Shown one piece after another: positions 1-64,000 of a stretch of 64,000 bases of DNA. Position 1 is the stretch's first letter. The number at the start of each line of letters is the position of its first letter. The notes below the pieces were generated by a model that saw only the letters and a list, made by a program, of their open reading frames with translations, was not told the origin of the DNA and did no database searches. The translations under genes and the position numbers were made by a program. The stretch is from a virus. The stretch is from positions 1 through 64,000 of IMG/VR virus record IMGVR_UViG_3300009499_000001. The stretch is one strand, 5' to 3'.

Positions 1-409
1 TGGCCAGGGTCGGGTCCATCTGGTGGTCCCTATACCCGCCGTCCTCCCAACACTCCTGGGCCATCTCGAGGGCGCGGTCGCGGGTCATGGGACCACCGCC
101 GGCACCGCCCGCGATAGCGACCACGCTCCCGGGTGGGGCGAGCTCGCCCTCGGCTTGCCGCGAGGTGGTTCCGGCTGCCGTCTCGGCCTCACCGAGGCTG
201 CGGTAGCACTGAGACCACTTCAGTCCAGGACTCTCCTTACCGTCAGCGCCGAACAACGGAATCGGCGGGGCGTCGTCATCCTCCTGGGAGATAACGTAGA
301 ACCCCTTTTCCCGCCCCACCCTGCCCCTGCGCCGTCGGTTCGGGCCGTAGTGGGCAGTGTAGAACACGAGTTTCGATTCACTTACTTCCACGAAGCGCAG
401 TTTGTTCAT
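1..409 (-). CDS. Hypothetical protein, truncated by left window edge
   Basis: An ATG at 409 opens a frame of 136 codons that reaches the window edge without a stop, so the C-terminus is missing. The protein starts MNKLRFVEVSES, has a basic stretch near residues 24-31, an acidic turn (QEDDD, about 42-46) and a Gly/Ala-rich segment. AAAGGAG lies about 10 bases before the start. It overlaps the end of the upstream gene by about 30 bases, as is common in this operon. It is the last visible gene downstream of portal. No family recognised; a capsid-morphogenesis role is possible from position only. Confidence 0.6.
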   Translation of the reverse strand, partial: MNKLRFVEVSESKLVFYTAHYGPNRRRRGRVGREKGFYVISQEDDDAPPIPLFGADGKESPGLKWSQCYRSLGEAETAAGTTSRQAEGELAPPGSVVAIAGGAGGGPMTRDRALEMAQECWEDGGYRDHQMDPTLA

Positions 410-770
410 AGCGGTTCAGCTCCTTTCGATGCACGGCTTCGCCGTGTCCGTGGTCTTCACAGAAGCGGATCATTCCCAGCAGCATCATGTCCAGCTTCGC
501 CTGCAAGAGTCGCCGCGCGCGACTTCTATTGCGGTCAAACTCCTCGATGTCCAGGTGGAAGTCTCCGCGAGCCACTTGCCGGCCCACCTCCGCCCAGCCG
601 TCGATGTACAACAGCTTCGGGCGCAGGTATGCATCCAGGTCGACGCACGATGGGACGTCGAATCCCATGCTCGCCAGGATGCAGGTGACGTCTTTGACCT
701 TCTTGTCAGACCACCACCTTCGGTTCTTGGGGTAGACCATGCCGAGATGTAGGTCGGTCATTACTATCAT
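378..770 (-). CDS. Hypothetical protein, 130 aa
   Basis: Soluble, mixed-charge protein with no membrane segment or recognised motif. The N-terminus (MTDLHLGM, from an internal Met at residue 4) is followed by a basic Trp pair (RRWWSDKK, about 17-24) and an Arg-rich helix near residues 80-92. Its ATG overlaps the stop of the upstream gene in an ATGA, which implies translational coupling. It sits in the string of small genes downstream of portal. Function unknown. Confidence 0.6.
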   Translation of the reverse strand: MIVMTDLHLGMVYPKNRRWWSDKKVKDVTCILASMGFDVPSCVDLDAYLRPKLLYIDGWAEVGRQVARGDFHLDIEEFDRNRSRARRLLQAKLDMMLLGMIRFCEDHGHGEAVHRKELNRYEQTALRGSK

Positions 771-1072
771 TGGTCAGTCTCCACACTCGCCCCGTCCTCC
801 ACCGCTTCCCGAACCTGAGCGTCCAGGAGACGCTTTACACTCTCAAGGCGTACATCGAGTTGGCCTTGCCGTTCATGCCGTCTGTAGTCTGCGTGTCGCA
901 GCCTCACCTGAGACAAGATCTTCGCGTCTATGTCCCTTGGGCGAAATCGGTAGTCGCCAGCAATCACCACCGTATCAGAAGGAAGATCAGCGTCGATCTG
1001 CCGCAGCCACTCGGAAGTGTGCAAGGCTTTGGCCAAGGCCGCGAGGTCCTCGTCCGTCCACTTGTCCGTCAT
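767..1072 (-). CDS. Hypothetical protein, 101 aa
   Basis: Small acidic/basic helical protein starting MTDKWTDEDLAALAKAL. The C-terminal half is a charged helix (about residues 55-95) that could form a short coiled coil. The stop is shared with the next gene's start (ATGA). Its start lies inside the 3' end of the upstream gene, an unusually long overlap of about 86 bases. The upstream gene's last 35 or so residues look like out-of-frame translation of this gene, so this frame is the better-supported one in the overlap. Function unknown. Confidence 0.6.
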   Translation of the reverse strand: MTDKWTDEDLAALAKALHTSEWLRQIDADLPSDTVVIAGDYRFRPRDIDAKILSQVRLRHADYRRHERQGQLDVRLESVKRLLDAQVREAVEDGASVETDQ

Positions 1073-1469
1073 GGCCGGCGCCCGGATCTCGATGTGCCTT
1101 GCCGGTGCTCAGAAAGAGTAACTGCTGGCCGAGGACATACATGCCCGTGTCGACGTAGACCGGCCCCGCCTCAGGCACCTTGAACTCGGGTATCTTGCCG
1201 GTCTCGGCTGTGTCGGCAGTGTCCTGTGACTTGACGGCCGCATGGAGTTCAGCCCAGGCTGCGTTGCGCCGCTCTTGGCAGAGCTTTACCAAGCGTGCCG
1301 CCGCCAAGGCTGCCTCAAGCTTCTCAATGCGCTGGTCGAGTTCGGCCCTGGACTGCGGTCGTTCCACGCCCCGCTGAGCCTTGGCCAGCATTTCATCTCC
1401 CACGGGTTCTGTCCTGGCGGCGTGTTCCTGGGCCAAGGCTTCGCGCACATACTCATCGTTCGTGCACAT
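987..1469 (-). CDS. Coiled-coil hypothetical protein, 160 aa
   Basis: Residues 30-85 are a Glu/Ala/Arg-rich helix (ELDQRIEKLEAALAAARLVK) typical of a coiled coil. Up to about residue 122 the protein reads normally. The rest (Gly/Arg/His-rich) runs through the start of the next gene in another frame and is compositionally odd, so the true C-terminus may once have been shorter or a frameshift may exist here. It lies between a Zn-finger gene and a small helical gene downstream of portal. Function unknown. Confidence 0.5.
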   Translation of the reverse strand: MCTNDEYVREALAQEHAARTEPVGDEMLAKAQRGVERPQSRAELDQRIEKLEAALAAARLVKLCQERRNAAWAELHAAVKSQDTADTAETGKIPEFKVPEAGPVYVDTGMYVLGQQLLFLSTGKAHRDPGAGHDGQVDGRGPRGLGQSLAHFRVAAADRR

Positions 1470-1490
1470 CGGTGTCTCCTTCCTGTCCCA

Positions 1491-2105
1491 CTACGCAGCC
1501 TCGGCGGCCACGTATATCGTCGGGATGTCCCACAACAGAGCCTGCCCGTCTATGACCAGCACTTCTTCCCACTGCCAGGAGTAGGTGTAATCGTCGATCT
1601 CCCAACCAAGGGTGGCGAAGTTGTTGCCGGGGTTCAACAGCACTGCCCTGTTGAAGTGGACCTCGAACGGGTCGCCAAACCTATACACGAAGCCGTCTCT
1701 CTGCCGCTTCGGCCGGAGGCGTGCTGTCCCCCGGCACACATCACACCACTTGCCCTTCCCATTCTGGTGCCGATGACCGCACTTGGTACAGAAGTCGAAG
1801 GTGAATGCTTGGCGAATCGCTCGCCGGGTATCCCTGGTATCCAGGCCCATGATGCTCTTGTGCCCGTCAGCGCCCATCAGCTTCTTGACCGGGAATCCAT
1901 CAGGGGCCATGAACCGGATAACGTCCCATTCCAGGTATACCGGCTTGTGGCCCGGGCGCTTCACGTCGCACCCAAGATCGCCAATCGTTAGTACGCCCCA
2001 GTGGAACTCATCCTCGTCAGTCGTGATAACGACTTCATCCCCATCCTTGAACATCGACCTGAACAGCGTCCAGGCGTCGGGTGTCGGATTCAGGCTGTTT
2101 CCCAT
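1491..2105 (-). CDS. Zinc-ribbon protein downstream of portal, 204 aa
   Basis: I choose the ATG at 2105 (MGNSLNPTPDAW) because the longer frame would run into the end of the portal gene. The middle holds two Cys pairs (CTKCGHRHQNGKGKWCDVC, near residues 107-125), a likely structural zinc site. The flanks are beta-rich and Trp/Tyr-rich toward the C-terminus. It follows portal by 13 bases, so it is probably cotranscribed. No catalytic motif seen; family not recognised. Confidence 0.65.
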   Translation of the reverse strand: MGNSLNPTPDAWTLFRSMFKDGDEVVITTDEDEFHWGVLTIGDLGCDVKRPGHKPVYLEWDVIRFMAPDGFPVKKLMGADGHKSIMGLDTRDTRRAIRQAFTFDFCTKCGHRHQNGKGKWCDVCRGTARLRPKRQRDGFVYRFGDPFEVHFNRAVLLNPGNNFATLGWEIDDYTYSWQWEEVLVIDGQALLWDIPTIYVAAEAA

Positions 2106-2118
2106 CGTTGTCTCCTTC

Positions 2119-3900
2119 TCAGTCGGCCGGCGCCTTGTGCGGTTGGGCCTGCTGGGTTTCCGCCGGCGACGTTCCCGCTCCCCGCCCACGGCCCATGTTG
2201 ATGTTGACCGTCTCGCCGGGCTGCCTTCCGCCGCCTGCTGGCTGCGGCGTCCCGCCCTGACCGATCGGCGCGCCTGGCCGGAAGATCTCCGCGAACTCTT
2301 CGAGGCCGCCCTTCTTGCCGAGGATGTGGAGCAGCCGCTGGGCGTCGATGTAGATGCCCTGCTGGGCCAGGATCGGCGCCAAGGGCACCACGATGTTCTG
2401 CATGAGATTGACCGTCGCCGTGTACTCCTCTTTGGGAGTGTCGTAATGCAGGGCGTACGGCTCGATCTTCAGCTCGTAGTCCTTGAAGGCCCCCTGCCGG
2501 CTCCTGGGCGTCCAGACCTGAGTGTGATAATGTCCGCCGCCCAAGGGGATGCTCACGGGCACCGACAGGTCCTCGTCGTGCCAGACGTACCACGCCAGCC
2601 GCTTGAAGATGTGCTCCGCGACCTTCAGTACCCGATTCCGCCACTCGCCCAGGCGGACCCCCGCGGACTGCCACAGCATCTGCTCCTGGCCGAGGGTCTC
2701 GCTCTGGGCCTGACTGCCACCGACCAGATTGGGGTTGCCGCCGATGCGGTTGCCTTGCTGCTCGAAGTACTCCGCCGACTTGTAACTCGCATCTGACGGA
2801 CCCCCGCTTTGCAGGCGTTTGACGGCGTTCGGGTTGCCCATGATGACCGCGCCGTCGCTGGCCTTGCGGATCGTGTTGGCCAGTTCATCCTCGCCGGGTT
2901 CAACAACGGTCAGCTCTTTCTCGCGCTCCGCCTGCCGCGCGATCTTGCGGGCCAGCACGTTGAGCAGCAAATGCACGTCGTACACCGGCGCTATGGCCGC
3001 CAGGGGCATGTCGTGGTCCGGCACATGGATCAGTCCCAGCTCCTCGTAGGGTCCGCGCTCGGGGCCGTCCCAGCCAACCTCGCCGACGAACTTGGTGGTC
3101 GCCGCCACGTCCCCCGGCAGGTCCACCACTATCATCTCCTGGGGTAGCCAGACGTGGATCAACTCGGTCATCTCGTACAGCTCTCCGTCCTCCGACCGTG
3201 GCCCCTTGTCGCCGACGTTGCGGGTCTTGTCAGACTTCTGTGGGCTGGCTTCGTGGGCTGCCTCAAGCGCGCCCCGATCATAGTGGCCGTAGTCCAGCGC
3301 CCATTCCAACGGCAGGCGTTCCTTGTCGTACTCGAACGCTCTGCGGTCACGTCGACGCGCCTCGTAGTCGTATCCGTAATCGTCCAGACTCACGGGATCG
3401 ACGAAGGGCTCGGCCGGGTCGTGCAGGTAGCCGTGGGGAGGCATCTCGTCACTACCCTCCACGGCCTGGCCGCACTTGAGTATGGCCAGCCCGAACAGGC
3501 TGTCCACGAGCGCCGTCCGGAAGCTCTCGCCCAGCCCCATGTGCCCGGCTCTCGTGTTGGTCGCCTCTGCCAGGACCTTGCCGACGTAGCTGAACGGTCT
3601 GCCCGGTGTACTCATCTCGCAACGCGGGTTGATGACCAGGCGGGAGGCGAACGCGGAAACAAACTGGTACAGCGTGTTGATGGGTAGGCGACCGGGCTTG
3701 ATGTCGCTGTCGCCGTAGTACGGCCCGACGTACTGCTCGACCATCCGCGTTTTGTGCTTGCGGTGCGGCTTGAACTGCTCGTCGGCCGCCTCGATCGCGC
3801 GTGCGAGCTTCTTGGCGAAGCTGGTCTTCGACGTGCGGATGTTAGGTCCTCGCCGCTCGTCGGTTGCTGCTGCCGGCTCTTTGGTGTCAACGGCTGTCAC
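2119..3900 (-). CDS. Portal (head-tail connector) protein
   Basis: At 593 residues this is in the size range of podovirus portals and lies downstream of the terminase genes, the usual order. It should form the dodecameric ring at the capsid vertex through which DNA is packaged. Visible features: a basic N-terminus, a helix-rich core (LLNVLARKIARQAEREKEL, about 311-330), a central region with the motif GGNPNLVGG (about 387-395) followed by SETLGQEQM and a long amphipathic helix (about 400-440), and a low-complexity Gly/Pro/Gln tail from about 545. There is no enzymatic motif. The assignment rests on overall sequence style, length and synteny; the unusual point is that five small genes separate it from terminase. 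Confidence 0.8.
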   Translation of the reverse strand: MTAVDTKEPAAATDERRGPNIRTSKTSFAKKLARAIEAADEQFKPHRKHKTRMVEQYVGPYYGDSDIKPGRLPINTLYQFVSAFASRLVINPRCEMSTPGRPFSYVGKVLAEATNTRAGHMGLGESFRTALVDSLFGLAILKCGQAVEGSDEMPPHGYLHDPAEPFVDPVSLDDYGYDYEARRRDRRAFEYDKERLPLEWALDYGHYDRGALEAAHEASPQKSDKTRNVGDKGPRSEDGELYEMTELIHVWLPQEMIVVDLPGDVAATTKFVGEVGWDGPERGPYEELGLIHVPDHDMPLAAIAPVYDVHLLLNVLARKIARQAEREKELTVVEPGEDELANTIRKASDGAVIMGNPNAVKRLQSGGPSDASYKSAEYFEQQGNRIGGNPNLVGGSQAQSETLGQEQMLWQSAGVRLGEWRNRVLKVAEHIFKRLAWYVWHDEDLSVPVSIPLGGGHYHTQVWTPRSRQGAFKDYELKIEPYALHYDTPKEEYTATVNLMQNIVVPLAPILAQQGIYIDAQRLLHILGKKGGLEEFAEIFRPGAPIGQGGTPQPAGGGRQPGETVNINMGRGRGAGTSPAETQQAQPHKAPAD

Positions 3901-3927
3901 GGCCTGTCCTTTGCCAGCGCAGGATGC

Positions 3928-4449
3928 CTACGTCGTTCGTGCTGTTTTTGCTGTCGGGTCTCGCACTACCAGCGCCGCAGTCAGGTCGGCACACAGTTGC
4001 TTCACCAGCTTGCGGGCTGCGTCGTTCTGTGGTTCGTATCGTTTGAGGAACTCGGCCTTGTCTCCGATGGTGGCCAGGGGTGGTGAGTGGGGTTCACAGC
4101 GAGGCGACCACACGAGCCAGTCGCCTTCCTTGAAGTCGCAGGCCGGACGTGTTGCCGGCACGACCAGGATGGAACCGCCGCCGTCATTAGGGCGGAATCT
4201 GGGGGGATGTGGCTCGGCCTTGTGCTCAATGCGTATCCATCCCCGACCCTGGCAGCCGTGGCAGACCGTCAGTTCGCGTACTTGGCTCACTAACGCGGGG
4301 TCGCCCAGCACAACATCCCCTTCCTTCGCATTGTTGAGAACGTCTGCCAGTTTTCGAGCCGCTGCGTCACGTAGCCGGGGCACAACCTTGGTCCGCCCCC
4401 AGTACTCACCAGAACCCTTGCACACCGGGCATGTCTCACTGTGGTTCAT
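3928..4449 (-). CDS. Zinc-finger protein, 173 aa (paralogue of the upstream gene)
   Basis: The ATG at 4449 is preceded by AGGGAGGAG at good spacing, so I use it rather than an upstream start. The N-terminus has CPVCKGSGEYWG and, near residue 85, CHGCQGRGW, the CxxCxGxG repeats of DnaJ-like zinc modules. The C-terminus ends in a helix containing NDAARKLVKQL. The next gene upstream (4436-4774) also has a CPLCDGKG start, a Trp-Val-Trp segment and NATARKMMEQ, so the two look like diverged duplicates. An RNA-, DNA- or protein-binding role is inferred; function unknown. Confidence 0.65.
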   Translation of the reverse strand: MNHSETCPVCKGSGEYWGRTKVVPRLRDAAARKLADVLNNAKEGDVVLGDPALVSQVRELTVCHGCQGRGWIRIEHKAEPHPPRFRPNDGGGSILVVPATRPACDFKEGDWLVWSPRCEPHSPPLATIGDKAEFLKRYEPQNDAARKLVKQLCADLTAALVVRDPTAKTARTT

Positions 4450-4774
4450 CGGCTCCTCCCTGCTTCTCTGCGACACGGGCTTGCATCTGCTCCATCATCT
4501 TGCGGGCCGTGGCGTTCACCGGGGCGAAGTGTTCGCGGAAGTAATCATGGGTGTAATGTGCAGCCTGCCAATTGCGATACGCGTGCGCAGGCCACACGAA
4601 CCACGTCAGGTCCGGGTTGAAGATGTCCGCTGGGATCAGCCCAGGACAAGCCCACCAGAAACTGCCCCGATGGGTCACGCCGACGAACGTGCCAAGTTGA
4701 TGGCCTTGCGAACTGACCGGCGAGATCGTGCCTTTGCCGTCGCACAGGGGGCATTTCTCGGTGGGTTCATTCAT
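4436..4774 (-). CDS. Zinc-finger-like protein, 112 aa
   Basis: Starts MNEPTEKCPLCDGKG, one CxxCxGxG half-module. The middle is Trp/Phe-rich (TWFVWPAHAY, about 57-66) and the C-terminus is a helix (NATARKMMEQMQARVAE) shared in pattern with the downstream gene. It overlaps both neighbours by 8-14 bases. Only one Cys pair is present, so zinc binding would need a dimer or is lost. It lies between the terminase nuclease gene and portal, an unusual place for such genes. Function unknown. Confidence 0.6.
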   Translation of the reverse strand: MNEPTEKCPLCDGKGTISPVSSQGHQLGTFVGVTHRGSFWWACPGLIPADIFNPDLTWFVWPAHAYRNWQAAHYTHDYFREHFAPVNATARKMMEQMQARVAEKQGGADEPQ

Positions 4775-5129
4775 CGTCTGTCACCTGCCTCTCGATCTGC
4801 GTGCCGCCGTCGAACTCGATTCTGTCTTGACCGAACCACTGCTCGACGACAGCAAACTCGCCAGGGATGAATCCGCAGGGGTAGGCGTGCTGGGTCACCT
4901 TCCACAGTTCAGCGAGGGCCGCGGTGCGCTGAACCTGCAAGAAACAGATCACCGCGCACCGCCACCCGCGGGGAGCCAGCCAGGACGGTGCCTGGTCGTA
5001 CGTGTTGATCACCGCGAGGTACAGAGTTCCCCACAGCGCGCAGCCTAGCCGGATTCCTGGAACCCGGCACGCACGCCACGCCTCACGGAGGTGCTTCAGG
5101 AACACCCGGATTTGCAGTGGTCCGTTCAT
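4767..5129 (-). CDS. Hypothetical protein, 120 aa
   Basis: The start at 5129 (MNGPLQIRVF) overlaps the upstream stop as ATGA; longer alternatives would run into that gene. The protein has four Cys (about positions 21, 30, 58, 85), several Trp and a mildly hydrophobic middle (CALWGTLYLAVI, 30-41) that is too short and polar to call a membrane helix with confidence. Acidic C-terminus. Not recognised. Confidence 0.55.
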   Translation of the reverse strand: MNGPLQIRVFLKHLREAWRACRVPGIRLGCALWGTLYLAVINTYDQAPSWLAPRGWRCAVICFLQVQRTAALAELWKVTQHAYPCGFIPGEFAVVEQWFGQDRIEFDGGTQIERQVTDDE

Positions 5130-5449
5130 CCCAGCCTCCCTCTGATCCACACCCACAGCACGCCCCAGCACCCCTCGAAAGCTAAGACCATGGCCATGAA
5201 CACCACCCACCAAGCAATTACGACGGCCACGGCCAGTTCCTGCATCCTGGTACGCCGTCGGAGCCGGAGTACCTCTGCCCGCGAGGCCGCAAGCACGATC
5301 CCTTGCCGGCGCATGATCGCTTGCTGGGTCATCTGGTTGGCTCGGGCCAGCGTCAGGGCCTGAGACACCTGGGCCTGCTGTCGGCGCATCCGGCCGACGT
5401 TCGGCGTGCCGTCAGCGCGTCGTACCTTTTTGGTCTTGTGTTTGCTCAC
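5126..5449 (-). CDS. Small basic protein with C-terminal membrane segment
   Basis: 107 residues. The first 70 are strongly basic and helical (KHKTKKVRR, MRRQQAQ, RLRRRTR). Residues 71-102 are a long hydrophobic stretch (ELAVAVVIAWWVVFMAMVLA then a Trp-rich part) ending in RGRLG, which fits one or two transmembrane helices. Both ends are ATGA-overlapped with neighbours. A holin-like or membrane-anchoring role is conceivable, but the position between terminase and portal does not support lysis in particular. Confidence 0.6.
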   Translation of the reverse strand: MSKHKTKKVRRADGTPNVGRMRRQQAQVSQALTLARANQMTQQAIMRRQGIVLAASRAEVLRLRRRTRMQELAVAVVIAWWVVFMAMVLAFEGCWGVLWVWIRGRLG

Positions 5450-6687
5450 CAGTCCACCTCTCCACTCCGTTCAGCCGCCCGGTCGCGTTCCTTGAACTGC
5501 TTGTCCCGCCAAGCGAGGCTGCCGGGGGGTGCGGGATCGACCTCGACCACCTTGCGGAACTTCGGGAGGTCCACGCACGCTCGGAACGCGAGCGCGGAGC
5601 CCACCACGAGGTCCCCATGCCTCTCGCGAACCGCCGGCGGGAGACTGACCAATCTCTGATGCGTGATCCGGCCGGCCTCGTCGTAGATGTACTGCTGGTG
5701 CTGTTGGAGGAGGGTCAAGGACCGGATGATCGGCCTGTGGTGCTGAAGGGCGTCCATCCACTTCCCGAACAAGTACGGCGACGTCGCCTCCCCGCCAGCC
5801 CAGCCGAGTTGGTCTCGCCGGACCACGTACTGCTTCGACGTGTCGATGCTGTGCCACATGCGCCCGTAGCCGGCGTCGTCCCAGATAGACCTAATCGCGG
5901 TGATGCCGTGCATTTTGCGAACACAACAGATCAAGGCGTCGTTGTAGTACCTGGCCACTGCCGCCGCGAATCTGCCCAAGTTGGCCGGTTTGATCCGGTT
6001 GTCGGCCAGTTCACAACACTGCTCAAGTCGGTCGGCGAAATAGCCGACGATCGTGCTGTCTGAGGCCTCCACCCCCTCGGACACATCCATGCCCAGACCA
6101 ACTGCCCGGGTGACGTGCTCGACGTGAGTTGGTAGGTCAGGCGGCTGGGCGTCGGGTGGTGCGTAGACGGCCAGCCTGCCCTCAGCACGCCGCACAAGCC
6201 AGCGCTCCAGGGCCTTCCGGCGCTTGTCCTCCCCGAGCTGGAAGAACAGGCGGCTGAGAACCACGCGGTCCTCCGTGTCCCTGTGGATCTTGCGTTCGCC
6301 GCCGGTGTACGCAAATCCCTCGGGCAGCTCCTCGCAGAACTGACGCTCGGTCATGCCGACGGGTTCCAGGCCCCAATCCATTCTGTACGCCGGGTCGCGG
6401 AGGAACTGGCGCTGGTGGTCCAGCCAGGACCCCTCGAAGACAGCCTGGCCCTTCTGTGCGGTCCAGTCGAGCTCCATTTCCTTCCGCCACCGCCAGGAGT
6501 CCTTCCAAGTTCCGTCCGGGTTCTGGACGCAGCCCAACCGACGACGTTCGCGCACGAGGATCTCTGGGGTGAAGGCGATTGGGTCGGCAGTGTAGTGCAG
6601 ATTCACCACGACGATGTCCCGATGGGTCGGCAGCACCGTGAGGCCCGGCATCAGCGTGCGGGGGCGGGTTATCGTCAGACCGGTCAT
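5446..6687 (-). CDS. terL: Terminase large subunit, C-terminal nuclease part (split gene)
   Basis: 413 residues forming the RNase H-like nuclease half of a terminase large subunit. GMDVSEG (about 199-205) supplies the first catalytic Asp (D201), and HGDLVVGSALA (about 357-367) matches the family's last motif with D359. The place where the middle acidic residue is expected reads LICCVRK, so that residue may be changed. The ATPase half is a separate upstream gene whose TGA overlaps this ATG (ATGA). The first 190 residues before the nuclease presumably carry linker and C-terminal ATPase elements. It should cut concatemeric DNA during packaging. Confidence 0.75.
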   Translation of the reverse strand: MTGLTITRPRTLMPGLTVLPTHRDIVVVNLHYTADPIAFTPEILVRERRRLGCVQNPDGTWKDSWRWRKEMELDWTAQKGQAVFEGSWLDHQRQFLRDPAYRMDWGLEPVGMTERQFCEELPEGFAYTGGERKIHRDTEDRVVLSRLFFQLGEDKRRKALERWLVRRAEGRLAVYAPPDAQPPDLPTHVEHVTRAVGLGMDVSEGVEASDSTIVGYFADRLEQCCELADNRIKPANLGRFAAAVARYYNDALICCVRKMHGITAIRSIWDDAGYGRMWHSIDTSKQYVVRRDQLGWAGGEATSPYLFGKWMDALQHHRPIIRSLTLLQQHQQYIYDEAGRITHQRLVSLPPAVRERHGDLVVGSALAFRACVDLPKFRKVVEVDPAPPGSLAWRDKQFKERDRAAERSGEVDW

Positions 6688-7352
6688 GCGACCTCCGGCT
6701 CCGGCATGTCCAAGGCGATCCGCATGCTACAGCCCCCGTCCTTGAAATCCGGTGTGGTGACGCCCAAGTACCAGCCGCGGCGGACAGAAGCCACGGTGGC
6801 GCCGTAGGCGTCCTCGAACTCGTCCTGGAAGGCCGTCTCATCGCTCACGAGGCCGCTGACGGTGTGCGATCTGATCTTGCTCCCGCCCTGGGCGATGGGG
6901 GTGATCGAGGAATTCAGGCGTAGGAAGGTGATGCCCTTGGCCCGGATCTCTACATCCCTCTCCGGCAACAGCCAGTCTCTGCATGGGATGTGGTTCACGA
7001 TGAACTTGGTTCGGCCCAACAGGCCGTCGCCGGAGTGTTCGTTGCCGATCACATCCTCAAGCTTCTTGCTCTGCTGGAAGATCAGCCGGCCGGGATGGAA
7101 CAAGGGGTCCCACAGGCTAATCATCGCGGCCCACCACGTCACCAGGAGCTGGCGGGATTTGGGTACGAACATCATCCGGTTGCCCTGCCAGATCCGCGTC
7201 AGCGCCACGATGTGGCGGCGGTAAGCCGGGAACGGCTTGATCGGCTGCTCCTCGTCGTGCTGGTCGAGGGTCCTGACGAAGTAGCGAGCGAACACCAACG
7301 GATCGCCGGCAGCCGCCGCCCAGCGGGCTTGAACCAGTTCACGCTCCGTCAT
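6684..7352 (-). CDS. terL: Terminase large subunit, N-terminal ATPase part (split gene)
   Basis: 222 residues from the ATG at 7352 (MTERELVQARW). The adenine/Walker A-like motif is PKSRQLLVTW (64-73), related to the SRQxGxTW form, but with Leu-Val where Gly is expected. Walker B is LVSDE (168-172) and the coupling motif LGVTTP follows (196-201). The frame ends soon after, exactly where the nuclease gene begins, so motor and nuclease are on two polypeptides unless a frameshift joins them. Drives ATP-dependent DNA translocation into the capsid with portal and the small subunit. Confidence 0.75.
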   Translation of the reverse strand: MTERELVQARWAAAAGDPLVFARYFVRTLDQHDEEQPIKPFPAYRRHIVALTRIWQGNRMMFVPKSRQLLVTWWAAMISLWDPLFHPGRLIFQQSKKLEDVIGNEHSGDGLLGRTKFIVNHIPCRDWLLPERDVEIRAKGITFLRLNSSITPIAQGGSKIRSHTVSGLVSDETAFQDEFEDAYGATVASVRRGWYLGVTTPDFKDGGCSMRIALDMPEPEVA

Positions 7353-7497
7353 GGTTGCCTCCGAAGATCCTCGCCTTGACCCCAGCCAGCCACTTGCCGA
7401 AGCCGACCAGCGGCCGCGGGATACGGGCATAGGTCGGCAGGTGTTCCCGTCGGAACCGCAGCCCGGCCTTATGGATTCGGCGTTGTCGTTTGGTCAT
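7339..7497 (-). CDS. Small basic protein between terminase subunits, 52 aa
   Basis: An ATG at 7497 opens MTKRQRRIHKAGLRFRREHL and runs 52 codons to a TGA that overlaps the start of the terminase ATPase gene. It is strongly basic (about a quarter Arg/Lys) with a short hydrophobic/Trp patch near residues 31-42. It also overlaps the last 29 bases of the small-subunit gene. Codon use fits the neighbours. The position suggests a DNA-binding packaging accessory, but this is inference only. Confidence 0.5.
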   Translation of the reverse strand: MTKRQRRIHKAGLRFRREHLPTYARIPRPLVGFGKWLAGVKARIFGGNHDGA

Positions 7498-8110
7498 TGC
7501 CACTGGCTGTTTCCTGTCCTTCCTCTGCGAGCCACCGATCGTCCGGCGCGCTGGCCTGGGCCCGGGCCATCAGTTCCTCTTGAGTCAGGTCGCCGCCGGG
7601 CTTGAGGCCGATGGTACCCCCATGCCGCACGTCCCGGCCCTCGCTCACGATGCCCAGCACGCGCCCCAACTCCCGGCCGGCGGCGAGGGCATCGAGCAGT
7701 TCCAGCTTGCGGACCTCCGAATCTCTGCCCTGGCTGTGGATCGTGGCAGCCTTCACCATCCGCGTGTCCCGGCCGGCCCGGCGCAGTTCCACCAACGTCG
7801 TCTTGCCCTGGAGGAACCCCTGGAAGTCCGCCAAGTCCGCCCCGAAGAAGATCTCCGCGTAGCGACACATGACGGCTTCGCGGGTGATCCCGTGTTCCCT
7901 CAGCAATTCGCGTACAGCGGCCGCAACCTTAACATTTCTCAGCAGTCTGCTGGCCCCGGTCCAGGCTGTTCCCTCGCTCCTGACCCGATACCCAGCCTCC
8001 TTGTAGGCCCGCGTGCCGTTGAAATGGTTCAGGTAGTGGATGACGAATTGCTGCTGGCGTGGGTTCAATTGGCTGAAGGGGGACGCGGTGTTGGCCTCAT
8101 CGTCAGGCAT
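7469..8110 (-). CDS. terS: Terminase small subunit
   Basis: 213 residues from the ATG at 8110 (MPDDEANTASPF). Residues 15-75 carry the Terminase_2-type DNA-binding helix-turn-helix: LNPRQQQFVIHYLNHFNGT, then the AYKEAGY signature and ASRLLRN..VAAAVRELL. The middle (about 75-170) is a helical oligomerisation region and the tail is acidic/polar. Family knowledge: it recognises the pac or cos site and regulates the large subunit. Directly upstream of the split large subunit, 68 bases after an HNH endonuclease gene. Confidence 0.85.
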   Translation of the reverse strand: MPDDEANTASPFSQLNPRQQQFVIHYLNHFNGTRAYKEAGYRVRSEGTAWTGASRLLRNVKVAAAVRELLREHGITREAVMCRYAEIFFGADLADFQGFLQGKTTLVELRRAGRDTRMVKAATIHSQGRDSEVRKLELLDALAAGRELGRVLGIVSEGRDVRHGGTIGLKPGGDLTQEELMARAQASAPDDRWLAEEGQETASGNDQTTTPNP

Positions 8111-8178
8111 CACCCCAATTCTCCGCCCGAAGAACTCCCCTCTCCAAGCCCCTTCCTCCGTTTGTTCACAAACCGCTC

Positions 8179-8892
8179 TTAGGAAACGTCCCCCCAAGTT
8201 GTCCCGCGTACGATGCGCCGGATGTTTCGCTCAGACACCGCATATTCTGTTGCAAGCTTCGCGCAACTTGTGTTTCCATTCTCGTGGCGCAGACGAATCT
8301 GCCGAACCTGGGCCTGCGTAAGGCGCGGCCGAGGGCTCCTCGCGCTGCATGGGCCACCGACATGTTTCCAGATCACGCCGTGCACAATGGACCAGATCAA
8401 CGTCGGACCCACTGCGTATTCTTGCGCCAACGCCTTTTGAGTCATCTCTCCCGTCGCGTAGCGCTCACGGATTGCGAGTACATCCGTAGCCGTGAGTTTG
8501 GCCCGGCCCCCCTTCTCGCCACGTGCAGTAGCCTCCGGTTGAGTACGCCTGCCGTGTCGCTCTCCCGTTGGCGCTCTTTGCTTGGCCTTCATATCGGCCA
8601 TGTTATCTGCATCCGTACCAACCGCAAGATGAGCAGGATTGCAGCAGGGAGGGTTGTCGCAGGCGAGGTGTCGGATGCACATGGCCTCAGGGACCGAGCC
8701 GTTGGCAATGACCCACGCAACGCGGTGGGCACTGTACATCTTGCCTCGCAAGTTGAATCGCCCATAACCCCGTCCATTACGGCCGGCAGTCCACGGCCAG
8801 CATTCATCGGTGCCGCGAACATCAACCCTAGCCCAGAATCTGGAAAGGTCTTTCGCGGTCAGAGGGGGGACGGTAAGGTTCTTGGCAGCCAT
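8179..8892 (-). CDS. HNH homing-endonuclease-like protein with tandem HTH
   Basis: 237 residues. The N-terminal half is a typical phage HNH nuclease: CWPWTAGRNGRGYGRF (about 31-46), AHRVAW (55-60) and RHLACDNPPCCNPAHL (about 74-89), giving His, Asn and zinc Cys residues. The C-terminal half has two related HTH units (about 132-178 and 190-235), each ending IVxGxxW. The second homing-type gene at 23878 ends in the same kind of HTH. A free-standing HNH gene beside terminase is common in phages; here it may assist packaging or act as a selfish element. It is the first gene after a good promoter at 8964-8991. Confidence 0.8.
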   Translation of the reverse strand: MAAKNLTVPPLTAKDLSRFWARVDVRGTDECWPWTAGRNGRGYGRFNLRGKMYSAHRVAWVIANGSVPEAMCIRHLACDNPPCCNPAHLAVGTDADNMADMKAKQRAPTGERHGRRTQPEATARGEKGGRAKLTATDVLAIRERYATGEMTQKALAQEYAVGPTLIWSIVHGVIWKHVGGPCSARSPRPRLTQAQVRQIRLRHENGNTSCAKLATEYAVSERNIRRIVRGTTWGDVS

Positions 8893-8963
8893 TGGTGCTC
8901 TCCCAACAGGGCATCCTGGTCAGAGCTGCGGGCAGCTCCAGTGCTGTCCGTGGCTCGCTCTCT

Positions 8964-8991
8964 ATCCTACCCACCCCAACCACGCTGTCAA
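8964..8991 (-). promoter_or_regulatory. Predicted sigma70-type promoter for HNH/terminase operon
   Basis: On the minus strand TTGACA (8986-8991) is followed by a 16-base spacer and TAGGAT (8964-8969). The -35 box is perfect and the -10 box matches TATAAT at four of six positions. It lies between tRNA-His and the HNH gene (start 8892), so it would give the terminase-portal genes their own transcript start. The spacing is the same as in the promoter at 33589-33616. Confidence 0.55.
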
Positions 8992-9035
8992 GCGGAAACG
9001 ACAACCCGGTGATGGATTTTCACAACCCGCAAATG

Positions 9036-9111
9036 GGTGTCCGACGGGACTCGAACCCGCAGTCCCCGGGCCCACGACCTAGTGCTCTGTTCCAATTAAG
9101 CCACGGACACC
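9036..9111 (-). tRNA. tRNA-His (GTG), phage-encoded
   Basis: A full cloverleaf folds by hand: acceptor GTGTCCG/CGGACAC, D stem GCTT/GAGC, T stem GCGGG/CCCGT with loop TTCGAGT. A G precedes position 1 and the discriminator is C, the G-1:C73 pair that marks tRNA-His, and the anticodon is GTG. The anticodon stem CTAGG/CCCGG has one A-C mismatch and a G-T pair, and position 33 is C rather than the near-universal T, so activity is uncertain. CCA is not encoded. Confidence 0.75.
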
Positions 9112-9126
9112 GGGATCAGCTTACTG

Positions 9127-9471
9127 TCAATCGCTCGCCCATGCAGCCTCGTCCTCGGCCGTGGCCTCGCGGACGAATTCCGCGGTCGTGAACGGGCACA
9201 GGCACTTGGGCTCAGCCAGAATCTCCACCAAGTTGCTGGCACACCAGGAACTCCCGTTGTAGCGGAAGCGAATCTGTTCCTCGTCCCAGAACCCCGGCAG
9301 CCGGATGACAGCCTCGACAGTGAACCGCACGACCACGGTGCGCTGGCGGCAGACGCAGTCGGCCTTGTGGTCCTCGCCGACCGGCTGCTTACAGTAGAAG
9401 CATTCGTCGGGCCGACCAGCGGGCCGTGGCCCGTTCTCCATCGTTACCCGATGAGTCTCAGGATGTTGCAT
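9127..9471 (-). CDS. Cys-rich hypothetical protein, 114 aa
   Basis: Start chosen at 9471 (MQHPETHRVTMENG), 17 bases after the upstream stop; longer starts would overlap that gene. CFYCKQ and DCVCRQ in the N-terminal third form a probable zinc site. The rest is beta-rich (TVVVRFTVEAVIRLPGFW) with CLCPF near residue 90. It is followed at once by tRNA-His. No family recognised. Confidence 0.6.
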   Translation of the reverse strand: MQHPETHRVTMENGPRPAGRPDECFYCKQPVGEDHKADCVCRQRTVVVRFTVEAVIRLPGFWDEEQIRFRYNGSSWCASNLVEILAEPKCLCPFTTAEFVREATAEDEAAWASD

Positions 9472-9488
9472 AGCAATCCTTCTGCCTG

Positions 9489-9953
9489 TCACCCCGCCCT
9501 GGCCCGTCGTCTCACCGAGTAGATCGCCACCCTCCTGGCCGGCGTGCTCCTGACGATCCGCAATCGCGCCGCCGGACGCACGACGCCGCCTCCCCGCCGC
9601 CGGTGCCACCACCGCTCGAGGCGGTCTCGGATGATGATCCAGTGCCGCCGCGGGATGCAATACACTTCCCTGTGTCCCCAGGCACGCTCAGAACAGCGAT
9701 CACGCCACAGCCCGTACACGTTCTCGATCTGCTTCAGCGCCTCCCGCACCCGCCGGCGAGAGGCCTTCTTCGTGTTGCCACAGAGGCTTGCCGCCAGATC
9801 GACCACGGCCAAGCCGATCTCCTCCCGGGGGTCCATCCGCCGTGTCCCGGGAGCTGGCTCTGGGGGAAGGCAGGTGAGGACCTGCAAGGCCCAGGGACTC
9901 AGCTTGTCAACGGGGTTGGGCGTGTAGCCTGCTGGCTGTGTGTACTTCGGCAT
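9489..9953 (-). CDS. Basic HTH-like hypothetical protein, 154 aa
   Basis: Residues 45-85 (IGLAVVDLAASLCGNTKKAS then RRRVREALKQIE) look like a winged-helix-type DNA-binding segment. The C-terminal 60 residues are extremely Arg-rich, which suggests nucleic-acid binding. Start MPKYTQPAGY at 9953. It lies in the accessory run between the replication genes and tRNA-His. Function unknown; a transcription factor is the best guess. Confidence 0.6.
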   Translation of the reverse strand: MPKYTQPAGYTPNPVDKLSPWALQVLTCLPPEPAPGTRRMDPREEIGLAVVDLAASLCGNTKKASRRRVREALKQIENVYGLWRDRCSERAWGHREVYCIPRRHWIIIRDRLERWWHRRRGGGVVRPAARLRIVRSTPARRVAIYSVRRRARAG

Positions 9954-9974
9954 GCGGTCTCGCTACAGGTATCG

Positions 9975-10259
9975 TCATTGCCACAGGAATGCATGGAGTG
10001 GGTTGCCGAAAGCGTCGTGCAGGTCGTGCAGGTATTTGCCAGCCCGTCGCGGCAGCCGGTCGATCAGCCAGTGAGTCAATTCGTGGATCAGGGTATGCCA
10101 ATAACGCACCCCTCGCAGATCGTTCCGTATCCAGATTGTTTGCCGATCCTTGGTCATGTATAGCCCATCCACACCCCCCGCAAGCGGACAGCCTGCCATG
10201 ACGACGGGGCCCCAGATAACAATTCCGGGTTCAACATGCTCAATCTTGGGCCACTTCAT
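9975..10259 (-). CDS. Small zincin metallopeptidase-like protein, 94 aa
   Basis: HELTH at residues 59-63 within HTLIHELTHWLIDRL matches the HExxH zinc-binding helix of zincins, and the preceding beta strands (TIWIRNDL) fit the minimal SprT/M78-like fold. A third zinc ligand may be H78 or H81 or H89 in the C-terminal helix region. It may be a processing protease or a non-catalytic structural remnant; the length is close to the smallest of such domains. Its ATG follows a tiny gene by 5 bases. Confidence 0.65.
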   Translation of the reverse strand: MKWPKIEHVEPGIVIWGPVVMAGCPLAGGVDGLYMTKDRQTIWIRNDLRGVRYWHTLIHELTHWLIDRLPRRAGKYLHDLHDAFGNPLHAFLWQ

Positions 10260-10264
10260 TCAGT

Positions 10265-10435
10265 TCACACCTTCCAACACGGCCATCGCCCTGTCCAGTC
10301 GTGGTAGGGGACGCTGGTGTCTGGCCGAAGGCGGCGCAGCGTCCCGTCCGGCAGCAGCTCCCTGTGGCTGTTCTTGTGCAGGTAGTCCTGCACCACCGTC
10401 TTGCTCACGGGCTCGAAGTATCCATGCCCATACAT
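10265..10435 (-). CDS. Small hypothetical protein, 56 aa
   Basis: ATG at 10435 gives MYGHGYFEPVSKTVVQDYLH and ends at a TGA 5 bases before the next start. AAGGAG lies about 15 bases upstream, a little far. Composition (aromatic, His and Trp residues, G/C-ended codons) looks genuinely coding. It fills an otherwise empty gap in the operon. Function unknown. Confidence 0.55.
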   Translation of the reverse strand: MYGHGYFEPVSKTVVQDYLHKNSHRELLPDGTLRRLRPDTSVPYHDWTGRWPCWKV

Positions 10436-10455
10436 GTCACAGATGGCTGTTCTCC

Positions 10456-10725
10456 TTACACTGAATCAGACAGACGATAGAGGAATGCCGCGAGGGTGCG
10501 GAGCAGTCTCGCGAGGCCCCGGAGTAGACGCGCAAGCCACCACGCCCGGCCCGTGCCGAGGCATCTCGGACAGATCAGCCGCCAGGGCGCACCGGGCGTC
10601 GCCGGGCCTGCCGATGTCATTGGGTACGCCGCTTGGTTCACGACTTCCCCCATGCCCGAGCAGCGCGCACAACGGTCGTCCTCGTTCTGGACTTTCGGGC
10701 CCGTTCTGGCCGTCCGCGAGTTCAT
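10456..10725 (-). CDS. Zinc-ribbon protein with C-terminal amphipathic helix, 89 aa
   Basis: CARCSGMGE (about 19-27) and CPRCLGTGR (about 52-60) form a DnaJ-like zinc ribbon. Residues 62-85 are a Leu/Arg-rich amphipathic helix (WLARLLRGLARLLRTLAAFL) that could bind membrane or a partner. The start overlaps the upstream gene as ATGA. Another of the many small Cys-rich proteins in this genome. Function unknown. Confidence 0.65.
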   Translation of the reverse strand: MNSRTARTGPKVQNEDDRCARCSGMGEVVNQAAYPMTSAGPATPGAPWRLICPRCLGTGRAWWLARLLRGLARLLRTLAAFLYRLSDSV

Positions 10726-11075
10726 TTCTGGTCCTCTGCCATCCGGGCAAGCTCGCCCCGGAGCCGATCCACTTCTTCATCGGCCTTGTCCCGCGCCACC
10801 CTGGCAGCGATGACTTCATCTCGCCAGTGGGCCTCAGCATCATTGGCTGCCTTCTCGGCCTTGTCCGCGCGGGCTGTGGCTTCGCCGAGAAGACGCTGGG
10901 ATTCGGCGAGCTGGCGGCGGACGCAGGCCATCGTTTCGGTTAGTACGATGCCATCTACAATCGCCTCAGTGCCACACGCGAAGGTGATTACTTGCTCCTC
11001 TGAGTAATCTTCCACCAGCATAAGCCTTTGGTCACAAAACTCTGCCCCGCATTGCGGGCATTTCTCGTCGTTCAT
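10722..11075 (-). CDS. Zinc-knuckle plus coiled-coil protein (paralogue family), 117 aa
   Basis: MNDEKCPQCGAEFC, then FACGTE and ACVRRQLAESQ: the pattern CxxCG...CG...CxRRQLA recurs in the genes at 28399, 30707 and, more loosely, 31144. Residues 54-115 are a continuous coiled coil (Ala/Glu/Arg rich). Both ends are ATGA-coupled. The family is probably oligomeric with an N-terminal zinc head; role unknown. Confidence 0.65.
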   Translation of the reverse strand: MNDEKCPQCGAEFCDQRLMLVEDYSEEQVITFACGTEAIVDGIVLTETMACVRRQLAESQRLLGEATARADKAEKAANDAEAHWRDEVIAARVARDKADEEVDRLRGELARMAEDQK

Positions 11076-11818
11076 GTCGTGTCCTTGGCGGCTTCTGCGG
11101 CACCTTCGGGAGTGGAATACCAGCCGGTTGCCGTCTCCCAGTCTATGTCATCAACGCAACCGGGGTGCGGGCAGATGAGCCGCAGAGCGGGGACGGTGGC
11201 CACGTGCATGTCTCCACAGGCACCAACGTGATAGACCGTCATGCCCTGGCTGAACGGCTTCCCGTCCGCAGTTTTCGACACCTTGTCGATGATGGCCTGG
11301 GCCTGGGTGAGGTCTGCCTTGAGCTTGCAGAAAGCGCCGTCTGTGGTTTCCCACCAGCAACTACTGGCCAGTCCAACCGATGGGTCACCGTAGTCCTCTC
11401 GATATACAACGCAGCGGGCGTCCTCCTCCGCGTCGCCGTGTTCGTCCGTTTCGTAGAAATCAACGCCCTCCTGGCGCAGTTTCTCCCACACTTCATCAGG
11501 TGCGTTCGCGGCTGCGTCTTGGGCCTCCCGTAACTGGACCTTGGCCTCGGCGAGTTCTGCTTTGAACTCAGCCTTTGCCTCCAGATAGGCAATGTCCTTT
11601 GCGCTGCCGACCATCCCCGCCCTGTTGCGAGATTCCTGTTCTGCCGTTAATTTCCATTCTTTGGCTTCTGCCTTGGCCTCGGCAGTGGCGGCGTCGATGG
11701 CGCGCTGGATGGCAGTAGCCAGATCGTGTGCCCTAAAGCTGCTACGGGCGCGCGAGAAGTCCTGCTTGGCCAGGAATCGCTTCGCTGCTGCCTTGGCAAT
11801 GTCTGATGGTTCACTCAT
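11072..11818 (-). CDS. Ala/Glu-rich coiled-coil protein, 248 aa
   Basis: Start MSEPSDIAKAAAKRF at 11818, with AAAGGA about 6 bases before it. Residues 30-110 are a long helix rich in Ala, Glu and Lys. The C-terminal part (about 120-245) is beta-rich with a Cys pair (CPHPGC) and CWW, reminiscent of the mixed zinc/coiled-coil proteins near 29-32 kb. Stop overlaps the next ATG. Function unknown. Confidence 0.6.
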   Translation of the reverse strand: MSEPSDIAKAAAKRFLAKQDFSRARSSFRAHDLATAIQRAIDAATAEAKAEAKEWKLTAEQESRNRAGMVGSAKDIAYLEAKAEFKAELAEAKVQLREAQDAAANAPDEVWEKLRQEGVDFYETDEHGDAEEDARCVVYREDYGDPSVGLASSCWWETTDGAFCKLKADLTQAQAIIDKVSKTADGKPFSQGMTVYHVGACGDMHVATVPALRLICPHPGCVDDIDWETATGWYSTPEGAAEAAKDTT

Positions 11819-11903
11819 GGGTTGTCCTTTCACCCTCACCGCCTGCGCCCGCGACGACGGCTCCTCTCCCCCCATTCTACACCAAGTTGCTTCAGCCGGG
11901 TTC

Positions 11904-12893
11904 TCAGACGGCCTTGATCGCGTCCTGCCAAGCATGCCCGTTTGCCTTCAGTCGCTTCTTGAACCATGCCATCAGCACCGCCATGCGCTTTCGCGCCGGG
12001 CTGCGCCCGACCTGTTTCGCCTTGTCGAGAGTTGCCTGTGCCGCCTGGTCTACTCGACCTGCGTGGCCAAGGTAAACATGGTTGGCCATGATGCAGATCG
12101 ACGTGATGTCCGCCTTCTGCTGTTTGGTGGGTGGACCGCGGGCATTGAGACCCACGGCCTCGCGGATCGCCTGGGCGGTCTGGTGTGCCTTGAATCGTAG
12201 CTGTTGACCTTGCTTCTCCGAACCCGAATCTTCCTCCTGCGCGCGCTCTTCCGAATCTTCCGGTTCCCTTTCGGTTTCGTTATGTTCTTCTGTTGAGTTA
12301 TGTTCGGGTTCGGATTCCTGTTCTTGAAAGGCTCCGGGAGTTCCCGGAATTTCCGGGAGCGTTGTCGACAAGGCTCCGGGAGTTCCCGGACGCTCCGGGA
12401 CTTTCCGGGGATTCCCGGAATCTCCGGGGCTGTCCGGGAGTTCCCGGACGTTCCCGGAATCATCGGTCGCTGGAACCGGCCAGGGCCGTTCCTCGACCCA
12501 TCGCACCTCAGGGTCACACAGCGCCTCGAGGCCAAGTTGAATCTGTTCTTCCGTGAACCGCGTGATGCGCATCAGGGCTCGCATGGCTATGGGCTTCTGG
12601 CCGCGGCCCAGGACATACCCTCGCGAGGTGGGCTTCTGCCTGGCGGCGATCTCGACGAGCTTGTTGAACAGACCCCAGGCGACGGGCCAAGCTGCCTCCC
12701 CATACCTGTCGATGGTGATGTCCGCGACATCCTCGTAGGCCTGGTTGTCCCCCCGGGGCCCGTAGGTGTAACGGCGTGACCAGGGCAGGGGCGTTTTGCG
12801 CTTCCTGTTCTTGCCGTTGGCCTCCCAGGGGCTGCCGTGGTCGTTGACCTCGTAATGCAGTTCCCAGTCCACGATGTAATAGGCTTCGGCCAT
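11904..12893 (-). CDS. Putative replication initiator (O-like)
   Basis: 329 residues. The N-terminal 130 residues look like a winged-helix initiator domain (IQLGLEALCDPEVRWVEERP near its end). Residues 145-190 are a Pro/Gly/Glu-rich low-complexity linker encoded by the iteron-like array at 12333-12458. An acidic Glu-rich stretch (190-225) follows, then a helical C-terminal domain (TKQQKADITSICIMANHVYL onward) ending in a basic helix. Initiator domain, repeats inside the gene, and a separate C-terminal partner-binding domain is the plan of lambda O. No polymerase or replicative helicase gene is visible, so host recruitment is inferred. Exact family not certain. Confidence 0.6.
   Translation of the reverse strand: MAEAYYIVDWELHYEVNDHGSPWEANGKNRKRKTPLPWSRRYTYGPRGDNQAYEDVADITIDRYGEAAWPVAWGLFNKLVEIAARQKPTSRGYVLGRGQKPIAMRALMRITRFTEEQIQLGLEALCDPEVRWVEERPWPVPATDDSGNVRELPDSPGDSGNPRKVPERPGTPGALSTTLPEIPGTPGAFQEQESEPEHNSTEEHNETEREPEDSEERAQEEDSGSEKQGQQLRFKAHQTAQAIREAVGLNARGPPTKQQKADITSICIMANHVYLGHAGRVDQAAQATLDKAKQVGRSPARKRMAVLMAWFKKRLKANGHAWQDAIKAV
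12333..12458 (-). repeat. Iteron-like dyad array inside initiator gene (candidate origin)
   Basis: The 16-base dyad TCCGGGAGTTCCCGGA occurs perfectly at 12333, 12375 and 12433 and with one arm mismatch (TCCGGGG) and an AT spacer at 12404. Half-sites TCCGGGA/G or TCCCGGA lie at 12352, 12394, 12423 and 12452. Left half-sites are spaced 19, 23, 19, 10, 19 and 10 bases, near multiples of a helical turn. The array falls in the linker-coding part of the putative initiator gene, as lambda iterons lie within O. Each dyad is palindromic, so a dimeric binder is expected. Confidence 0.6.
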
Positions 12894-12906
12894 TGCACTT
12901 GCTCCT

Positions 12907-13605
12907 CTACCTTCGCATCTTGGATGATCGGTACACCCTCACCTGTCGGCCGACCCGGGCAGTGCAGGGCTGCTTCCGGTGCCGGCGCCGGGCCGGCACC
13001 ACTGTCTTCCGGCGTCGAGCTGGTCGCGAGCTGCGGACCTGCTCAATTGCCCGGTTCGCCCCCGCTTGTCGTTCTCGACGGAACCAGTACAGCCCCAGGC
13101 CGATCGCGTCCCCGATGTCGCCATCGGGATCGGGCTGGGCCTTGTATTGAGCGAATTGGAGGCGGGCCAGGAGGAGGCGTTCCTTCTTTGGCATGCCCCG
13201 GGTCCACACGTCGGCCGGGATGCCGCCCACGTCAAAATCCCTGGTGCCGAGTTCGGCCATGCTCACCAAGTAACCGTAGACGCTCCAGGGAGCCCCGGCG
13301 TAAGTGAGGACATCCTGGACGATCCCGTTCACCCTGCCCACAAGCTCCTTGCGAGATTTGGCCACCATCAGGCCCTTGATGCGCCTGCCGTACATGGCCT
13401 TCCCCGGGAGTTCCACGACGCAGTAGGTCGGCTCGTACTGCCGCATCAGGGCAGACAGAGGCGGGAGCATGGAATCAATCCGCTCACGAGCGTCTGCCTC
13501 GCGGTTCTTTGGCAAGAGCCGGTCGGCTTTGGTCAGGTGTTCAGGATCCTTCATCACGGCCCAGCCGATGGCCGTGGTGCTGGGATCAAGACTGAGTAGT
13601 ATCAC
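12907..13605 (-). CDS. RuvC-like Holliday junction resolvase
   Basis: I start at the GTG at 13605 because GGAG lies 8 bases upstream and the first strand follows at once: [17 protein letters not shown] holds the first catalytic Asp. VVELPG (about 65) gives the Glu, and GDIGDAIGLGL (about 165) the last acidic pair. This is the RNase H fold of RuvC/poxvirus-type resolvases. The C-terminal 50 residues are a basic Arg-rich tail. It would resolve branched DNA before packaging and fits with the RecT/exonuclease genes at 21.8-23.9 kb. Confidence 0.75.
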   Translation of the reverse strand: MILLSLDPSTTAIGWAVMKDPEHLTKADRLLPKNREADARERIDSMLPPLSALMRQYEPTYCVVELPGKAMYGRRIKGLMVAKSRKELVGRVNGIVQDVLTYAGAPWSVYGYLVSMAELGTRDFDVGGIPADVWTRGMPKKERLLLARLQFAQYKAQPDPDGDIGDAIGLGLYWFRRERQAGANRAIEQVRSSRPARRRKTVVPARRRHRKQPCTARVGRQVRVYRSSKMRR

Positions 13606-14260
13606 TGCGTGTCTCCAACAGCTTGAAGGTGATTGCCCATACCCCGTCATTGTTGGACCAGGGGTGGCCGCGCTTGGCGTTGAGGGAATCCCAGAGCTGC
13701 CGAAAGTCGCGATAGGCCAGGATACCCTTCTCCCCGCTTGGCCCGGTGTCCTCTATGGGGACTCCCTCATCTTCAATATCCTCGAAGCTGATGTCCTGGA
13801 TTTGCTCGACCCGCACTTCCCGCACTTCCAGCCATAGGCGCGCTGCCCACTTGGGCATGTGGATGGAAGGACGCCAGCGGGAGCCTGCGGGCTTATTCTC
13901 GTCAGCAGCAAACCATATCCGGTGTCCCGGCCCGATGTCCGATGGGCGGCAATCGTTGAGCATGGGATGGGCTGCCCATTGCTCTCTCACCCACAGCGCG
14001 TCCCCGGACTGGCCGTAGGGGCAGCGGACTTTCTGAGGCGTGAGCTCCCCGGCATCACGCTTGTTTCTGCCGCGAGACACAACAGCTCGCGTCACAGAAC
14101 CGTCCAGCTCGATATACACGTCGCCGGGCTCCAGGCTCTGAGACCATCCGGTGCGGTGGCCCACAGGCTGTACGCGCATGACCCGCCGCGTCTGGGTCGT
14201 CCGCTTAGCCAGGATGCCGCAGACGGACTCAGCCGACATGATGATGGGATGGTCAGCCAT
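13586..14260 (-). CDS. ASCH/PUA-like phage protein
   Basis: 224 residues matching a family widespread in phages: TQTRR near 22-26, [10 protein letters not shown] (about 86-95), [18 protein letters not shown] (about 128-145), and a C-terminal [10 protein letters not shown]...WAITFK. Such proteins are related to ASCH (PUA-like) RNA/nucleotide-binding domains; their role in phages is not settled. It overlaps the Gp37/Gp68 gene upstream by 8 bases and the resolvase gene downstream by 20. Another ASCH protein is at 26851-27915. Confidence 0.7.
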
Positions 14261-15578
14261 CGTTCACCCCCGCCCCTTCGGCGGTGCTCAGGGCAGGCAT
14301 CTCGTTCCATTCCCGGCCGTCCAGCAGCCGGCCGGCCTTCTTCTTGCCGACGCGATAGTAGGTGTCGGCGACGCCAATCGTCTTTATGGCCGAATCTGGC
14401 ACATCCCACGGCAGCATGACCGAGTCCGGGCGCTGTTGCCGCTCAGCCTCGAACTGTTCATCCGGGAACCACTGGCCCCAACCCTTGAAGAAGTAGGGCA
14501 CGACTGCCGCCTGGCACTGGTCACGGAGCGCTCGCGCCCAGTCCGGGTGCATGGGCCGCGCCCCCGGGCCCGTCTCACCCCCGCAGATGATCCAATCGAG
14601 GATGCGAGCCTTTCCCGTTCCACGGCAATAGGGACATTCACTCCGCAGGAGATGAGAGGCGTCGTCGCAGCGGTCCTTGTTGCAGCAGTGGGCGCAGCCC
14701 AAGGTGCCGTCTGATCGCTCGAATGTCCGAGTTGGCAAGCTAAGGTCGACAGAGCCCAACAGCGGCTCGCAGGAAACGAACCGAACCGCCGCCGCGCATT
14801 CCATCAGCTTGTCAATTCGCCACAGGCATGATGCGTCCTCCACCGTGACCCCCAGCCAGACGTTAGATAGCGGAGCGGGGAATGCTCCGCTCAGCGCATC
14901 CTGCCGGACGCTGATGTATCCGCCTGTCAGTTCAACGGCGACCCCATGTTGATCGCCTCGCGGGTTCCATCGGAAGCCATCGCAAACATGGTCCGGGCGG
15001 TGCCACCAATCCACTTTCCCCGTTGCTCGGAAATTCGGCGTAACAGGCTCGTCCTTCCACTCGTTGCGGCCGCGCAGGCAGCCTAGAAAAAAGGAACGAC
15101 ATTCACTACAGGCCTGTTGGCGCAGGAACAGGTTTGGCGCTTTGTGCGGCTTGCCGTGGCGGCAGAATGTGTGCGTCTTCTCCGGCTTCCACCACCGATG
15201 GAACCATTGAGCCATGCGCTCGGGTCGTTTCGTAAGAAGCTGAAAGGTGTGTTGTGGGCAGTCGGCCATGACCTGAAAGACCTGGGCGATGAAGTCGTCG
15301 GGTACGTCCCTGTGAAACAGGTCGGCCATGGAACAGACGAAGATCGTCCTGTGCTTCCGCCAGCCCTGCGGCTCGCCAAGCCGATCAGGCTGCAACGTCA
15401 CGTCGAAACCATTGCGGTAGGCGGCCTTGCCCATGGCCTTCAGCCGCTGGGCCATCCGCCGGGCGTAGCAGTTCTTGCACCCGGCCGAGACAGGCGAGCA
15501 TCCGGTCACGGGATTCCATGTGACGCCTTGCGTCCCATCAGCATTCTTTACCCACTCGATCTTGGTTGTGCTTCCCAT
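14253..15578 (-). CDS. Phage Gp37/Gp68 family (DUF5131) protein
   Basis: Starts with the family signature TKIEW...[16 protein letters not shown]27-x6-C34-x2-C37 resembles the cluster-binding start of radical-SAM-like folds. The family core is interrupted by Cys-rich inserts ([11 protein letters not shown] near 158; CAHCC...CPYC near 300), making it longer (441 residues) than the usual 250-300. The C-terminus retains [14 protein letters not shown] and DQC...FFKGWGQW. Molecular role is not established in the family; metal-cluster chemistry is inferred from the cysteines. Confidence 0.8.
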
Positions 15579-15579
15579 C

Positions 15580-16017
15580 CTACTTCTCCGTGTGCTGGCG
15601 CTGTTTCGGCGGCGGACCCTTCCGCAGCTCCGCCAGACCCGCCTCGGTGATCCCGTAGACGTCCACCTTGATCCCGCTGGGACTCTCCCGCTTGCCCACC
15701 ACTGCTATCTTCGGCGGTCGGCGGTGCATGAACGGGCTGCTGCGGTCGGGGTCCTTCAACTCGCCGATCCGACCGCACGCGGCGTTGACCGTCAGTCCGC
15801 GTATCGACTCCACCAGCTCGAAGCGGGCCAGGGGTCCCAGGATCGCCAGGGCGTCGAGGATCCGGTAGCACTGCCAGCCCACACGACCCTCCCGTTCGAC
15901 AAGCCGCGCCCCGGCCCGGGACGATTCGCTCGTCTGCTGGGCGGGTGCCTCCCAGCGTTCACCGGCCGGGGTGTTGTGTCGCTCGAACAACGCGCGATGT
16001 GGCATCTGTTTGCTCAT
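15580..16017 (-). CDS. Winged-helix DNA-binding protein, 145 aa
   Basis: Start at 16017 ([11 protein letters not shown]), ATGA-overlapping the 3D-domain gene. Residues 45-130 form a MarR-like winged helix: [20 protein letters not shown], then a recognition helix ([14 protein letters not shown]) and a wing ending [17 protein letters not shown], a pattern seen in many phage HTH proteins. A transcriptional role is inferred. Confidence 0.65.
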
Positions 16018-16385
16018 CGTCGCCAGATCGTTACCTTCAATCTCCGCCGGCCCCAAATCAGGGCTTGGCGGTGGGTGGGAAAAAGAACATCAAAGCGGAC
16101 CAGTGTACCGGACGATACGATGGCTCCTCCTCGATCCAGTACGGGTACATGAGCACCACCGGCATACCCTGGGATGAGTACGCGACTACCGAACGGTAGC
16201 TCCACCGGCGCCGCGACGAGGTAGCCTCTCGCAGGATAACCGGACGCTGTAATTCCATCAGACCACCTCCCGCAACATTTCGGGCATGGGCAGTACGCAG
16301 TCACCACAGCATCCACCACCACAGGAGCCGGCTGAGGACCGATCAGGCCGGCCAGGACGATCAGAATGTGGGTGAGGGGGGTCAT
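16014..16385 (-). CDS. 3D-domain (RlpA-like barrel) secreted protein
   Basis: Start at 16385 (MTPLTHILIVLAGLIGPQPA): residues 5-17 are a hydrophobic signal/anchor. VTAYCPCPKCCG (28-39), VAAPVELPFGSRVLIPGY, DRGGAI (84-89) and FDVLFPTHRQALIWG make up the 3D double-psi barrel found in muralytic transglycosylase-type proteins. CPCPKCCG is typical of the clade. The only peptidoglycan-type enzyme recognised in the window, so a candidate endolysin or wall-remodelling protein, though it lies in the accessory region, not beside the membrane genes at 37.6-38.5 kb. Confidence 0.7.
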   Translation of the reverse strand: MTPLTHILIVLAGLIGPQPAPVVVDAVVTAYCPCPKCCGRWSDGITASGYPARGYLVAAPVELPFGSRVLIPGYAGGAHVPVLDRGGAIVSSGTLVRFDVLFPTHRQALIWGRRRLKVTIWRR

Positions 16386-17197
16386 CCCGTCATCCTCCGC
16401 TGAATCTTCTCGAACGTGCCACTCCCGCATTTCGCACACCGCTGTGGGCGGCGCCCTTGCCGCAGCTCGTTGCCGCAGGCCCGGCACAGCCAGGAGACTC
16501 GCAGGGCTCCGCGGAGCTTCTTGACTTCCCGGTTCATTGCGTGCCGACGCCGATTGGTTTCGGCGGACCGTTCACGGCACAGCCTGAGTTGCTCGGGATT
16601 GCGCTCGATCTGCAAAGCCAAGTGGCGCCGTCGGTCAACCAGGAGGAGGTTATCCAACCCGTCGTTCATCGTGTCGCCGTCGGCATGAACAACGAAGCAG
16701 CCGTCCGGAATCGGCCCGCGGGCTTCCTGCCAGATGTACCTTGTCAGGGGGATCCAGCGGCGACGAAGCGGGCCGTCGTCGCGAATCTTGATCCATCGCC
16801 GGAGCCTTCCTTTACGCGGCCGGCCGGTTGGCCCGCGCCGCCGGCTATCCCGACGCACGGTGACTGTGCCGACCGGCCGCCACTTCCTGGCGGCCCTGCC
16901 CCCGATGTGTCCCGGCTTGAACTCGGTCTCTGGCGACAGGTGAATACCCTTGAACCCGCTGTTCCAGGTCACGTGCCCCTTTGTGAAGCGCGTGCGCTCG
17001 CCCCATCGCCGGAGGGTGCGGCGCCGGACCTTGCGCCGCTGGGCCGCCGTCGTATGCCGTCGCCACAGGCGATTGAGCGCCGTCCAGCCGACTCGGTACT
17101 GTTTCCGGATGGCGCCGAACGTGTCGGTCCCGGCCAGCAGGCGTTCCACGATCTGCTCCGCATCGGCCTCAAGCTTTTGGACGTTGCCTCTACCCAT
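16382..17197 (-). CDS. HNH-type nuclease with C-terminal zinc ribbon
   Basis: 271 residues, very basic. N-terminus carries an HTH (VERLLAGTDTFGAIRKQYRV). Residues 150-200 hold the HNH_3-like core VVHADGDTMNDGLDNLLLV. The C-terminus is a zinc ribbon (CRACGNELRQG..CAKCGSG). This suits a homing or mobile endonuclease. It overlaps the PAPS-reductase-like gene by 8 bases. Confidence 0.7.
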   Translation of the reverse strand: MGRGNVQKLEADAEQIVERLLAGTDTFGAIRKQYRVGWTALNRLWRRHTTAAQRRKVRRRTLRRWGERTRFTKGHVTWNSGFKGIHLSPETEFKPGHIGGRAARKWRPVGTVTVRRDSRRRGPTGRPRKGRLRRWIKIRDDGPLRRRWIPLTRYIWQEARGPIPDGCFVVHADGDTMNDGLDNLLLVDRRRHLALQIERNPEQLRLCRERSAETNRRRHAMNREVKKLRGALRVSWLCRACGNELRQGRRPQRCAKCGSGTFEKIQRRMTG

Positions 17198-17996
17198 CAG
17201 TCGCCTCCGCTTCCACCAGATCGGGGTCGTCCTCGAACAGGACCGGGTCGGGGTCCTCCAAAGCTGAGGCGTCCCGGTCCAGCCACCACTGCCAGTATTC
17301 CTCGGGCGTCTTGAAGCAGTATTTCTTGGCCTTGTCGGGCGTGAACGTCGCCTTGATGGCTCGCTCCCACGCCGCGGCGATCCTGGGCCAGCGCTGCATC
17401 TGGCGTTCCGTGTCCCGGCTCATGGGGCAGAGCACACATCCGAGCCGCTTGAACCCCTGATCGTAGAGCTGGCAGTAAGGCAGCTCTCGCTCGTGGATGT
17501 ACGCCCACACCGCGTCTGTGGGCCAGTCGATGATCGGGTTGACGAAGTGCCTGCTCTTGTCGCGGAAGCAGGCCTCGACCATGTGCCGTTTCCGCCGACG
17601 CGACGACTCCGCCCAGCGCATACCAGTTAGCACAAGCCGCTTCCGGCCCCCCCGTTCCTTCAATGCCCGGCAGCAGTATCTGGTCTGCCTCAAGGGCGGC
17701 ATGCCCTCCTTCCGGATCAACTGCCACATCGTGAGCGGTGGCCGGTCGATGCGGACATCGGGGAACGTCTTGACGAACTTGACCAGCTCCGGGGGATCGA
17801 CGGTGGTGAGGTTGTGGACGGCCTCGAACTTCACCTCTGCCCGTTTGGCGAGATCCAGGATGACGATGGAGTCCTTGCCGCCGGAGAACGCCAGCCAGTA
17901 GCCGTTGGGGTCCTTGTCCAGGGCGGCCGGCTCGAGCTGGCGGATCCTGGCGATCGCCATGTCGTCCATCGGCGTGCTGTCGAGGTAGGTTCTCAT
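17190..17996 (-). CDS. PAPS reductase-family (DndC-like) protein
   Basis: SGGKDS at 38-43 is the PP-loop that binds ATP/adenylated sulfur substrates. Downstream are a Cys pair in TRYCCRAL (about 105-112) and GCVLCPMS (about 183-190), as in the PAPS reductase/DndC branch found in many phages. The family reduces or transfers sulfur or adenylates; in phages it has been linked to DNA or tRNA thiolation, but no dnd partners are present here. Neighbours are a C5 methyltransferase and a radical SAM enzyme, so a nucleic-acid modification role is plausible inference. Confidence 0.75.
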   Translation of the reverse strand: MRTYLDSTPMDDMAIARIRQLEPAALDKDPNGYWLAFSGGKDSIVILDLAKRAEVKFEAVHNLTTVDPPELVKFVKTFPDVRIDRPPLTMWQLIRKEGMPPLRQTRYCCRALKERGGRKRLVLTGMRWAESSRRRKRHMVEACFRDKSRHFVNPIIDWPTDAVWAYIHERELPYCQLYDQGFKRLGCVLCPMSRDTERQMQRWPRIAAAWERAIKATFTPDKAKKYCFKTPEEYWQWWLDRDASALEDPDPVLFEDDPDLVEAEATDG

Positions 17997-18277
17997 TCCT
18001 GGACTCCCGTTTTGGCCTTGCGTGCTTCGTGAATCGCCTCTCCACTGAGGCCCGTTACGATGTCGATGGCCTGGGAGGCGATCTCGTCTTCGTTCCAGCC
18101 CATCCCCTCACAGCACACCCGGCACCACTTCTCGCCAGAGAACTCGCCGTCCTGGTAGACGCTCACCGCGAGATACGCACAGACGCCGCGGTTACAGGAG
18201 TAGCAGTGCAGGTACTCGGTACACTGCTGGCAGTGGTGGATGCTGTGCTCGGGCAGGATGTCAGCTTTCTTGGGCAT
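17993..18277 (-). CDS. Cys-rich zinc-binding protein, 94 aa
   Basis: Start MPKKADILPEHS at 18277. Eight Cys and two His lie in residues 14-65 (HHCQQC, CYSC, CRVCC), enough for two zinc sites in a B-box/ring-like arrangement. The C-terminus is an acidic helix. ATGA-coupled to the PAPS-reductase-like gene. Partner or substrate unknown. Confidence 0.6.
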   Translation of the reverse strand: MPKKADILPEHSIHHCQQCTEYLHCYSCNRGVCAYLAVSVYQDGEFSGEKWCRVCCEGMGWNEDEIASQAIDIVTGLSGEAIHEARKAKTGVQE

Positions 18278-18282
18278 CTCGT

Positions 18283-19134
18283 CTACTCTGTTGCCTCCCA
18301 CAAGAGCCTTCCGAGCCACTTCGCCATGAATGATGGCCAAGCGTTTCCAGTCAGTTTCGCAACCCGCATCAGCGATGGTTCGCCGAGGCAGTCGAGCCAG
18401 TCTTCGGGGAACCCTTGAGCACGAAGCCGTTCTGTGCGCGAAAGCACCCGGAGTCGCCCGTCTGCGTAAGCGATAAAATTGTCGCGGTTGTCATATCGGT
18501 AGGGGTGACAAGTAAGAGCCCTAAAGGGGATCTGCGCCGAGCCAATCTTCGGCCAATCCCTCTTAGAGCAACGATGCCGACCCAGCAACTCGCGCAGACG
18601 GACTCCGGCGTATCCAAGGCCAGCACAGACGAAGGTTCGCTGGCGAGAGACACCGGAAACCTGTCCGCCCTGCATGTCGATGATGGTGCATTCATATCCA
18701 ATCCGTTCCAGGCATTCCGCCACGCGCTCTGGCCGTGACGGCGCCTCCCTGCGCACTCTCGTCGGGTTCTCCCTGAGCACAAACCGCGGCTTACGGGCCA
18801 CGATCAGCATATATGCCTCTCCCCAGAGGCTCGGCGGCGTGCGGCCGTCCTTGATCCGCGTGTTGGCCATCGTGTTGCGCTGGCAGGGATCCGAGACCGT
18901 GTAGAAATCCGCCTCGGGCAGGTCGCCTGGCCAGACACCCTCGATGTCGCCCTTGCCCCAAAAGATGCCTTTGCCTTCACCGTCAACGAGCAAACCCGGC
19001 CAGTGATGCGACAGGACCTTCCGGCACACAGGGTCATTCTCCATCTGAGCGACACAACAGTGGCCAGAGTCTTCCATGCCCTTGTCACCGCCGCCGATGC
19101 CAGCGAACAACGAGATGAATCGAAGGCTTGCCAT
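18283..19134 (-). CDS. C5-cytosine DNA methyltransferase
   Basis: 283 residues. FAGIGG (10-15) binds SAM; DPCQ (82-85) contains the catalytic Cys84; REN (121-123) is motif IV-like; SRQRTF (about 161-166) is motif VIII-like; the C-terminal LTGNAWP matches the motif X region. The segment after PCQ reads RNTMAN rather than the usual FSxAG, and the target-recognition region is short. Probably methylates phage DNA against host restriction. No cognate nuclease is adjacent, so it is an orphan. Confidence 0.8.
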   Translation of the reverse strand: MASLRFISLFAGIGGGDKGMEDSGHCCVAQMENDPVCRKVLSHHWPGLLVDGEGKGIFWGKGDIEGVWPGDLPEADFYTVSDPCQRNTMANTRIKDGRTPPSLWGEAYMLIVARKPRFVLRENPTRVRREAPSRPERVAECLERIGYECTIIDMQGGQVSGVSRQRTFVCAGLGYAGVRLRELLGRHRCSKRDWPKIGSAQIPFRALTCHPYRYDNRDNFIAYADGRLRVLSRTERLRAQGFPEDWLDCLGEPSLMRVAKLTGNAWPSFMAKWLGRLLWEATE

Positions 19135-19143
19135 GGTTACCCG

Positions 19144-20040
19144 TCATTTCCTCCCCGCCCCCGCGAACATCGCCGACGGCCGCATGTAGCGTCGAAGCTT
19201 CCGTTTCATCTGCTGGTTCTCCCGGTTGCGGGACTCGTCGTCGCCCTGGTAGAACATGGGGAAGGGCGTGGCACCCAGCGAGATCACCCAATCCAGGCGC
19301 TCGGCGATCGCCGTAACGTCGTCCTCGCCGTTGAAGCCGCACAGGACGTAGCAACCGATCCGCCGCCGCGCCGTCCCGTCCGACCACCCGCCGGCCTCGC
19401 GGAGCATCTTCACCGCCCGTTCCACAGCGTCTCGCTGCTCCGGCTGATCGTACGCCGTGTAGGCGATACCCAGCCGGAAACTCGGGTGCGTGATGGCCTT
19501 GACGAACCAGGGGGCCATGCGAGCCGCTTCCAGACCGCCCGTGAACTTCGGCCGGGGTCTCTGGCGGCTGAGCATTTCCAGCACGGCTTCGACGTGTGCC
19601 CTGGGGCAGGCCAGCAGGTTGTTGTCGAGGACGTCCCAGCCCTCGGCGATCGGCAGAACCCGCAAGGCGCCCTCCCACTCCGGGACCAGACAGAACTCGC
19701 AGTGGTTGGGACAGCCCCGGCTGGTGATGACGTAGCCCTTCTTCAGGTACATGCCTGGGCGGAAACCACGGTGGTAGGCTCCGCTGCCGGACTCGTAGTA
19801 CGCGGGCCCGCCCAACCATGTCTTGTTCCGACCGTAGATCGCCCGCCACGCCCGCAGCAACCGTACTCCCTCTGGCCGGTCCCAACTGAACGTGCAGGAG
19901 ATGTGTACGGAGCGGACCTTGCTCGGTTCGGGGCGCATGCCGGGCAAACGTGGGTCGCCTACGAAGGCCAGCCGATCAGTCGGCGTTGCCTTTGTCCGCC
20001 GCGGGAAGACGCGGATGATGTCGTGGGGCAGATCAGTCAT
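19144..20040 (-). CDS. Radical SAM protein
   Basis: 298 residues. The cluster motif is CPNHCEFC: C110-x3-C114-x2-C117, in SRGCPNHCEFCLVP. The barrel continues with FTGGLEAARMAPWFV, then LGIAYTAYDQP and IGCYVLCGFNGE strands. The N-terminal 100 residues resemble the B12-binding-like lead of some radical SAM proteins but are short. Substrate unknown; its place between a C5 methyltransferase and an ArsR regulator/Dam suggests nucleic-acid or small-molecule modification. Confidence 0.75.
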   Translation of the reverse strand: MTDLPHDIIRVFPRRTKATPTDRLAFVGDPRLPGMRPEPSKVRSVHISCTFSWDRPEGVRLLRAWRAIYGRNKTWLGGPAYYESGSGAYHRGFRPGMYLKKGYVITSRGCPNHCEFCLVPEWEGALRVLPIAEGWDVLDNNLLACPRAHVEAVLEMLSRQRPRPKFTGGLEAARMAPWFVKAITHPSFRLGIAYTAYDQPEQRDAVERAVKMLREAGGWSDGTARRRIGCYVLCGFNGEDDVTAIAERLDWVISLGATPFPMFYQGDDESRNRENQQMKRKLRRYMRPSAMFAGAGRK

Positions 20041-20047
20041 TCAAACC

Positions 20048-20338
20048 TCAGCAACTCGCCCGGTGCGACAGGGTTCCCAGCGCCGCAGCGACCACTAGCA
20101 ACCGCCCGGACTTGGCGCTGTAGAGCTTCCGCCTGCCGACGCGGACCGATTCGACCAGCCCGGCCAGCTTCAGTAGCCCGAGATGGTGCGAGGTGTTGGG
20201 CTGGCTTGCTCGGACGGCCCGCGTGATCCTGCCGACGTCGGATTCAGGCCGGCCGGCCAGGAATTGCACGATCTTCAGCCGCGTGGGATGGCCCAGAGTC
20301 GCCAGCATCCGGACCAGTTGTTCGTCCTTGTTCGTCAT
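20048..20338 (-). CDS. ArsR-type winged-helix regulator
   Basis: 96 residues with the ArsR pattern: LATLGHPTRLKIVQFLAGRP (helices 2-3), SQPNTSHHLGLLKLAGLVES (recognition helix) and a wing VRVGRRKLYS. There is no clear metal-binding ELCVCDL-type box, so sensing may be by another route. It sits between Dam and the radical SAM gene in the same operon and could autoregulate it. Confidence 0.8.
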   Translation of the reverse strand: MTNKDEQLVRMLATLGHPTRLKIVQFLAGRPESDVGRITRAVRASQPNTSHHLGLLKLAGLVESVRVGRRKLYSAKSGRLLVVAAALGTLSHRASC

Positions 20339-20359
20339 GTCGTGTTTACCCCTTATTGG

Positions 20360-21292
20360 TCAGCCGAACAGTGAGTCTTTGGCCTTCGCCTTGATGTAGC
20401 TGGGGCCGTTCATCAGGAGGACTTCAGGCGCGACTTGTCGTTTCGCCCCGCGCCGGTTCTGGACATGCAGGTTTTTGCACCCGTAGACCTTGCGCTTGGT
20501 CCACTTCGGTGGCCGGTACAGGCCATCGACGCGGGGATCCTCGTAATAGCTGACGACGATCCTGGCCTTTTGGAAGCGGCCCAGGGCCTCGGCCAGACGG
20601 GCGTGTTCCGCCTCGTCGAAATTGTGCAGGTAACGGCTTCCGCCACCGTTGCTGCGGCCGCTTGAGAAGTACGGGGGATCCACGTAGATGGCGCAGCCGG
20701 GGTGGTCGTCGATGTTGGGGATGATCTCGAACGCATCGCGGCGCAGGATCACGACGTTCTGAAGCCGGCGGTGCCACTCGGCGATGCTGTCGGTGGCGCT
20801 CCGGAAGCGCTTACCCCCTCCCCCGCCGCCCGGTGTCCAGCGGATGGCCATGCAGTAGTTGACTCGCTCCGTCCCGGACACGCCGTTTCGGCCCATCCAG
20901 GACACGATGAAGTAGCAGTAGGCACGTTCGATGTGGGCGTCCGTGACGCTGCCAGGATCCTCGGGCGGCGGGGCTTCCCGCGCCATGAAGGTGTGCTTGT
21001 ACAGCCGGAACAGGTCTTCGTGGTACAGCGTGCGGTCCAGGCGATCGTACAGGTCCCCCCATCGGGGCGAGGCCAGCACCATGGCGAGGTTGATGAGGTC
21101 GGCGTGCAGATCGTTCACCGTCTCATGGCCGACCACGGGCTTGGCCATGAGCACTGCCATGGATCCGCAGAACGGCTCGAAGTACATGCGGTGCGGGCCC
21201 AGCTCCCGGACGATCCGTCCCGCCAGCGTCCTCTTGCCGCCGAACCACGGAGCGATCGAGCGAATTGCGGGCTTGTCAGCCTTTTGCTTCAC
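20360..21292 (-). CDS. dam: D12-class N6-adenine DNA methyltransferase
   Basis: 310 residues. APWFGGKR (14-21) plus FEPFCGS (38-44) form the SAM site and DPPY (205-208) is the catalytic motif. The middle contains the target domain with a Gly-rich loop (PGGGGGG, about 154-160). The order FxGxK...DPPY is that of Dam-like MTases. Overlaps the DUF1064 gene by 17 bases. Probably protects phage DNA or marks replicated copies. Confidence 0.85.
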   Translation of the reverse strand: MKQKADKPAIRSIAPWFGGKRTLAGRIVRELGPHRMYFEPFCGSMAVLMAKPVVGHETVNDLHADLINLAMVLASPRWGDLYDRLDRTLYHEDLFRLYKHTFMAREAPPPEDPGSVTDAHIERAYCYFIVSWMGRNGVSGTERVNYCMAIRWTPGGGGGGKRFRSATDSIAEWHRRLQNVVILRRDAFEIIPNIDDHPGCAIYVDPPYFSSGRSNGGGSRYLHNFDEAEHARLAEALGRFQKARIVVSYYEDPRVDGLYRPPKWTKRKVYGCKNLHVQNRRGAKRQVAPEVLLMNGPSYIKAKAKDSLFG

Positions 21293-21821
21293 CTTCTCCG
21301 ACCTCCGTGTCGGCTGTCAGTCCTTTGTGGATGATCTTCTTGGGCCAGATGTCCTCATGGATCCAGGGATTGGGGTACTTGCCTTCCCTGGTGATTCGCA
21401 GCAGCCCGAGTCCCAACCCGGCCGCCCAGGCGTTGCGGAACAGCGACCAGTCTCCGAGGTCCTTGCCCTTGACCTCGTTCCAGGCAGGTATGTCTGTGCG
21501 GCATTCGACGTAGTAGAAGTCGATCCGCCAACTGAGCCGCCGTCCCTTGCGAGCTGGCGTGAGGACCACTCGAACCTGCCGCTTGAGGTCGCGGATCTCG
21601 CCCCTCTCCTGGCGGTGGCACAGGTAATCGCCGCAGCGGCGCTCCGTGCCGGAGTCGAACGTACATCCCCACAGGTCGGACCAGCGCTCGGATTCGCTCT
21701 CGACGGGCTTCTCTCGCTTCTTGCGCCCACGCTTCTCGGGCCTGGGTATGGGCTCGCCGCGGGCGGCGCGCTCCCGCTCTGACAGCTTGGTGCCACGGCG
21801 AGTTGACTTGGTCTTGGTCAC
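21276..21821 (-). CDS. DUF1064-type nuclease-like protein
   Basis: 181 residues. FDSGTERRCGDYLCHRQERG (about 55-74), then a segment with DFYYVE (about 100-105) and NEVKGKDL fit the DUF1064 family, a restriction-nuclease-like fold with Glu, Asp and ExK residues found in phage recombination cassettes. It is ATGA-coupled to RecT, as usual for the family. It may process recombination intermediates. The first 45 residues are a basic tail. Confidence 0.7.
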   Translation of the reverse strand: MTKTKSTRRGTKLSERERAARGEPIPRPEKRGRKKREKPVESESERWSDLWGCTFDSGTERRCGDYLCHRQERGEIRDLKRQVRVVLTPARKGRRLSWRIDFYYVECRTDIPAWNEVKGKDLGDWSLFRNAWAAGLGLGLLRITREGKYPNPWIHEDIWPKKIIHKGLTADTEVGEGEAKG

Positions 21822-23020
21822 TGCGCAGCTTGCGTGCCGTTCTTGGCAGGGATGTATCCCATGGGGTTGAAGTCGCTCTTGAGCTTCGCCGCCAGGGTGT
21901 CCACGTCGGCGGCGTTCAGTTCCGCCAGTTCCTTGCCGACGGTGAATCTCACGAAGCGCTGCCAGGCCTCAGGTAGTACCTCAGCGGGCGCTCCCTTGGA
22001 CTCCAGCAGCTCCTTGAAGTGGACCTCGACCTCGCCGGCATCGGCGGGCGCGGCCTTGGCCGGTTGCTCCGGGGTGGGAGGCTGGACTGCGGGTTCCGGT
22101 GCGGGCGGTGTCGGGTCGGGGACCTGGGGCGCGGCCAACTGCGCCGGTGGTTGGTCCTGCTCGCCGGCCAGCCGTTTGGCTAGGTCCTCGGTGCGGTTGA
22201 TGTTGTCCAGGGCCTCTACGTCGATCTCCCTGACGTCCAGACCCTCTACCTCGTTGTCGTGTTGGAGGGCCTTTTCCAACTCGGTGCTCATCGGCAGGTA
22301 CTTGCACAGCCGTCGCACGGCCGTCTTGCGTCCCATCTCCGAGAAGTGGTCGACCCAGGGGCCCCTGTTGCCCATCTTGGACATGGACTGAATCTTCTTC
22401 ACGTCGGCGAGGGTCATCATCTCCAGTTGCTTGGTTCCATCGCGCAGCGTACCCACCGCGTAGAAGCAGATGAACTCCTCCCGGCGATCAGTCTTCAGGC
22501 TCGGCTTGTGGATCAACCTGGGCTCGGTGCCGTACTGGACCTCGAATACATCATCAACGTAGACGGCGTGGGCCTCGATGGCCGCGATCTCGTTGGATCG
22601 CCTCGCCAGATCAATCAGCCCACGGTAGCCGGGGATGAACTGGCACTCGGTGCATTGCTTCGCCCTGTTGTAGTAAGGCACCAGATACCCGCTGCCCAGC
22701 GTGCCCGAGCAGTCCAGCCCCAATTGCGAGGCGCGTATCAGGGCCATCATAAAGCTCTCTTGGGTGCAGTTCAGCAGCTTCGGTGTCTGCAACACGGCCG
22801 TCAGGGCCGCCTTGATGACACGCTCGGGGGTGATGTGCTTGGGTAAGACCGTCGCGATCTTGGGCTGCATCGCGGCCAGCAGGCCCTTGAGCCCCGCATG
22901 TCCGCCGATCTTCATCAGCGGCTGGTAGTTGAACGCCGCCGCCAGAGCAGTTGTCGGGTCCTGTGCCTTCGCCGCGTCGGGTGGTGCAGTCGTGTTGGTT
23001 GGTGCTTGGGTCATGGTCAC
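21818..23020 (-). CDS. recT: RecT-family single-strand annealing protein
   Basis: 400 residues. The RecT core covers 50-240, e.g. LIRASQLGLDCSGTLGSGYL, then VPYYN..CQFIPGYRGLIDLARRS and the C-terminal MGRKTAVRRLCKYLP. A Pro/Ala-rich linker (285-330) precedes a small acidic helical C-terminal domain. RecT anneals single strands generated by the exonuclease encoded immediately upstream with an ATGA overlap. Confidence 0.85.
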   Translation of the reverse strand: MTMTQAPTNTTAPPDAAKAQDPTTALAAAFNYQPLMKIGGHAGLKGLLAAMQPKIATVLPKHITPERVIKAALTAVLQTPKLLNCTQESFMMALIRASQLGLDCSGTLGSGYLVPYYNRAKQCTECQFIPGYRGLIDLARRSNEIAAIEAHAVYVDDVFEVQYGTEPRLIHKPSLKTDRREEFICFYAVGTLRDGTKQLEMMTLADVKKIQSMSKMGNRGPWVDHFSEMGRKTAVRRLCKYLPMSTELEKALQHDNEVEGLDVREIDVEALDNINRTEDLAKRLAGEQDQPPAQLAAPQVPDPTPPAPEPAVQPPTPEQPAKAAPADAGEVEVHFKELLESKGAPAEVLPEAWQRFVRFTVGKELAELNAADVDTLAAKLKSDFNPMGYIPAKNGTQAAQ

Positions 23021-23874
23021 AATCCTTTCTTGCGATGTCGCAGTGTCCTGAAGGTCGTTGCCTTTGCCGTGTATCCCTTACGCTGTGTCTCAAGGTAGGT
23101 GACGGCCCCGAGGTCCCCGCACAGGCCCGCCTCCGCGTCCCCCAGGGCTTCCAGTACGGCCGCCTCGGCTTTCTTCTTGGCCTTTATGGCGTCGGACGCT
23201 ACGCCGTTCGCCATCAACCAGTTCTCGACGATGTGCGGGTCTATGCTGACGACCTTCTCGGCTTCGCGGCGGACGAGCTTGACGACCTCCAGGCTGGCCC
23301 GCGATCCCTCCGGCGGCTGATCGGCCTCGACGTTCTCATGCCAGAAGGCCGTGGCCCGCTCCCGGACGATCTCAACCAGTTTGTCGTTGCGGGGCACCGC
23401 GAACATGGCGAAACCCCGGCCGCCGATGAACGCGGCCACATGGCACACCTGGGCGCTGACGGCCATCATGTGGACGTGCGACTGGACGATTACGCGGTCC
23501 GGCACTTGGTCTGTGCGCTCCTGGCCCCACCACTCCCGCACAGGGCCGTACAGGCCGACGGTCTTGCCCTCGACCGGTTCCTCGGTCTCCTTGACCAATG
23601 CGTCGATGTTGGTCGCCAAGGGCGTGCCTTCCACGGGCTTGGACACGTTGCGGGACAGCGGCCCGAGCTGTTCCTCGGCGAAGTCCAGGACGCCGTCCTC
23701 AAAGCGGCTGCCGGCCTTCATCACTTCGCTGGGCGGGCGGTCGACGAGACGGCCTTTCTTCTCCAGCCACACGTCGTAGGCCGTCTTGAACGGGTCCAGC
23801 CCCAGGATCGCGGCCATGTCCGATGATCCCACATGATGCTTGCGGGCTTCGCGTTGCTGTTCAGTGATCGGCAT
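23017..23874 (-). CDS. YqaJ-type (lambda exo/RecE-like) exonuclease
   Basis: 285 residues. GSSDMAAILGLDPFKTAYDV (16-35) is the typical YqaJ start; FEDGVLDFAEE, NIDALV (D91) and E102-x-K104 (VEGKT) provide the catalytic residues, and VQSHVHMM matches the conserved QxQxxM strand. It would digest 5' ends and pass single strands to RecT. Start ATG at 23874, 3 bases after the homing-type gene upstream. Confidence 0.8.
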   Translation of the reverse strand: MPITEQQREARKHHVGSSDMAAILGLDPFKTAYDVWLEKKGRLVDRPPSEVMKAGSRFEDGVLDFAEEQLGPLSRNVSKPVEGTPLATNIDALVKETEEPVEGKTVGLYGPVREWWGQERTDQVPDRVIVQSHVHMMAVSAQVCHVAAFIGGRGFAMFAVPRNDKLVEIVRERATAFWHENVEADQPPEGSRASLEVVKLVRREAEKVVSIDPHIVENWLMANGVASDAIKAKKKAEAAVLEALGDAEAGLCGDLGAVTYLETQRKGYTAKATTFRTLRHRKKGL

Positions 23875-23877
23875 TGT

Positions 23878-24513
23878 TCACCTCACATGTTTCCAGCAGT
23901 AGCGATTCACGATTCTCCAGACGGTCGATTCGGCGACCCCGTAGGTCTCCGCAAGTTGGCGCTGAGTGGTCCCCTGCCCTGCTGCGTGGCGGATCGCCCG
24001 CACCTCGTTCTCGCCGAGCCGCGACTGGGGATTCCACAACCGTGGACGACGGTTCTTCGCCTGCTGGCTCGGTGTTGCCCAACGGCAGTTGCTGGGCGAA
24101 TACGGGCCGTTGTTGTCGATCCGGTCAATCTGGTAGGTCGGCCCTGGCTTCTGGCCCATGTCCGCCAAGAATGCCTCAAATGATTGCCAGCGTTCGCAGA
24201 CACGGATGCCACGACCGCCATAGTCGGGGTAGCACTTCACGCGAGGGTCCTGGCACCGTTGCCGCATGGCCCGCCACACCCTCCATTCAGGCGAACTACT
24301 CAGGCCATGCTTGAAATTAGCCTGGGTGATCCGCTCGGAGGCTAGGCAGCCGCATGATCGCGTGTACCCGCCTCGAAGACTACTCGCCCTGACCGTCTTG
24401 GTGTTGCCGCACTCGCAGCGGCACACACACGCAGCCTTGCCGCTACGGCGTGTCATGCCGACAACTGTCAGCCTGCCGAACCGCTCACCAGTCCTGTCTA
24501 ATCGCTTGGTCAC
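23878..24513 (-). CDS. HNH-like homing endonuclease with zinc ribbon and HTH
   Basis: 211 residues from a GTG start (24513), with AGG 7 bases upstream. The N-terminus has a zinc ribbon ([14 protein letters not shown]). The core [15 protein letters not shown], then [18 protein letters not shown] is shared by a large group of phage homing-type nucleases. The last 45 residues are an HTH (RQLAETYGV...WRIV...WKHV) like those of the HNH protein at 8179. It interrupts the recombination operon between the ATPase and the exonuclease, as expected of a mobile insert. Confidence 0.75.
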
Positions 24514-24520
24514 TGGTTAC

Positions 24521-25900
24521 CTATTTCCCTTCCGCGTCAGCCTCGATGTGCTCGGCGATCGGGGTGTCCGCCAGGGTGGCGCCCTTGACCGCCCCATTTT
24601 CAATGATGACGGAACATTCCTTGCCCTGGCCAACTCTTTCAATCCATATCTGAGCGTCGTGCGCCTCGGCCATCTCGGCCACCAGCCGCAAGCTATCGGC
24701 ATCCAGCAGCGACCCGTCGCGGATCAGCAGGATCTTGAGCTTCGGGTTCATGGCCAACCCCATGGCCACCGAGATACGGAGTTTCTCGGCGCTGGAGCAA
24801 TTCTCGAACGGGAGGTCCTTGAAGGTCACCCGCTCATCGTTGAAGCCCAGCCCCTGGATCGGGAATTCGGCCTCACGCAAGGCCGCAGCCTTCTGCTCGT
24901 CGAATGCGTCAATGGCGGCGGTGAGCCCATCGGCCTCCGTCTGGACCTGTCCCAGCCGTGTGGCGAGCTTGGCGTGAGCTTGGTTCTCGCGAACCTTGCG
25001 GTTGACGCCGTCGGCGCTCATGTGGGCCTGGTGCAGCGGCTTAAGGTCAATGTCCTCCAGGTCGGCTACCTGCGGCTCAAGCTCGGCGATTCTCTGGCGA
25101 TGTGCCCCCAGGCCCTCGTTGCGTTGCTCGGTCCGCGCCGCTATCGCAGCGGTCAGTTCCTGCTCACGTCGTTGCAGTTCCCCGATCTGCCGGCGGAGGT
25201 CTTCGAGTTGCCCCCGTTCCTGGGCCTCGGCGCTGGCGATCATGGCGGCTTCCCGATCAATTTCGGCCTGCGCGGCTTTCAAATCGGCGCGAGCCCCATC
25301 GTTCGCGTCGTTGTGGGCCTTCGCCTCCCAATACTCGTCCAGCAGCGCCCTGGCGTCGACCTCCTCGGCCGGGGCATCGTCGTGGTGAGGCACGGCCTCA
25401 AGCTGCGACTCCAGGGCCCTGATGTCCCGGCGCACGCCCGTGCGGTTCTCAAACAGCCCCTCCCGGCGGGCGTCGAGGTCGGTGAAGTCCAGTCCGACCA
25501 ACTCCCGCAAGGTCTCGGCCTGTTGGCGCGGGGCTTGGCGGGTGAAGGCCAGGGGATCGAAGGTCAGCTTGCCCGTCAGGGCGTCCAGGACGGCCTGGGG
25601 GGTCGGTAGCTTGGCCCCATCGGTGCCGGTGACCGCCAGTGTCCCCCCGCCGCGGGCGGTGAACGTCCGCGTCACGGTCAGTTCGCCCAGATCGCACACG
25701 ATCTTGGCTTTCTTCGTGCCTGTGCGGACGGGCTTGTCGCACACCAGGGCCTTGCCGCCCAGGGCGTAGGCGATGGAATCCAGAACCGACGTCTTGCCCG
25801 CCCCGTTGCGCCCGCCGATGACGACCATGTCGCCGTCCGGGGTGATCTCAACGGCGTTGAGACGCTTGACGTTCTGGGCTTCCAACTTCACGATCTTCAT
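24521..25900 (-). CDS. SMC/RecF-like ATPase of the recombination cassette
   Basis: 459 residues. Walker A GRNGAGKT at 30-37, long coiled coil about 150-330, ABC signature-like SSAEKLRIS near 370, and a Walker B-like LKILLIRDG where the usual Asp-Glu is Asp-Gly. The catalytic Glu is therefore apparently missing, though a later Glu or Asp may compensate. Similar ATPases accompany phage RecT/exonuclease pairs and are thought to act like SbcC/Rad50. First gene of the recombination block, with AAGGAG before its ATG. Confidence 0.75.
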   Translation of the reverse strand: MKIVKLEAQNVKRLNAVEITPDGDMVVIGGRNGAGKTSVLDSIAYALGGKALVCDKPVRTGTKKAKIVCDLGELTVTRTFTARGGGTLAVTGTDGAKLPTPQAVLDALTGKLTFDPLAFTRQAPRQQAETLRELVGLDFTDLDARREGLFENRTGVRRDIRALESQLEAVPHHDDAPAEEVDARALLDEYWEAKAHNDANDGARADLKAAQAEIDREAAMIASAEAQERGQLEDLRRQIGELQRREQELTAAIAARTEQRNEGLGAHRQRIAELEPQVADLEDIDLKPLHQAHMSADGVNRKVRENQAHAKLATRLGQVQTEADGLTAAIDAFDEQKAAALREAEFPIQGLGFNDERVTFKDLPFENCSSAEKLRISVAMGLAMNPKLKILLIRDGSLLDADSLRLVAEMAEAHDAQIWIERVGQGKECSVIIENGAVKGATLADTPIAEHIEADAEGK

Positions 25901-26005
25901 AGCGTTCTCCTTTGCGACTGACTTCTCTGTGCGTTCAGGCGATGGGCCGTCCGCCGCACTGTCGGGTAAGCTGGTCCAGTTTGGTCCATGGTTGATCCGT
26001 TCTGT

Positions 26006-26170
26006 CTACCCTCGTTCCCTGGGCCGCCGGCGTGGATTCGTTAGTGCGGCGACCCAGGGCTCGTGGGTCTTCAGGCGGGTGACGCACCCGCCATCCGGAT
26101 GCTGCCCCGCGCTTCCGGCGGTAAAGGGTTCAGGGAGGCGCGGGGCGTCTTCAGTTGTCACCTCTGCCAC
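26006..26170 (-). CDS. Possible small protein, 54 aa
   Basis: A GTG at 26170 (or a second at 26161) opens a frame containing EDAPRLPEPFTAG and LKTHEPWVAAL, ending at TAG 26006. Codon third positions are roughly 70 percent G or C, in keeping with neighbours, and the composition is natural. It starts soon after the stop of the Cys-rich gene at 26193. No SD of note, no family. The 105 bases between it and the ATPase gene hold only a 30-codon frame I do not support. Confidence 0.4.
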   Translation of the reverse strand: MAEVTTEDAPRLPEPFTAGSAGQHPDGGCVTRLKTHEPWVAALTNPRRRPRERG

Positions 26171-26192
26171 AGAGGCGCAGAGGGCTGTGAGT

Positions 26193-26381
26193 TCACCAGT
26201 TGCCGCCAGCGGTATCGGCCTCGCCGAAGCAGCAGGGGCCGCACAGTCCCGTTGGATGGACGGTCGGAAGTTCGCCGCAGAGTTGGCATTTGGTTGTCCA
26301 GTCCTGGTCGCCGTCTTGCAGTTCCTGGACAGGAGCGCGGTCTTCGTGTTCTCGGCATTGCGCGCGATCCTTGTCCTTCAT
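26193..26381 (-). CDS. Small zinc-knuckle protein, 62 aa
   Basis: ATG at 26381 with GAAGGG 8 bases upstream. CREHED (about 9-14) is followed by CQLCGELPTVHPTGLCGPCC (32-51), two Cys pairs that form a short zinc ribbon. A longer frame from a TTG at 26522 exists, but its added region lacks an SD. Role unknown. Confidence 0.55.
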   Translation of the reverse strand: MKDKDRAQCREHEDRAPVQELQDGDQDWTTKCQLCGELPTVHPTGLCGPCCFGEADTAGGNW

Positions 26382-26734
26382 CTCATCATCCCTTCGGCGG
26401 CGGGTCAGCGCCCCCGCCGCACAGTTCAGGGCTGGGACTTTTACCCTTGGCGCTGCAAGGTGTCGCTTGTTTTCGGGGCTAAGGTCGCCCACGGAGGTCC
26501 GCTCCCAGCCAATCGGTTTCAAAGTCAGGGGCGGCTCGCCGGAACGCCCGGCAACGGAACTCTCTCAGGCCCGAAAGTTGCACGGTCTGCCGCCCCGGAT
26601 GATTCAGGAAGGGGCGGGTTCCGACTACGAGCCGGCGGCGGTACTGGGATTATGGAAAGCACCTGAGACGCATCTGCCATTGGTCGTGACCGCCACCCGC
26701 CCCATCGTTATTCACTTGTCAAAGCGCTGCCCGG
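26382..26734. other. Gap with no well-supported gene
   Basis: About 350 bases between the zinc-knuckle gene and the small membrane protein. On the minus strand an ATG at 26680 opens a 51-codon Pro-rich frame (MADASQVLSIIPV...) ending at 26525, but its third positions are only about half G/C and it lacks an SD, so I do not call it. No hairpin with a T-run or clear promoter seen. Confidence 0.4.
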
Positions 26735-26854
26735 TCAGCGAATGATCGGGTTCTCGTCGTGCTTGCCTCGGTAGGCCTCTCGCAGGAAGAACGCAACCCA
26801 GAACAGGCCGAACGTGATGGCCACGGACAGAAGCCCGCTGATTACGCCAGTCAT
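26735..26854 (-). CDS. Small single-pass membrane protein, 39 aa
   Basis: ATG at 26854 overlaps the upstream stop (ATGA). MTGVISGLLSVAITFGLFWV (1-20) continues as a hydrophobic helix to about residue 23, followed by a charged tail REAYRGKHDENP. The size and topology suit a small phage membrane peptide (holin-like or superinfection-related); which is unknown. Confidence 0.55.
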   Translation of the reverse strand: MTGVISGLLSVAITFGLFWVAFFLREAYRGKHDENPIIR

Positions 26855-27915
26855 TGTGCGGCCTCACCCTTCTCCGCTTCCGGCTCCTGCTCGCCGGCGG
26901 GCTCCTCGTCGCTGGTCTCGTCGGTCGGCTCCTGGCCTTCAGCAACGGCGGTCGGCTGGCAATACTCGGGATGGGTGGCCCAGAACTTGACGTAGGCGTC
27001 CTCGATCTTCTTCTGGGCCACAGAACCGACGCCCTCGATGTCCTTCGCCCAGAACTTCCCTTTGTCCGCTCGCCAGTCGGCGAAGTCGCCCAGGGTCCTC
27101 AGTGGCGGCTCATGGTCGAGCAGCTTGGTCTGGACGTGCTGAGGGATGCCCAGATGTTCGATCTCGACCTCACGCCAGGCGTCCGCAGCGGCTTCGGTCT
27201 CACCCGGAGTTCCCTTGCACTCGTCCACAGAGAACAGCCGACTTTGGTTGGCCCGGATGTCCGCCAGAATCTCCTGGAGGTCGGCCTGGGCCACATCACG
27301 GGCCTTCTTGGCCGCATCATGGGTTTGCTTCGCGTTCACCTCGTCCGCTGAGGCCCTTTCGACCTTGGCCAAGGCCACGAACAAGTCCTCGGCCCGGTCG
27401 TTTGAGATCAGCGGCTCCTCCCTGTTCTGGTCTGCGGGCTCAACCGACGTGACTTGGTCCTCAGCCGGTGCGTCCGCCGCGTCCGGGGCTTCCGGCTCAG
27501 GTGCATCGCCGTCCACAACCTTCTTCCTTGCCATCGCTCTGTCCTTTCGCTCTTTGATGCCGCCGGGCGGCAGCTCCACGTCGAATACGCCGCGCTCGCC
27601 GATCACGGGGAACGGCTTGATCGCGCGGATGTCCTTCAGGATCCAGGCCTTCGCGTCCCAATAGAAATTGCAGCAGGCAGCCTCCTCGTCGAAGCGCTCC
27701 ATGGGCCGGATGCTCACCAGGTCGCAGACCGCCAGAGCTTTCCCCCTCGGCAGCCGGAGACCGTTCTCGTCCTCCACCACAGGCTCGAAGGTCGAGCAGA
27801 TCAGCAACGGTCCGCGGTACTTGGTCGCCCAATTCCTGGTCTCGATGGTCTTCTCGCCTTCGGCGATCATCGACGCCCAGGGCTGGTGCAGGGAGATGGC
27901 CTTCATGGTCGTCAT
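26851..27915 (-). CDS. ASCH domain fused to acidic helical protein
   Basis: 354 residues from the ATG at 27915 (MTTMKAISLHQPWA). Residues 4-118 are an ASCH domain: LHQPWASMIAEGEKTIETRN and KALAVCDLVSIRP. Then comes KERKDRAMARKKVV, where the inner ATG at about residue 128 has its own GAAAGGA upstream, suggesting that two genes were joined in frame or are both translated. The C-terminal part has an acidic Ala/Pro linker, a coiled coil (about 180-235), an HhH-like segment DIEGVGSVAQKKIEDA and an acidic tail. Confidence 0.65.
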   Translation of the reverse strand: MTTMKAISLHQPWASMIAEGEKTIETRNWATKYRGPLLICSTFEPVVEDENGLRLPRGKALAVCDLVSIRPMERFDEEAACCNFYWDAKAWILKDIRAIKPFPVIGERGVFDVELPPGGIKERKDRAMARKKVVDGDAPEPEAPDAADAPAEDQVTSVEPADQNREEPLISNDRAEDLFVALAKVERASADEVNAKQTHDAAKKARDVAQADLQEILADIRANQSRLFSVDECKGTPGETEAAADAWREVEIEHLGIPQHVQTKLLDHEPPLRTLGDFADWRADKGKFWAKDIEGVGSVAQKKIEDAYVKFWATHPEYCQPTAVAEGQEPTDETSDEEPAGEQEPEAEKGEAAQ

Positions 27916-28244
27916 CGGTCTCTGGCCCTTCGCAGTTGGTTCTTGATGTACCAAGGGATGTTGTCACAGGCCGCCCGGAAGCGCTTGAAGACGTCAGGGC
28001 CGTCACATGTTGCGCAAATGAGGAAGTTGGCGATCTTGCCTTGGCCGAAGACCCAGCGGTACGTGTCCCCTTCTCGGAAGGCGTAGCCGCAGAGGTAGCA
28101 GTGGAATTGGTCGTGGCGTCCGTTCCAGGGCAAGTTGAGGATTCTCACACTGACTTCGTGGGGGCGTTGGTCAGTGAAGGCCTGGTTCCGGTAATGTGAA
28201 ACCTCGCCCGGATGTCGTCGCGGGTCTGTTGCGACTTCAGTCAT
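27912..28244 (-). CDS. Zinc-finger hypothetical protein, 110 aa
   Basis: Start MTEVATDPRRHPGEVSHY at 28244, ATGA-overlapping upstream. HCYLCGYAFREGDTYRWVFG plus CATC form a four-Cys zinc finger resembling PARP/treble-clef layouts. The tail is a basic helix (WYIKNQLRRARDR). ATGA-coupled downstream to the ASCH fusion gene. Function unknown. Confidence 0.6.
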   Translation of the reverse strand: MTEVATDPRRHPGEVSHYRNQAFTDQRPHEVSVRILNLPWNGRHDQFHCYLCGYAFREGDTYRWVFGQGKIANFLICATCDGPDVFKRFRAACDNIPWYIKNQLRRARDR

Positions 28245-28429
28245 CGCCTGTTCTCCACCGCCGCCGCGATGTTCTCGACGGCTTCCTGCTGCGTTTCCGT
28301 GCAGTGCTGCATGCCTTCCACCGTCTCCTTCATCCCTTCGAGGGTGTCTACGGCCCACTCGTAGGCGTCGTCCTCGAGCAGGTCGTCGATCCGCTCGATC
28401 AGCTTTTCCCATTCGCAGTGCTCGCACAT
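28241..28429 (-). CDS. Small acidic helical protein, 62 aa
   Basis: MCEHCEWEKLIERIDDLLED at the start, with one CxxC and then an acidic amphipathic helix to the end (ETQQEAVENIAAAVENRR). It overlaps the upstream gene by 31 bases and the downstream gene by ATGA. Possibly a partner of the neighbouring zinc proteins. Not recognised. Confidence 0.55.
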   Translation of the reverse strand: MCEHCEWEKLIERIDDLLEDDAYEWAVDTLEGMKETVEGMQHCTETQQEAVENIAAAVENRR

Positions 28430-29367
28430 GGTTCCTCAACAAGTCGCGCCGCCAGGGCGATGGCGCCAATCCCGGCGAGCACCAATTTGTCTCGCGCCCA
28501 CAGAGCTAGTTTGGTGATCGCTTCGGCTTGCGTGACTTCTTGGCCGTCCTCAAGGCAGTGCTCAAGCGTAAGATGCCTATGGTCAGGGTCTCCACTCCGA
28601 CGCGCGTTCCCGTCCCGGTAAACCCACACTGCTTCATGGGCCGAATCCAGACGGTAGAAGGCGTAGGTGTCGGCCCACCCGGGAAAGACAAAATACCTCG
28701 GGAAGGTGCGCTTGGCCGGCTCTGTCTTTTCGGGGAAGAACTCGGCGGGGGCGAGATTGCTGAGAGGGACGCGGTGTAGTGGTCGGCCGTTGAAGTCCAC
28801 GATGTACCAGCCAGACCAACTGGCCTCAACAGCTTCGGCCTGGACGACGCCATAGCACGCGTTTGCTGTATCCCACACCCGGTCGCCCTTGGCGGGCGTC
28901 CAGGCTGTGTAGGCCTCCGGCCTGCCGTGCCAGTACATTCCATCTGGGCGCATCACGAACACAGGGCGCTCAACGATCTTGGGGCTACAGGTCGGGCAGC
29001 CCTCTCGGTGTTGAAAGAATTCTTCCTCCGGCACCACGCGGGAAATCTCCGAGGGGCAACTGACCAACCTGACGTAAGTGCCCAGCGGAAACTTCGGGGC
29101 AGGCGGGCCAGCTTGGATTTGCAGCCGGAGTTGCACCACCTCACCGACGAGCCTCTTGTTCTCTTCCTTGGCCTGGGCGAGCTGGCGGCGGGCACACCAG
29201 AGTTCTTGTAAGACCAAGCCGACATTTAGCGCAAAGGCGTGTGGGGATACGCCCGCCACTTCCATGTTTTCGCTGCGCAGAAGCGCACCACAACCGCCAT
29301 CGGGGGTGGTCCAGGCCGAGGCTACCGGATGGTACTGGCCACAGCCTTTGCATTTCTCATCACTCAT
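28399..29367 (-). CDS. Zinc-knuckle plus coiled-coil paralogue with large C-terminal domain, 322 aa
   Basis: Start MSDEKCKGCGQYHPV at 29367 (ATGA overlap). CxxCG, GGCGALLR and CARRQLAQAKEEN reproduce the family pattern of the gene at 10722, followed by a short coiled coil (to about residue 80). The rest is beta/Trp-rich (about 90-270, e.g. GDRVWDTANACYGVVQAEAV), likely an SH3/Tudor-like fold, with a hydrophobic helix near 290-310. The longest protein of the paralogue group apart from 31144. Function unknown. Confidence 0.6.
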   Translation of the reverse strand: MSDEKCKGCGQYHPVASAWTTPDGGCGALLRSENMEVAGVSPHAFALNVGLVLQELWCARRQLAQAKEENKRLVGEVVQLRLQIQAGPPAPKFPLGTYVRLVSCPSEISRVVPEEEFFQHREGCPTCSPKIVERPVFVMRPDGMYWHGRPEAYTAWTPAKGDRVWDTANACYGVVQAEAVEASWSGWYIVDFNGRPLHRVPLSNLAPAEFFPEKTEPAKRTFPRYFVFPGWADTYAFYRLDSAHEAVWVYRDGNARRSGDPDHRHLTLEHCLEDGQEVTQAEAITKLALWARDKLVLAGIGAIALAARLVEEPCASTANGKS

Positions 29368-29813
29368 GGCTTGTCCTCCCCTTGGGCTGGGGGGTTGAGG
29401 GCGGAAAGGATGGCGCGAGCGCAGCAGTGCGGACAAGGCGCGGCATCTGCACACGGAGCGCAGTTGCATTCGTCCAGTTGATACGCCAGCAAATCCCTAA
29501 CTGCCTCTACCAGCTTGTGGTGGCTGTTGACGGCGCGGAGGATGAGGCTCCGGCTTGCCGTCGCTTCGTCGGCATCACGAAAGACCGCCGCGAGCGTGTC
29601 TCCCTTTGCGTTGAGAATGACGTGAGGAAACTCGGACTTCTGCCACGGCAACGGCGAATGCTCGCCCTCTACAGGCGGACACACCAGTTGCAGGGCATCC
29701 TGGATGGCGGTGCGAATGATGGGACTCAGTTCCGGGCACTCGCCCTTATCAACGAATCCCTGCCAGAATTCGTCTGCCCGCTTCGCGGCGATTTTGTCCA
29801 GGACGTCACTCAC
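29364..29813 (-). CDS. Cys-rich hypothetical protein, 149 aa
   Basis: I use the GTG at 29813, which forms a GTGA overlap with the upstream stop and has GAGG 8 bases before it; an in-frame ATG at 29837 is the alternative. The C-terminus has a dense Cys cluster (CNCAPC...CPHCC, about 115-133). The body has HSPLPWQ and a segment DTLAAVFRDADEATA reminiscent of small phage proteins with a beta-hairpin/helix fold. Function unknown. Confidence 0.6.
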   Translation of the reverse strand: MSDVLDKIAAKRADEFWQGFVDKGECPELSPIIRTAIQDALQLVCPPVEGEHSPLPWQKSEFPHVILNAKGDTLAAVFRDADEATASRSLILRAVNSHHKLVEAVRDLLAYQLDECNCAPCADAAPCPHCCARAILSALNPPAQGEDKP

Positions 29814-30364
29814 GCGTCCATCCTCGCAGTGAAGCAACAGTGCAGGTGAAGCGCTTCGCCGTAGTGGTGCAGCTTGAATTCGAGGTCGTCGTAGTCGAAT
29901 CTCGCCTGGAGGTGTTCACACCGCTGCGAGTGAGCGCCTTGGCGGACCAGGAAGCCTCTGAGGCCACCGCGGGCGCACAGGATTCGTTCGATGAACTCGT
30001 CCGTCAGCACCGATCTGCCGATAGCTACCCCGCTGCCGGGCGGCCGTCGCCACAGTCTGACCTCCATGTCGTTGCCGTCCGGTGCGATCGTCGCGGCAAC
30101 CGGGATGTGCCAGGTCGGCACCTGAAACTCACAGGGCTGGGAGGCGTGTACGGACAGGATGCGACTGTGTGCGGCCTCCACCAGCGAGCTCAACGGGGCG
30201 CAGTCCATGTCAATGGTCACCTTGGCGCAGCCCTTTCTCTCCAGCAACACCCAGGCGCAGTTGCGGCAGGTGGCCAGAAACGCGTCCAGCGCCATCTCGT
30301 CGGCCGACCGCCGCCGCTCCGGTGTGTGTCGCCGTGCCCGTGTTGTCTGTGCCGTTGTCACCAT
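29810..30364 (-). CDS. Hypothetical protein, 184 aa
   Basis: Basic N-terminus (RARRHTPERRRSADEM), then a mixed alpha/beta body with conserved-looking WHIPVAATIAPDG and GEALHLHCCF near the end. No membrane helix or known motif. Followed by a GTGA-coupled gene. Not recognised. Confidence 0.55.
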   Translation of the reverse strand: MVTTAQTTRARRHTPERRRSADEMALDAFLATCRNCAWVLLERKGCAKVTIDMDCAPLSSLVEAAHSRILSVHASQPCEFQVPTWHIPVAATIAPDGNDMEVRLWRRPPGSGVAIGRSVLTDEFIERILCARGGLRGFLVRQGAHSQRCEHLQARFDYDDLEFKLHHYGEALHLHCCFTARMDA

Positions 30365-30374
30365 GAATCAGTCC

Positions 30375-30710
30375 TCATTTGCGCGTGTCCCACTTCAGCC
30401 ACTTCTCGAAGAAGTCGAGAAGGTCATAGGTGCTCATCTTCCCCTGACCCTTGAATTTGACACCCGCGTTGGCCTTGAGATCGTTGAGTAGCCGGTCGAC
30501 ACTTTTCTCGCTGATCCCCAACAGCCCAGCGAGCTGCTTCTTCGTGATGCTTACCGGCATCCCCGTCACCAGAATGGCGAACCCGACCACCAGAGCGAAC
30601 TTCACATACTCGACCACGCCAAGAAACTCCGGCAGCGACCCCAGAACCTTGCGCAGCACAATATCGTCACGGTCTACCGGCTTGGCCGAATGTGCGAGGT
30701 TGGGTCTCAT
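30375..30710 (-). CDS. HTH protein, 111 aa
   Basis: Residues 55-80 (ITKKQLAGLLGISEKSVDRL) are a clear helix-turn-helix. The preceding part (about 30-52: VEYVKFALVVGFAILVTGMP) is hydrophobic and may pack as the first helices of the domain, not span a membrane. C-terminus STYDLLDFFEKWLKWDTRK. ATGA-coupled to the zinc/coiled-coil gene upstream. Candidate early regulator. Confidence 0.65.
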   Translation of the reverse strand: MRPNLAHSAKPVDRDDIVLRKVLGSLPEFLGVVEYVKFALVVGFAILVTGMPVSITKKQLAGLLGISEKSVDRLLNDLKANAGVKFKGQGKMSTYDLLDFFEKWLKWDTRK

Positions 30711-31147
30711 GCCTGCTTCTTCCCTTCCGCCACCGCCTCTGTCAGGGCCTTGGCGGCTTGGCGCGTGGAGTCAAGCACTGCATCAGCCCTCTCAATTGCC
30801 TTCTCGTTGTCCCAAAGGTCATCATTGGCACAAGCGTTGGCCAGATTGTGTAGCCCGGCGCGCAGTTGTCTGATAGCGGTTCGCAGCTTCTCGTTCTCTG
30901 CCTTGACCTGGCTGAGATGGGCTCCCAGAATCACCGTCATGGTGCGCTCTTCCATCAGGCACAGATCGGTGTGGGCGATCTGCCGACGGAGGCACTGCGT
31001 GGATTCCTCGAAGCAGCGTCTCGTTGGCGGGCAGTGTTCGGGAGTCCACTCCGTTGCCCCGCACATGTAGGACCAATTCCGGAAACCATCTATCGTCCCG
31101 TCATGCGTTGCCGGGGGAGATCCGCAGCCTGGGCAGTTCTTGGTCAT
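30707..31147 (-). CDS. Zinc-knuckle plus coiled-coil paralogue, 146 aa
   Basis: MTKNCPGCGSPPATHDG, then SYMCGATEW and QCLRRQIAHTD repeat the family pattern. Extra Cys (HCPPTRRC) may add a second zinc site. Residues 75-100 and 115-145 are coiled-coil helices (LSQVKAENEKLRTAI). ATGA-coupled to 31144, a further relative. Role unknown. Confidence 0.65.
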   Translation of the reverse strand: MTKNCPGCGSPPATHDGTIDGFRNWSYMCGATEWTPEHCPPTRRCFEESTQCLRRQIAHTDLCLMEERTMTVILGAHLSQVKAENEKLRTAIRQLRAGLHNLANACANDDLWDNEKAIERADAVLDSTRQAAKALTEAVAEGKKQA

Positions 31148-32163
31148 GTCTGATCCCCTCCTTCCCCTGCCGGTTCGGCGTGCTGGGCTTTGGCGGCTTG
31201 GGCGGCTTCGGAGACTGGCAAAGATTCCTGCGGCGTTCTCTTACACATCCCGCAGACGGGCAAGTTCGGCCCATTCCAGTGACCGCAGCCGCAGCACCAG
31301 TCATGGCGTGTGTCCACGATGGCCTTGAGCTGTTCTGCCCGTTCAACGATGTTGCCCGGTCCTGCCCACTGATAGCCGAGTTCTCCGCCGCCGAGGGCCT
31401 GCCAGACCTGTCGCAGCAGCACATCGGAGTGGTCGCGGTCTATCTTGATCCCAGCGAGCCGACGTTTCACTTCCGCATACCGTGCGGGAATGGCCGCAAG
31501 GTGCTTGGCGTGTTCTATCAGCTTGGCATTGGACACGCTCAGGATGCCGGGCTCTGTCAACCCGAACGCTGCTGTCAGTTCGTGGGCAAAGGCCAGATTC
31601 GCCAGCGGCTTGACGATGGGGACCTGCTGGCCGGCCACGTTGACCGTGCCGTCGGTTACCTGGGCGAGTTGTTCCTTGGCCTGGGCGAGCGCCTGCATGA
31701 CTTCATCGGCGCGGTCTGTTACCGAGCCAGCCGACGGAACGGTGGCGAAAGTCGTCATGCCGAGTATCTTTTCTGTGCGGTTGACCAACTGGCCCCAGTC
31801 CCGGGCTTCGCATGCGAGGCGCTCGGCCCGCCTCGTCTCTGCACTCAACTGGTACGCAGCGACCTTGTCGCGGCGCTCCAGCTCGCCGACTCGCTCCTTG
31901 GCTTTGGCGACCAGTTCGGGAAGGTCCGAATGCCCCCCGCCCTTGAACCAACCACCCGCGACGGTGATCTCGTCAAGTATCTGTAGCAGTTCTTCAGCCT
32001 GCTTCTCCCGCTGGGCGACCTGGGCGAGGAGGCATTTCTTCGAGGCAACGTAACTCCACGGCTTCCCGTCCTTGCCGTGGCCGGTGATCGTGGTCCCGCA
32101 TTCGTAGGTCAGCGGTACGGTCGGCGAAAGATCCTCGCCGCATCCTGGACACTTGGAGATCAT
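31144..32163 (-). CDS. Zinc-knuckle plus long coiled-coil protein, 339 aa
   Basis: MISKCPGCGEDLSPTVPL, then YECGTTI and KKCLLAQVAQREKQ give the N-terminal zinc knuckle. The middle (50-250) is mostly helical with heptads, and the C-terminus has a second zinc ribbon: CCGCGHWNGPNLPVCGMCKR (about 292-311). So zinc heads lie at both ends of a rod. It is the largest of the paralogue group and the second gene of the leftward operon. Function unknown. Confidence 0.65.
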   Translation of the reverse strand: MISKCPGCGEDLSPTVPLTYECGTTITGHGKDGKPWSYVASKKCLLAQVAQREKQAEELLQILDEITVAGGWFKGGGHSDLPELVAKAKERVGELERRDKVAAYQLSAETRRAERLACEARDWGQLVNRTEKILGMTTFATVPSAGSVTDRADEVMQALAQAKEQLAQVTDGTVNVAGQQVPIVKPLANLAFAHELTAAFGLTEPGILSVSNAKLIEHAKHLAAIPARYAEVKRRLAGIKIDRDHSDVLLRQVWQALGGGELGYQWAGPGNIVERAEQLKAIVDTRHDWCCGCGHWNGPNLPVCGMCKRTPQESLPVSEAAQAAKAQHAEPAGEGGDQT

Positions 32164-32528
32164 GCCGTCTTCCTTCCCGCCCTGGCCTTCCTGGCCGGGC
32201 GCCCCGCCGGCAGACGCTTGCCGGCCCGCTCAAGTTCGTCGGCGGCTGCTGCATCCGCGGCCACCTTCATCAACCGGGTCACATGCTGCATGACGCGGGG
32301 GTCCCCGCTGGCGAACAGGCGGTGCCACCGGCTGATCTTGTGACGGACCGAGTTCGCGGCCTGGTCGGCCCGGACGCCCCGGGCGATGTACGGCGGGGCT
32401 AGGTCCTCGACGATCATTTCATCCAGAGTCCCTTGTTTTCGCTTGGCCCGAGGCCCTGCCGTTCCGTGCAGTGCAGCGAGTTCGTCCGTGGTCCAAGGGG
32501 TCTGGCCGTAAGCAGTTGCAACGGCCAT
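32160..32528 (-). CDS. Basic Myb/SANT-like protein, first gene of leftward operon, 122 aa
   Basis: ATG at 32528 with GGAGG 8 bases upstream. Residues 8-55 (PWTTDELAALHGTAGPRAKR then a helix with SVRHKISRWHRL) look like a Myb/SANT-type DNA-binding domain. The C-terminal 40 residues are Ala/Arg/Lys-rich (RAGKRLPAGRPARKARAGRK), also DNA-binding in style. As the first gene after the regulatory region it may be an early regulator. The longer open frame through the tRNA is not coding. Confidence 0.6.
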   Translation of the reverse strand: MAVATAYGQTPWTTDELAALHGTAGPRAKRKQGTLDEMIVEDLAPPYIARGVRADQAANSVRHKISRWHRLFASGDPRVMQHVTRLMKVAADAAAADELERAGKRLPAGRPARKARAGRKTA

Positions 32529-32986
32529 GGCCTTGTCCTCCGGCGCGGGGTTACCCCCACAAGGGGCGTGGGGGTCAGAAATTCGCAGTCGCGGTGGATC
32601 GAGAATCCAGCGTGGGGGTAATGGTTTGCCCGTCACGGTTGATCCAGCTCGCCCGAGAATGGTGCTATGCAGCGACTTGGTAAAGGTCCCGACGCCGACC
32701 GGATCCTCCGGACGTGCACAGCCGTCCCTGACTCCGGCGTCGGGTGTGCAAACAACAAGCCCTACTCTGGTAGCAAAATGAGGGCTCGCGGGGTGGCAAT
32801 GGAAGGAGTTCGCCATGAAATCCAACTGAACATCGCTCGCCCGCGAGCCTGCGGCAATGAACAATGTGCCCTGGTGCCAAGTGGGGGGAGACTCAGCACC
32901 AGGGCGGTGTACCCAGCTTCCGGGGGAAAAAGCCGGGCTTGCTACTGCCCGCTTGGGGTAAAGCGGGCACGGCATCGGACTCATAA
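32529..32986 (-). promoter_or_regulatory. Untranslated leader with three strong hairpins
   Basis: Between the first leftward gene and the tRNA I see no gene. Inverted repeats: ACCCCCAC/GTGGGGGT at 32553-32560 and 32568-32575; GCCCTGGTGC/GCACCAGGGC at 32868-32877 and 32896-32905; GCCCGCTT/AAGCGGGC at 32947-32954 and 32961-32968. None is followed by a good T-run on the minus strand, so they look like processing or attenuation structures in a long leader, not simple terminators. No clear promoter box found. Confidence 0.45.
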
Positions 32987-33059
32987 TTGCGGGGGCCGGA
33001 GTCGAACCGGCGACCTCCAGGGTATGAACCTGGCGTGCTGGCCGCTGCACCACCCCGCT
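32987..33059 (-). tRNA. Initiator-like tRNA-Met (CAT)
   Basis: 73 bases fold perfectly by hand: acceptor GCGGGG/CCCCGC at positions 2-7/66-71, D stem GTGC/GCAC, anticodon stem CCAGG/CCTGG with loop TTCATAC, T stem GCCGG/CCGGC with loop TTCGACT. Position 1 is A opposite A72, the unpaired end that marks bacterial initiator tRNA, and the acceptor and 3' half closely follow tRNA-fMet. The anticodon stem lacks the three consecutive G-C pairs of true initiators (AGG/CCT instead). CCA is not encoded. Confidence 0.8.
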
Positions 33060-33328
33060 GTGAATGGCCGAGCGACCGGGAACCTGCCACTGGTCTGTGA
33101 GGCCGCTCGGCCAAGAATGGTTGCCCTGGAGGAGGGAGCCCAGGGCACTACAGAATACGGCCTGCCAGGAGGGAGGGCCGGCCGCTATCCTCAAAACGGC
33201 CCGGTCGGCCGCATGGACCAGACCGGGCGCACAAGAAAGGCAAGAGGACCCGCCGCCACAGCAAGACTCTCGCCGACTTGTCTTTGCGTTGTGGAAACCC
33301 AGAATGGCGGCGGATCTTGTCATTGTCC
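33060..33328 (-). other. Non-coding spacer with inverted repeats
   Basis: No supported gene. A perfect 10-base inverted repeat TGGCCGAGCG/CGCTCGGCCA spans 33065-33113, just upstream of the tRNA on the minus strand. A second, GCCCTGG/CCCAGGGC, lies near 33123-33148. The terminator-like hairpin at 33193-33227 is listed separately. Such structures may direct tRNA release from the transcript. Confidence 0.45.
33193..33227 (-). terminator. Terminator-like hairpin after RHH gene
   Basis: On the minus strand CCCGGTC and GACCGGG (33221-33227 and 33200-33206) pair across a 14-base loop, and the stem is followed by CCGTTTT. The T-run is short, so termination may be partial. It lies about 100 bases past the stop of the ribbon-helix-helix gene. 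Confidence 0.4.
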
Positions 33329-33532
33329 CTACCCCGAGAGTCCTGCAACGGCCTCAGCAGCGACTTCCTCGGCTGCCTCCTGGGCGACCTTGCGGAGGTC
33401 CAGGGCCTCGCGAAGGAGAACCCTGACCATCGGAGCGAATTTGCGGTCCTCGGCTTTTGCCAGCCGTTCGACCTTGTTGGCCAGCTTGCCGGTGACGATC
33501 AGGAATTTCGTTTTCTCAGCCTTCTCTGGCAT
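33329..33532 (-). CDS. Ribbon-helix-helix regulator (leftward)
   Basis: 67 residues: MPEKAEKTKFLIVTGKLANK, then VERLAKAEDRKFAPMVRVLLREAL fit the ribbon strand plus two helices of Arc/MetJ-type proteins. The C-terminal 20 residues are an Ala/Glu helix. It is divergently transcribed from another RHH-like gene (33688) across a 155-base AT-rich region with repeats and a strong promoter. Likely a repressor in the lysis-lysogeny switch; this is inference. Confidence 0.65.
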   Translation of the reverse strand: MPEKAEKTKFLIVTGKLANKVERLAKAEDRKFAPMVRVLLREALDLRKVAQEAAEEVAAEAVAGLSG

Positions 33533-33562
33533 TGCTGTTCGTGCCTTTGGGTCGTCAGTTCT

Positions 33563-33655
33563 AAAAACTTCTGTAACCTTCTTCCATCATCTTAACACCC
33601 AATATCGTCCTGTCAACCCCAAAACATGAAAAAAATACGAAAAACTTCTTCTAAC
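33563..33655. repeat. Direct repeats flanking the switch promoter (operator candidates)
   Basis: AAAAACTTCTnnTAAC occurs at 33563-33577 (minus one base) as AAAAACTTCTGTAACC and at 33640-33655 as AAAAACTTCTTCTAAC, bracketing the promoter. The right copy runs into the small palindrome CTTCGTCGAAG (33655-33665). The spacing and position, between two divergent RHH genes, fit operators bound by RHH dimers. Confidence 0.45.
33589..33616 (-). promoter_or_regulatory. Predicted sigma70 promoter for leftward RHH gene
   Basis: TTGACA (33611-33616) and TAAGAT (33589-33594) on the minus strand, 16 bases apart; five of six matches in the -10 box. The expected start point is near 33581, about 50 bases before the RHH ATG. 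The best promoter match in the window. Confidence 0.65.
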
Positions 33656-33687
33656 TTCGTCGAAGCCCCGTAAAGGTTCCCCGGACA

Positions 33688-34035
33688 ATGTGTTGCATGG
33701 CGAGGTCAAGGATCAAGAGAAGCTACGAAGTGGATGCAGACATCATCGAGGTGTTCGACGCATGGACTCGGCGGAAGGGACTTCAGAAGAATGCTGCCGC
33801 GCAGCTCGCCCTTTGGGTCGTCATGCGTCTCAGCGGCGCAGTCCGGGATCGTTGTCTCGATGAAATGGACGCTCGGCCTGTTAGCTGGGCCGATGCACTT
33901 TCAGCCGAACGGGACGACATCGCCCAGGCCGTTGGCCAGGCTGCCGAGAAGGCCCTTGAGGAAACCCTGGGCGAACCGGAAGTTCCACCGCGTAAGGAAG
34001 CAGCTTCGCCAGCAAAACCGGCAAAGCCCGCATAG
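33688..34035 (+). CDS. Ribbon-helix-helix-like regulator (rightward), 115 aa
   Basis: Starts at ATG 33688 or 33697 (MARSRIKRSYEVDADI). RIKRSYEVDADIIEVFDAWT, then KGLQKNAAAQLALWVVMRL resembles an RHH domain with a longer second helix. The C-terminus is Ala/Glu/Pro-rich. Divergent partner of the RHH gene at 33329; the pair takes the place where a CI/Cro pair would lie. Function inferred. Confidence 0.6.
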   Translation: MCCMARSRIKRSYEVDADIIEVFDAWTRRKGLQKNAAAQLALWVVMRLSGAVRDRCLDEMDARPVSWADALSAERDDIAQAVGQAAEKALEETLGEPEVPPRKEAASPAKPAKPA

Positions 34036-34235
34036 GCAGCTTGAGTGCGAGCTGGTAGATCATTGCGGCGAGTGCCGCGTGGACGGAAGGATCCTCACTG
34101 GTGACGACGACGATGTTGGACTGCATTGGGCAACCCCATTACCCTGCTTGCTGGTCGGCCCACTACCCCGTCGCGGGCGGGATTCGCCAGCCGGGTACAT
34201 GTTAGCACATTGTTCGGGTTTTGACAAGGGGAAAA
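34036..34235. other. Intergenic 200 bases, no supported gene
   Basis: Plus-strand frames are closed. On the minus strand a frame from 34126 (MQSNIVVVTSEDPSVHA) reads like protein for about 45 residues but continues antisense into the RHH-like gene; I do not call it. GACAAGGGG just before 34236 is the SD of the next gene. Confidence 0.4.
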
Positions 34236-35309
34236 ATGGTGATTCGGTACGATTGCCCGCAATGCGGTGCACACATGGAATCGCCGGAGGACCTCGGGGG
34301 GGAAGTGGACGAATGCCCTGTTTGCGGTGCCGCTGTGCGGGTTCCGCAGATGGCCATGCCCCCGGTCCAGCCACCTATCACAGCCGCTCCCCCCGTTATC
34401 ACAGGCCGAGGCGCAACTCGACCCTTCTCGCCCGTGGTCATCTTACGCTGGCTGGCCATCATCCCTTGTGCCTTAGTCAGTGGGCTGGCTGGCTTTTGGG
34501 TTTCTGCCGTGTGCATTGGCGGTGTGCTCGCCAACGCCGTTTCCTTGCCTGACGCTGTTGTCGTACCCATCGTTGTGTTTCTCGGATGCCTTGTGGGTGG
34601 GGCCGCGATGGCGTTTACGGGGGCTACCGTCGCGCCATCCCAAAAGGGATCCGTGGCAATGTGCCTTGGGAGCTTCGGTCTGCTCTTGAGCATCACTGTG
34701 ATTATCGGAGCGATTTCGAAAGGTGAATATGTAGGCCTCGGCGCTGGACTCGGCATCGCCTCTGGCGCCATTCCTTCGGCGGTCTGGCTTTACCGCCGTC
34801 ATCGTTCAGTCAGCCAGCCACCTTGTGTGAATCCTGAAAGCCGAGAAACCGTGATCGGGCACGAATGCCCAGAGTGCGGGGAGGCAATGGAATCACCCCA
34901 GCCCTTCGGTGGAGCGACCGAGGTTTGCCCACGTTGCCACCGTCCCGTCATCGTATCCATTCGGCGACAACTGCGTGTGGACACACCCAGCGTCCCCTTC
35001 TGGACCCATGTTCGCAGAGTTGGCGTGATCCTGCTATTGGTGATCTGGTTCCTGGGTCCGATCTGTTTGTGGTTCTGGTGTTACAGCCGTTGGCCGCGAG
35101 TGAGTTGCTGGCTGCTGGTCGCCCTGGCGTTTGTGGAACTCGGCGGGATCTACCTTCTTCTCGTGCTCGGAGCAGGAGTGGCGGGCCTTGCGTGTTCTCT
35201 CTACTCCGCAGCGATTGCACCTCTGCGACGGCTCTTTCGAACCAAGTCGGCCACCCCTCGAACTCCATCCAATCTGAAATACCCACCCCACAGCGAGGAA
35301 GAAACATGA
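34236..35309 (+). CDS. Zinc-ribbon membrane protein (cargo), 357 aa
   Basis: Start MVIRYDCPQCGAHM at 34236, AAGGGG 7 bases upstream. Two similar zinc ribbons: CPQCGAHMESPEDLGG..CPVCG near the N-terminus and CPECGEAMESPQPFGG..CPRCH near 215-240, each followed by membrane helices (about 70-180: four; about 260-330: two or three). So the protein is an internal duplication of ribbon plus membrane module. Ribbons of this kind are common in planctomycete proteins. It lies between the switch and the integrase, a typical place for lysogenic cargo. Function unknown. Confidence 0.7.
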   Translation: MVIRYDCPQCGAHMESPEDLGGEVDECPVCGAAVRVPQMAMPPVQPPITAAPPVITGRGATRPFSPVVILRWLAIIPCALVSGLAGFWVSAVCIGGVLANAVSLPDAVVVPIVVFLGCLVGGAAMAFTGATVAPSQKGSVAMCLGSFGLLLSITVIIGAISKGEYVGLGAGLGIASGAIPSAVWLYRRHRSVSQPPCVNPESRETVIGHECPECGEAMESPQPFGGATEVCPRCHRPVIVSIRRQLRVDTPSVPFWTHVRRVGVILLLVIWFLGPICLWFWCYSRWPRVSCWLLVALAFVELGGIYLLLVLGAGVAGLACSLYSAAIAPLRRLFRTKSATPRTPSNLKYPPHSEEET

Positions 35310-35590
35310 AAGACACCATCCTCCGTTTGGTCCTGCTGGCCCTCGTCCTGGGTCTCTTGCTCGGTTGCTCGGAGTCCGCCAGCGACAAACGCAGTGCCGC
35401 CCCTCAGGCCTCGGCCCGCGGGGCTGACGCTCGGAGCAAGCCGTACGTCGCCAGCGTCCTCCGCGAACCGTTCCACAAGAGCACGTGTAGATGGGCCAAG
35501 AAGATCCATACGGAGAACCTCGTCGGGTACGACAGCCGCGAGGATGCTGTGGCAGATAAGCACCGATCGTGTAAGGTGTGCAAGCCGTAG
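35306..35590 (+). CDS. Lipoprotein with Ada-like zinc-binding domain, 94 aa
   Basis: ATG at 35306 overlaps the upstream stop (ATGA). MKDTILRLVLLALVLGLLLG then C21 gives a lipobox (LLLGC) for signal peptidase II. Residues 47-94 (KPYVASVLREPFHKSTCRWA then SCKVCKP) match the small Ada-type zinc domain: C61, C89 and C92 with H58 as likely ligands. It should be anchored outside the membrane. Cotranscribed with the zinc-ribbon membrane protein; may act at the cell surface in lysogens. Confidence 0.7.
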   Translation: MKDTILRLVLLALVLGLLLGCSESASDKRSAAPQASARGADARSKPYVASVLREPFHKSTCRWAKKIHTENLVGYDSREDAVADKHRSCKVCKP

Positions 35591-35624
35591 GAGCCGTGTA
35601 TCTTCGGACATTGGAGATGACGAA

Positions 35625-35744
35625 ATGGTTGAGGCGGGCTACTTCAAAGACTTGCTGGCCGAATCCCTGGCGATTCTGATCTTTGGAGGGGTGCTCTGGG
35701 GTGGGTATCTCATTTATCGGATTCTGAACCGACGTAAGAAGTGA
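35625..35744 (+). CDS. Small single-pass membrane protein, 39 aa
   Basis: ATG at 35625 with GGAG 9 bases upstream. MVEAGYFKDLLAESLAILIF leads into a helix to about residue 33, followed by the positive tail RILNRRKK. Last gene of the cargo operon. Function unknown. Confidence 0.55.
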   Translation: MVEAGYFKDLLAESLAILIFGGVLWGGYLIYRILNRRKK

Positions 35745-35793
35745 GCGATGTGACCTCGGTTTGAGGTTAGACACGGAGGTTCGACAAGGCCTG

Positions 35794-35897
35794 CAAAAGG
35801 TTGGGACGCATCGTCCGGATGCCCCGGCGAATCCGGACACAATCGCTTATGCGAACATGAGTAACGCCATAACCCCCGACAGGCCAAAACCTTGGGA
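35794..35897 (+). promoter_or_regulatory. Candidate integrase arm sites and hairpin beside attP
   Basis: CAAAAGGTTGGGA (35794-35806) and CAAAACCTTGGGA (35885-35897) agree at 11 of 13 bases and lie on one side of the tRNA-like core. Between them GTCCGGAT/ATCCGGAC (35813-35820/35831-35838) forms an 8-base dyad, which may also end the cargo transcript. Arm-type binding by the integrase is inference. Confidence 0.35.
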
Positions 35898-35909
35898 AAG
35901 CCGGCCTCA

Positions 35910-35955
35910 CTGACTCTTAATCAGCGGGTCCGGGGTTCGAATCCCTGGCGGCGCA
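35910..35955 (+). other. attP core: 3' half of tRNA-Lys (CTT)
   Basis: Bases 35910-35955 equal the 3' part of a tRNA from the anticodon stem on: loop CTCTTAA with anticodon CTT, T stem CGGGG/CCCTG with loop TTCGAAT, acceptor strand GCGGCGC and discriminator A. No 5' half (GCGCCGC acceptor, D arm) lies upstream, and position 27 already fails to pair, so identity starts at the anticodon stem. The integrase starts 38 bases downstream. This is the classic arrangement in which integration rebuilds the host tRNA gene. Confidence 0.75.
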
Positions 35956-35993
35956 ATGACTTACGAAAATGGTGAGGCACGGGGTTAGGCACT

Positions 35994-37064
35994 ATGGCCC
36001 TGAAGAAGCTCCCCGGGTCGCTCTGGAAGCACCCGAAAACGGGCGGCTGGTACTGGCAGGTCCGCAAACCCGGCGAGAAAAAACGTCGGTCTTTTCCGAT
36101 GCGGCTGGTCGGCCAGCGGTACGCCACGAAGGTCAAGAGTCTCGCCCAAGCGCGGCAACGGCACTTGTGGAAGCAGTGGATGGGTCCGCTCGGCGCGCCT
36201 GTCCGAACCATCGAGACCTGGATCCTCGACTTCCAGGACTGGAACCGCAACACCGCCGCAGAACCTCAGGTCCGCTACAACGGCTGGATCGTCCGCCAGT
36301 TCGCTTCGAGTCAGGGGATCAGAGAGCCCATGGACATCACGCCCGAGGCCATTCAGGATTACATCACGGCCCGTCGCGAAGGCACGCTCGGGGACGACGG
36401 CGGTGCAGAACCGAAACGGAGGGCCAGTCAACGTACGCTGGTCGCTCACCGCAATGCCCTGGGGAAGTTCTGCCGGTTCCTGATGCTCCGTCGCCAGACC
36501 GACCACAACCCGGCTCGGCTGATCGAGCTGCGCCAGCCATCGAAGCGGCCCCCGCGGTATCTCACTGATCGGCAGATCAGCCGGCTCCTGAAGCAGACGA
36601 AGAAGATCGGTCCGCCGTGGATGTATCTGGCCGTCTGCGTTGGGCTGTACGAAGGCCTCCGCCGCGGGGAGATCGCAGAGCTGACCTGGGCCGACATCGG
36701 GACCGACGGCATGGTCGTGCATGCGGGGAAGACGGCGGACTGGCGGACCGTGCCGATCTTCCCCGAGATGGGGGCGGTTCTCGAATCGACGCCGCGTGGC
36801 GATGACGCCGAGTACGTCTTCCCCCGCCACAATCCGCGTTGGTGGGGAGAGCTGCTCAGTCGGATCACGGAGCAGTTGCCGGTGTTCCTCGATGCCGAAA
36901 AACAGTGGAGCCTTCTGCGGAACACGTTCGCGGTGCAGCGGGCTCGGGGTGTCGGCATGAATCGCCCGGCGACGGTCTGGGAGCTTCTAGCGTGGCTGGG
37001 CCACAAGAACCCGACGACCACAATGCGGTACGTGAACATCGCCCGGGCAGCCCGCTCACTGTGA
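35994..37064 (+). CDS. int: Tyrosine recombinase integrase
   Basis: 356 residues. SAM-like core-binding domain about 70-175; catalytic domain about 185-356 with R223 (EGLRRGE), probable K246 (AGKTADW), R309 (SLLRNTF), H337 (LGHKN) and nucleophile Y346 (TMRYVN). The box II HxxR has Ser306 where His is usual. The N-terminal 40 residues (KTGGWYWQVRKPG) resemble an arm-binding beta domain. Lies next to the tRNA-Lys half site, so it should integrate the phage there. Ends one base before the convergent gene's stop. Confidence 0.85.
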   Translation: MALKKLPGSLWKHPKTGGWYWQVRKPGEKKRRSFPMRLVGQRYATKVKSLAQARQRHLWKQWMGPLGAPVRTIETWILDFQDWNRNTAAEPQVRYNGWIVRQFASSQGIREPMDITPEAIQDYITARREGTLGDDGGAEPKRRASQRTLVAHRNALGKFCRFLMLRRQTDHNPARLIELRQPSKRPPRYLTDRQISRLLKQTKKIGPPWMYLAVCVGLYEGLRRGEIAELTWADIGTDGMVVHAGKTADWRTVPIFPEMGAVLESTPRGDDAEYVFPRHNPRWWGELLSRITEQLPVFLDAEKQWSLLRNTFAVQRARGVGMNRPATVWELLAWLGHKNPTTTMRYVNIARAARSL

Positions 37065-37065
37065 A

Positions 37066-37296
37066 CTATTCGCCCGCTTTCGATCTCGTGACCTCTCGGA
37101 TCAATTCCCGCCGCTCACGCACCTTCTCGGCCCTGTCCTCCAGAAACTCTATCAGTCCCCGGGGGTTGGAGTCCAACTCCTCTGCCACTAGGTCCAGCAC
37201 ATGGCATTGCGTCTCAAGGATCTGCGAGAGTGTACTCCCTCTCCGCGGGTCCTGGCGCTCCTGGACCGTCACTGCCATTGCCAAGGGCTCGGTCAT
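37066..37296 (-). CDS. Small helical protein, duplicate A, 76 aa
   Basis: Shares with the next gene the segment VLDLVAEELDSNPRGLIEFL (about 33-52), where the neighbour has LLAETMLKNPHGVAHLL. Starts MTEPLAMAVTVQER; an internal Met (MAVTVQ) would align better with the neighbour's MKIAVTTTITV. Acidic/basic helical C-terminus. End of the late minus-strand block, convergent with the integrase. Function unknown. Confidence 0.6.
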   Translation of the reverse strand: MTEPLAMAVTVQERQDPRRGSTLSQILETQCHVLDLVAEELDSNPRGLIEFLEDRAEKVRERRELIREVTRSKAGE

Positions 37297-37316
37297 GGGT
37301 CTTCTCGGCTTGCGGG

Positions 37317-37568
37317 TCAGGTTTCGTCCGGCTTCGCCACGTCGGCCATCCGCTTGCGGAGCAGGTGGGCCACTCCGTGCGGGTTCTTCAGCATCGTCTC
37401 GGCCAGGAGATCCAGGGTGAGCGAAAGGATCTCGCTGACCTGGGCGATGTCCACTTCTCTCTTGCCAGCTTCGCGGGCGGTGATCTCCTTGGCCAGCGCG
37501 TGGAAGCTCACGGGCCGGTTCGGCTTGTCGCTCGTGACCGTGATGGTCGTGGTGACTGCGATCTTCAT
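37317..37568 (-). CDS. Small helical protein, duplicate B, 83 aa
   Basis: MKIAVTTTITVTSDK at the start is beta-like, followed by helices with LSLTLDLLAETMLKNPHGVA, similar to duplicate A downstream. No catalytic motif. Cotranscribed with the lipoprotein gene. Possibly a tandem duplication of a late structural or lysis-accessory gene. Confidence 0.6.
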   Translation of the reverse strand: MKIAVTTTITVTSDKPNRPVSFHALAKEITAREAGKREVDIAQVSEILSLTLDLLAETMLKNPHGVAHLLRKRMADVAKPDET

Positions 37569-37578
37569 GGCATGCTCC

Positions 37579-38292
37579 TTACTTCACAAGGCCTGCCGCT
37601 TTCTTCGCGCTGCGGACCTCGGCCCTAACAATGTTCCGAAGGGGGCTTCCTTCGGGCCCCGCCGCCTTCGCGATGCTCGCCTTGGTGCCGTTCGCATGGT
37701 CCGTGTCTTCCACGCCCGTAACAATGGCCCCTAAAGTCCGACTGAGTCGGTCCTTCTTGCGAACCTTGAGAATCCAGAACACCGCGCCGGCAAGGCCCAG
37801 GAGAAGGATGAGCAGCATGGCCCACGGGTAGCGGTCTTGGACAACGGCGACAGCGCCCACAGCGACACCAGCCACGCACAGGGCGATCCCCAGGCGCGCC
37901 ATCTTCAACCAGATACAGACCACGACGCCTGAGACGATGCAGAGGGCGGCAACGCCGTAGAGGATCATGTTGCCCCGGCTGAGAGCCTTGGCTGAGAATT
38001 GGAGACTCCCAGCTTCCCCGGCCGCCCCATTGTTGATCGTCGCCTTGGGCGGCGTGTAGTTGAACTTCTCGGCCGCCTTGTCGCTGCTGGTCGACAGGCC
38101 CGGCCCCTTCGCCTTCACCGAGGTTTTCGTTCGGCTCGTCGGCACGCCCCGACTGTCAAGGCGCTCGGTGGTCTTCTCGGTGGTCACTTCGGCCGGGGTG
38201 ACCTTCGTTCTGTTCCAGACGCCGCAACCGGGAAGACCCAGCGCAAGCACAAGGGCGATGCACAGCATCAGTCTGATGGTCTTGGTGTTCAT
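37579..38292 (-). CDS. Lipoprotein with membrane helices, lysis-region candidate, 237 aa
   Basis: MNTKTIRLMLCIALVLALGL then PGC23 gives a lipobox. Residues 40-100 are polar, then three hydrophobic helices (about 107-128, 131-150, 155-175) and a basic C-terminal tail. A lipoprotein with several membrane helices next to a small TM/coiled-coil gene (38289) recalls spanin/holin pairs, though the extra helices are not typical. ATGA-coupled upstream. Confidence 0.55.
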   Translation of the reverse strand: MNTKTIRLMLCIALVLALGLPGCGVWNRTKVTPAEVTTEKTTERLDSRGVPTSRTKTSVKAKGPGLSTSSDKAAEKFNYTPPKATINNGAAGEAGSLQFSAKALSRGNMILYGVAALCIVSGVVVCIWLKMARLGIALCVAGVAVGAVAVVQDRYPWAMLLILLLGLAGAVFWILKVRKKDRLSRTLGAIVTGVEDTDHANGTKASIAKAAGPEGSPLRNIVRAEVRSAKKAAGLVK

Positions 38293-38498
38293 GGTCTCGC
38301 CTCGATTCCGAGCTTGCCTTCGATCCGGCTCAAGCGCTGGTCGATGCTCGCGTAGCGGGCCTCAGCCTTGGTGATCCGAGCGGCATTGCCCTCGACGGTC
38401 GTGTACATGCAGCCCCACGCGATGCCGGCGCCGAGGAACATGCCCAAGACGATCAGCACGATCCCAACCCACGCGGCGAGTTTGCCGTCCTTAATCAT
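38289..38498 (-). CDS. Small membrane protein with coiled-coil tail, holin/spanin candidate, 69 aa
   Basis: One helix at 8-30 (LAAWVGIVLIVLGMFLGAGI), followed by a short coiled coil (ARITKAEARYASIDQRLSRI). Size and topology fit a holin or an i-spanin-like protein. Lies 9 bases after the giant polyvalent gene and ATGA-overlaps the lipoprotein gene. Role inferred from context only. Confidence 0.55.
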   Translation of the reverse strand: MIKDGKLAAWVGIVLIVLGMFLGAGIAWGCMYTTVEGNAARITKAEARYASIDQRLSRIEGKLGIEARP

Positions 38499-38507
38499 CT
38501 CACTCTC

Positions 38508-41500
38508 CTACCCTCCCAGAACCGCCCTGGCCTTCGCGAACGCCTCGGCGGCGGCTGTGTCGTCCCGCTCAAGGGCTTCCTTGCAGAGCCGTGTGTACTT
38601 CGACCGAACCGAACCCCTGGCCTTCGGGTAGACCCGAGCGACGGGGACTTTCAGCTTGCGCGCCCAGCCAGCGATGGTTCGCTTGTTCTTTCGTTCCTGG
38701 TCGGTATCCCACGCCGTCCCGGTCAGCGCCGCTTCGACCTTGCCCTCAAGCAATTCGGTGTACGCCAGCCGGACTTCGTCGGCGCTTTCCGCCGGCGTCG
38801 CCATGAAGGCCAGCTCCCCATTCATCGCGGCCTTGGCCATCTTGACCATGCGCTGCTGAATCGCCCGGTAGCCCTCACGTTTGGCCTCATCAGAAGCCTC
38901 CGAGTCGATCAACGCCCTGCCCTGCTTGCGGAGTTCGGCCAAGTGCCGGCTGATGCGGTGCATGGCGGACCGTTTGGCGCGCTGAGCGTGAGGGAAGTCC
39001 CTGCCGCGTTGCTTCGCGCTGCCGTGCTGGCGGTCCAGGTCCTCCATCTCCCGGTAGAAATCATTGAACACCCGCGTCGTGCCGGGCCGCAAGAAGGCCC
39101 GACCGATCGCCGGGATGTCTTGGAGCCCCGGGGGACGCGCGCCCTTCTCGGGAAGGACGCCGGCCTTCCGCAGAACCGTCTCGGCACTGCGGATACCAGC
39201 GACCGGCATGCCGCCGGTGTAGCTCCGTAGCAGGTGTTCGATCTTGGCTGGCGAGACGTTCAGCAACCTGCCGAGGGCCTTGGCGGTCTCCGTCGTGTAC
39301 TGGTAGAACTGGTCTTGAGGTTCCAGGCGGCGCAGGGCTTCGGACACAATCGGCCGCTGGCGGAACCAGTCCCATCCCCCCGGTCCGAACGCGACTTCGA
39401 TGGGTCCCTTGATTGCTGTCGGCGCGATCGGCGGCATGAAGCTGCGAATCGACTCTGCGGCACCTTCTTTGAAATGCTTCGGATCGTTGCGGTACAGGGA
39501 TTCGCAGGCGGCTTCTGGCAGCGAACCGAACAGCATGCCCCACTCGAACGGCCGCGGGACGCGGATGATCGCGTCACCAACGGGTACATGCCAATAGCGA
39601 TACTTCTCCCACACCGGAAGGTCGATGTACCAGTCCTCGTCCTTTATCAACCACCACAAGAACAAGGTCGGGCCGGTAATCCACGCCAGGCCCCGCAGCG
39701 TTGATCGCACGGGATGCTGACGGTAGGTCTGGATCATGCGGTTGGGACCTTGAATCTGGGCGTTGTGGAAGGGCACGACCCGATTCAGCCACATCGCGAC
39801 CGAGCCCCCCTCGCGGAAGTCCACGGTCACGTTCGCCGCCCGCATCTGGGCGTCGAGATATTGAGCCAGGGTGATCGTGTCGCCCGGCTTCCAGCCGGTT
39901 TCTTCCAACGCTGCCTTGAACTCGGCCAGTCGGGGCCCCATCTCTGTGATGGAGAACAGTTGGCGCAGCGATTCGATCGGATGCTTCATCCAGTTCAAGA
40001 CTTTGCGGGTTGGGCTATTTGCAAGAACTTCGTCCAGCAAGTCCTGTGTGAAGACTCGGTCGATGGCCAAAGGCTGCGCCATCTCACCGCCCCCAGCTTT
40101 GTGTAGCCGAGCCACTTCTCTGCCGAAGACATGGTCCATGACGCCGCAAATGTTGCGGTAGATGAGAGATGGCAGGGTAGCCTTGCGTCCCTTGGTCCTC
40201 GTCTGCATGATCGCCGTGCCGGTGTCGCGCGTGGGATTCGTGTACCAAGCGAAGCCAGCCCGCAGTCCCGTTGTGGACAGCCGCAACATCCTAGCGGCCT
40301 TGCCGAAAGTCCACTCAACGATCTTGGGTAACTCAAACTGCTGGTCCACCGCCATCATCGCCCGGTACATGTCCGGGGCGACCTCATACATCCGCAGCTT
40401 GCCGTGTTGCCACAGGACGATGATGTTGTCCTTGGCCTTGTGGTGGTACACGTTCTGGAAGATATTGATAACGGCGTCCAGGTCGGCATCCTCCAGGGCC
40501 ACGTCCGCCGCTTCGAGCTGGGCCTGGAGTTGGCGAATCTGCGCGGAAGTAACTCGGCCACCCGGCGCGACCTTCTCGACGTACTTGCCCATCCCCTCGT
40601 AATGCTCGGTCGCCTCGACCAGCATCTTGCCGACGCGAATCTTGTCGGCGAGGCTGAAGATTCGGTCGGCGTACATCATCGAGCTTTCCAGCGGGGAGAT
40701 AATCGGGCGGCCTGATCCCTTCATCCTCCGAACCACTGATGGCAGACCAGCCAAACGGCCTCCTCCGACACCCTTCCCCTGCCGTAGGTTCTCGGCTTCG
40801 AGGCTTATCATCCTGGGAACATAGTGGGGATACATGCGGCGCATCTTGACTTTCCCTGCCGGATCCAAACCGCCCGCGTCCATGCCATAATCAAGAAGCT
40901 GATCGTGCCACTTCGTGGTTCCGTCCGCTGCTTCTACCCAGCCTGGCCGGTCGCCGAATTGCCGGACGTTGAACCGTGCATCCGCCAGCGAGATGCCGGG
41001 ATTCTTGCCGACAGCATGGATGTCGATGGCGTGTCGGGAGTACAGGAAAATCTCAAACTCAAGTTGCGTCTGCGGATCCCGCAAGTCCTCCATGATCGGT
41101 TCCCAGACTTCCGCAAGGCTCGGACCGACCCTGTTGCCCATAACGTCCGGCATGTAATCCAGCACTGCCCGGCGCGCCCGGGCGGGGCCGGCCATGCTGG
41201 TGACCTTGGCCATCTGGGCGAATCGGTACTCGGCGGGGATGTCCGCGAGCTCCGTCGTGTCCGCCATGGCGTACATCGCCCGCCACAAGGGCTGGAAGCG
41301 GTTGACGAACTTCTCCAGGCCCTTCTGCCAAGCTTCCTTGGGGTCTGCGAACACGGCTCGCACCGTCTTCCAGCGCGTGGATTTCTTGTCGATCTGGGCC
41401 CCCACTCGTGCCACGGCGCCCTGTGCCCGCCATTGGGTGATCGTTGCCTTGGCGTCGGCGATTGCCTCGGCGTACTCGCTGGTGGGCAGGAAGTCCTCCG

Positions 41501-44500
41501 TGAACCACTCGTACATGAGCGGGGCGGCGTCCTGAGCGTTCTCGGTGGTCAAGTAGAGCCGGACGAACTCCGCGACCCCTTCTTTGGTCCGTTTCTTCTC
41601 CGGGTCGTAGTCCAGCTCGCGGACTTCCGCTCTCACGTCCTTCGACAGCCGGCGAGAGATTCGTTCCCGCTTGTCGAGGTGGTGGGCGACTTCATGGCAT
41701 TGAGAGGCGACATCGCCGTATCCCTTCGTCCGGGCAACTTCCTCGAACCGCTTGTAGATGCCCGCGTACGGGCCGCGGTAGTGGCCCGTCCGCAAGGGAA
41801 CCCCGAAGCCTTCCGAGAGCACCGTGCGGATGTCGTTGATGCTGACGGGCCGGTCGGCCGGTTCCATCGAGACGGGGACTGGCGGCGCGGCGACCGGGCC
41901 GTGATCCACCTCGCCACTCCTGTTCAGGTATCTGACATCGGTGACCGGCCGGCTCTCGGTGACGCGCTGGAATACCTGGAGGGCTTCGTCGCCGGTCGGG
42001 ATGAAGTACCGCACCTTGTAGCCGACGCGCTCGCGGAAGACGCCGTCGGCATCGAGTTCTATGTGAAAGCTGAGGTCGGGACCCAGGACCTCCAGGCGCG
42101 TCTCGCCGCCCACGAGCTTGGACCGGATCGTCCAACCGTTGCTGAGAACCAGGATGGTCTCACCATCGAGGGTCTTGTCGATCATCTGCTGGGGCGTGAG
42201 ATCCATCTTCGGCTTGTCGGCACCCAGGGCACGCAGGATCCCAGCTACGTCGTTGGCGTTGATGATCCGCCCCAGCAGCTCCTCCCCTTCGTTTGTCAGC
42301 ATCCGTCGTACACGCGGTCTCGCGCCGCGAATCCGGTCCCAGATCGGCAAGAGAACGCCCGTGATGAGGTGCTGTTCGCTCTCGCGGAACTCCGGCAGTT
42401 TCTCGACCTGCTCATCCCAGAGTCGTCGCGCCTCATCTTCATCGAGCCGTCGCCAGTATTGCTCGTTGTAGTCGTTGTCGATCCGCTCCATGTCGATGAA
42501 GTCGTGGCCCTTCTGGTCGATCTGGCGGTACTGTCGTACGACCCGACCAGTCCTCGTTTCGGTGTGCGTGGGCCCCTGGACGATGGCGTAGACCTTCCCT
42601 GCTCTTTTGGACTGGACGTAGAACAGGATGGGATGGCCGGCCCGGTGTTCGCCGGCCTGAAGGTTGTCCCATGTCACCGGGACGATACGAGTCGAGAGCT
42701 TGACCTTGACGTACTTGGTCTCCGCGCCCGTTTCCGCATGGGTGTAGACAACGCGGTCTTCCACCTTGTCAATTCGGTCGGCACGGACTGTCTCAATCCC
42801 GCGGTCGATGGTTCCGAGGCGAATGGCAGCGTCGATCCTCTCCAAACGGCGCTGGTCAAAGGCCTCGAAAATCTGGTTCTGTGTGTCGGTCGGGCAGGAC
42901 AAGAGCCGGTTCAGGAATTGCCGCATGACCGGCAGGGTCTGGCGGAGATTGCCCTGGCCGTCGATGAGCCTCAGGGCCAGCGCTTCCTGCACCTCGCCAA
43001 TGCTCAATCCCTCCACGTCATCTCGGTACAACTCTCGCCAGAACTGCGATAGGGCCTCCCGGGCTTCGGTCGTGTGCAGGTTGTCCTCGGCGCTGAACAG
43101 GCCGCCACTGGTCGCCTCGCGCTGGCCTTTGGTGAGGGCCCCGAGCTGGTCAAGCCTCTGGGCAATGACGGACGTGAACCGACGTTCGGCGCTGAGATCA
43201 GTGGTGCACAGCGTGTAGATGGGAGCACTGGCTTGATTGGAACGGTGAGTTCGACCCATGCCCTGGAAGGCCTGCTCGGCACGGTAGCCAGGCTGAATGA
43301 TGTAGTGGGAACGCCGCTGCTGGTTCTCATGTGCCAAGGAAGCGTGGTAGCTATCACCCGTGTTGCCGGCCCCGGACATCACCAGCAGGAATTTCTTGCC
43401 GCCCATGAAAGCGGCGATTTCTGCGGGATTCTCTCGGTCGGCGTTGCGGCTGAGACGCTCTCGCTTTCGCGTCCCATCCTCCTGTAGGACTTCCACGACG
43501 CGCTGTCTTCGGCCGGTCACTTCGGCGACGTTCTCCACGGCGAAGTGGTCGAGGATGTAGTCCAGCGGGCCGCGCGGCACAGACAAGGCACCCAGCTTGT
43601 CCAGCAATTGGTCCCGCATCCTCACGGCTTCCTGGTTCAATACGGGATTGCCGTCCGAGTCAACGACCGGCTCCATGGTAACATTGCCCTGGTCATCCGT
43701 TTCCTCCTGGTATTGTTGAACGGGGAAGGTGTGCTCTACAAGTTGCATCAGCGAATCTCGCGGCGTGATGTCAATATCATCCAGGTCCTGCTCGCTTTGC
43801 ATCCCAGCCAGCGCCCGGGCCGTGGCAGCTTCGTTGGTATTGACCAGTTGGAGCACGACGCTACGTCCTTCAGCCAAGTCCTTTTCCGCGGCCTTGACCA
43901 CGGTGGGCATCTGCATGGACATCAGGATCTGATTGAAGAATCGCAGGTTTGCGCCCCAGAAGGCGCCGCGAGCCCTCATCTTCGCTCGCGCGTTGCCGTC
44001 TCCCCCAGTGAGTTGCAGCGCTTCCTCGATGTTGTTCAGCACGATCCGCCAGGCCCTGGCGAACGTGTCGTACGCCTCCCGCTGGTTAGGCCTCAGGGTA
44101 TGTTCGACGCGTTTGTATTCAACCGTCCCCTTCTCGGTGCCATCGTTGTAGGAGATGTTGCGGGCCATGTAGGAACCCATGGCCTTCATGTCCCGGGCGA
44201 CCGTTTCCATCGCCGCTACACCACTTCGCGCGATCTCGTTGATGAAGGCCGCTTTGTTGGGGAACGGCGTACCACGTCCCCACAGTCCGAGGCGATCCGC
44301 ATACGCGTAGTTCGCCACATTCGTTGCCGCAGTTGCCGTTGCGTAGACCATGCGACAATTCGGCAGGCGGTTCTGCAACTCGACTCCGACGCGAGCTTGT
44401 TGCGAGGGTGCGCGGGTTCCGAACGTCGTTCGGATGGCGATGGCGTTGCCCATGTTGTGCGCTTCGTCGAACACCAAGACGCCATCGAAGTCCTCTCCGA

Positions 44501-47500
44501 CCCAGTCGAAGACTTGGTCAACGCGCTTGCGAGGTTGCTGCCCTTTGGGCGCCTTCTTTTCCGTGCCCCGAAGCGTGGAGTACGTCATAAACAGAATCCC
44601 ACGCTTCGCCCGGAGCGGCGCGTAGCTCTTCGCCTCGAAGATGAGCTTGGGATCTTGCCCCAAAGCTACCCATTCCTCCCGGATTCGATCCAGGAGCCGT
44701 TTGTTCTGAGTGATCCAAACGACCTTCCGTCGGCCGCGCCGCCAGTTGTCGAGGATGACGGCGCAAATCTCGCGTGTCTTGCCGACGCCAGTGCCATCCC
44801 CGAACATGAAACCTCGACGGACGGGCCTCTCGCCCTCGGGCGCTGGCAGGAATTTCTCGTGGGCCTGGCCAGCGTAGACCGCGGCTTCAACCTGGATTTC
44901 CGACAAGGCACCGCTCTTGATGATGTCCTGGGGAAGGTCGGGCCGGTAGGTCGGCACGGGTGGCATGACCGTCGCCATCGCCGCGGACTCGACGATGGAG
45001 CCTGGGTGTGGTTGGGCCCCTGGAATCTTCAAGCGCGCGGGCCGGTACGGCTCGAAGATTTCCTGGGTCAGTTCGGCCTTGCGCTCCCGAGCGCGCTCCC
45101 CCGCCTCTATAGCGATTCCTGGTGCAGGAGCGGGCACACCTTCTGGAAGTTCTCGAACAGGTTCTCCAACAACACCTGGGCGAGCGCCCGGGCGCCCAGC
45201 TTCTCCTTCTGTTGGGCGAGCCGCTGCGCCCCTTCCGCCGGGTCGTCCTTCGGGTCCGGCAGGAGGAGCCGTTGGGCGTCCTCCGGCTCTGCGCCCACCA
45301 GGTCGTCCACCCGGTCTTGGAGCCACCCCTGGAACTGCTCCCAGTGGCCTACCAACTGCACCTGCTCCAGGAGCCACCGGACGAGCTGGACGCTGTGCAG
45401 GTAGTCCGGGTCGGGCTCCTGGCCTTGCTTCAGGAGCAATTCCCGGCACCGCTGGTTCAGGGGATTGCTGTTCAGTTGGACCCGTTCGCTCATTTCGGAC
45501 TCCACTCATATTATCTATGAATTCCGCCAGATTGTCAACCCTTGCGGAGACCACAGCGGCGGTCGTCGGCCCCGTCTTGTCGATCACCAGGACGCGCGTG
45601 GGGAAGGCCGTGCCGTACTTGCGGTAGATGCCCCGCTCCACAGCGACCACCGCCCGGATGCTGTACTCCTTGCCGATCCGCTTCGCCCAGCGCGTGAAGG
45701 TCCTGGTGTCCTGTCCACGCATCGGGGCCCCGACGATCGCCACAACCCGGCCACCGTCTTGCAGCAGATTCAGGGCGGCCTCGACGTGCTTGAGATCGGT
45801 CCCGATCATCCGTTTGTCACCCATGCGCTGGCCGGCCCGGGAGAACGGCGGGTTCATCAGGATCACGGTGGGCCGAGGCAGGCCCTGTTCGGCCAGTCGG
45901 GCGGGCAGGATGTTGTGTATCTGCTCGGCGTCTTCAGTGAAGACCGCGTCGAGCCCTAGTTGTCCAAGTAGGCCCGCCCGCTGGCCGCTGATCTCGTTGG
46001 CGTAGACCTGCGCGCCACCCGCGTTCTGTGCGTGGATGGCAATGCTGCCGGTTCCGGCGCTGGGCTCCAGGACCACGTCGTTCGGGCCGATGTTCGCCAG
46101 CCAGGTCACCGCGTAGGCGTAGTGCGGCGGTGTCGAGAACTGTTGGAGCAGGTCCTTCTCGCCGCTGCGGTTCCGCTGGGCGGGGATCCGGTCCAGTTGG
46201 CCTTCCAGGCTGTCGGCCTCGATCTTGGCCTGCTCGGCAGCGACCCTTGGATCCGTCTTCCGCTGGAGGTACTGATTGATACCCAATTCCAGGCCGTCGT
46301 AGGCCTCCGAGGGACCGTATGTCCCCTCCGCCCGGGTTCCGCCCCAGACTTCGTCGGCCATCGAGAAGAAGGTGGCTTGGTCGATGACATCGCCAGCGAC
46401 AAGCCGCTCGATGACACGCCGGGCTAGTTTGATCTGGGGGTTGGCCTCTGTGGCGGCCGGGGCTGGTGCTTCGGCCGGTGCGACACCCATCGCCTGCCGG
46501 GCAATCGCCTCCAGGTCTTCGTTCGCGAAGCCGTCGACTGCCTGAGGGGTCGTCAAGGCAGTGCGCATATCCAGGGGGACCTGATACCGAGCGGCCGAGA
46601 AGATCGACTTGTAGTCGTCGGCGGTGAGCTTCGCGGCGATGTCGGGCATCTCTGCGGCGAGCTGCTGGACGAACTTGACGAAGGACTTGATCCCGGCCTT
46701 GATGTAGAGGCCAGCGATTCGGGTCGCAATGACCATCCCCTCGGCGTCCAGACCCATCGGAGTCCGGTTGCGGAGAATCCCCCCGAGCTGCTTCTTCAGC
46801 CGTTCGAGTTCGGCCTGATCTTCGGCGGAGAGGTTCTGTGTGATGCTGGGCTTTTTGGCTTTCGCGGGTTCGGTGGGCTTGGGGGACACCTCGGCCGGGG
46901 CTTCTGCCGGACGGGCGGCTGGCGTTACAACTTCCAGCATTTGCTCGATGAGAGCAGCATCGCCCACAACGTGATGCGCCCTGCCTACCTTGCCGGGGAT
47001 CGGATGCTCGTCGGCTCGAATGAACTTCACGCTTCCGCCGGGCATGGTCAGCTCGAAGTCGCCCATACCGAGATGCGCCACCTTGCTGTCGGGTATGGCC
47101 TTCTCGACAGCGTTCAAGAAGTTGGTGTCGACGTAAACGCGACCGTCATCCTCGCGGACGTAGTGCGGGGCCGTGTCAATGGGCGCGGGTGCCTCCGCTT
47201 CGGCGGGCTTCGCCAGGGCTGCATCGGCCCAATGTTGGCCCCGGTAATCCTTGAGCACCGCAGGCGCCACTTCCTTGCCTTCCTCGACCGCGCGCCGTAC
47301 CAGGATTTCGTGATCCCGAAGACGGGCGGCGTACGCTTCCGCAGCCTCGACGCCCAGGGACTGTTCCTTCTGCCCCACCTTTCGGGGCCGCTTTGTCGTG
47401 ATCCGATAGCGCCCGAACGGGCCAATGCCAGCCGCGTTGTATGCCGGCGGCTCTGTGCTGCTGATCTGCACCTTGCCGCGGAGGGGACCTGCCGGGTTGT

Positions 47501-50500
47501 CGAGATACCGGACATTGACCTCCCAGATGGGAATGGTCTCTCTTGTGGGACCTTCCCCGGCGTATGCTTCCCGTGTCATCTGCCAGGGCTCTATCAACTC
47601 CGTTGGCTTCTCTGTCGGTTCGGCCGCCTCGATGTCCGCCAGCGCCTTGTCCGCCCATTCCTCCCCCCGGAATTCCTCAAGCAGCTTGGCGGGTATTGGC
47701 TTGCCTTGACGGAGACGGCTTCGGATGATCTGGCGTCGGCCGTCCTTGCGGGCTTCGGGGATGACGTCGCTCGGTGGGCGGACGGGTTCCGCTGGCGCAG
47801 CTTCTGTCGGGGGTCTCGCCCAAACGCCCAGAATGTTCGTTCCGAGTTCCCCTTGGTCATCCAGCAGATATGGACGGTAGCCTTCAGAATAGAGCTTCTC
47901 CTCATCCCTCTCGGATTTCACCCGGCACCTAGTGATCTGATAGCCTTCGGCTTTCAGCTTGCCCACGGTGTCGTCGTAACGCTGCTGAGCCTGCTCCAGT
48001 TCGGCTACGCTCTTTGCCTCCGCCGCTGCCTTTGGCTCGGCACCCTCCTTGAGCCAGTAATCGGCTTGGGACTTCACCTCGGCATCGCTCATGCCGAGCA
48101 ACTGCTGGTAGAATTCCTCCACCTGCGCGTCGCTTCGCGTCTTCTGTGCCTCTCGGGCCGCCTCAGCCGTCGGATGGCCTTTGCCGATGATGGTCCCTTC
48201 CGCACTGCGGTAGGCGTAGTCGGCGATGCGGGTCTCGCCCGTGTGCGTGACGCCCAACGGGAACCCCCCTGCCCTGTACCACTTCCCGTCCGAACCCTTG
48301 AGTTCTCGCACAGCAACGATTTCAAGAGGGGGTCGCCGGGATGCCTCTGCGATGCGACGGGCCAGGTCCTCCTTGCCTGGGGCCTCGGCAGGCTTCTCGG
48401 CGGGGGTGGGTTGTACTCGGTCTGCACGTACTTTCCGAAAGTCCACGCGGGCAATAACGCTTGCCGCTTCGGTTGCATCGTTTACCCGGTCCGTAGGGTC
48501 TTTCACGCGCGCCTGTAATTCGGCGGCTGCTTTGAGGACCGTTGGATTATCTGTATCTGCACCTTCCACGACGTGCCGAAAGAACTCGCGCGCTACAGCG
48601 GCCGGGTCATCCGCTTCCAGCAAGGCCCGCGCAGCCGCCTTGGTCCCGTAATGCACGCCGGGAGCTGCAAGCAAGTCTTCAATGGAGGGAAGGCCGCGCT
48701 CGCTGGCCGCCTCGTATCGCACGGCAATTTCAGCAGGTGTCTCAGCGGGGGTGGGTTCCGCCGCCGTGAACTTCTCCGGGCTCCACAGTTCGGTCTTCCG
48801 GTGCGTGGAGTCGTCTATCGCCTCCCACACTTCCGTCGGCACGCCGCGGACATCGACCGTCTTCTTGCCGATGACCGTGACGGGAATGGACCGGCCACCG
48901 CCCATGTCGTAGGTCCCCTTCGCCCCTGGGGTCAAGCCGGGTGCCTCTGGCGCTTCCTGAGGGGGCTTGGCCTCGGGTTTGGCTTCTGGCTTCGGTGCGA
49001 CCTCGGCTGGCGGCGCTTCCGTCGGCACTGGCTCGGCAATCCCGCCTTCGCGGGGTTCCAGCGGGGCTTCCTCAGGCCGTTTCTCGACAAGTTCCGGGGC
49101 GGGCCGGGACACTTCGGCCGGCATCTCGGTCGGCACGGCTTCGGGTCGGACGCCTTCTTTCCGCCGCCGTTCCCCCCTCCTGGTTCGCCTCTCGGCCAAG
49201 CCTTCGCCGACGGCGCCGGCACCCCTCATGGCTATCCCAGGACCACCCCAGATCCCGAACGCTACCCCCTCGGCCAGCAGTTGCCGGCCGCTCGGGATAG
49301 CGTCCAGCAGCCACTTGTTGACGTCCGTGGCCTCGGATTCGTGGAGGTTGAACGCCACGCGCAGGACTTCGGCCACCCGTTCCTCGCCCATCTCCTCCAG
49401 GACGCCGTGGAAACCTCCAGCAGCCATCATGCGCCGCCACTCGGCCGTGGTCCTACCGGGCGCCCTGCCCAGCCACCGGATCCGCAGAGCCTTCTCGATC
49501 TTCCGCAGCACCGGGACCGCCTTGGGGAAGCGCTTGAGGACCCCACGTCCGATCAGGTGGGCGCCGCGAGTCAGTTCTACGCCCAATTCCTCCGAGACCA
49601 GCTCGACGAAGGTGTCGCCTATGCCCTTCAGCAGGGCGGTGACGGGCTTCTGGCCGCCCCGGGCGATCTCGATGTTGCCCATGTCGTCCACAGCGAACTG
49701 CTTGGGCAACATCCGTTCGAGCGTACGCTCGACGACCATGGGGTGAGTGGCCGTTCGCACCGCCCCGGCCGCACCGTACTTCATGGCGAACATGGCCATC
49801 CTGCCCGTCCGCGTGAGCGCCTTCCATCCCAGGGCGCGAAGACCAAGGCGAGCCGCACCGGCCTTGACCGCACCTGCCGCCGGTGTCAGCAGCATGAACT
49901 CCCCGAAGAAGGCGGGCATGGCCGAGAGGATCTCCGCGGTGTGGCCCAAGAAGGTCTTGCCGCGACCATGCACCTCCGCCTGTTGGTCCAGATGCTTCCG
50001 CACGATGGCCAGGGCCCGGTAGTGCCTCTGGGCGTCCTGATCCCGCCGCTTGAACTCCGCGTCCGACATCAGGGCCGGCTCTTTCCGATCTCGCCGGGCA
50101 CGTTCGGCCGGCAGGTCGACGAAGATCTCCCGCCGATCATCCTCACTCAGCGTTTTCAGCGTGTTGATGGATTGGTGCAGGTAGGCCTGCTGTTGCACCT
50201 TCGGCATGTAGTGCAGAAACGGAACCGCCCACAGAGGTTCCTTCATCAATCGCTTGTACCAAGTCTCCCACCAGCCGATCTTGCCGCGGTCCTCCCACCG
50301 TCGCTTCTCCGCAGCCTCGCGCGCCTTGCCTGCGGCCACATCCGCCGCCTGGGCCGCGCTGTCGACCGGCCTGCCCCGCCTGTCGTACTTGCCGATCTCC
50401 TGGGGATTGCCGTCTGCATCCACGGTATAGACACCCACACTGCGATGCAGCTTGTCCTCCCATTCGGCGGCCGGGAAGATCCAGAATTGGGCATTCTTGC

Positions 50501-51266
50501 CGGCGTAACGCTCCTGCCCATCCGCCAGTGCGGCCTCGACGCCCTCTGGGAGCTTCTCGGGGACCGGGCCGATCACCTTGCCCTGCTCGTTGAGTTCGAC
50601 GAGCTGCTGGTCCTGTGGCCGGATCGTTGGGGGCAGGCGTCCGCGACGCTTTTCATCCTCACCTCCTCGGAAGGTGAATATGCGGAAGTCCCTGATGGGT
50701 TTAACGGGTTCGGCCATGCGACCCGCGGCGAACAGATACGGCAAGGCTCTCAGGCGGGCTTCCGGCGGCATGGTCCCCCCTTGGACCATTTGCTCAGGCG
50801 TCATCGGCTTGCCGGCCTCAGCCGCGCCGATTACCATGTTCACCCGCTCGTAGAACGCCTGCCGCACGGTCTTGGGCAGTTCCTCCATCTGCAACTGGAC
50901 GCCCTGATCGAGGTGCTTGCGAATCTGGCCGACCCGGGTGAGGTCCAGTTGGGTGACCGAGTCGGGCAGGCCGATCTCGGCTGCGGTCGGCTTCGGTGCC
51001 GGTTTCGCCCCTGGTTTCCCCGTTGCGGTCACCGTTGCGGTCACGCTGGCGCCGGGAACTGCTGCGGTCGCTGTTGTGGTTCGAGATACTTCCGTCGGCG
51101 TTGCGGTCGGTGCCTCTGGCGCGGTCGCGTCGGCCAGCCCCAGCCGCTTCATCCGGTCGTCCAGGCTCTCCTGGCCGGGTTTGGGCTGCGCCTCGGCCGG
51201 TTGAGGCTCACCGAGTCCCAGCCGACGCATGCGCTCCTCCAGGCTTTCCGTCACTGCTGCCGTCAT
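38508..51266 (-). CDS. Giant polyvalent protein: adenine MTase, SBNO helicase, zincin, LPD38-like
   Basis: 4,252 residues, one frame. N-terminus: a repeated SLEERMRRLGL / SLDDRMKRLGL unit and a linker; about 440-530 hydrophobic, perhaps membrane-active. About 1700-1900: N6-adenine MTase with EPSAGTG and NPPF. 1925-2054: Pro/Gly/Arg linker with an overprinted frame. About 2080-2950: Strawberry-notch-like SF2 helicase with GDGTGVGKT (near 2160), DEAH (near 2266) and GRTHRSNQ (near 2672). About 3190: HEVAHHLDKR, a zincin HExxH. About 3680-4200: LPD38-like region with NPTRDTGTAIMQ. The MTase-helicase core resembles P1 DarB, an antirestriction protein injected with DNA. Polyvalent proteins (Iyer and colleagues) are packaged in virions and enter with the genome. 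Domains are named by pattern, not by search. Confidence 0.85.
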   Translation of the reverse strand: MTAAVTESLEERMRRLGLGEPQPAEAQPKPGQESLDDRMKRLGLADATAPEAPTATPTEVSRTTTATAAVPGASVTATVTATGKPGAKPAPKPTAAEIGLPDSVTQLDLTRVGQIRKHLDQGVQLQMEELPKTVRQAFYERVNMVIGAAEAGKPMTPEQMVQGGTMPPEARLRALPYLFAAGRMAEPVKPIRDFRIFTFRGGEDEKRRGRLPPTIRPQDQQLVELNEQGKVIGPVPEKLPEGVEAALADGQERYAGKNAQFWIFPAAEWEDKLHRSVGVYTVDADGNPQEIGKYDRRGRPVDSAAQAADVAAGKAREAAEKRRWEDRGKIGWWETWYKRLMKEPLWAVPFLHYMPKVQQQAYLHQSINTLKTLSEDDRREIFVDLPAERARRDRKEPALMSDAEFKRRDQDAQRHYRALAIVRKHLDQQAEVHGRGKTFLGHTAEILSAMPAFFGEFMLLTPAAGAVKAGAARLGLRALGWKALTRTGRMAMFAMKYGAAGAVRTATHPMVVERTLERMLPKQFAVDDMGNIEIARGGQKPVTALLKGIGDTFVELVSEELGVELTRGAHLIGRGVLKRFPKAVPVLRKIEKALRIRWLGRAPGRTTAEWRRMMAAGGFHGVLEEMGEERVAEVLRVAFNLHESEATDVNKWLLDAIPSGRQLLAEGVAFGIWGGPGIAMRGAGAVGEGLAERRTRRGERRRKEGVRPEAVPTEMPAEVSRPAPELVEKRPEEAPLEPREGGIAEPVPTEAPPAEVAPKPEAKPEAKPPQEAPEAPGLTPGAKGTYDMGGGRSIPVTVIGKKTVDVRGVPTEVWEAIDDSTHRKTELWSPEKFTAAEPTPAETPAEIAVRYEAASERGLPSIEDLLAAPGVHYGTKAAARALLEADDPAAVAREFFRHVVEGADTDNPTVLKAAAELQARVKDPTDRVNDATEAASVIARVDFRKVRADRVQPTPAEKPAEAPGKEDLARRIAEASRRPPLEIVAVRELKGSDGKWYRAGGFPLGVTHTGETRIADYAYRSAEGTIIGKGHPTAEAAREAQKTRSDAQVEEFYQQLLGMSDAEVKSQADYWLKEGAEPKAAAEAKSVAELEQAQQRYDDTVGKLKAEGYQITRCRVKSERDEEKLYSEGYRPYLLDDQGELGTNILGVWARPPTEAAPAEPVRPPSDVIPEARKDGRRQIIRSRLRQGKPIPAKLLEEFRGEEWADKALADIEAAEPTEKPTELIEPWQMTREAYAGEGPTRETIPIWEVNVRYLDNPAGPLRGKVQISSTEPPAYNAAGIGPFGRYRITTKRPRKVGQKEQSLGVEAAEAYAARLRDHEILVRRAVEEGKEVAPAVLKDYRGQHWADAALAKPAEAEAPAPIDTAPHYVREDDGRVYVDTNFLNAVEKAIPDSKVAHLGMGDFELTMPGGSVKFIRADEHPIPGKVGRAHHVVGDAALIEQMLEVVTPAARPAEAPAEVSPKPTEPAKAKKPSITQNLSAEDQAELERLKKQLGGILRNRTPMGLDAEGMVIATRIAGLYIKAGIKSFVKFVQQLAAEMPDIAAKLTADDYKSIFSAARYQVPLDMRTALTTPQAVDGFANEDLEAIARQAMGVAPAEAPAPAATEANPQIKLARRVIERLVAGDVIDQATFFSMADEVWGGTRAEGTYGPSEAYDGLELGINQYLQRKTDPRVAAEQAKIEADSLEGQLDRIPAQRNRSGEKDLLQQFSTPPHYAYAVTWLANIGPNDVVLEPSAGTGSIAIHAQNAGGAQVYANEISGQRAGLLGQLGLDAVFTEDAEQIHNILPARLAEQGLPRPTVILMNPPFSRAGQRMGDKRMIGTDLKHVEAALNLLQDGGRVVAIVGAPMRGQDTRTFTRWAKRIGKEYSIRAVVAVERGIYRKYGTAFPTRVLVIDKTGPTTAAVVSARVDNLAEFIDNMSGVRNERTGPTEQQSPEPAVPGIAPEARPGARPGLPAQRPARPVAPGAGAVGRPLGAVPGVAPRPGGRPGGRRAGGRPTAPPAGPEGRPGGRGAAARPTEGEAGRPGARPGVVGEPVRELPEGVPAPAPGIAIEAGERARERKAELTQEIFEPYRPARLKIPGAQPHPGSIVESAAMATVMPPVPTYRPDLPQDIIKSGALSEIQVEAAVYAGQAHEKFLPAPEGERPVRRGFMFGDGTGVGKTREICAVILDNWRRGRRKVVWITQNKRLLDRIREEWVALGQDPKLIFEAKSYAPLRAKRGILFMTYSTLRGTEKKAPKGQQPRKRVDQVFDWVGEDFDGVLVFDEAHNMGNAIAIRTTFGTRAPSQQARVGVELQNRLPNCRMVYATATAATNVANYAYADRLGLWGRGTPFPNKAAFINEIARSGVAAMETVARDMKAMGSYMARNISYNDGTEKGTVEYKRVEHTLRPNQREAYDTFARAWRIVLNNIEEALQLTGGDGNARAKMRARGAFWGANLRFFNQILMSMQMPTVVKAAEKDLAEGRSVVLQLVNTNEAATARALAGMQSEQDLDDIDITPRDSLMQLVEHTFPVQQYQEETDDQGNVTMEPVVDSDGNPVLNQEAVRMRDQLLDKLGALSVPRGPLDYILDHFAVENVAEVTGRRQRVVEVLQEDGTRKRERLSRNADRENPAEIAAFMGGKKFLLVMSGAGNTGDSYHASLAHENQQRRSHYIIQPGYRAEQAFQGMGRTHRSNQASAPIYTLCTTDLSAERRFTSVIAQRLDQLGALTKGQREATSGGLFSAEDNLHTTEAREALSQFWRELYRDDVEGLSIGEVQEALALRLIDGQGNLRQTLPVMRQFLNRLLSCPTDTQNQIFEAFDQRRLERIDAAIRLGTIDRGIETVRADRIDKVEDRVVYTHAETGAETKYVKVKLSTRIVPVTWDNLQAGEHRAGHPILFYVQSKRAGKVYAIVQGPTHTETRTGRVVRQYRQIDQKGHDFIDMERIDNDYNEQYWRRLDEDEARRLWDEQVEKLPEFRESEQHLITGVLLPIWDRIRGARPRVRRMLTNEGEELLGRIINANDVAGILRALGADKPKMDLTPQQMIDKTLDGETILVLSNGWTIRSKLVGGETRLEVLGPDLSFHIELDADGVFRERVGYKVRYFIPTGDEALQVFQRVTESRPVTDVRYLNRSGEVDHGPVAAPPVPVSMEPADRPVSINDIRTVLSEGFGVPLRTGHYRGPYAGIYKRFEEVARTKGYGDVASQCHEVAHHLDKRERISRRLSKDVRAEVRELDYDPEKKRTKEGVAEFVRLYLTTENAQDAAPLMYEWFTEDFLPTSEYAEAIADAKATITQWRAQGAVARVGAQIDKKSTRWKTVRAVFADPKEAWQKGLEKFVNRFQPLWRAMYAMADTTELADIPAEYRFAQMAKVTSMAGPARARRAVLDYMPDVMGNRVGPSLAEVWEPIMEDLRDPQTQLEFEIFLYSRHAIDIHAVGKNPGISLADARFNVRQFGDRPGWVEAADGTTKWHDQLLDYGMDAGGLDPAGKVKMRRMYPHYVPRMISLEAENLRQGKGVGGGRLAGLPSVVRRMKGSGRPIISPLESSMMYADRIFSLADKIRVGKMLVEATEHYEGMGKYVEKVAPGGRVTSAQIRQLQAQLEAADVALEDADLDAVINIFQNVYHHKAKDNIIVLWQHGKLRMYEVAPDMYRAMMAVDQQFELPKIVEWTFGKAARMLRLSTTGLRAGFAWYTNPTRDTGTAIMQTRTKGRKATLPSLIYRNICGVMDHVFGREVARLHKAGGGEMAQPLAIDRVFTQDLLDEVLANSPTRKVLNWMKHPIESLRQLFSITEMGPRLAEFKAALEETGWKPGDTITLAQYLDAQMRAANVTVDFREGGSVAMWLNRVVPFHNAQIQGPNRMIQTYRQHPVRSTLRGLAWITGPTLFLWWLIKDEDWYIDLPVWEKYRYWHVPVGDAIIRVPRPFEWGMLFGSLPEAACESLYRNDPKHFKEGAAESIRSFMPPIAPTAIKGPIEVAFGPGGWDWFRQRPIVSEALRRLEPQDQFYQYTTETAKALGRLLNVSPAKIEHLLRSYTGGMPVAGIRSAETVLRKAGVLPEKGARPPGLQDIPAIGRAFLRPGTTRVFNDFYREMEDLDRQHGSAKQRGRDFPHAQRAKRSAMHRISRHLAELRKQGRALIDSEASDEAKREGYRAIQQRMVKMAKAAMNGELAFMATPAESADEVRLAYTELLEGKVEAALTGTAWDTDQERKNKRTIAGWARKLKVPVARVYPKARGSVRSKYTRLCKEALERDDTAAAEAFAKARAVLGG
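45107..45493 (-). CDS. Candidate overprinted gene inside the polyvalent linker, 128 aa
   Basis: In the frame one base off the polyvalent frame, ATG 45493 (MSERVQLNSNPLNQRC) has GGAG 7 bases upstream and runs to TAG 45107. It is Leu/Gln/Glu-rich, helical and includes Trp, Tyr, His and Cys at normal rates (LVRWLLEQVQLVGHWEQFQG). By hand count about 9 in 10 third positions are G or C, as in real genes here, while the polyvalent frame over the same bases is Pro/Gly/Arg/Ala-rich with about one third G or C at third positions. It may be a real nested gene or the former separate gene that became the linker. No family recognised. Confidence 0.5.
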   Translation of the reverse strand: MSERVQLNSNPLNQRCRELLLKQGQEPDPDYLHSVQLVRWLLEQVQLVGHWEQFQGWLQDRVDDLVGAEPEDAQRLLLPDPKDDPAEGAQRLAQQKEKLGARALAQVLLENLFENFQKVCPLLHQESL

Positions 51267-53125
51267 GTGCCCGTCTTCCGTGCCTTGGTCTTGGGAATCT
51301 TCATCTCCGTGATGTATTGGTGGATGATCTTCAGTTCCTCATCGCTGAGATCACCGGCCCGGTGTGCCAGGGCCAGCACATCGCCCCACGCGCCGCCCTT
51401 GTGAATCTGCTCCATGAGCCCCACCACGCCCTTCTGGCCCGTGGTGTAGGCCCTGTGTCCGGGCAGGGGCATGTATCTGACGCGGGATATGCCGATCAAC
51501 TCGCATCCGCTCGGCGTCAGCGATGGACCCGATTCGGCGACCACGACATTGGATTGGCCGGCTTCCTCGGCCTTGCCGGCCGTCACGGCTTGGTCGGTCT
51601 CTGCCGGCGGTGCCGCAGTTGCGGCTGTGGGGGCTGTGGTCGGTTGTTCCAGTGGCAGGGCTGGTTGGGCTTCGCGCGTTCCAGCAGGAGGCACTTCCGC
51701 TTGTGGACCCGGGCCCTCTATCTCCCCTGGAGGTGCCAGTTCATCGAAGATCGTGAGTTCGGGTACGCCGCCTTCATCTGCACCCGTTTCGTCGCCCTCA
51801 ACCCTACTCGACCGGAGACGGAACCGGGCCCGCCGAGCATCGCGGTATTCCTGTCTGGCCTCTTGCAGTTCCTTGCGGGCCTCCTGCATTTCCTCGTCGC
51901 TCGCGGGCGTTCCCGCGTCTGCCCGCTTTGAGAGGTCATTCAGGTGATCCCGGGCCTCCTTGATCTCGAACTTGGCACTGTCAAGCCGTTCGGTTGCCAG
52001 TTTCTCCTCGTCGGCCCGCGTTTCCTTTCGCTGGGTCTCGGCTTCGACCTTTGCCTCTTTCCGCTGACGCTCGTTCTCCTGTTGCTCGATCCGTTCGCGT
52101 TCGGTCTGCTTCCCCGTCGCCCGCTGGCCCAGGAGCTTGAAGATTTCCCGCGCCCCGCTTTCCGGCTCGATGCTGCCATCGGCGATCGCCTTTTGTCGCC
52201 GCCTGATGAGGTCGAGAACCTCCATCTCGTTTGGATCAGGGTTCCCCATGGGGTCCTTGCCGTCGATCCCCCAGAGTTCCGGCTTGACCCCTGCCGCAAC
52301 TGCCTGAATACGCTCGTCGCGCAGCTTGGGATCAGCCGTCGTGGCAACGATGCGATCTATCTGCCCCATTTTGGCCGTTACGCCCCGCTGGCGTTCGGCT
52401 TGCCTTTCCTCCTCCGATTTGGGAAAGTCGGCCCCGCCCCCCGTCGCGAAGTGGATCTGCTGCCATTCCGCCGTCTCGCGCACCTGAGGGTACTGCTTGC
52501 CGAGGTCGTAGAAGCGTTTCTGCTGCTCGCCGTCGTCCAACTTTATCGCCGCGGTTCCCATTGCGCGAACCCCGCGGAGTTGAGCAAGATTCAGGGTGGC
52601 AGGCTCTGTGGCTACCTCCCGCTGGCCCCCGAACCGCGCCAGTTGCCGTGCCGTCTTGCTCCCCAGCTCCTCGGGACCCCGGATGATCGTCTGGATCACA
52701 CCGCTGACGGCCCCAACGGTCGGCTCGAAGTCGTAGTTGGCGTACGTCCCCGGCGGCGAGTACAGATTCGGGACACCCATCTGCCCGCGGGCTTCGACGT
52801 TCTCTTGGGCTGCTCTGTGCCTGAATTCGGACAGTTCCTCGGTGACAACCTGGCCGTCGGGCATGGTCGTGGTGGTCTTGCCGGAGGCATCGCGCCTGAT
52901 TACGCGGCCGTCGGGTGCGACGATAAACCCCTGGCCGGCCACGGGAATGGGAGCGACCTTGTCCTCCGGGGGTGGCACGGCGCCGGGCAGCGGAGTGATC
53001 TTCCTGCCCTTCTTGTCGGTGGTGTCGATCTCGCCGCCGCGCGGGCCCCAGGGTTCGCCCGGCTTCGGCGGCGGGTCCTTCCCCGTCGGAACCTTCAGCC
53101 TTCTATTCCTTCGTCTGCGGGCCAT
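51263..53125 (-). CDS. Coiled-coil virion-associated protein, 620 aa
   Basis: A basic N-terminus (MARRRRNRRLK), Pro/Gly-rich segments to about 100, a helical body with a long charged coiled coil (about 330-450: KQTERERIEQQENERQRKEA), a Pro/Ala/Thr linker (about 480-530) and a short globular C-terminus. ATGA-coupled to the polyvalent gene, so it is probably an internal virion/ejection protein made with it. Family not recognised. Confidence 0.6.
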   Translation of the reverse strand: MARRRRNRRLKVPTGKDPPPKPGEPWGPRGGEIDTTDKKGRKITPLPGAVPPPEDKVAPIPVAGQGFIVAPDGRVIRRDASGKTTTTMPDGQVVTEELSEFRHRAAQENVEARGQMGVPNLYSPPGTYANYDFEPTVGAVSGVIQTIIRGPEELGSKTARQLARFGGQREVATEPATLNLAQLRGVRAMGTAAIKLDDGEQQKRFYDLGKQYPQVRETAEWQQIHFATGGGADFPKSEEERQAERQRGVTAKMGQIDRIVATTADPKLRDERIQAVAAGVKPELWGIDGKDPMGNPDPNEMEVLDLIRRRQKAIADGSIEPESGAREIFKLLGQRATGKQTERERIEQQENERQRKEAKVEAETQRKETRADEEKLATERLDSAKFEIKEARDHLNDLSKRADAGTPASDEEMQEARKELQEARQEYRDARRARFRLRSSRVEGDETGADEGGVPELTIFDELAPPGEIEGPGPQAEVPPAGTREAQPALPLEQPTTAPTAATAAPPAETDQAVTAGKAEEAGQSNVVVAESGPSLTPSGCELIGISRVRYMPLPGHRAYTTGQKGVVGLMEQIHKGGAWGDVLALAHRAGDLSDEELKIIHQYITEMKIPKTKARKTGT

Positions 53126-53138
53126 ATCGTCTCGCTTC

Positions 53139-54218
53139 CTACGCGGAGAAGCTCAGTTCGCCAGCCAATTGGGGGTCGAGCGTGACTGGGTTCGTCCAAG
53201 TGATGATCCCAACGCGGGGGAACTTGATCGTCCCGCCGTAGAGGTTTACTGCGGTCGAGCCAATGCTTCGCGCCTTGGCAGTTCCGGTCAGATCGAGGAC
53301 GCCCTCGTCGCGGATGTTCACTGTGCCAAGCGTCACGGGCGTACCGTTCACGTCTGCGGTTTCCACGCCGCCGAGCGTTATGGCGTCGTCGTCTGCTGGG
53401 AATCCCCCGCTGAAGGTGTCGGCCTCAAATGTTCCGCTTGCATCGCCCGATGGGACGGTGCGTACAACGCCCGTCCAGGTGCCGTCAGTGAATGTATCGC
53501 CCACCGCCGCATTGGTCATGTTGGTGCCCCCATCGAAGGTGATGAGCATGTTGTCGCTGTTGTGGTAGTACGTCCCGCCGTTCAGATTCAGGGTCGCAAC
53601 CCTGGCAGCCTCTTGGTGGAGCGTGCCCCCGGTCTGCGTGATCGTCGTCGCCCCAGAGTAGTTCGTGACCGTCCCGCCACTCACGATCAAGTTGGTCATG
53701 GTGACATCACTTCCGAGCGTGACGTTGCCCTGCTTCACGATGATGGTGGTGCAGGCGAAGCCGGTGAGGGCGTCGTCGTTGGGCATTCCGCCCAGGGCGA
53801 TGTCCCCGCTCCCCTCGGAATCGCAGATCAGCAGCGCGTTGGTCGCCCCAAGCAACAACAGGCCGTAGTCCGACCCGTCGCCTCCCGCGCCGACGTCCAG
53901 AATCCGCATCGCGCCGGCGCAGTTGTCCACTTGCAGGAACGCTTGGCCACTGCCGGCATACGTCAGGGCATCGGTGTCGATGTACAACGGCGCTATGCGT
54001 GAACCCAGATCGCACGCGAAGCCCGGTTCGACGAAGAAGTTCGCCAGGAGCACGGCCGACTTGTCCTCGCCGGCGACATCCTTGGTGCTGGCCGCCGCTA
54101 AGGCGGGGAAGATGACTGTATCTGTGCTGGCCGGTGTGTCGGCGCTGTGCCAGTTCCCCACAGCGTCGAAATCGTTGTCGCCTGCTGCGCCATTCCAAAG
54201 ATGACTCTCAGCGGCCAT
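53139..54218 (-). CDS. Beta-helix-like virion protein, tail/fibre candidate, 359 aa
   Basis: N-terminal LWNGAAGDNDFDAVGNWHSA is the WDGG..NW-type lead seen in beta-helical adhesins and phage tail proteins. The rest is Thr/Gly/Asn-rich with parallel-beta repeats (TLNLNGGTYYHNSDN; GGTVTNYSGATTITQTGGTL). No enzymatic residues seen. A receptor-binding or capsid-decorating role is likely; similar repeats occur in surface proteins of planctomycetes. Confidence 0.65.
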   Translation of the reverse strand: MAAESHLWNGAAGDNDFDAVGNWHSADTPASTDTVIFPALAAASTKDVAGEDKSAVLLANFFVEPGFACDLGSRIAPLYIDTDALTYAGSGQAFLQVDNCAGAMRILDVGAGGDGSDYGLLLLGATNALLICDSEGSGDIALGGMPNDDALTGFACTTIIVKQGNVTLGSDVTMTNLIVSGGTVTNYSGATTITQTGGTLHQEAARVATLNLNGGTYYHNSDNMLITFDGGTNMTNAAVGDTFTDGTWTGVVRTVPSGDASGTFEADTFSGGFPADDDAITLGGVETADVNGTPVTLGTVNIRDEGVLDLTGTAKARSIGSTAVNLYGGTIKFPRVGIITWTNPVTLDPQLAGELSFSA

Positions 54219-54283
54219 GATTCAATCCATCCTTTCTCAGACCCACTGCTGCTGGGGCTCCTTGTCTGTGGGCTTGGCTATCC

Positions 54284-55330
54284 TCAGCCCTTCTTTTCAA
54301 ATCCGTTGGCCACGTCCCACTGCACCAGGCAGTTATCGTAGTCAATTTCCCACCCTTTCGTGGTGTCCTGCCTGTCTCCAGGGTCCGCCGTGGGCTCTTG
54401 ACACCATGCCGGGAAAGGCAGAGCGGCTGGGTCACCCAAGGAGTCGGAGGAGAACGGATTCGTCACGTCCGAGGAAGGCGAGTCCACGAGCCAACACGCC
54501 CACGCATCCTCTGAGATCCGCGTTTCCCCGTTGTTATGCCACTCTGTCACGTCTCCCTCGTTGTAGATCGGGGGGGCGGTGGCCCATACGAACCACCGAA
54601 TCGCTCGGCTAATGCCCGTTCCAAGATTATCCACACAGCGACATCTGCTTCGGAGCCGCGTCGCGTAGGCACCGTAATCCCCGTCAAAGTTAAACCTCGC
54701 TCTCGTGGTCGCCCAGGGAGCATAATCCCCAGGGGTTACAACATCCCAATCTGCTTCGACGTCTGTTTTGACGACCGCCCACGGCCCCGGGTGATTGGGG
54801 TCTAGCCATCCGAATTGTAGCCCTGCCTCTCCGTATTTACTCGCCGTGCCATCCCACCCCACGTCTCCCTGCTGCCAGATCATGGCATTTAGACACTTCT
54901 GAATGTCCTCAAAAATCCACGGCCCAATAATCTCCCCTGACGTGAGTTTATGCGAGAGATCACTTCCTCCATCGTCAGGATGGGTGGCGTATGCCCGGAA
55001 AGTCGAAGTCGAAAGGCCGGCCGCCGAAAACAGCGCCGCCAAGTTAGCGTAATGCTGGACGTTCCCGGCCGCGTCGTAATAATCCACAGGATGCCGCATA
55101 CCGGCAGCATGGGATATGGCGAAGTCGTTGTAATGATCGATGATCCACTGCTGCATGTCCGCCCAGACGGACGCAAGCTGCACATCCTCCCCTTCGGCCT
55201 TCAGTCCCATTAAGGGTGTGTCCCCAATGGCGGTCTGCCGCTCTCTGATAGCCGAGATAAAATCGTTCACGTTGGTCAGCTCCGACCAATACGGGTTCGT
55301 GGTCCAGTCTATGATCGACCAATTGGCCAT
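54284..55330 (-). CDS. Virion protein of unknown type, 348 aa
   Basis: Start MANWSIIDWTTNPY at 55330, overlapping the upstream stop by one base (TGATG). Trp/Asp/Tyr-rich, without repeats or membrane helices; three Cys near 240-250 (RSRCRCVDN). Codons have more A/T than its neighbours (e.g. around 54.5-55.0 kb), a sign of recent exchange. Position suggests a tail protein. Confidence 0.6.
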   Translation of the reverse strand: MANWSIIDWTTNPYWSELTNVNDFISAIRERQTAIGDTPLMGLKAEGEDVQLASVWADMQQWIIDHYNDFAISHAAGMRHPVDYYDAAGNVQHYANLAALFSAAGLSTSTFRAYATHPDDGGSDLSHKLTSGEIIGPWIFEDIQKCLNAMIWQQGDVGWDGTASKYGEAGLQFGWLDPNHPGPWAVVKTDVEADWDVVTPGDYAPWATTRARFNFDGDYGAYATRLRSRCRCVDNLGTGISRAIRWFVWATAPPIYNEGDVTEWHNNGETRISEDAWACWLVDSPSSDVTNPFSSDSLGDPAALPFPAWCQEPTADPGDRQDTTKGWEIDYDNCLVQWDVANGFEKKG

Positions 55331-56316
55331 CAGTGAGCCCTCACGTAATCCCAACCGACGGCACCGGGGTTCGCGGCATCCGTCAGTTGCAGCACCTTGT
55401 ACTGCCCGGTGCCGGCCAAAAGGTCCCACTCGACGTTGATGATGAGACCCTCGTTGTCGCCAAATGGAATGTAGGCCAGCACATCGTGTTCGCTGATCTG
55501 GGGCTGGACGGCATCAGCCGCCAGGGTTGCGTCGGTTGGGGTGACCACATAGCCGGTGACATTGGCTGCGCCGTCGAACAGAACCCCATCCTCATCGCAC
55601 GGGTACAGCGTTATCTCGTTTCCGGAAGACCAGTCCGCGCTGGCCTTGCCCCACAGGAATGTGGGTTCGGGCAGGAGCTTGGGTGCCAACGGATCCGAGT
55701 CCAAGCCTCGCGTCTGCTCGATAGGGGGTTCGCCGTGCAGCAATTCCTCGGGCCCGCTGCCTACCCGCCGGGCGCTGGGTCTCGGCCGCGGCTCGGGCCA
55801 GTTCTCGTCGATCTCGGCTTCCAATTCGCCGAAGTCGATCTGGCCAGCCGATTCTTCCAGCGTGGGCAGTTCTGGGAAATCCGCGTCGGTCACCTCAGCG
55901 AGCTTTTCGAGTTCGCCCAGATCGGGAACCTCGGCCTCTGGTAGTTCAATCTCCTCGACGGCAGCACTCTCTGGGGCAGGTTGCTCGAAGTCGGTCTCGC
56001 CGGCCGATTCGTCAACTGCCGGGGCGTCAGGGGCTTCCACTTCGGTGACTTCTGGCTCAGGGATCTGGATTTCCTCAGGTCCCGGAACGTCGGCGGCCGG
56101 CTCGGATGTTTCGTCTTCTGGGGATTCCTGCAACTCCGGCGGGATCTCGGGTTCCTCCTGAGGGCTGTCGTCGGGCAATTGGACCGGATCATCTTCGGCC
56201 TGGAGCGCCTGCACTTCCTCCGCTCCTGGGGCCTGGTTCTGGCTCAGGCGTTCACCGCGCAGCCAGTCCAACACCTTCCCAAGCCAGCTTCGCCGAGTTG
56301 CGTCGTCTCCTACCAT
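55330..56316 (-). CDS. Acidic Pro/Glu-repeat protein with C-terminal beta domain, 328 aa
   Basis: Start MVGDDATRRSWLGK at 56316. Residues 40-180 are a disordered Glu/Pro/Val/Asp stretch with loose repeats (EEPEIPPELQE, EIELPEAEVPDL). The C-terminal 110 residues form a compact beta domain (FLWGKASADWSSGNEITLYP). Such acidic linkers occur in tail-fibre adaptors and internal head proteins. Function unknown. Confidence 0.6.
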   Translation of the reverse strand: MVGDDATRRSWLGKVLDWLRGERLSQNQAPGAEEVQALQAEDDPVQLPDDSPQEEPEIPPELQESPEDETSEPAADVPGPEEIQIPEPEVTEVEAPDAPAVDESAGETDFEQPAPESAAVEEIELPEAEVPDLGELEKLAEVTDADFPELPTLEESAGQIDFGELEAEIDENWPEPRPRPSARRVGSGPEELLHGEPPIEQTRGLDSDPLAPKLLPEPTFLWGKASADWSSGNEITLYPCDEDGVLFDGAANVTGYVVTPTDATLAADAVQPQISEHDVLAYIPFGDNEGLIINVEWDLLAGTGQYKVLQLTDAANPGAVGWDYVRAH

Positions 56317-56321
56317 GGTCG

Positions 56322-57218
56322 TCAATCGCGGATCATGCTGTCCCACTTGCCGAAGTCGTATTTCTCGAAGGGTTCGCGGGCTTCTGGGCCAACCTCAACC
56401 AGGTTGTCGACCCCCCCGTCCTTCTTCCACTCGCGCGCGGGCAGGAACACCTTCATGTCACGCGTTCTTCCGTCAGTGCTGGGCGTGCCGGTGACTGGGG
56501 AGATCGTCCACACGGGAACTTCCTGGATGCTCCAGATGCCCTTCTGTGACTCGAACTGTTCGTTCCACTTCTCCTTCGGCCCGAGACGCCAAAACAGATG
56601 GTCAACATAAAGGAGATCGTCCCCCATCTCCCAATCGACGCGCGCCCCAACCGACAGCATCGTTCCCTTCGCCGCCCCGAGTTTGGACATCCTGTTCTTG
56701 TTCACGCAACGGTAGCCGTTGGAGACGGAGACCCAGTCGAAGCTGTCGGCCCAGTACGCCGTCTCGATGCTGACCTCCCACAGGTCGCTGAAGTCTGTGT
56801 TGATCGCGCCAGTGAGTAGCCAGTGGTGGATCCCATCGGGCTTTCCGGGCTTGTCGTCCGTGGCACCACGCGAGTGCAGATCGGGACCCTCCATGGTCCA
56901 GCCATTGCGGTCTTTCAATTGCTTGCGCTTGCAGGGTCGCGTTCGCGCCCTGACGTGGGCCGTGCCGGGGACGCGCTGCGTCTCGTAGTAGCAGGCCAGC
57001 AGGACGCGGCCGGTGAGTCCTGCGGGGGCGTACATGGCCCGGACGCTGCGCACGGTTGGTGCAGTAAACCCCGACGTGCCTGGAAACTTCTGCCGGTGGA
57101 ACCATTTGGCGTACTGAACGGCGTTTGCGCTGTACGTCACGAAGCTGCGGAGTCCCTTCCAGCGGTTCGCGCCGACGAGTTCCAGCCAACGAGGATGGAC
57201 TTCAACGATCGAGGCCAT
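56322..57218 (-). CDS. Virion protein, 298 aa
   Basis: MASIVEVHPRWLELVG at the start, beta-rich and aromatic throughout, with KWFHRQKFPGTSGF near 39-52 and a Trp/Tyr-rich centre (WEVSIETAYWADSFDWVSVS). No known motif. 15 bases upstream of a pair of small duplicated genes. Probably a tail or connector component. Confidence 0.6.
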   Translation of the reverse strand: MASIVEVHPRWLELVGANRWKGLRSFVTYSANAVQYAKWFHRQKFPGTSGFTAPTVRSVRAMYAPAGLTGRVLLACYYETQRVPGTAHVRARTRPCKRKQLKDRNGWTMEGPDLHSRGATDDKPGKPDGIHHWLLTGAINTDFSDLWEVSIETAYWADSFDWVSVSNGYRCVNKNRMSKLGAAKGTMLSVGARVDWEMGDDLLYVDHLFWRLGPKEKWNEQFESQKGIWSIQEVPVWTISPVTGTPSTDGRTRDMKVFLPAREWKKDGGVDNLVEVGPEAREPFEKYDFGKWDSMIRD

Positions 57219-57233
57219 GGGTTGCGTTTCTTA

Positions 57234-57479
57234 TCAAAAGCCGCCAGCGACGAAGCCCTGGAACGTGGCGACGTGGTAGTAGATCCCAGGGACCACTTCT
57301 GGCTCGCTCGTAACCTCTGTGCAAACCCGACCACTGATCCCGCTATCGTCCGGGAACAAAGAACCGATTGCGGGAAGACCTGTGCTGTCGTCATCGGTGA
57401 CGAACAACTGTGTGCCGAAGGTCATCTTGCCCGTCTCCCTCTCTTCCCGGCTTCCCTTGATTTCCTGTCCTGCTGCCAT
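57234..57479 (-). CDS. Small virion protein, tandem duplicate A, 81 aa
   Basis: Start MAAGQEIKGSREERETG at 57479. QEIKGSR near the start and PEVVPGIYYHVATFQGFVA at the end repeat those of the neighbour at 57505 (QEIKGSR ... PEVIPGVWFITCLYRAFVA). The middles differ. Probably a small tail or decoration subunit. Confidence 0.65.
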   Translation of the reverse strand: MAAGQEIKGSREERETGKMTFGTQLFVTDDDSTGLPAIGSLFPDDSGISGRVCTEVTSEPEVVPGIYYHVATFQGFVAGGF

Positions 57480-57504
57480 AGATTCACTCCTCTCACATGG
57501 TGGA

Positions 57505-57768
57505 TCACGAGTAGGCGACGAAGGCGCGGTACAGGCAGGTGATGAACCACACACCTGGAATCACTTCAGGACTCTTCTGAACGCTGACGCACCGTAGTTC
57601 AGCAAGGGTGCTTGCCCCCGTCTCGCCATGATCGGAGGTGAAGTCGCTCGCCGTCGCCGGGGCATCTGCCGCGGCCAGCGCGACGAAGAGACGCTGGCCG
57701 CGCAAGAATTTCCCCCCCGTCCATTTCTTGCGGCTGCCCTTGATTTCCTGGTTGTCTGCGACTGCCAT
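57505..57768 (-). CDS. Small virion protein, tandem duplicate B, 87 aa
   Basis: MAVADNQEIKGSRKKWTGGK at the start, then FLRGQRLFVALAAADAPA, and a C-terminus PEVIPGVWFITCLYRAFVAYS-like shared with duplicate A. Complete, with no frameshift. Function unknown. Confidence 0.65.
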   Translation of the reverse strand: MAVADNQEIKGSRKKWTGGKFLRGQRLFVALAAADAPATASDFTSDHGETGASTLAELRCVSVQKSPEVIPGVWFITCLYRAFVAYS

Positions 57769-57793
57769 TGGTTCACTCCTGTAAGGCGCAGGG

Positions 57794-58060
57794 TCATGCG
57801 TACGCTTCAGGCTGAATCAAAGTGATCGTCACCTGGAGGCTGCCGTCGTCGTTCTGCTTGCGGCGGGGATTCCGGAGGACCCGCGGCGTCAGCAGCGCAC
57901 TGGGCGAGTCCACGTCGTTCAGGTCCACAGCATCCCCCCGGGCCGGGATCAGATTCGCCGCATCGTCCTCGGGGACGTTGTAGACGCGCGTGTAGAGCTG
58001 GCCGATCTTGATCGCCCGTTGCTGCCGCTTCGGGATGTCCTCATAGTCCTGGAGGTCCAC
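57794..58060 (-). CDS. Small virion protein, 88 aa
   Basis: GTG start at 58060 (MDLQDYEDIPKRQQRAIKIG) with AAGG about 10 bases upstream. Soluble, with a basic N-terminal helix and VLRNPRRKQNDDGSLQVTIT near the end. No family recognised. Confidence 0.55.
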   Translation of the reverse strand: MDLQDYEDIPKRQQRAIKIGQLYTRVYNVPEDDAANLIPARGDAVDLNDVDSPSALLTPRVLRNPRRKQNDDGSLQVTITLIQPEAYA

Positions 58061-58085
58061 TACGGGCCTGCCTTAATGGCTTCGG

Positions 58086-58439
58086 CTACGCCGCGTTCGA
58101 GTCGTGGTTCTGATACCACGCATTAGCCGTGCAGACGACGAGAGCACACTCGCCGCGCGTGAGCGTGATTGTGTCCATGCCCAACCCGCCGCCGCCGAAG
58201 CCTGCGGTGACAACGACGGTCAGATTGTTGGCCCCGCGGTTCGCGCAGAGGAGCTTGCAGCCCTTGACTTGGTCACCTGCGGCCGGCAACGTGACCGCGA
58301 CGGCGCCGTCGGTCGTGTCCACCTCCACGATCCGATGGCCTCGGACCTGCCACACGGTCAGCGTGAGGGTGGCGGTCACGGCCAACGTGCCAATGGCAAG
58401 GGCTTGCTGTTCTCTCGCCAGTTCATTGTGACTCGGCAT
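58086..58439 (-). CDS. Small beta-rich virion protein, tandem duplicate C, 117 aa
   Basis: Shares with 58555-58917 the order TLTV..., VTLPAA, GCKLLCANRGANNLTVVVTA, a Gly-rich turn (GFGGGGLG), TITL and a final Trp-Tyr. Likely a beta-sandwich, perhaps a decoration or fibre-tip subunit. Function not known. Confidence 0.65.
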   Translation of the reverse strand: MPSHNELAREQQALAIGTLAVTATLTLTVWQVRGHRIVEVDTTDGAVAVTLPAAGDQVKGCKLLCANRGANNLTVVVTAGFGGGGLGMDTITLTRGECALVVCTANAWYQNHDSNAA

Positions 58440-58554
58440 GTCTCGTTACTCCTTCAGTTCGGCCACCTGGGCGCGGTCTGCGGCACCGCGCAGCGCGCCG
58501 GGTCCAAGCCGATCCCGATGTCCTCAACGGTCAGTGCGACCCGGCACCAATTGC

Positions 58555-58917
58555 TTACTGGTCGCCGGCCGCGGCAACCTCTCCGCCGGCGTACCAACGA
58601 GTTCCGTCGCAAAAGACATCCATGAACCCGCCGCACCCGATGGTGGCGTAGTCGTAGCTCTCCCCCCCGGCCCCGAACCCGGCCGCGACAAGCACGCTCA
58701 CGCCGTTCGCCCCGTACGCACAGATTCGCCGACACACGTTCTTGAGCGCGGCTGAGGCCGCCGGGAGGGTCAGTTCAACGTCCGCGGAGGCGGTGTTGAC
58801 GATGATGACGGGGAAGTTCAGAACCTCCCTCACTGTCAACGTGGCGGTGGCCGTTTTGGTGAGCACGCTCCTGAGGGCCTCGTCTCGTTTCGGGATCAAA
58901 GTCTGGCTGCCTGGCAT
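58555..58917 (-). CDS. Small beta-rich virion protein, tandem duplicate D, 120 aa
   Basis: Pattern as in duplicate C: ATLTVREV, LTLPAA, CRRICAYGANGVSVLVAAGF, GAGGESYDYATI, VFCDGTRWY. Its ATG has GGAAGGAGCAGG upstream, directly after a terminator-like hairpin, so it may be expressed strongly or by partial readthrough. The 115 bases to duplicate C contain no supported gene. Confidence 0.65.
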   Translation of the reverse strand: MPGSQTLIPKRDEALRSVLTKTATATLTVREVLNFPVIIVNTASADVELTLPAASAALKNVCRRICAYGANGVSVLVAAGFGAGGESYDYATIGCGGFMDVFCDGTRWYAGGEVAAAGDQ

Positions 58918-58932
58918 CTTCCTGCTCCTTCC

Positions 58933-58971
58933 AAAAAAGAGCCCTCCCGACCTCTGCGCAGGTAGAGAGGG
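58933..58971 (-). terminator. Rho-independent terminator
   Basis: Minus strand: CCCTC...ACCT pairs with AGGT...GAGGG around the loop GCGCAG, then CTCTTTTTT. The stem has small internal bulges. It lies between the 59041 and 58555 genes and would lower expression of everything downstream to the polyvalent gene. Confidence 0.6.
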
Positions 58972-59040
58972 TTTGGTTTCTCTCGCAAGTCGCCGGTGCG
59001 TAGCCGGTCGCTTGCTGGCCTTACTTACTTGTCTGAGTCC

Positions 59041-59643
59041 TTATCCTTTGATGTCGCACAGCACCTGGATGCCGTCGAGCTGAGCAATGGTGCCAACCGC
59101 CCCGCCGGTGTCGTTGGTGACAACGCGAATGAACACCCGTATGATCCGGCCAGCAAGCAATCCCGATTCGTCGATGTCGGCAGTTGCCAAGGCCCAGCTA
59201 TCAGTCACGTCGGTCGGAGTAAACGCGGATAGCAGATCGCTGCCGGCGCCGCCCTGCTGGTCGGACTTGTAGACCTCGCAACTCGCGGTGGTGGAGTCGG
59301 TAGCGGCCCCGACGGACTCCTGCTGATACCATCGCACCTTCACATCGCCTGCGGCGACGTACTCTGCCGGCAGGGCGAAGTCGAACATCAGCGTGTCCGT
59401 CTTGGTGTTGCCGGTGGCGGCCTCACCGTCAATCGTGAGCGTACCCGTCCCGAAGCCGCCGCTTGTGAGGTTGAATAGCCCCGCCCCGCCGGTGGCGTCA
59501 ATCACGCTCCCATCATCATTGCGAAGGTCGCCCACGGGGATCGCGTAAGCGGCCAGGGCGTTCTCGGCCATCTTGCTACGCGCGATGGCCGCGTCGTCCC
59601 TGACGTTTACGTTGGCAATTTGTAACAGGCTCGATCCCGACAT
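59041..59643 (-). CDS. Virion protein, 200 aa
   Basis: MSGSSLLQIANVNVRDDAAI at the start, a helix-then-beta layout: residues 1-40 helical, 60-195 beta-rich (GFGTGTLTIDGEAATGN; IIRVFIRVVTNDTGGAVG). Jelly-roll-like composition. A head-decoration or fibre protein is likely. Ends just before the terminator. Confidence 0.6.
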   Translation of the reverse strand: MSGSSLLQIANVNVRDDAAIARSKMAENALAAYAIPVGDLRNDDGSVIDATGGAGLFNLTSGGFGTGTLTIDGEAATGNTKTDTLMFDFALPAEYVAAGDVKVRWYQQESVGAATDSTTASCEVYKSDQQGGAGSDLLSAFTPTDVTDSWALATADIDESGLLAGRIIRVFIRVVTNDTGGAVGTIAQLDGIQVLCDIKG

Positions 59644-59733
59644 TTGGTCACCTTTCTTTCTTATCTCGCTGGTTCGCCGGAAGACCTGGGCGCATGTTGT
59701 GTGAGGCGTTGCCTGTCATGCTCGTCGTCGCTC

Positions 59734-60033
59734 TCACCAAATCTCACCCCAGATGCCGGACAGGTCACTGCCGCCAGCTACCCGCTTTACTTGCACGGCC
59801 TTATCCCGGATATAGATGTCATCATCGGTGATGACCGTGGCCGCAGGGAGGCGAGACCACGTGCTGCCTCCATCGGCTGACCAAAACCCTGCAACCGCCC
59901 CTTCATTTATCAGGCGCGCGTGGCGGAATGTGCGCGCGGGTCCCTGAGTGGCGATGACCTCAACGGCGGTGTCGGCCGTCGTGGCCTTGGCCGTCGTCCC
60001 GGAAGTCACTTTGATTGTCGCTGGCGCTGGCAT
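59734..60033 (-). CDS. Small beta-rich virion protein, 99 aa
   Basis: MPAPATIKVTSGTTAKATTA, then SADGGSTWSRLPAATVIT and DDIYIRDKAVQVKRV suggest a small beta-sandwich of the kind seen in tail/head-completion proteins. The 90 bases to the next gene downstream hold nothing clear. Function unknown. Confidence 0.6.
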   Translation of the reverse strand: MPAPATIKVTSGTTAKATTADTAVEVIATQGPARTFRHARLINEGAVAGFWSADGGSTWSRLPAATVITDDDIYIRDKAVQVKRVAGGSDLSGIWGEIW

Positions 60034-60051
60034 TGCAGTATTCCTTTCACG

Positions 60052-61350
60052 CTACGTTGAGTACGTCCACTCGCTCATCTGCGGATCCGCGGAGGGTTGC
60101 ACGTCCGAGCGGTCGGCGTTGTATCCCAAGTTCTTGGGCCGGTCGGCCAGGTCGCGGCGGATGCTGGCCAGCAGCAACCCCCCGACTTGCCGCCCGGCAA
60201 CGCGTTCGGCGTTCTCCTGGCAGTACAGCTTCCATTCCTTCCCGCAAGTCCCGTGCTTCCATTGCTCGGCAATCGCCTTTGCGGCCTGGACGATGGCCAT
60301 GGCGTGCTTCTGGCCCCCGAGCGGATAGTCGTTGTCGTTGACCAACTCGGCCGCCTCCGCCCGGTAGGGGTAGTACAGGGTGAGGTCCGCGTCCGGCACG
60401 GGATACCACATCGCACACGATCGCTGGCCCGTCGCCAGAACATGCGTCTTGGGCAGGATGGCGTAGTACAACGGCGTCCCGGCCTCATTCTCGCTGGCCG
60501 TCTTGAGCACGCGGATGTTCTCGTAGGTGGTTCGCTCGATCTTGGTTCGGCCCAAGCCGGCATCGGGGGCGAACCGGAAGTCGCCGCGCATCTCCCCGAA
60601 GTCCGCTGGCAGATCGGTGGTGTCGTCGGCCGTTGTGACCGCCAACGTGGCGTCGGGGTGCATAAAGGTCCAAGGCCACTCGGCGAGGAACGTCAGATAG
60701 CCGCGGTTCGCGATCTTCTTGCACTCGGCGAGGGCATCCCCCGTTGGCGCAGCCGTGTTCTTGAGAGACCTCCCCACTTCTTCCCAGATGTTTTGGAAGG
60801 TGAAGATCAGTGTGCCGGGCGCCGTCGGCGTACCCAGCATCGTATCGGTGATCCAGAACGTCTCGCCGTCGTAGACGATTTCGAGGACGTACTGGTAGGT
60901 GAGGTCGGCGGCCGGGTCGGTGAACGAATACTGATAGACGCCCGTGGCGGTCATGGTCAGGGCGGTGCCGTCAGCCACCACCAACGGCGTTATGGTTCCC
61001 GCGCTCGCGTACGTCGTGTACCCGCTGGAATCGACGGTGGTAGCCAAGTCGGAATCGCTGTAGAGGGCGAAGGTCGTGGTCGTCAGCACGTCGACGTAGT
61101 AGTTGTTGCCGTTCAACTGCGTCATCCCGACGACAGCGCTGATGTTGACGAATTGGCCGTCGGAGTAGCCGTGCGCGGCGGCTGTCGTAATGACGCAGGG
61201 GTCCGCCTTGGTGGCGGCATTGGCTGTGGCGTTGCTGAGATCCGTCCGGGTGACGCCGTAGGTTCCCCCCTGGTTCGACAGCTTCACGGACGTCATGTCC
61301 GTGGCAACGCCGCCTACTTTGAACGATTCGGCAATCGTGGTTGTACTCAT
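60052..61350 (-). CDS. Head-tail adaptor-like protein with N-terminal FCCH-type domain
   Basis: 432 residues. Residues 50-105 (CVITTAAAHGYSDGQFVNIS, then NGNNYYVDVLTTTTFALY) match the small FCCH-like domain of many phage virion proteins. Residues 185-400 resemble podovirus adaptor/tail-tubular-A proteins: ECKKIANRGYLTFLAEWPW, TDLPADFGEM, a YPVPDADLTLYYPYRAEAAE strand and a closing helix with HAMAIVQAAKAIAEQ. The fusion makes it longer than usual adaptors. It should sit below portal. Confidence 0.65.
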   Translation of the reverse strand: MSTTTIAESFKVGGVATDMTSVKLSNQGGTYGVTRTDLSNATANAATKADPCVITTAAAHGYSDGQFVNISAVVGMTQLNGNNYYVDVLTTTTFALYSDSDLATTVDSSGYTTYASAGTITPLVVADGTALTMTATGVYQYSFTDPAADLTYQYVLEIVYDGETFWITDTMLGTPTAPGTLIFTFQNIWEEVGRSLKNTAAPTGDALAECKKIANRGYLTFLAEWPWTFMHPDATLAVTTADDTTDLPADFGEMRGDFRFAPDAGLGRTKIERTTYENIRVLKTASENEAGTPLYYAILPKTHVLATGQRSCAMWYPVPDADLTLYYPYRAEAAELVNDNDYPLGGQKHAMAIVQAAKAIAEQWKHGTCGKEWKLYCQENAERVAGRQVGGLLLASIRRDLADRPKNLGYNADRSDVQPSADPQMSEWTYST

Positions 61351-61354
61351 GCCA

Positions 61355-62845
61355 TTACCTGGTTATCACATGCCGCTCAATTTGGAGGTTCTTGATCGTG
61401 GTCGCGGTCGCAAGCACATCCGCAGCGCCCTCCAGGCTGTCCGTGGACAACACATAATCGCTGGTGTCGCCGGTTTTGGTCATCAGGTTCGAGAGGACCG
61501 TTCCGTCAGGAACCTCGGTGGTCATGTCGGCGTTGTTGGCAACGGCGGTTTTCATCAGGTGATCGAGATTGAGGGCAACTAGGGCATCGTTAGCCTCGGA
61601 TTCGATTTCAGCTTTCGCAGCAGCGGTGAAGCCACCGATGGTGCCCGAGAGGTTGCCGTAGATGCCGACGCCGGTGCCGTGGGGCGCAAGGCTGATGGCA
61701 TTTGCATTGGCCGCGACCGCAGTTGCCCTGATCCCGACACCACCTACTGAGCCACCTTGGCATTGGAAGCCCGCGCCGGACAGCCCAGCCTCGGTATAGA
61801 TGCCGGCGTTCGTGCCGCCACCCTGGCAGTGCATACCGATTCCGCTGACGCTGACAAAGTAGGCACCCTTGCCTTCGTTGCTGCCCGAACTGCCATACAG
61901 ACCATGACCGAAGTTGCCCCCCTTGGCTCGTAGGCCCGCGCCTGTGCCGCCCGATGTGGGATCGCCTTCGAGGTACATGCCGTTGCCGTCGCCGTCTTGG
62001 GCAGTGCCGCGGATGCCGTCTCCTGAGGTGCTGCCACCTTGAGCGTACAAGCCGTGGCCAGTTGCTCCACCCAGGGTGTAGATGCCCTCGCCGGTGCCGT
62101 TGCCGGCAATCTCCAAACCGTGACCGTTGCCGCCGGTGCTCTTGGCAATGACCGCGCTGCCGGCGCTGTTCTGAATGTCGAGTTGTTTGAGCTTGAGCGT
62201 GGCGTTGTTGCCGCTGATGGCTTGGCCGCCGATATGGGTGAGGTCGGCGGTGACAGCCGTTGCGGTGGCCCAAGCGCTGTCCCCGTGCGACTCCAAGGCT
62301 GTGAGAAGGGTGGAGGCTGTCCCGGCGGCGTCGGGTACTGTCGTGTTGGCACTATCTGTCCCACGCATGGCAGTCGTGGGGATGGCGTCGATGAGTAGGT
62401 CCAGCCGACCACCATCAGCCCACTCCGTTTGCACCAGGCCGTCATACGGGTCGAGGTCGGTCAGCGGGATCACTGCGTCGGTCTCGGCGCAGTTGGTCGC
62501 TCCGCTGATCGAGACCAGCAAGCTCTTGGCGCTGGCGACGGCCAACCTGGCATCGGCAAGTTGAATCTCGTACACGCCCGGATGGTTGGTCGCATCCACC
62601 TCCTTGAACCGGCACTTGGTGGCCGTTGGGGCGGCGTAGGTGCCGAGAGTGGCTATCGTCTCGATGGTCGAGCCGGCCTGGGTGTACGCGGTCGCAGTGG
62701 CTTCGTTGTCGGCGATGGTGGAGATGATGAGGCCAGCGCTGGCGCTCGTCAGGCCGGTCAGCCCTGCCCCGGTGGTCACCGAGGAGTTGAGAATCTTCAC
62801 TCGGAGGATGACGCTGCCCTGCCCGCGTTTGTAACTGATGAGCAC
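61355..62845 (-). CDS. Tail fibre/BppU-like receptor-binding protein
   Basis: 496 residues. The N-terminal 140 residues (TTGAGLTGLTSASAGLIIST, then FKEVDATNHPGVYEIQLADA) are a BppU-like beta domain common in tail fibres. A stretch of about ten glycine-rich repeats follows (about 235-415), e.g. GEGIYTLGGATGHGLYAQGG and GNGMYLEGDPTSGG, forming a beta-helix or collagen-like stalk. The C-terminus is helical. Good candidate for host attachment. Confidence 0.75.
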   Translation of the reverse strand: MLISYKRGQGSVILRVKILNSSVTTGAGLTGLTSASAGLIISTIADNEATATAYTQAGSTIETIATLGTYAAPTATKCRFKEVDATNHPGVYEIQLADARLAVASAKSLLVSISGATNCAETDAVIPLTDLDPYDGLVQTEWADGGRLDLLIDAIPTTAMRGTDSANTTVPDAAGTASTLLTALESHGDSAWATATAVTADLTHIGGQAISGNNATLKLKQLDIQNSAGSAVIAKSTGGNGHGLEIAGNGTGEGIYTLGGATGHGLYAQGGSTSGDGIRGTAQDGDGNGMYLEGDPTSGGTGAGLRAKGGNFGHGLYGSSGSNEGKGAYFVSVSGIGMHCQGGGTNAGIYTEAGLSGAGFQCQGGSVGGVGIRATAVAANANAISLAPHGTGVGIYGNLSGTIGGFTAAAKAEIESEANDALVALNLDHLMKTAVANNADMTTEVPDGTVLSNLMTKTGDTSDYVLSTDSLEGAADVLATATTIKNLQIERHVITR

Positions 62846-63675
62846 TAGGCTGCCCCTTGCATTGAGATTGTCCCGCCGGCCATGCGCCTACGGGTATAGT
62901 GTGGGAACGGCCCACCCGCTGCTGCCCCCGCCATCACCGCCCCATAGAAGTAGCTCCGCCGCCGCTGTGTGATGATGCCCCAGGGGTCTTCGTGGTTCTC
63001 TTTTACCTGTTCGTCTGTCCAAGCTCCCGCGACGATGAGAGCGAAGCCAACGCGACCGGACAAATAGAGGCTTGGGCTTAAATCGCCAATGCGACCAATT
63101 GAGACTCGGTTGACTCCAGCAGGCGTTCTACTTGTGGCATTCGTGCCCTTGTTGCCACCATTCAGAAAAACCGCACGGGAGTCCGCAGCGTATTCGATCC
63201 CACAAAGATGAGCCCAAGTATTGAGAGTAATTCTCGCCGTACTCTGCGCCGCTCCTATACCAACTCCATCCCAGGCCCTAAACTCGGCAAACGGCGGACC
63301 ATCATTGCTGAAACCAAGCCACCAGAAGTGTACACCATCTGTACTCTTGGCGATGCTGACAACAGCTTGATCTATCCAGTTGGCATTGCTTTGTGCCAAT
63401 GCTGCAAGGGTAAACGGAGGAGCGGTGACTGGGGCGGCATCCCGCTCAGCATACTGGCTGGCCGCATCGTTAAACGACAGTGCAGGACCAAATAGTGAAT
63501 CAGCCCAGGTGGGGTTGTTGGCCCCTCCGGGGAAATCAAGGTCGTAGCCCGGATCGCCAACGTTTGTCAGGGCCAATCCGGCAACCCAGAATGGCCAAAG
63601 CACGAAACGCCGACCGGCTATCAGCGGATGCCCTTTGCGGTATCCCGGACACCAGATTGACGGTTTCGGGTTCAT
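62845..63675 (-). CDS. LamG/concanavalin-like lectin-fold protein
   Basis: 276 residues. After a hydrophobic lead (FVLWPFWVAGLAL), SLFGPALSFNDAASQYAERD and FTLAALAQSN begin a LamG-type jelly roll: STDGVHFWWLGFSND, LNTWAHLCGIEY, RAVFLNGGNKGTNATSRTPA, NRVSIGRIGD. Ends with EDPWGIITQRRRSYFYG, a tail seen in virion lectin-fold proteins. Likely a sugar-binding fibre or decoration protein. Confidence 0.7.
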   Translation of the reverse strand: MNPKPSIWCPGYRKGHPLIAGRRFVLWPFWVAGLALTNVGDPGYDLDFPGGANNPTWADSLFGPALSFNDAASQYAERDAAPVTAPPFTLAALAQSNANWIDQAVVSIAKSTDGVHFWWLGFSNDGPPFAEFRAWDGVGIGAAQSTARITLNTWAHLCGIEYAADSRAVFLNGGNKGTNATSRTPAGVNRVSIGRIGDLSPSLYLSGRVGFALIVAGAWTDEQVKENHEDPWGIITQRRRSYFYGAVMAGAAAGGPFPHYTRRRMAGGTISMQGAA

Positions 63676-64000
63676 CAGCTCGCCAGGGGGATCGTCGCCG
63701 TCCTGAACTTGACCGTCACGGCCAACTCTTGGCCGCTGTCATTCCACACGGCCAGCTTGAAGTCGCCGTAAGCTGCGGGGTCGATGGAGAACCGCTTGTA
63801 CACGTGATCGTTCTGGATCGGCGTCACGGTGAACGCCCACGCGGTCTTTTGGGCCGGTTCCTCGGAGTTGCTGGGATCGGCACTGCCCAACACGTACACC
63901 GTTGCGTCGCCGCTGATCGCACCGGTATTGTCCTCGTAGAAGTCGATGCCCACTTCGCATGTGGCCTTGCCGGTGAGGTCAGTCAGATCCCCCGTCTCGG
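63675..64000 (-). CDS. Virion protein, truncated by right window edge
   Basis: 107 codons are open from the right edge to a stop at 63675; the frame (ETGDLTDLTGKATCEVGIDF...) shows no need for the GTG at 63953, so the real start lies beyond 64000. Beta-rich (GDATVYVLGSADPSN; RFSIDPAAYGDFKLAVWND), of head/tail-protein style. Function unknown. Confidence 0.6.
   Translation of the reverse strand, partial: ETGDLTDLTGKATCEVGIDFYEDNTGAISGDATVYVLGSADPSNSEEPAQKTAWAFTVTPIQNDHVYKRFSIDPAAYGDFKLAVWNDSGQELAVTVKFRTATIPLAS

Follow-up and report, generated by a model that had tools for sequence, protein, structure and literature searches.

Background

Does the linker of a giant, virus-encoded methyltransferase-helicase conceal a second gene, or is it what remains of a former one? 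The locus considered here lies within a polyvalent ORF in which a shifted frame carries its own start codon. A preliminary description offered two readings, namely that a second protein is nested between the methyltransferase and the helicase, or that a formerly separate gene was read through and became the linker.

Polyvalent proteins with a Strawberry-notch-like ATPase were described by Iyer et al. in 2017, with a Methylomonas example included, and the role suggested for the methylase-helicase class is to shield phage or plasmid DNA from restriction as it enters a cell (PMC5512222). The host protein of the present locus belongs to that class, as does the methylase-helicase dyad of P1 DarB (PMC5512222). 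No overlapping gene is mentioned in the text of that paper, where "overlap" gives 0 hits and "nested" is used in another sense.

Methods

The window, which is the whole stretch of DNA analysed, comprises positions 1 to 64,000 of a virus record spanning 70,891 bases. Relatives were gathered from viral contigs and bacterial genomes using the methyltransferase-linker-helicase segment as the query. In total, 108 methyltransferase/Strawberry-notch-helicase loci, the window included, were measured between HMM anchors placed at the methyltransferase end and the helicase start. Synonymous codon preference was scored on the remainder of the polyvalent gene, and pN/pS was computed for 15 chosen pairs of loci.

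Results

The polyvalent ORF of 4,252 residues is open end to end on the minus strand (38508..51266). An N-terminal part without a Pfam match is followed by a DNA adenine methyltransferase-like domain (45567..46142, minus strand), for which the N6_Mtase Pfam match is weak and below cut-off and the PHROG matches to phage DNA methyltransferases are clear. A stop-free linker (45057..45563, minus strand) then leads into a Strawberry-notch-type SF2 helicase, also on the minus strand, composed of a first part (44064..45011; Pfam AAA_34, E 5.9e-100) and a second part (42789..43568; Pfam Helicase_C_4, the C-terminal domain of Strawberry notch homologues, E 3.6e-76), and the chain ends in a C-terminal LPD38 region. 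With a predicted methyltransferase, a SWI2/SNF2-type helicase and an LPD domain in one chain, the ORF can be classed as a polyvalent protein. Elsewhere in the window, a 459-aa ATPase-like ORF with an SMC/SbcC-type N-terminus occupies 24521-25900 and matches phrog_1499, whose function is unknown (E 5e-101).

The nested ORF (45107-45493, minus strand) begins with ATG at 45491-45493, runs for 128 codons in the +1 frame relative to the polyvalent ORF and ends with TAG at 45107-45109, such that the third position of a polyvalent codon is the second position of a nested codon. Just 5' of the ATG the nested frame contains a TGA stop, only four codons away, and then a GTG. Across the overlap, GC content at the three codon positions reads 0.78/0.31/0.90 for the nested frame and 0.90/0.78/0.31 for the polyvalent one, compared with 0.68/0.47/0.76 for the whole polyvalent ORF. 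The Shine-Dalgarno-like sequence, ATG and GC-rich third positions that had been reported for the shifted frame are therefore borne out, as are the A/T-rich third positions of the linker frame. The GGAG itself (45500..45503, minus strand) is likewise present, although it lies 6 bases before the ATG and not 7 as first given.

The codon statistics of the two frames, which had been proposed as a check, agree with this. Over the overlap the preference score is +0.36 in the nested frame, equal to the best real windows of the polyvalent gene, versus -0.40 in the polyvalent frame. Scores for the polyvalent ORF's 118 other windows of 128 codons span -0.05 to +0.36, none being as poor as -0.40, and +1-shifted windows elsewhere in that ORF range from -0.30 to +0.11. 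Linker status does not explain the swapped codon phase, because GC3 stays near 0.72 in a further linker of this protein that is rich in Pro, Ala and Glu (codons 681-800). At 48387-48746 the polyvalent ORF also has a stretch of low GC3 (0.56-0.60) in which the codon phase is unswapped. Codons of the S-x-S pattern are an automatic outcome of a Pro/Gly/Arg/Ala linker. Since synonymous shuffling of the linker in the window preserves an open nested frame in 56% of cases, its openness alone is no proof of a gene in the window, and it is the comparison with relatives that decides the question.

Among the 108 loci, both anchors share one frame in all but one (L058, a contig in which consecutive residues of the overlap are unknown). 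Linker length is bimodal, exceeding 400 nt in 75 loci and falling between 150 and 300 nt in 33. A +1-frame ORF of ~108-145 codons occupies the equivalent place in 74/75 of the long-linker loci, which argues against the absence of conservation that had been named as grounds for rejecting the gene. It is absent from all 33 short-linker loci, whose longest +1 stretches have a median length of 145 nt. The one long linker without the ORF (L033) has an extra segment instead. A segment NLSAEDQAELERLKKQ...AGLYIKAG lies 5' of the methyltransferase in the window (about 46600-46880) but within the linker in L003 and L033, a displacement that looks like domain shuffling around the nested gene. The preliminary description had also envisaged a one-base error breaking the polyvalent frame into two genes; this is contradicted by the two-frame architecture, which is found in plasmids of cultured strains and in many independent assemblies.

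Nearly all nested starts lie directly after the methyltransferase domain, behind a TTGGAGG-like Shine-Dalgarno sequence, and in most loci at +70 nt from the methyltransferase anchor. The start region overlaps the polyvalent codons E-G-[IV]-R-N-[DE]-R, which end that domain, and the consensus upstream of the start is TTGGAGGG-AT-AGAA-ATG. All 66 distinct loci analysed start with ATG, most of them at the equivalent position with normal Shine-Dalgarno spacing; L022, counted apart from these, has a GTG at a nearly equivalent place, one codon upstream. A Shine-Dalgarno-like motif precedes 57/66 nested starts, versus 103/1148 other +1 ATGs in the helicase region, and the equivalent of the window's GGAG site is kept in relatives. 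The nested ORF thus has a conserved start codon and ribosome-binding site of its own.

Substitutions point in the same direction. The loci compared pairwise differ in the overlap mostly at third positions of nested codons, and in the neighbouring helicase at third positions of polyvalent codons. For most close pairs, nested pN/pS in the overlap is 0.11-0.46, rising toward 0.7 in saturated pairs, while the polyvalent frame gives about 1 or above; the flanking helicase shows the reverse pattern (0.00-0.31). Between L043 and L046, amino-acid identity is 0.77 in the nested frame, 0.54 in the polyvalent frame and 0.54 in the never-used third frame, and in relatives generally the amino acids of the linker are conserved no better than those of the unused frame. 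These comparisons indicate purifying selection on the nested protein.

Across the 66 distinct loci the nested frame is open in 66, the polyvalent frame in 65 and the third frame in none (mean 9.6 stops). Upon synonymous shuffling of 65 related loci, the summed log10 P is -63 for an open nested frame given the polyvalent protein and -166 for an open polyvalent frame given the nested proteins and local codon usage, values which serve as an index and not as independent p-values, the loci sharing ancestry. The two frames are thus kept open beyond chance. The linker amino acids look unconstrained even though their frame is kept free of stops, and the nested protein is under selection; therefore both frames are being preserved, the nested one for its sequence and the linker for continuity. 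In two Chromatiaceae metagenome contigs (L115 and L148), the linker frame carries one in-frame stop and the nested ORF is intact, which points either to an error or to a host gene that is truly split.

An iterated profile (HMM) search from the window joins 51 of the 66 distinct nested proteins into one family, with members in Pseudomonadota, Thermodesulfobacteriota, Bacillota, Spirochaetota and SAR324; many of these members come from bins assembled out of metagenomes. The gene is also present on complete plasmids from cultured strains, namely the conjugative MEALZ_p of Methylotuvimicrobium alcaliphilum 20Z and a plasmid of Methylomonas sp. LL1. The copy in Methylotuvimicrobium buryatense 5G (L046) predicts the tryptic peptides NLLDTGEIQEPLLLIAK and IAYNPATELAALVLIR. 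The inspected records of MEALZ_p and the Methylomonas sp. LL1 plasmid list the host CDS alone, because annotation pipelines commonly discard ORFs within larger genes.

The remaining 15 proteins, mainly of a Planctomycete type with some Clostridial and other ones, occupy the equivalent site and have no profile link to the family. Planctomycete-type loci (L066-L071, L088, L094 and L095) carry a conserved +1 ORF of their own within that linker, with an N-terminus MGEFA..., a GGAGG Shine-Dalgarno sequence and a start at ~ +88. Alignment with the main family by hhalign gives a probability of 0.2%, which does not show homology; the models of both types are all-helical with a similar helix order. Gut Clostridial-type loci (L014, L015, L023, L083 and L084) keep the nested start, Shine-Dalgarno sequence and length, and their proteins, which do not match the family profile, have either diverged very fast or been replaced.

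Other searches with the nested protein gave little. As a single query it had zero matches in viral contigs, and a profile built from three rows recovered one relative. Isolated phages searched by tblastn with nested proteins, and plasmids searched likewise with one Firmicutes copy, returned no matches, and Pfam and PHROG searches gave no significant family common to members, only isolated, weak, single-member hits. The 45-row alignment contained no stretch conserved enough for a pattern scan. Weak PDB sequence matches to sigma-70 (best E 0.014) were judged to be chance.

From the same 45-row alignment, AlphaFold predicts an all-helical 128-aa protein with a pLDDT of 93.1 and a pTM of 0.86, and a Planctomycete-type protein is modelled with a pLDDT of 93.5 from 9 sequences. 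Foldseek found no match to the nested model at E <= 0.001 in the PDB or among viral models; similarities to Dps and Cas7-11, with E about 0.5-1 and TM under 0.3, were dismissed as chance. With no known structural relative, the fold gives no functional clue. Leucines, alanines, prolines and asparagines make up most of the conserved columns, with an N-x2-[PS]-[LI]-N signature near the start. Because these columns include no conserved polar set that hints at catalysis, HNH-like or other, the protein is more likely binding or structural than enzymatic. Net charge has a median of -8 and ranges from -20 to +4 (pI 4.05 to 9.83). An acidic DNA-mimic anti-restriction protein of the Ocr/ArdA kind was considered as a family trait and set aside, since negative charge is not conserved and no solved mimic was matched by Foldseek at E <= 0.001.

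About 1,060 genomes or records were searched, and almost all matches to the nested protein were themselves nested. Two are free-standing: in Thiocystis violacea (L156, reverse complement 4835-5177) and in a member of the Desulfovibrionales (L154, reverse complement 5206-5581), the species being paired with the entries in listed order. Each starts with its own ATG and has no methyltransferase or helicase nearby. The Thiocystis copy shares a contig with a nested copy 28 kb away; it lies downstream of a gene for a KorA/TrfB-like repressor and behind an SD-like GGGAGG, and has three stops in the former linker frame. The Desulfovibrionales copy adjoins a DUF4126 gene and still has no stop in the old linker frame, which is what an origin by copying from a linker would predict. 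These copies show that the nested protein can occur independently of the linker. A further match (G443, E 7e-4) falls within a frame of 821 codons and was discounted as probably due to chance.

About five changes, grouped by clade (Sphingomonads, Azospirillum and others), account for the short linkers on a tree of the methyltransferase-helicase. Distances in the nested gene track those in the flank (Mantel r 0.76, 0/999 permutations). Read without a fixed root, the pattern is most simply that of an old gene inherited with its host gene and lost several times.

Discussion

The ORF at 45107-45493 (minus strand) is very probably a functional gene, wholly nested on the same strand in the +1 frame of the methylase-helicase linker. 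Of the two readings first offered, the second protein is strongly favored by the conserved start, ribosome-binding site position and frame in 74/75 long-linker loci, together with purifying selection, a confident fold and free-standing homologues; a dead gene turned linker is contradicted by the continuing selection on the nested frame. Ribosomes would initiate internally on the polyvalent mRNA at the conserved nested start, yielding an acidic helical protein of ~15 kDa in step with the giant protein.

As to function, we suggest that the nested protein may be a non-enzymatic partner (a small subunit, chaperone or regulator) of the same methylase-helicase, acting at DNA entry in anti-restriction, a proposal to which we give somewhat less than an even chance. 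Such a protein would bind the methylase-helicase and assist or restrain it. The evidence for this role is genetic linkage, and two copies reside away from any methylase-helicase. A fuller and more tentative proposal is that an undescribed family with a new fold has long resided out of frame in this linker, in phages and conjugative plasmids of several phyla, with the linker serving mainly as a frame-transparent carrier and the protein as an obligate subunit or regulator made in step during DNA invasion.

The gene could instead encode an independent counter-defence effector that is merely lodged in the linker. The two free-standing copies fit this, as does the mostly acidic, small, helical character shared with some DNA-mimic inhibitors, but linkage to one host gene is near-strict in both phages and conjugative plasmids and the acidity is not conserved. 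We consider this reading unlikely, and less likely than a partner of the methylase-helicase.

Internal Shine-Dalgarno sequences can stimulate frameshifting and the nested frame is +1, so that a programmed frameshift near this site, producing a fusion of the methyltransferase and the nested protein, might replace internal initiation. This is improbable given the ATG in all 66 distinct loci, mostly at one position with normal spacing, the window's TGA four codons before it and the free-standing copies with their own ATG.

A selfish insertion is given less credence still. In ShiLan-type genes, a 195-aa HNH homing endonuclease is hidden out of frame in phage DNA methylases, with a GTG start, no detectable ribosome-binding site and a disjunct distribution, and the host-frame product is a presumed harmless loop (PMC11855218). 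The layout is the same as here, an out-of-frame ORF in a phage methylase gene with a stop-free host frame, in one mycobacteriophage case next to a helicase domain (PMC11855218). Unlike that enzyme, the present protein is a helical non-nuclease with an ATG and a strong, canonical Shine-Dalgarno sequence, maintained across phyla and transmitted together with the gene that hosts it. No HNH or other nuclease family is matched, the conserved columns comprise a hydrophobic core plus Asn and Pro, and in place of a patchy, homing-like distribution independent of the host gene there is near-ubiquity in the host clade, losses by clade with few changes and covariation with the flank. The ShiLan case is a close parallel in structure that fails on nuclease domain, ribosome-binding site and distribution.

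That the nested frame is a relic of a gene read through into the linker and is now untranslated has even less to recommend it: the codon phase of the linker does belong to the nested frame, but close pairs still show low nested pN/pS and the start and Shine-Dalgarno sequence are conserved. Least credible is a chance frame: where the genome is GC-rich, a Pro/Gly/Arg/Ala-rich linker would of itself leave the +1 frame open, give it G/C third positions and make its product look helical in composition, and openness of this sort is what the window's shuffles would allow. This is refuted, on sequence comparison, by the nested-frame substitution pattern. The conserved start and Shine-Dalgarno sequence, confident fold and free-standing copies also oppose it, as does persistence of the ORF in lower-GC relatives, for which the odds of an open frame by chance are close to zero (for example L051 and L062, open in 0/2000 shuffles).

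Out-of-frame nested genes are of a known kind. In phage genomes, the Rz/Rz1 spanins comprise a nested +1 gene with strong functional linkage to its host gene; Rz1 differs in being a small lipoprotein for lysis, an unrelated setting. P1 iddB is antisense inside ddrB, unlike the same-strand gene here, and +1 open stretches of up to 177 codons occur in P1 darB, a figure for openness alone. A small functional protein is encoded out of frame, on the same strand, in a giant-protein gene by comS within srfA of Bacillus subtilis, as cited in PMC12350097. As represented in that citation, comS has a single documented host gene and an unrelated function, unlike the present linker-located family of several phyla and two kinds of mobile element. 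No account of this family was found in the open-access literature searched.

Conclusions

The nested gene is a rare overlapping gene for which the comparative evidence runs deep, and because it has persisted so long, the mutual constraints between a nested gene and its host frame can be put to the test. It raises the question of whether giant proteins generally shelter hidden genes in their disordered linkers, and whether the methylase-helicase of phages and conjugative plasmids may need an extra factor when DNA enters a new cell.
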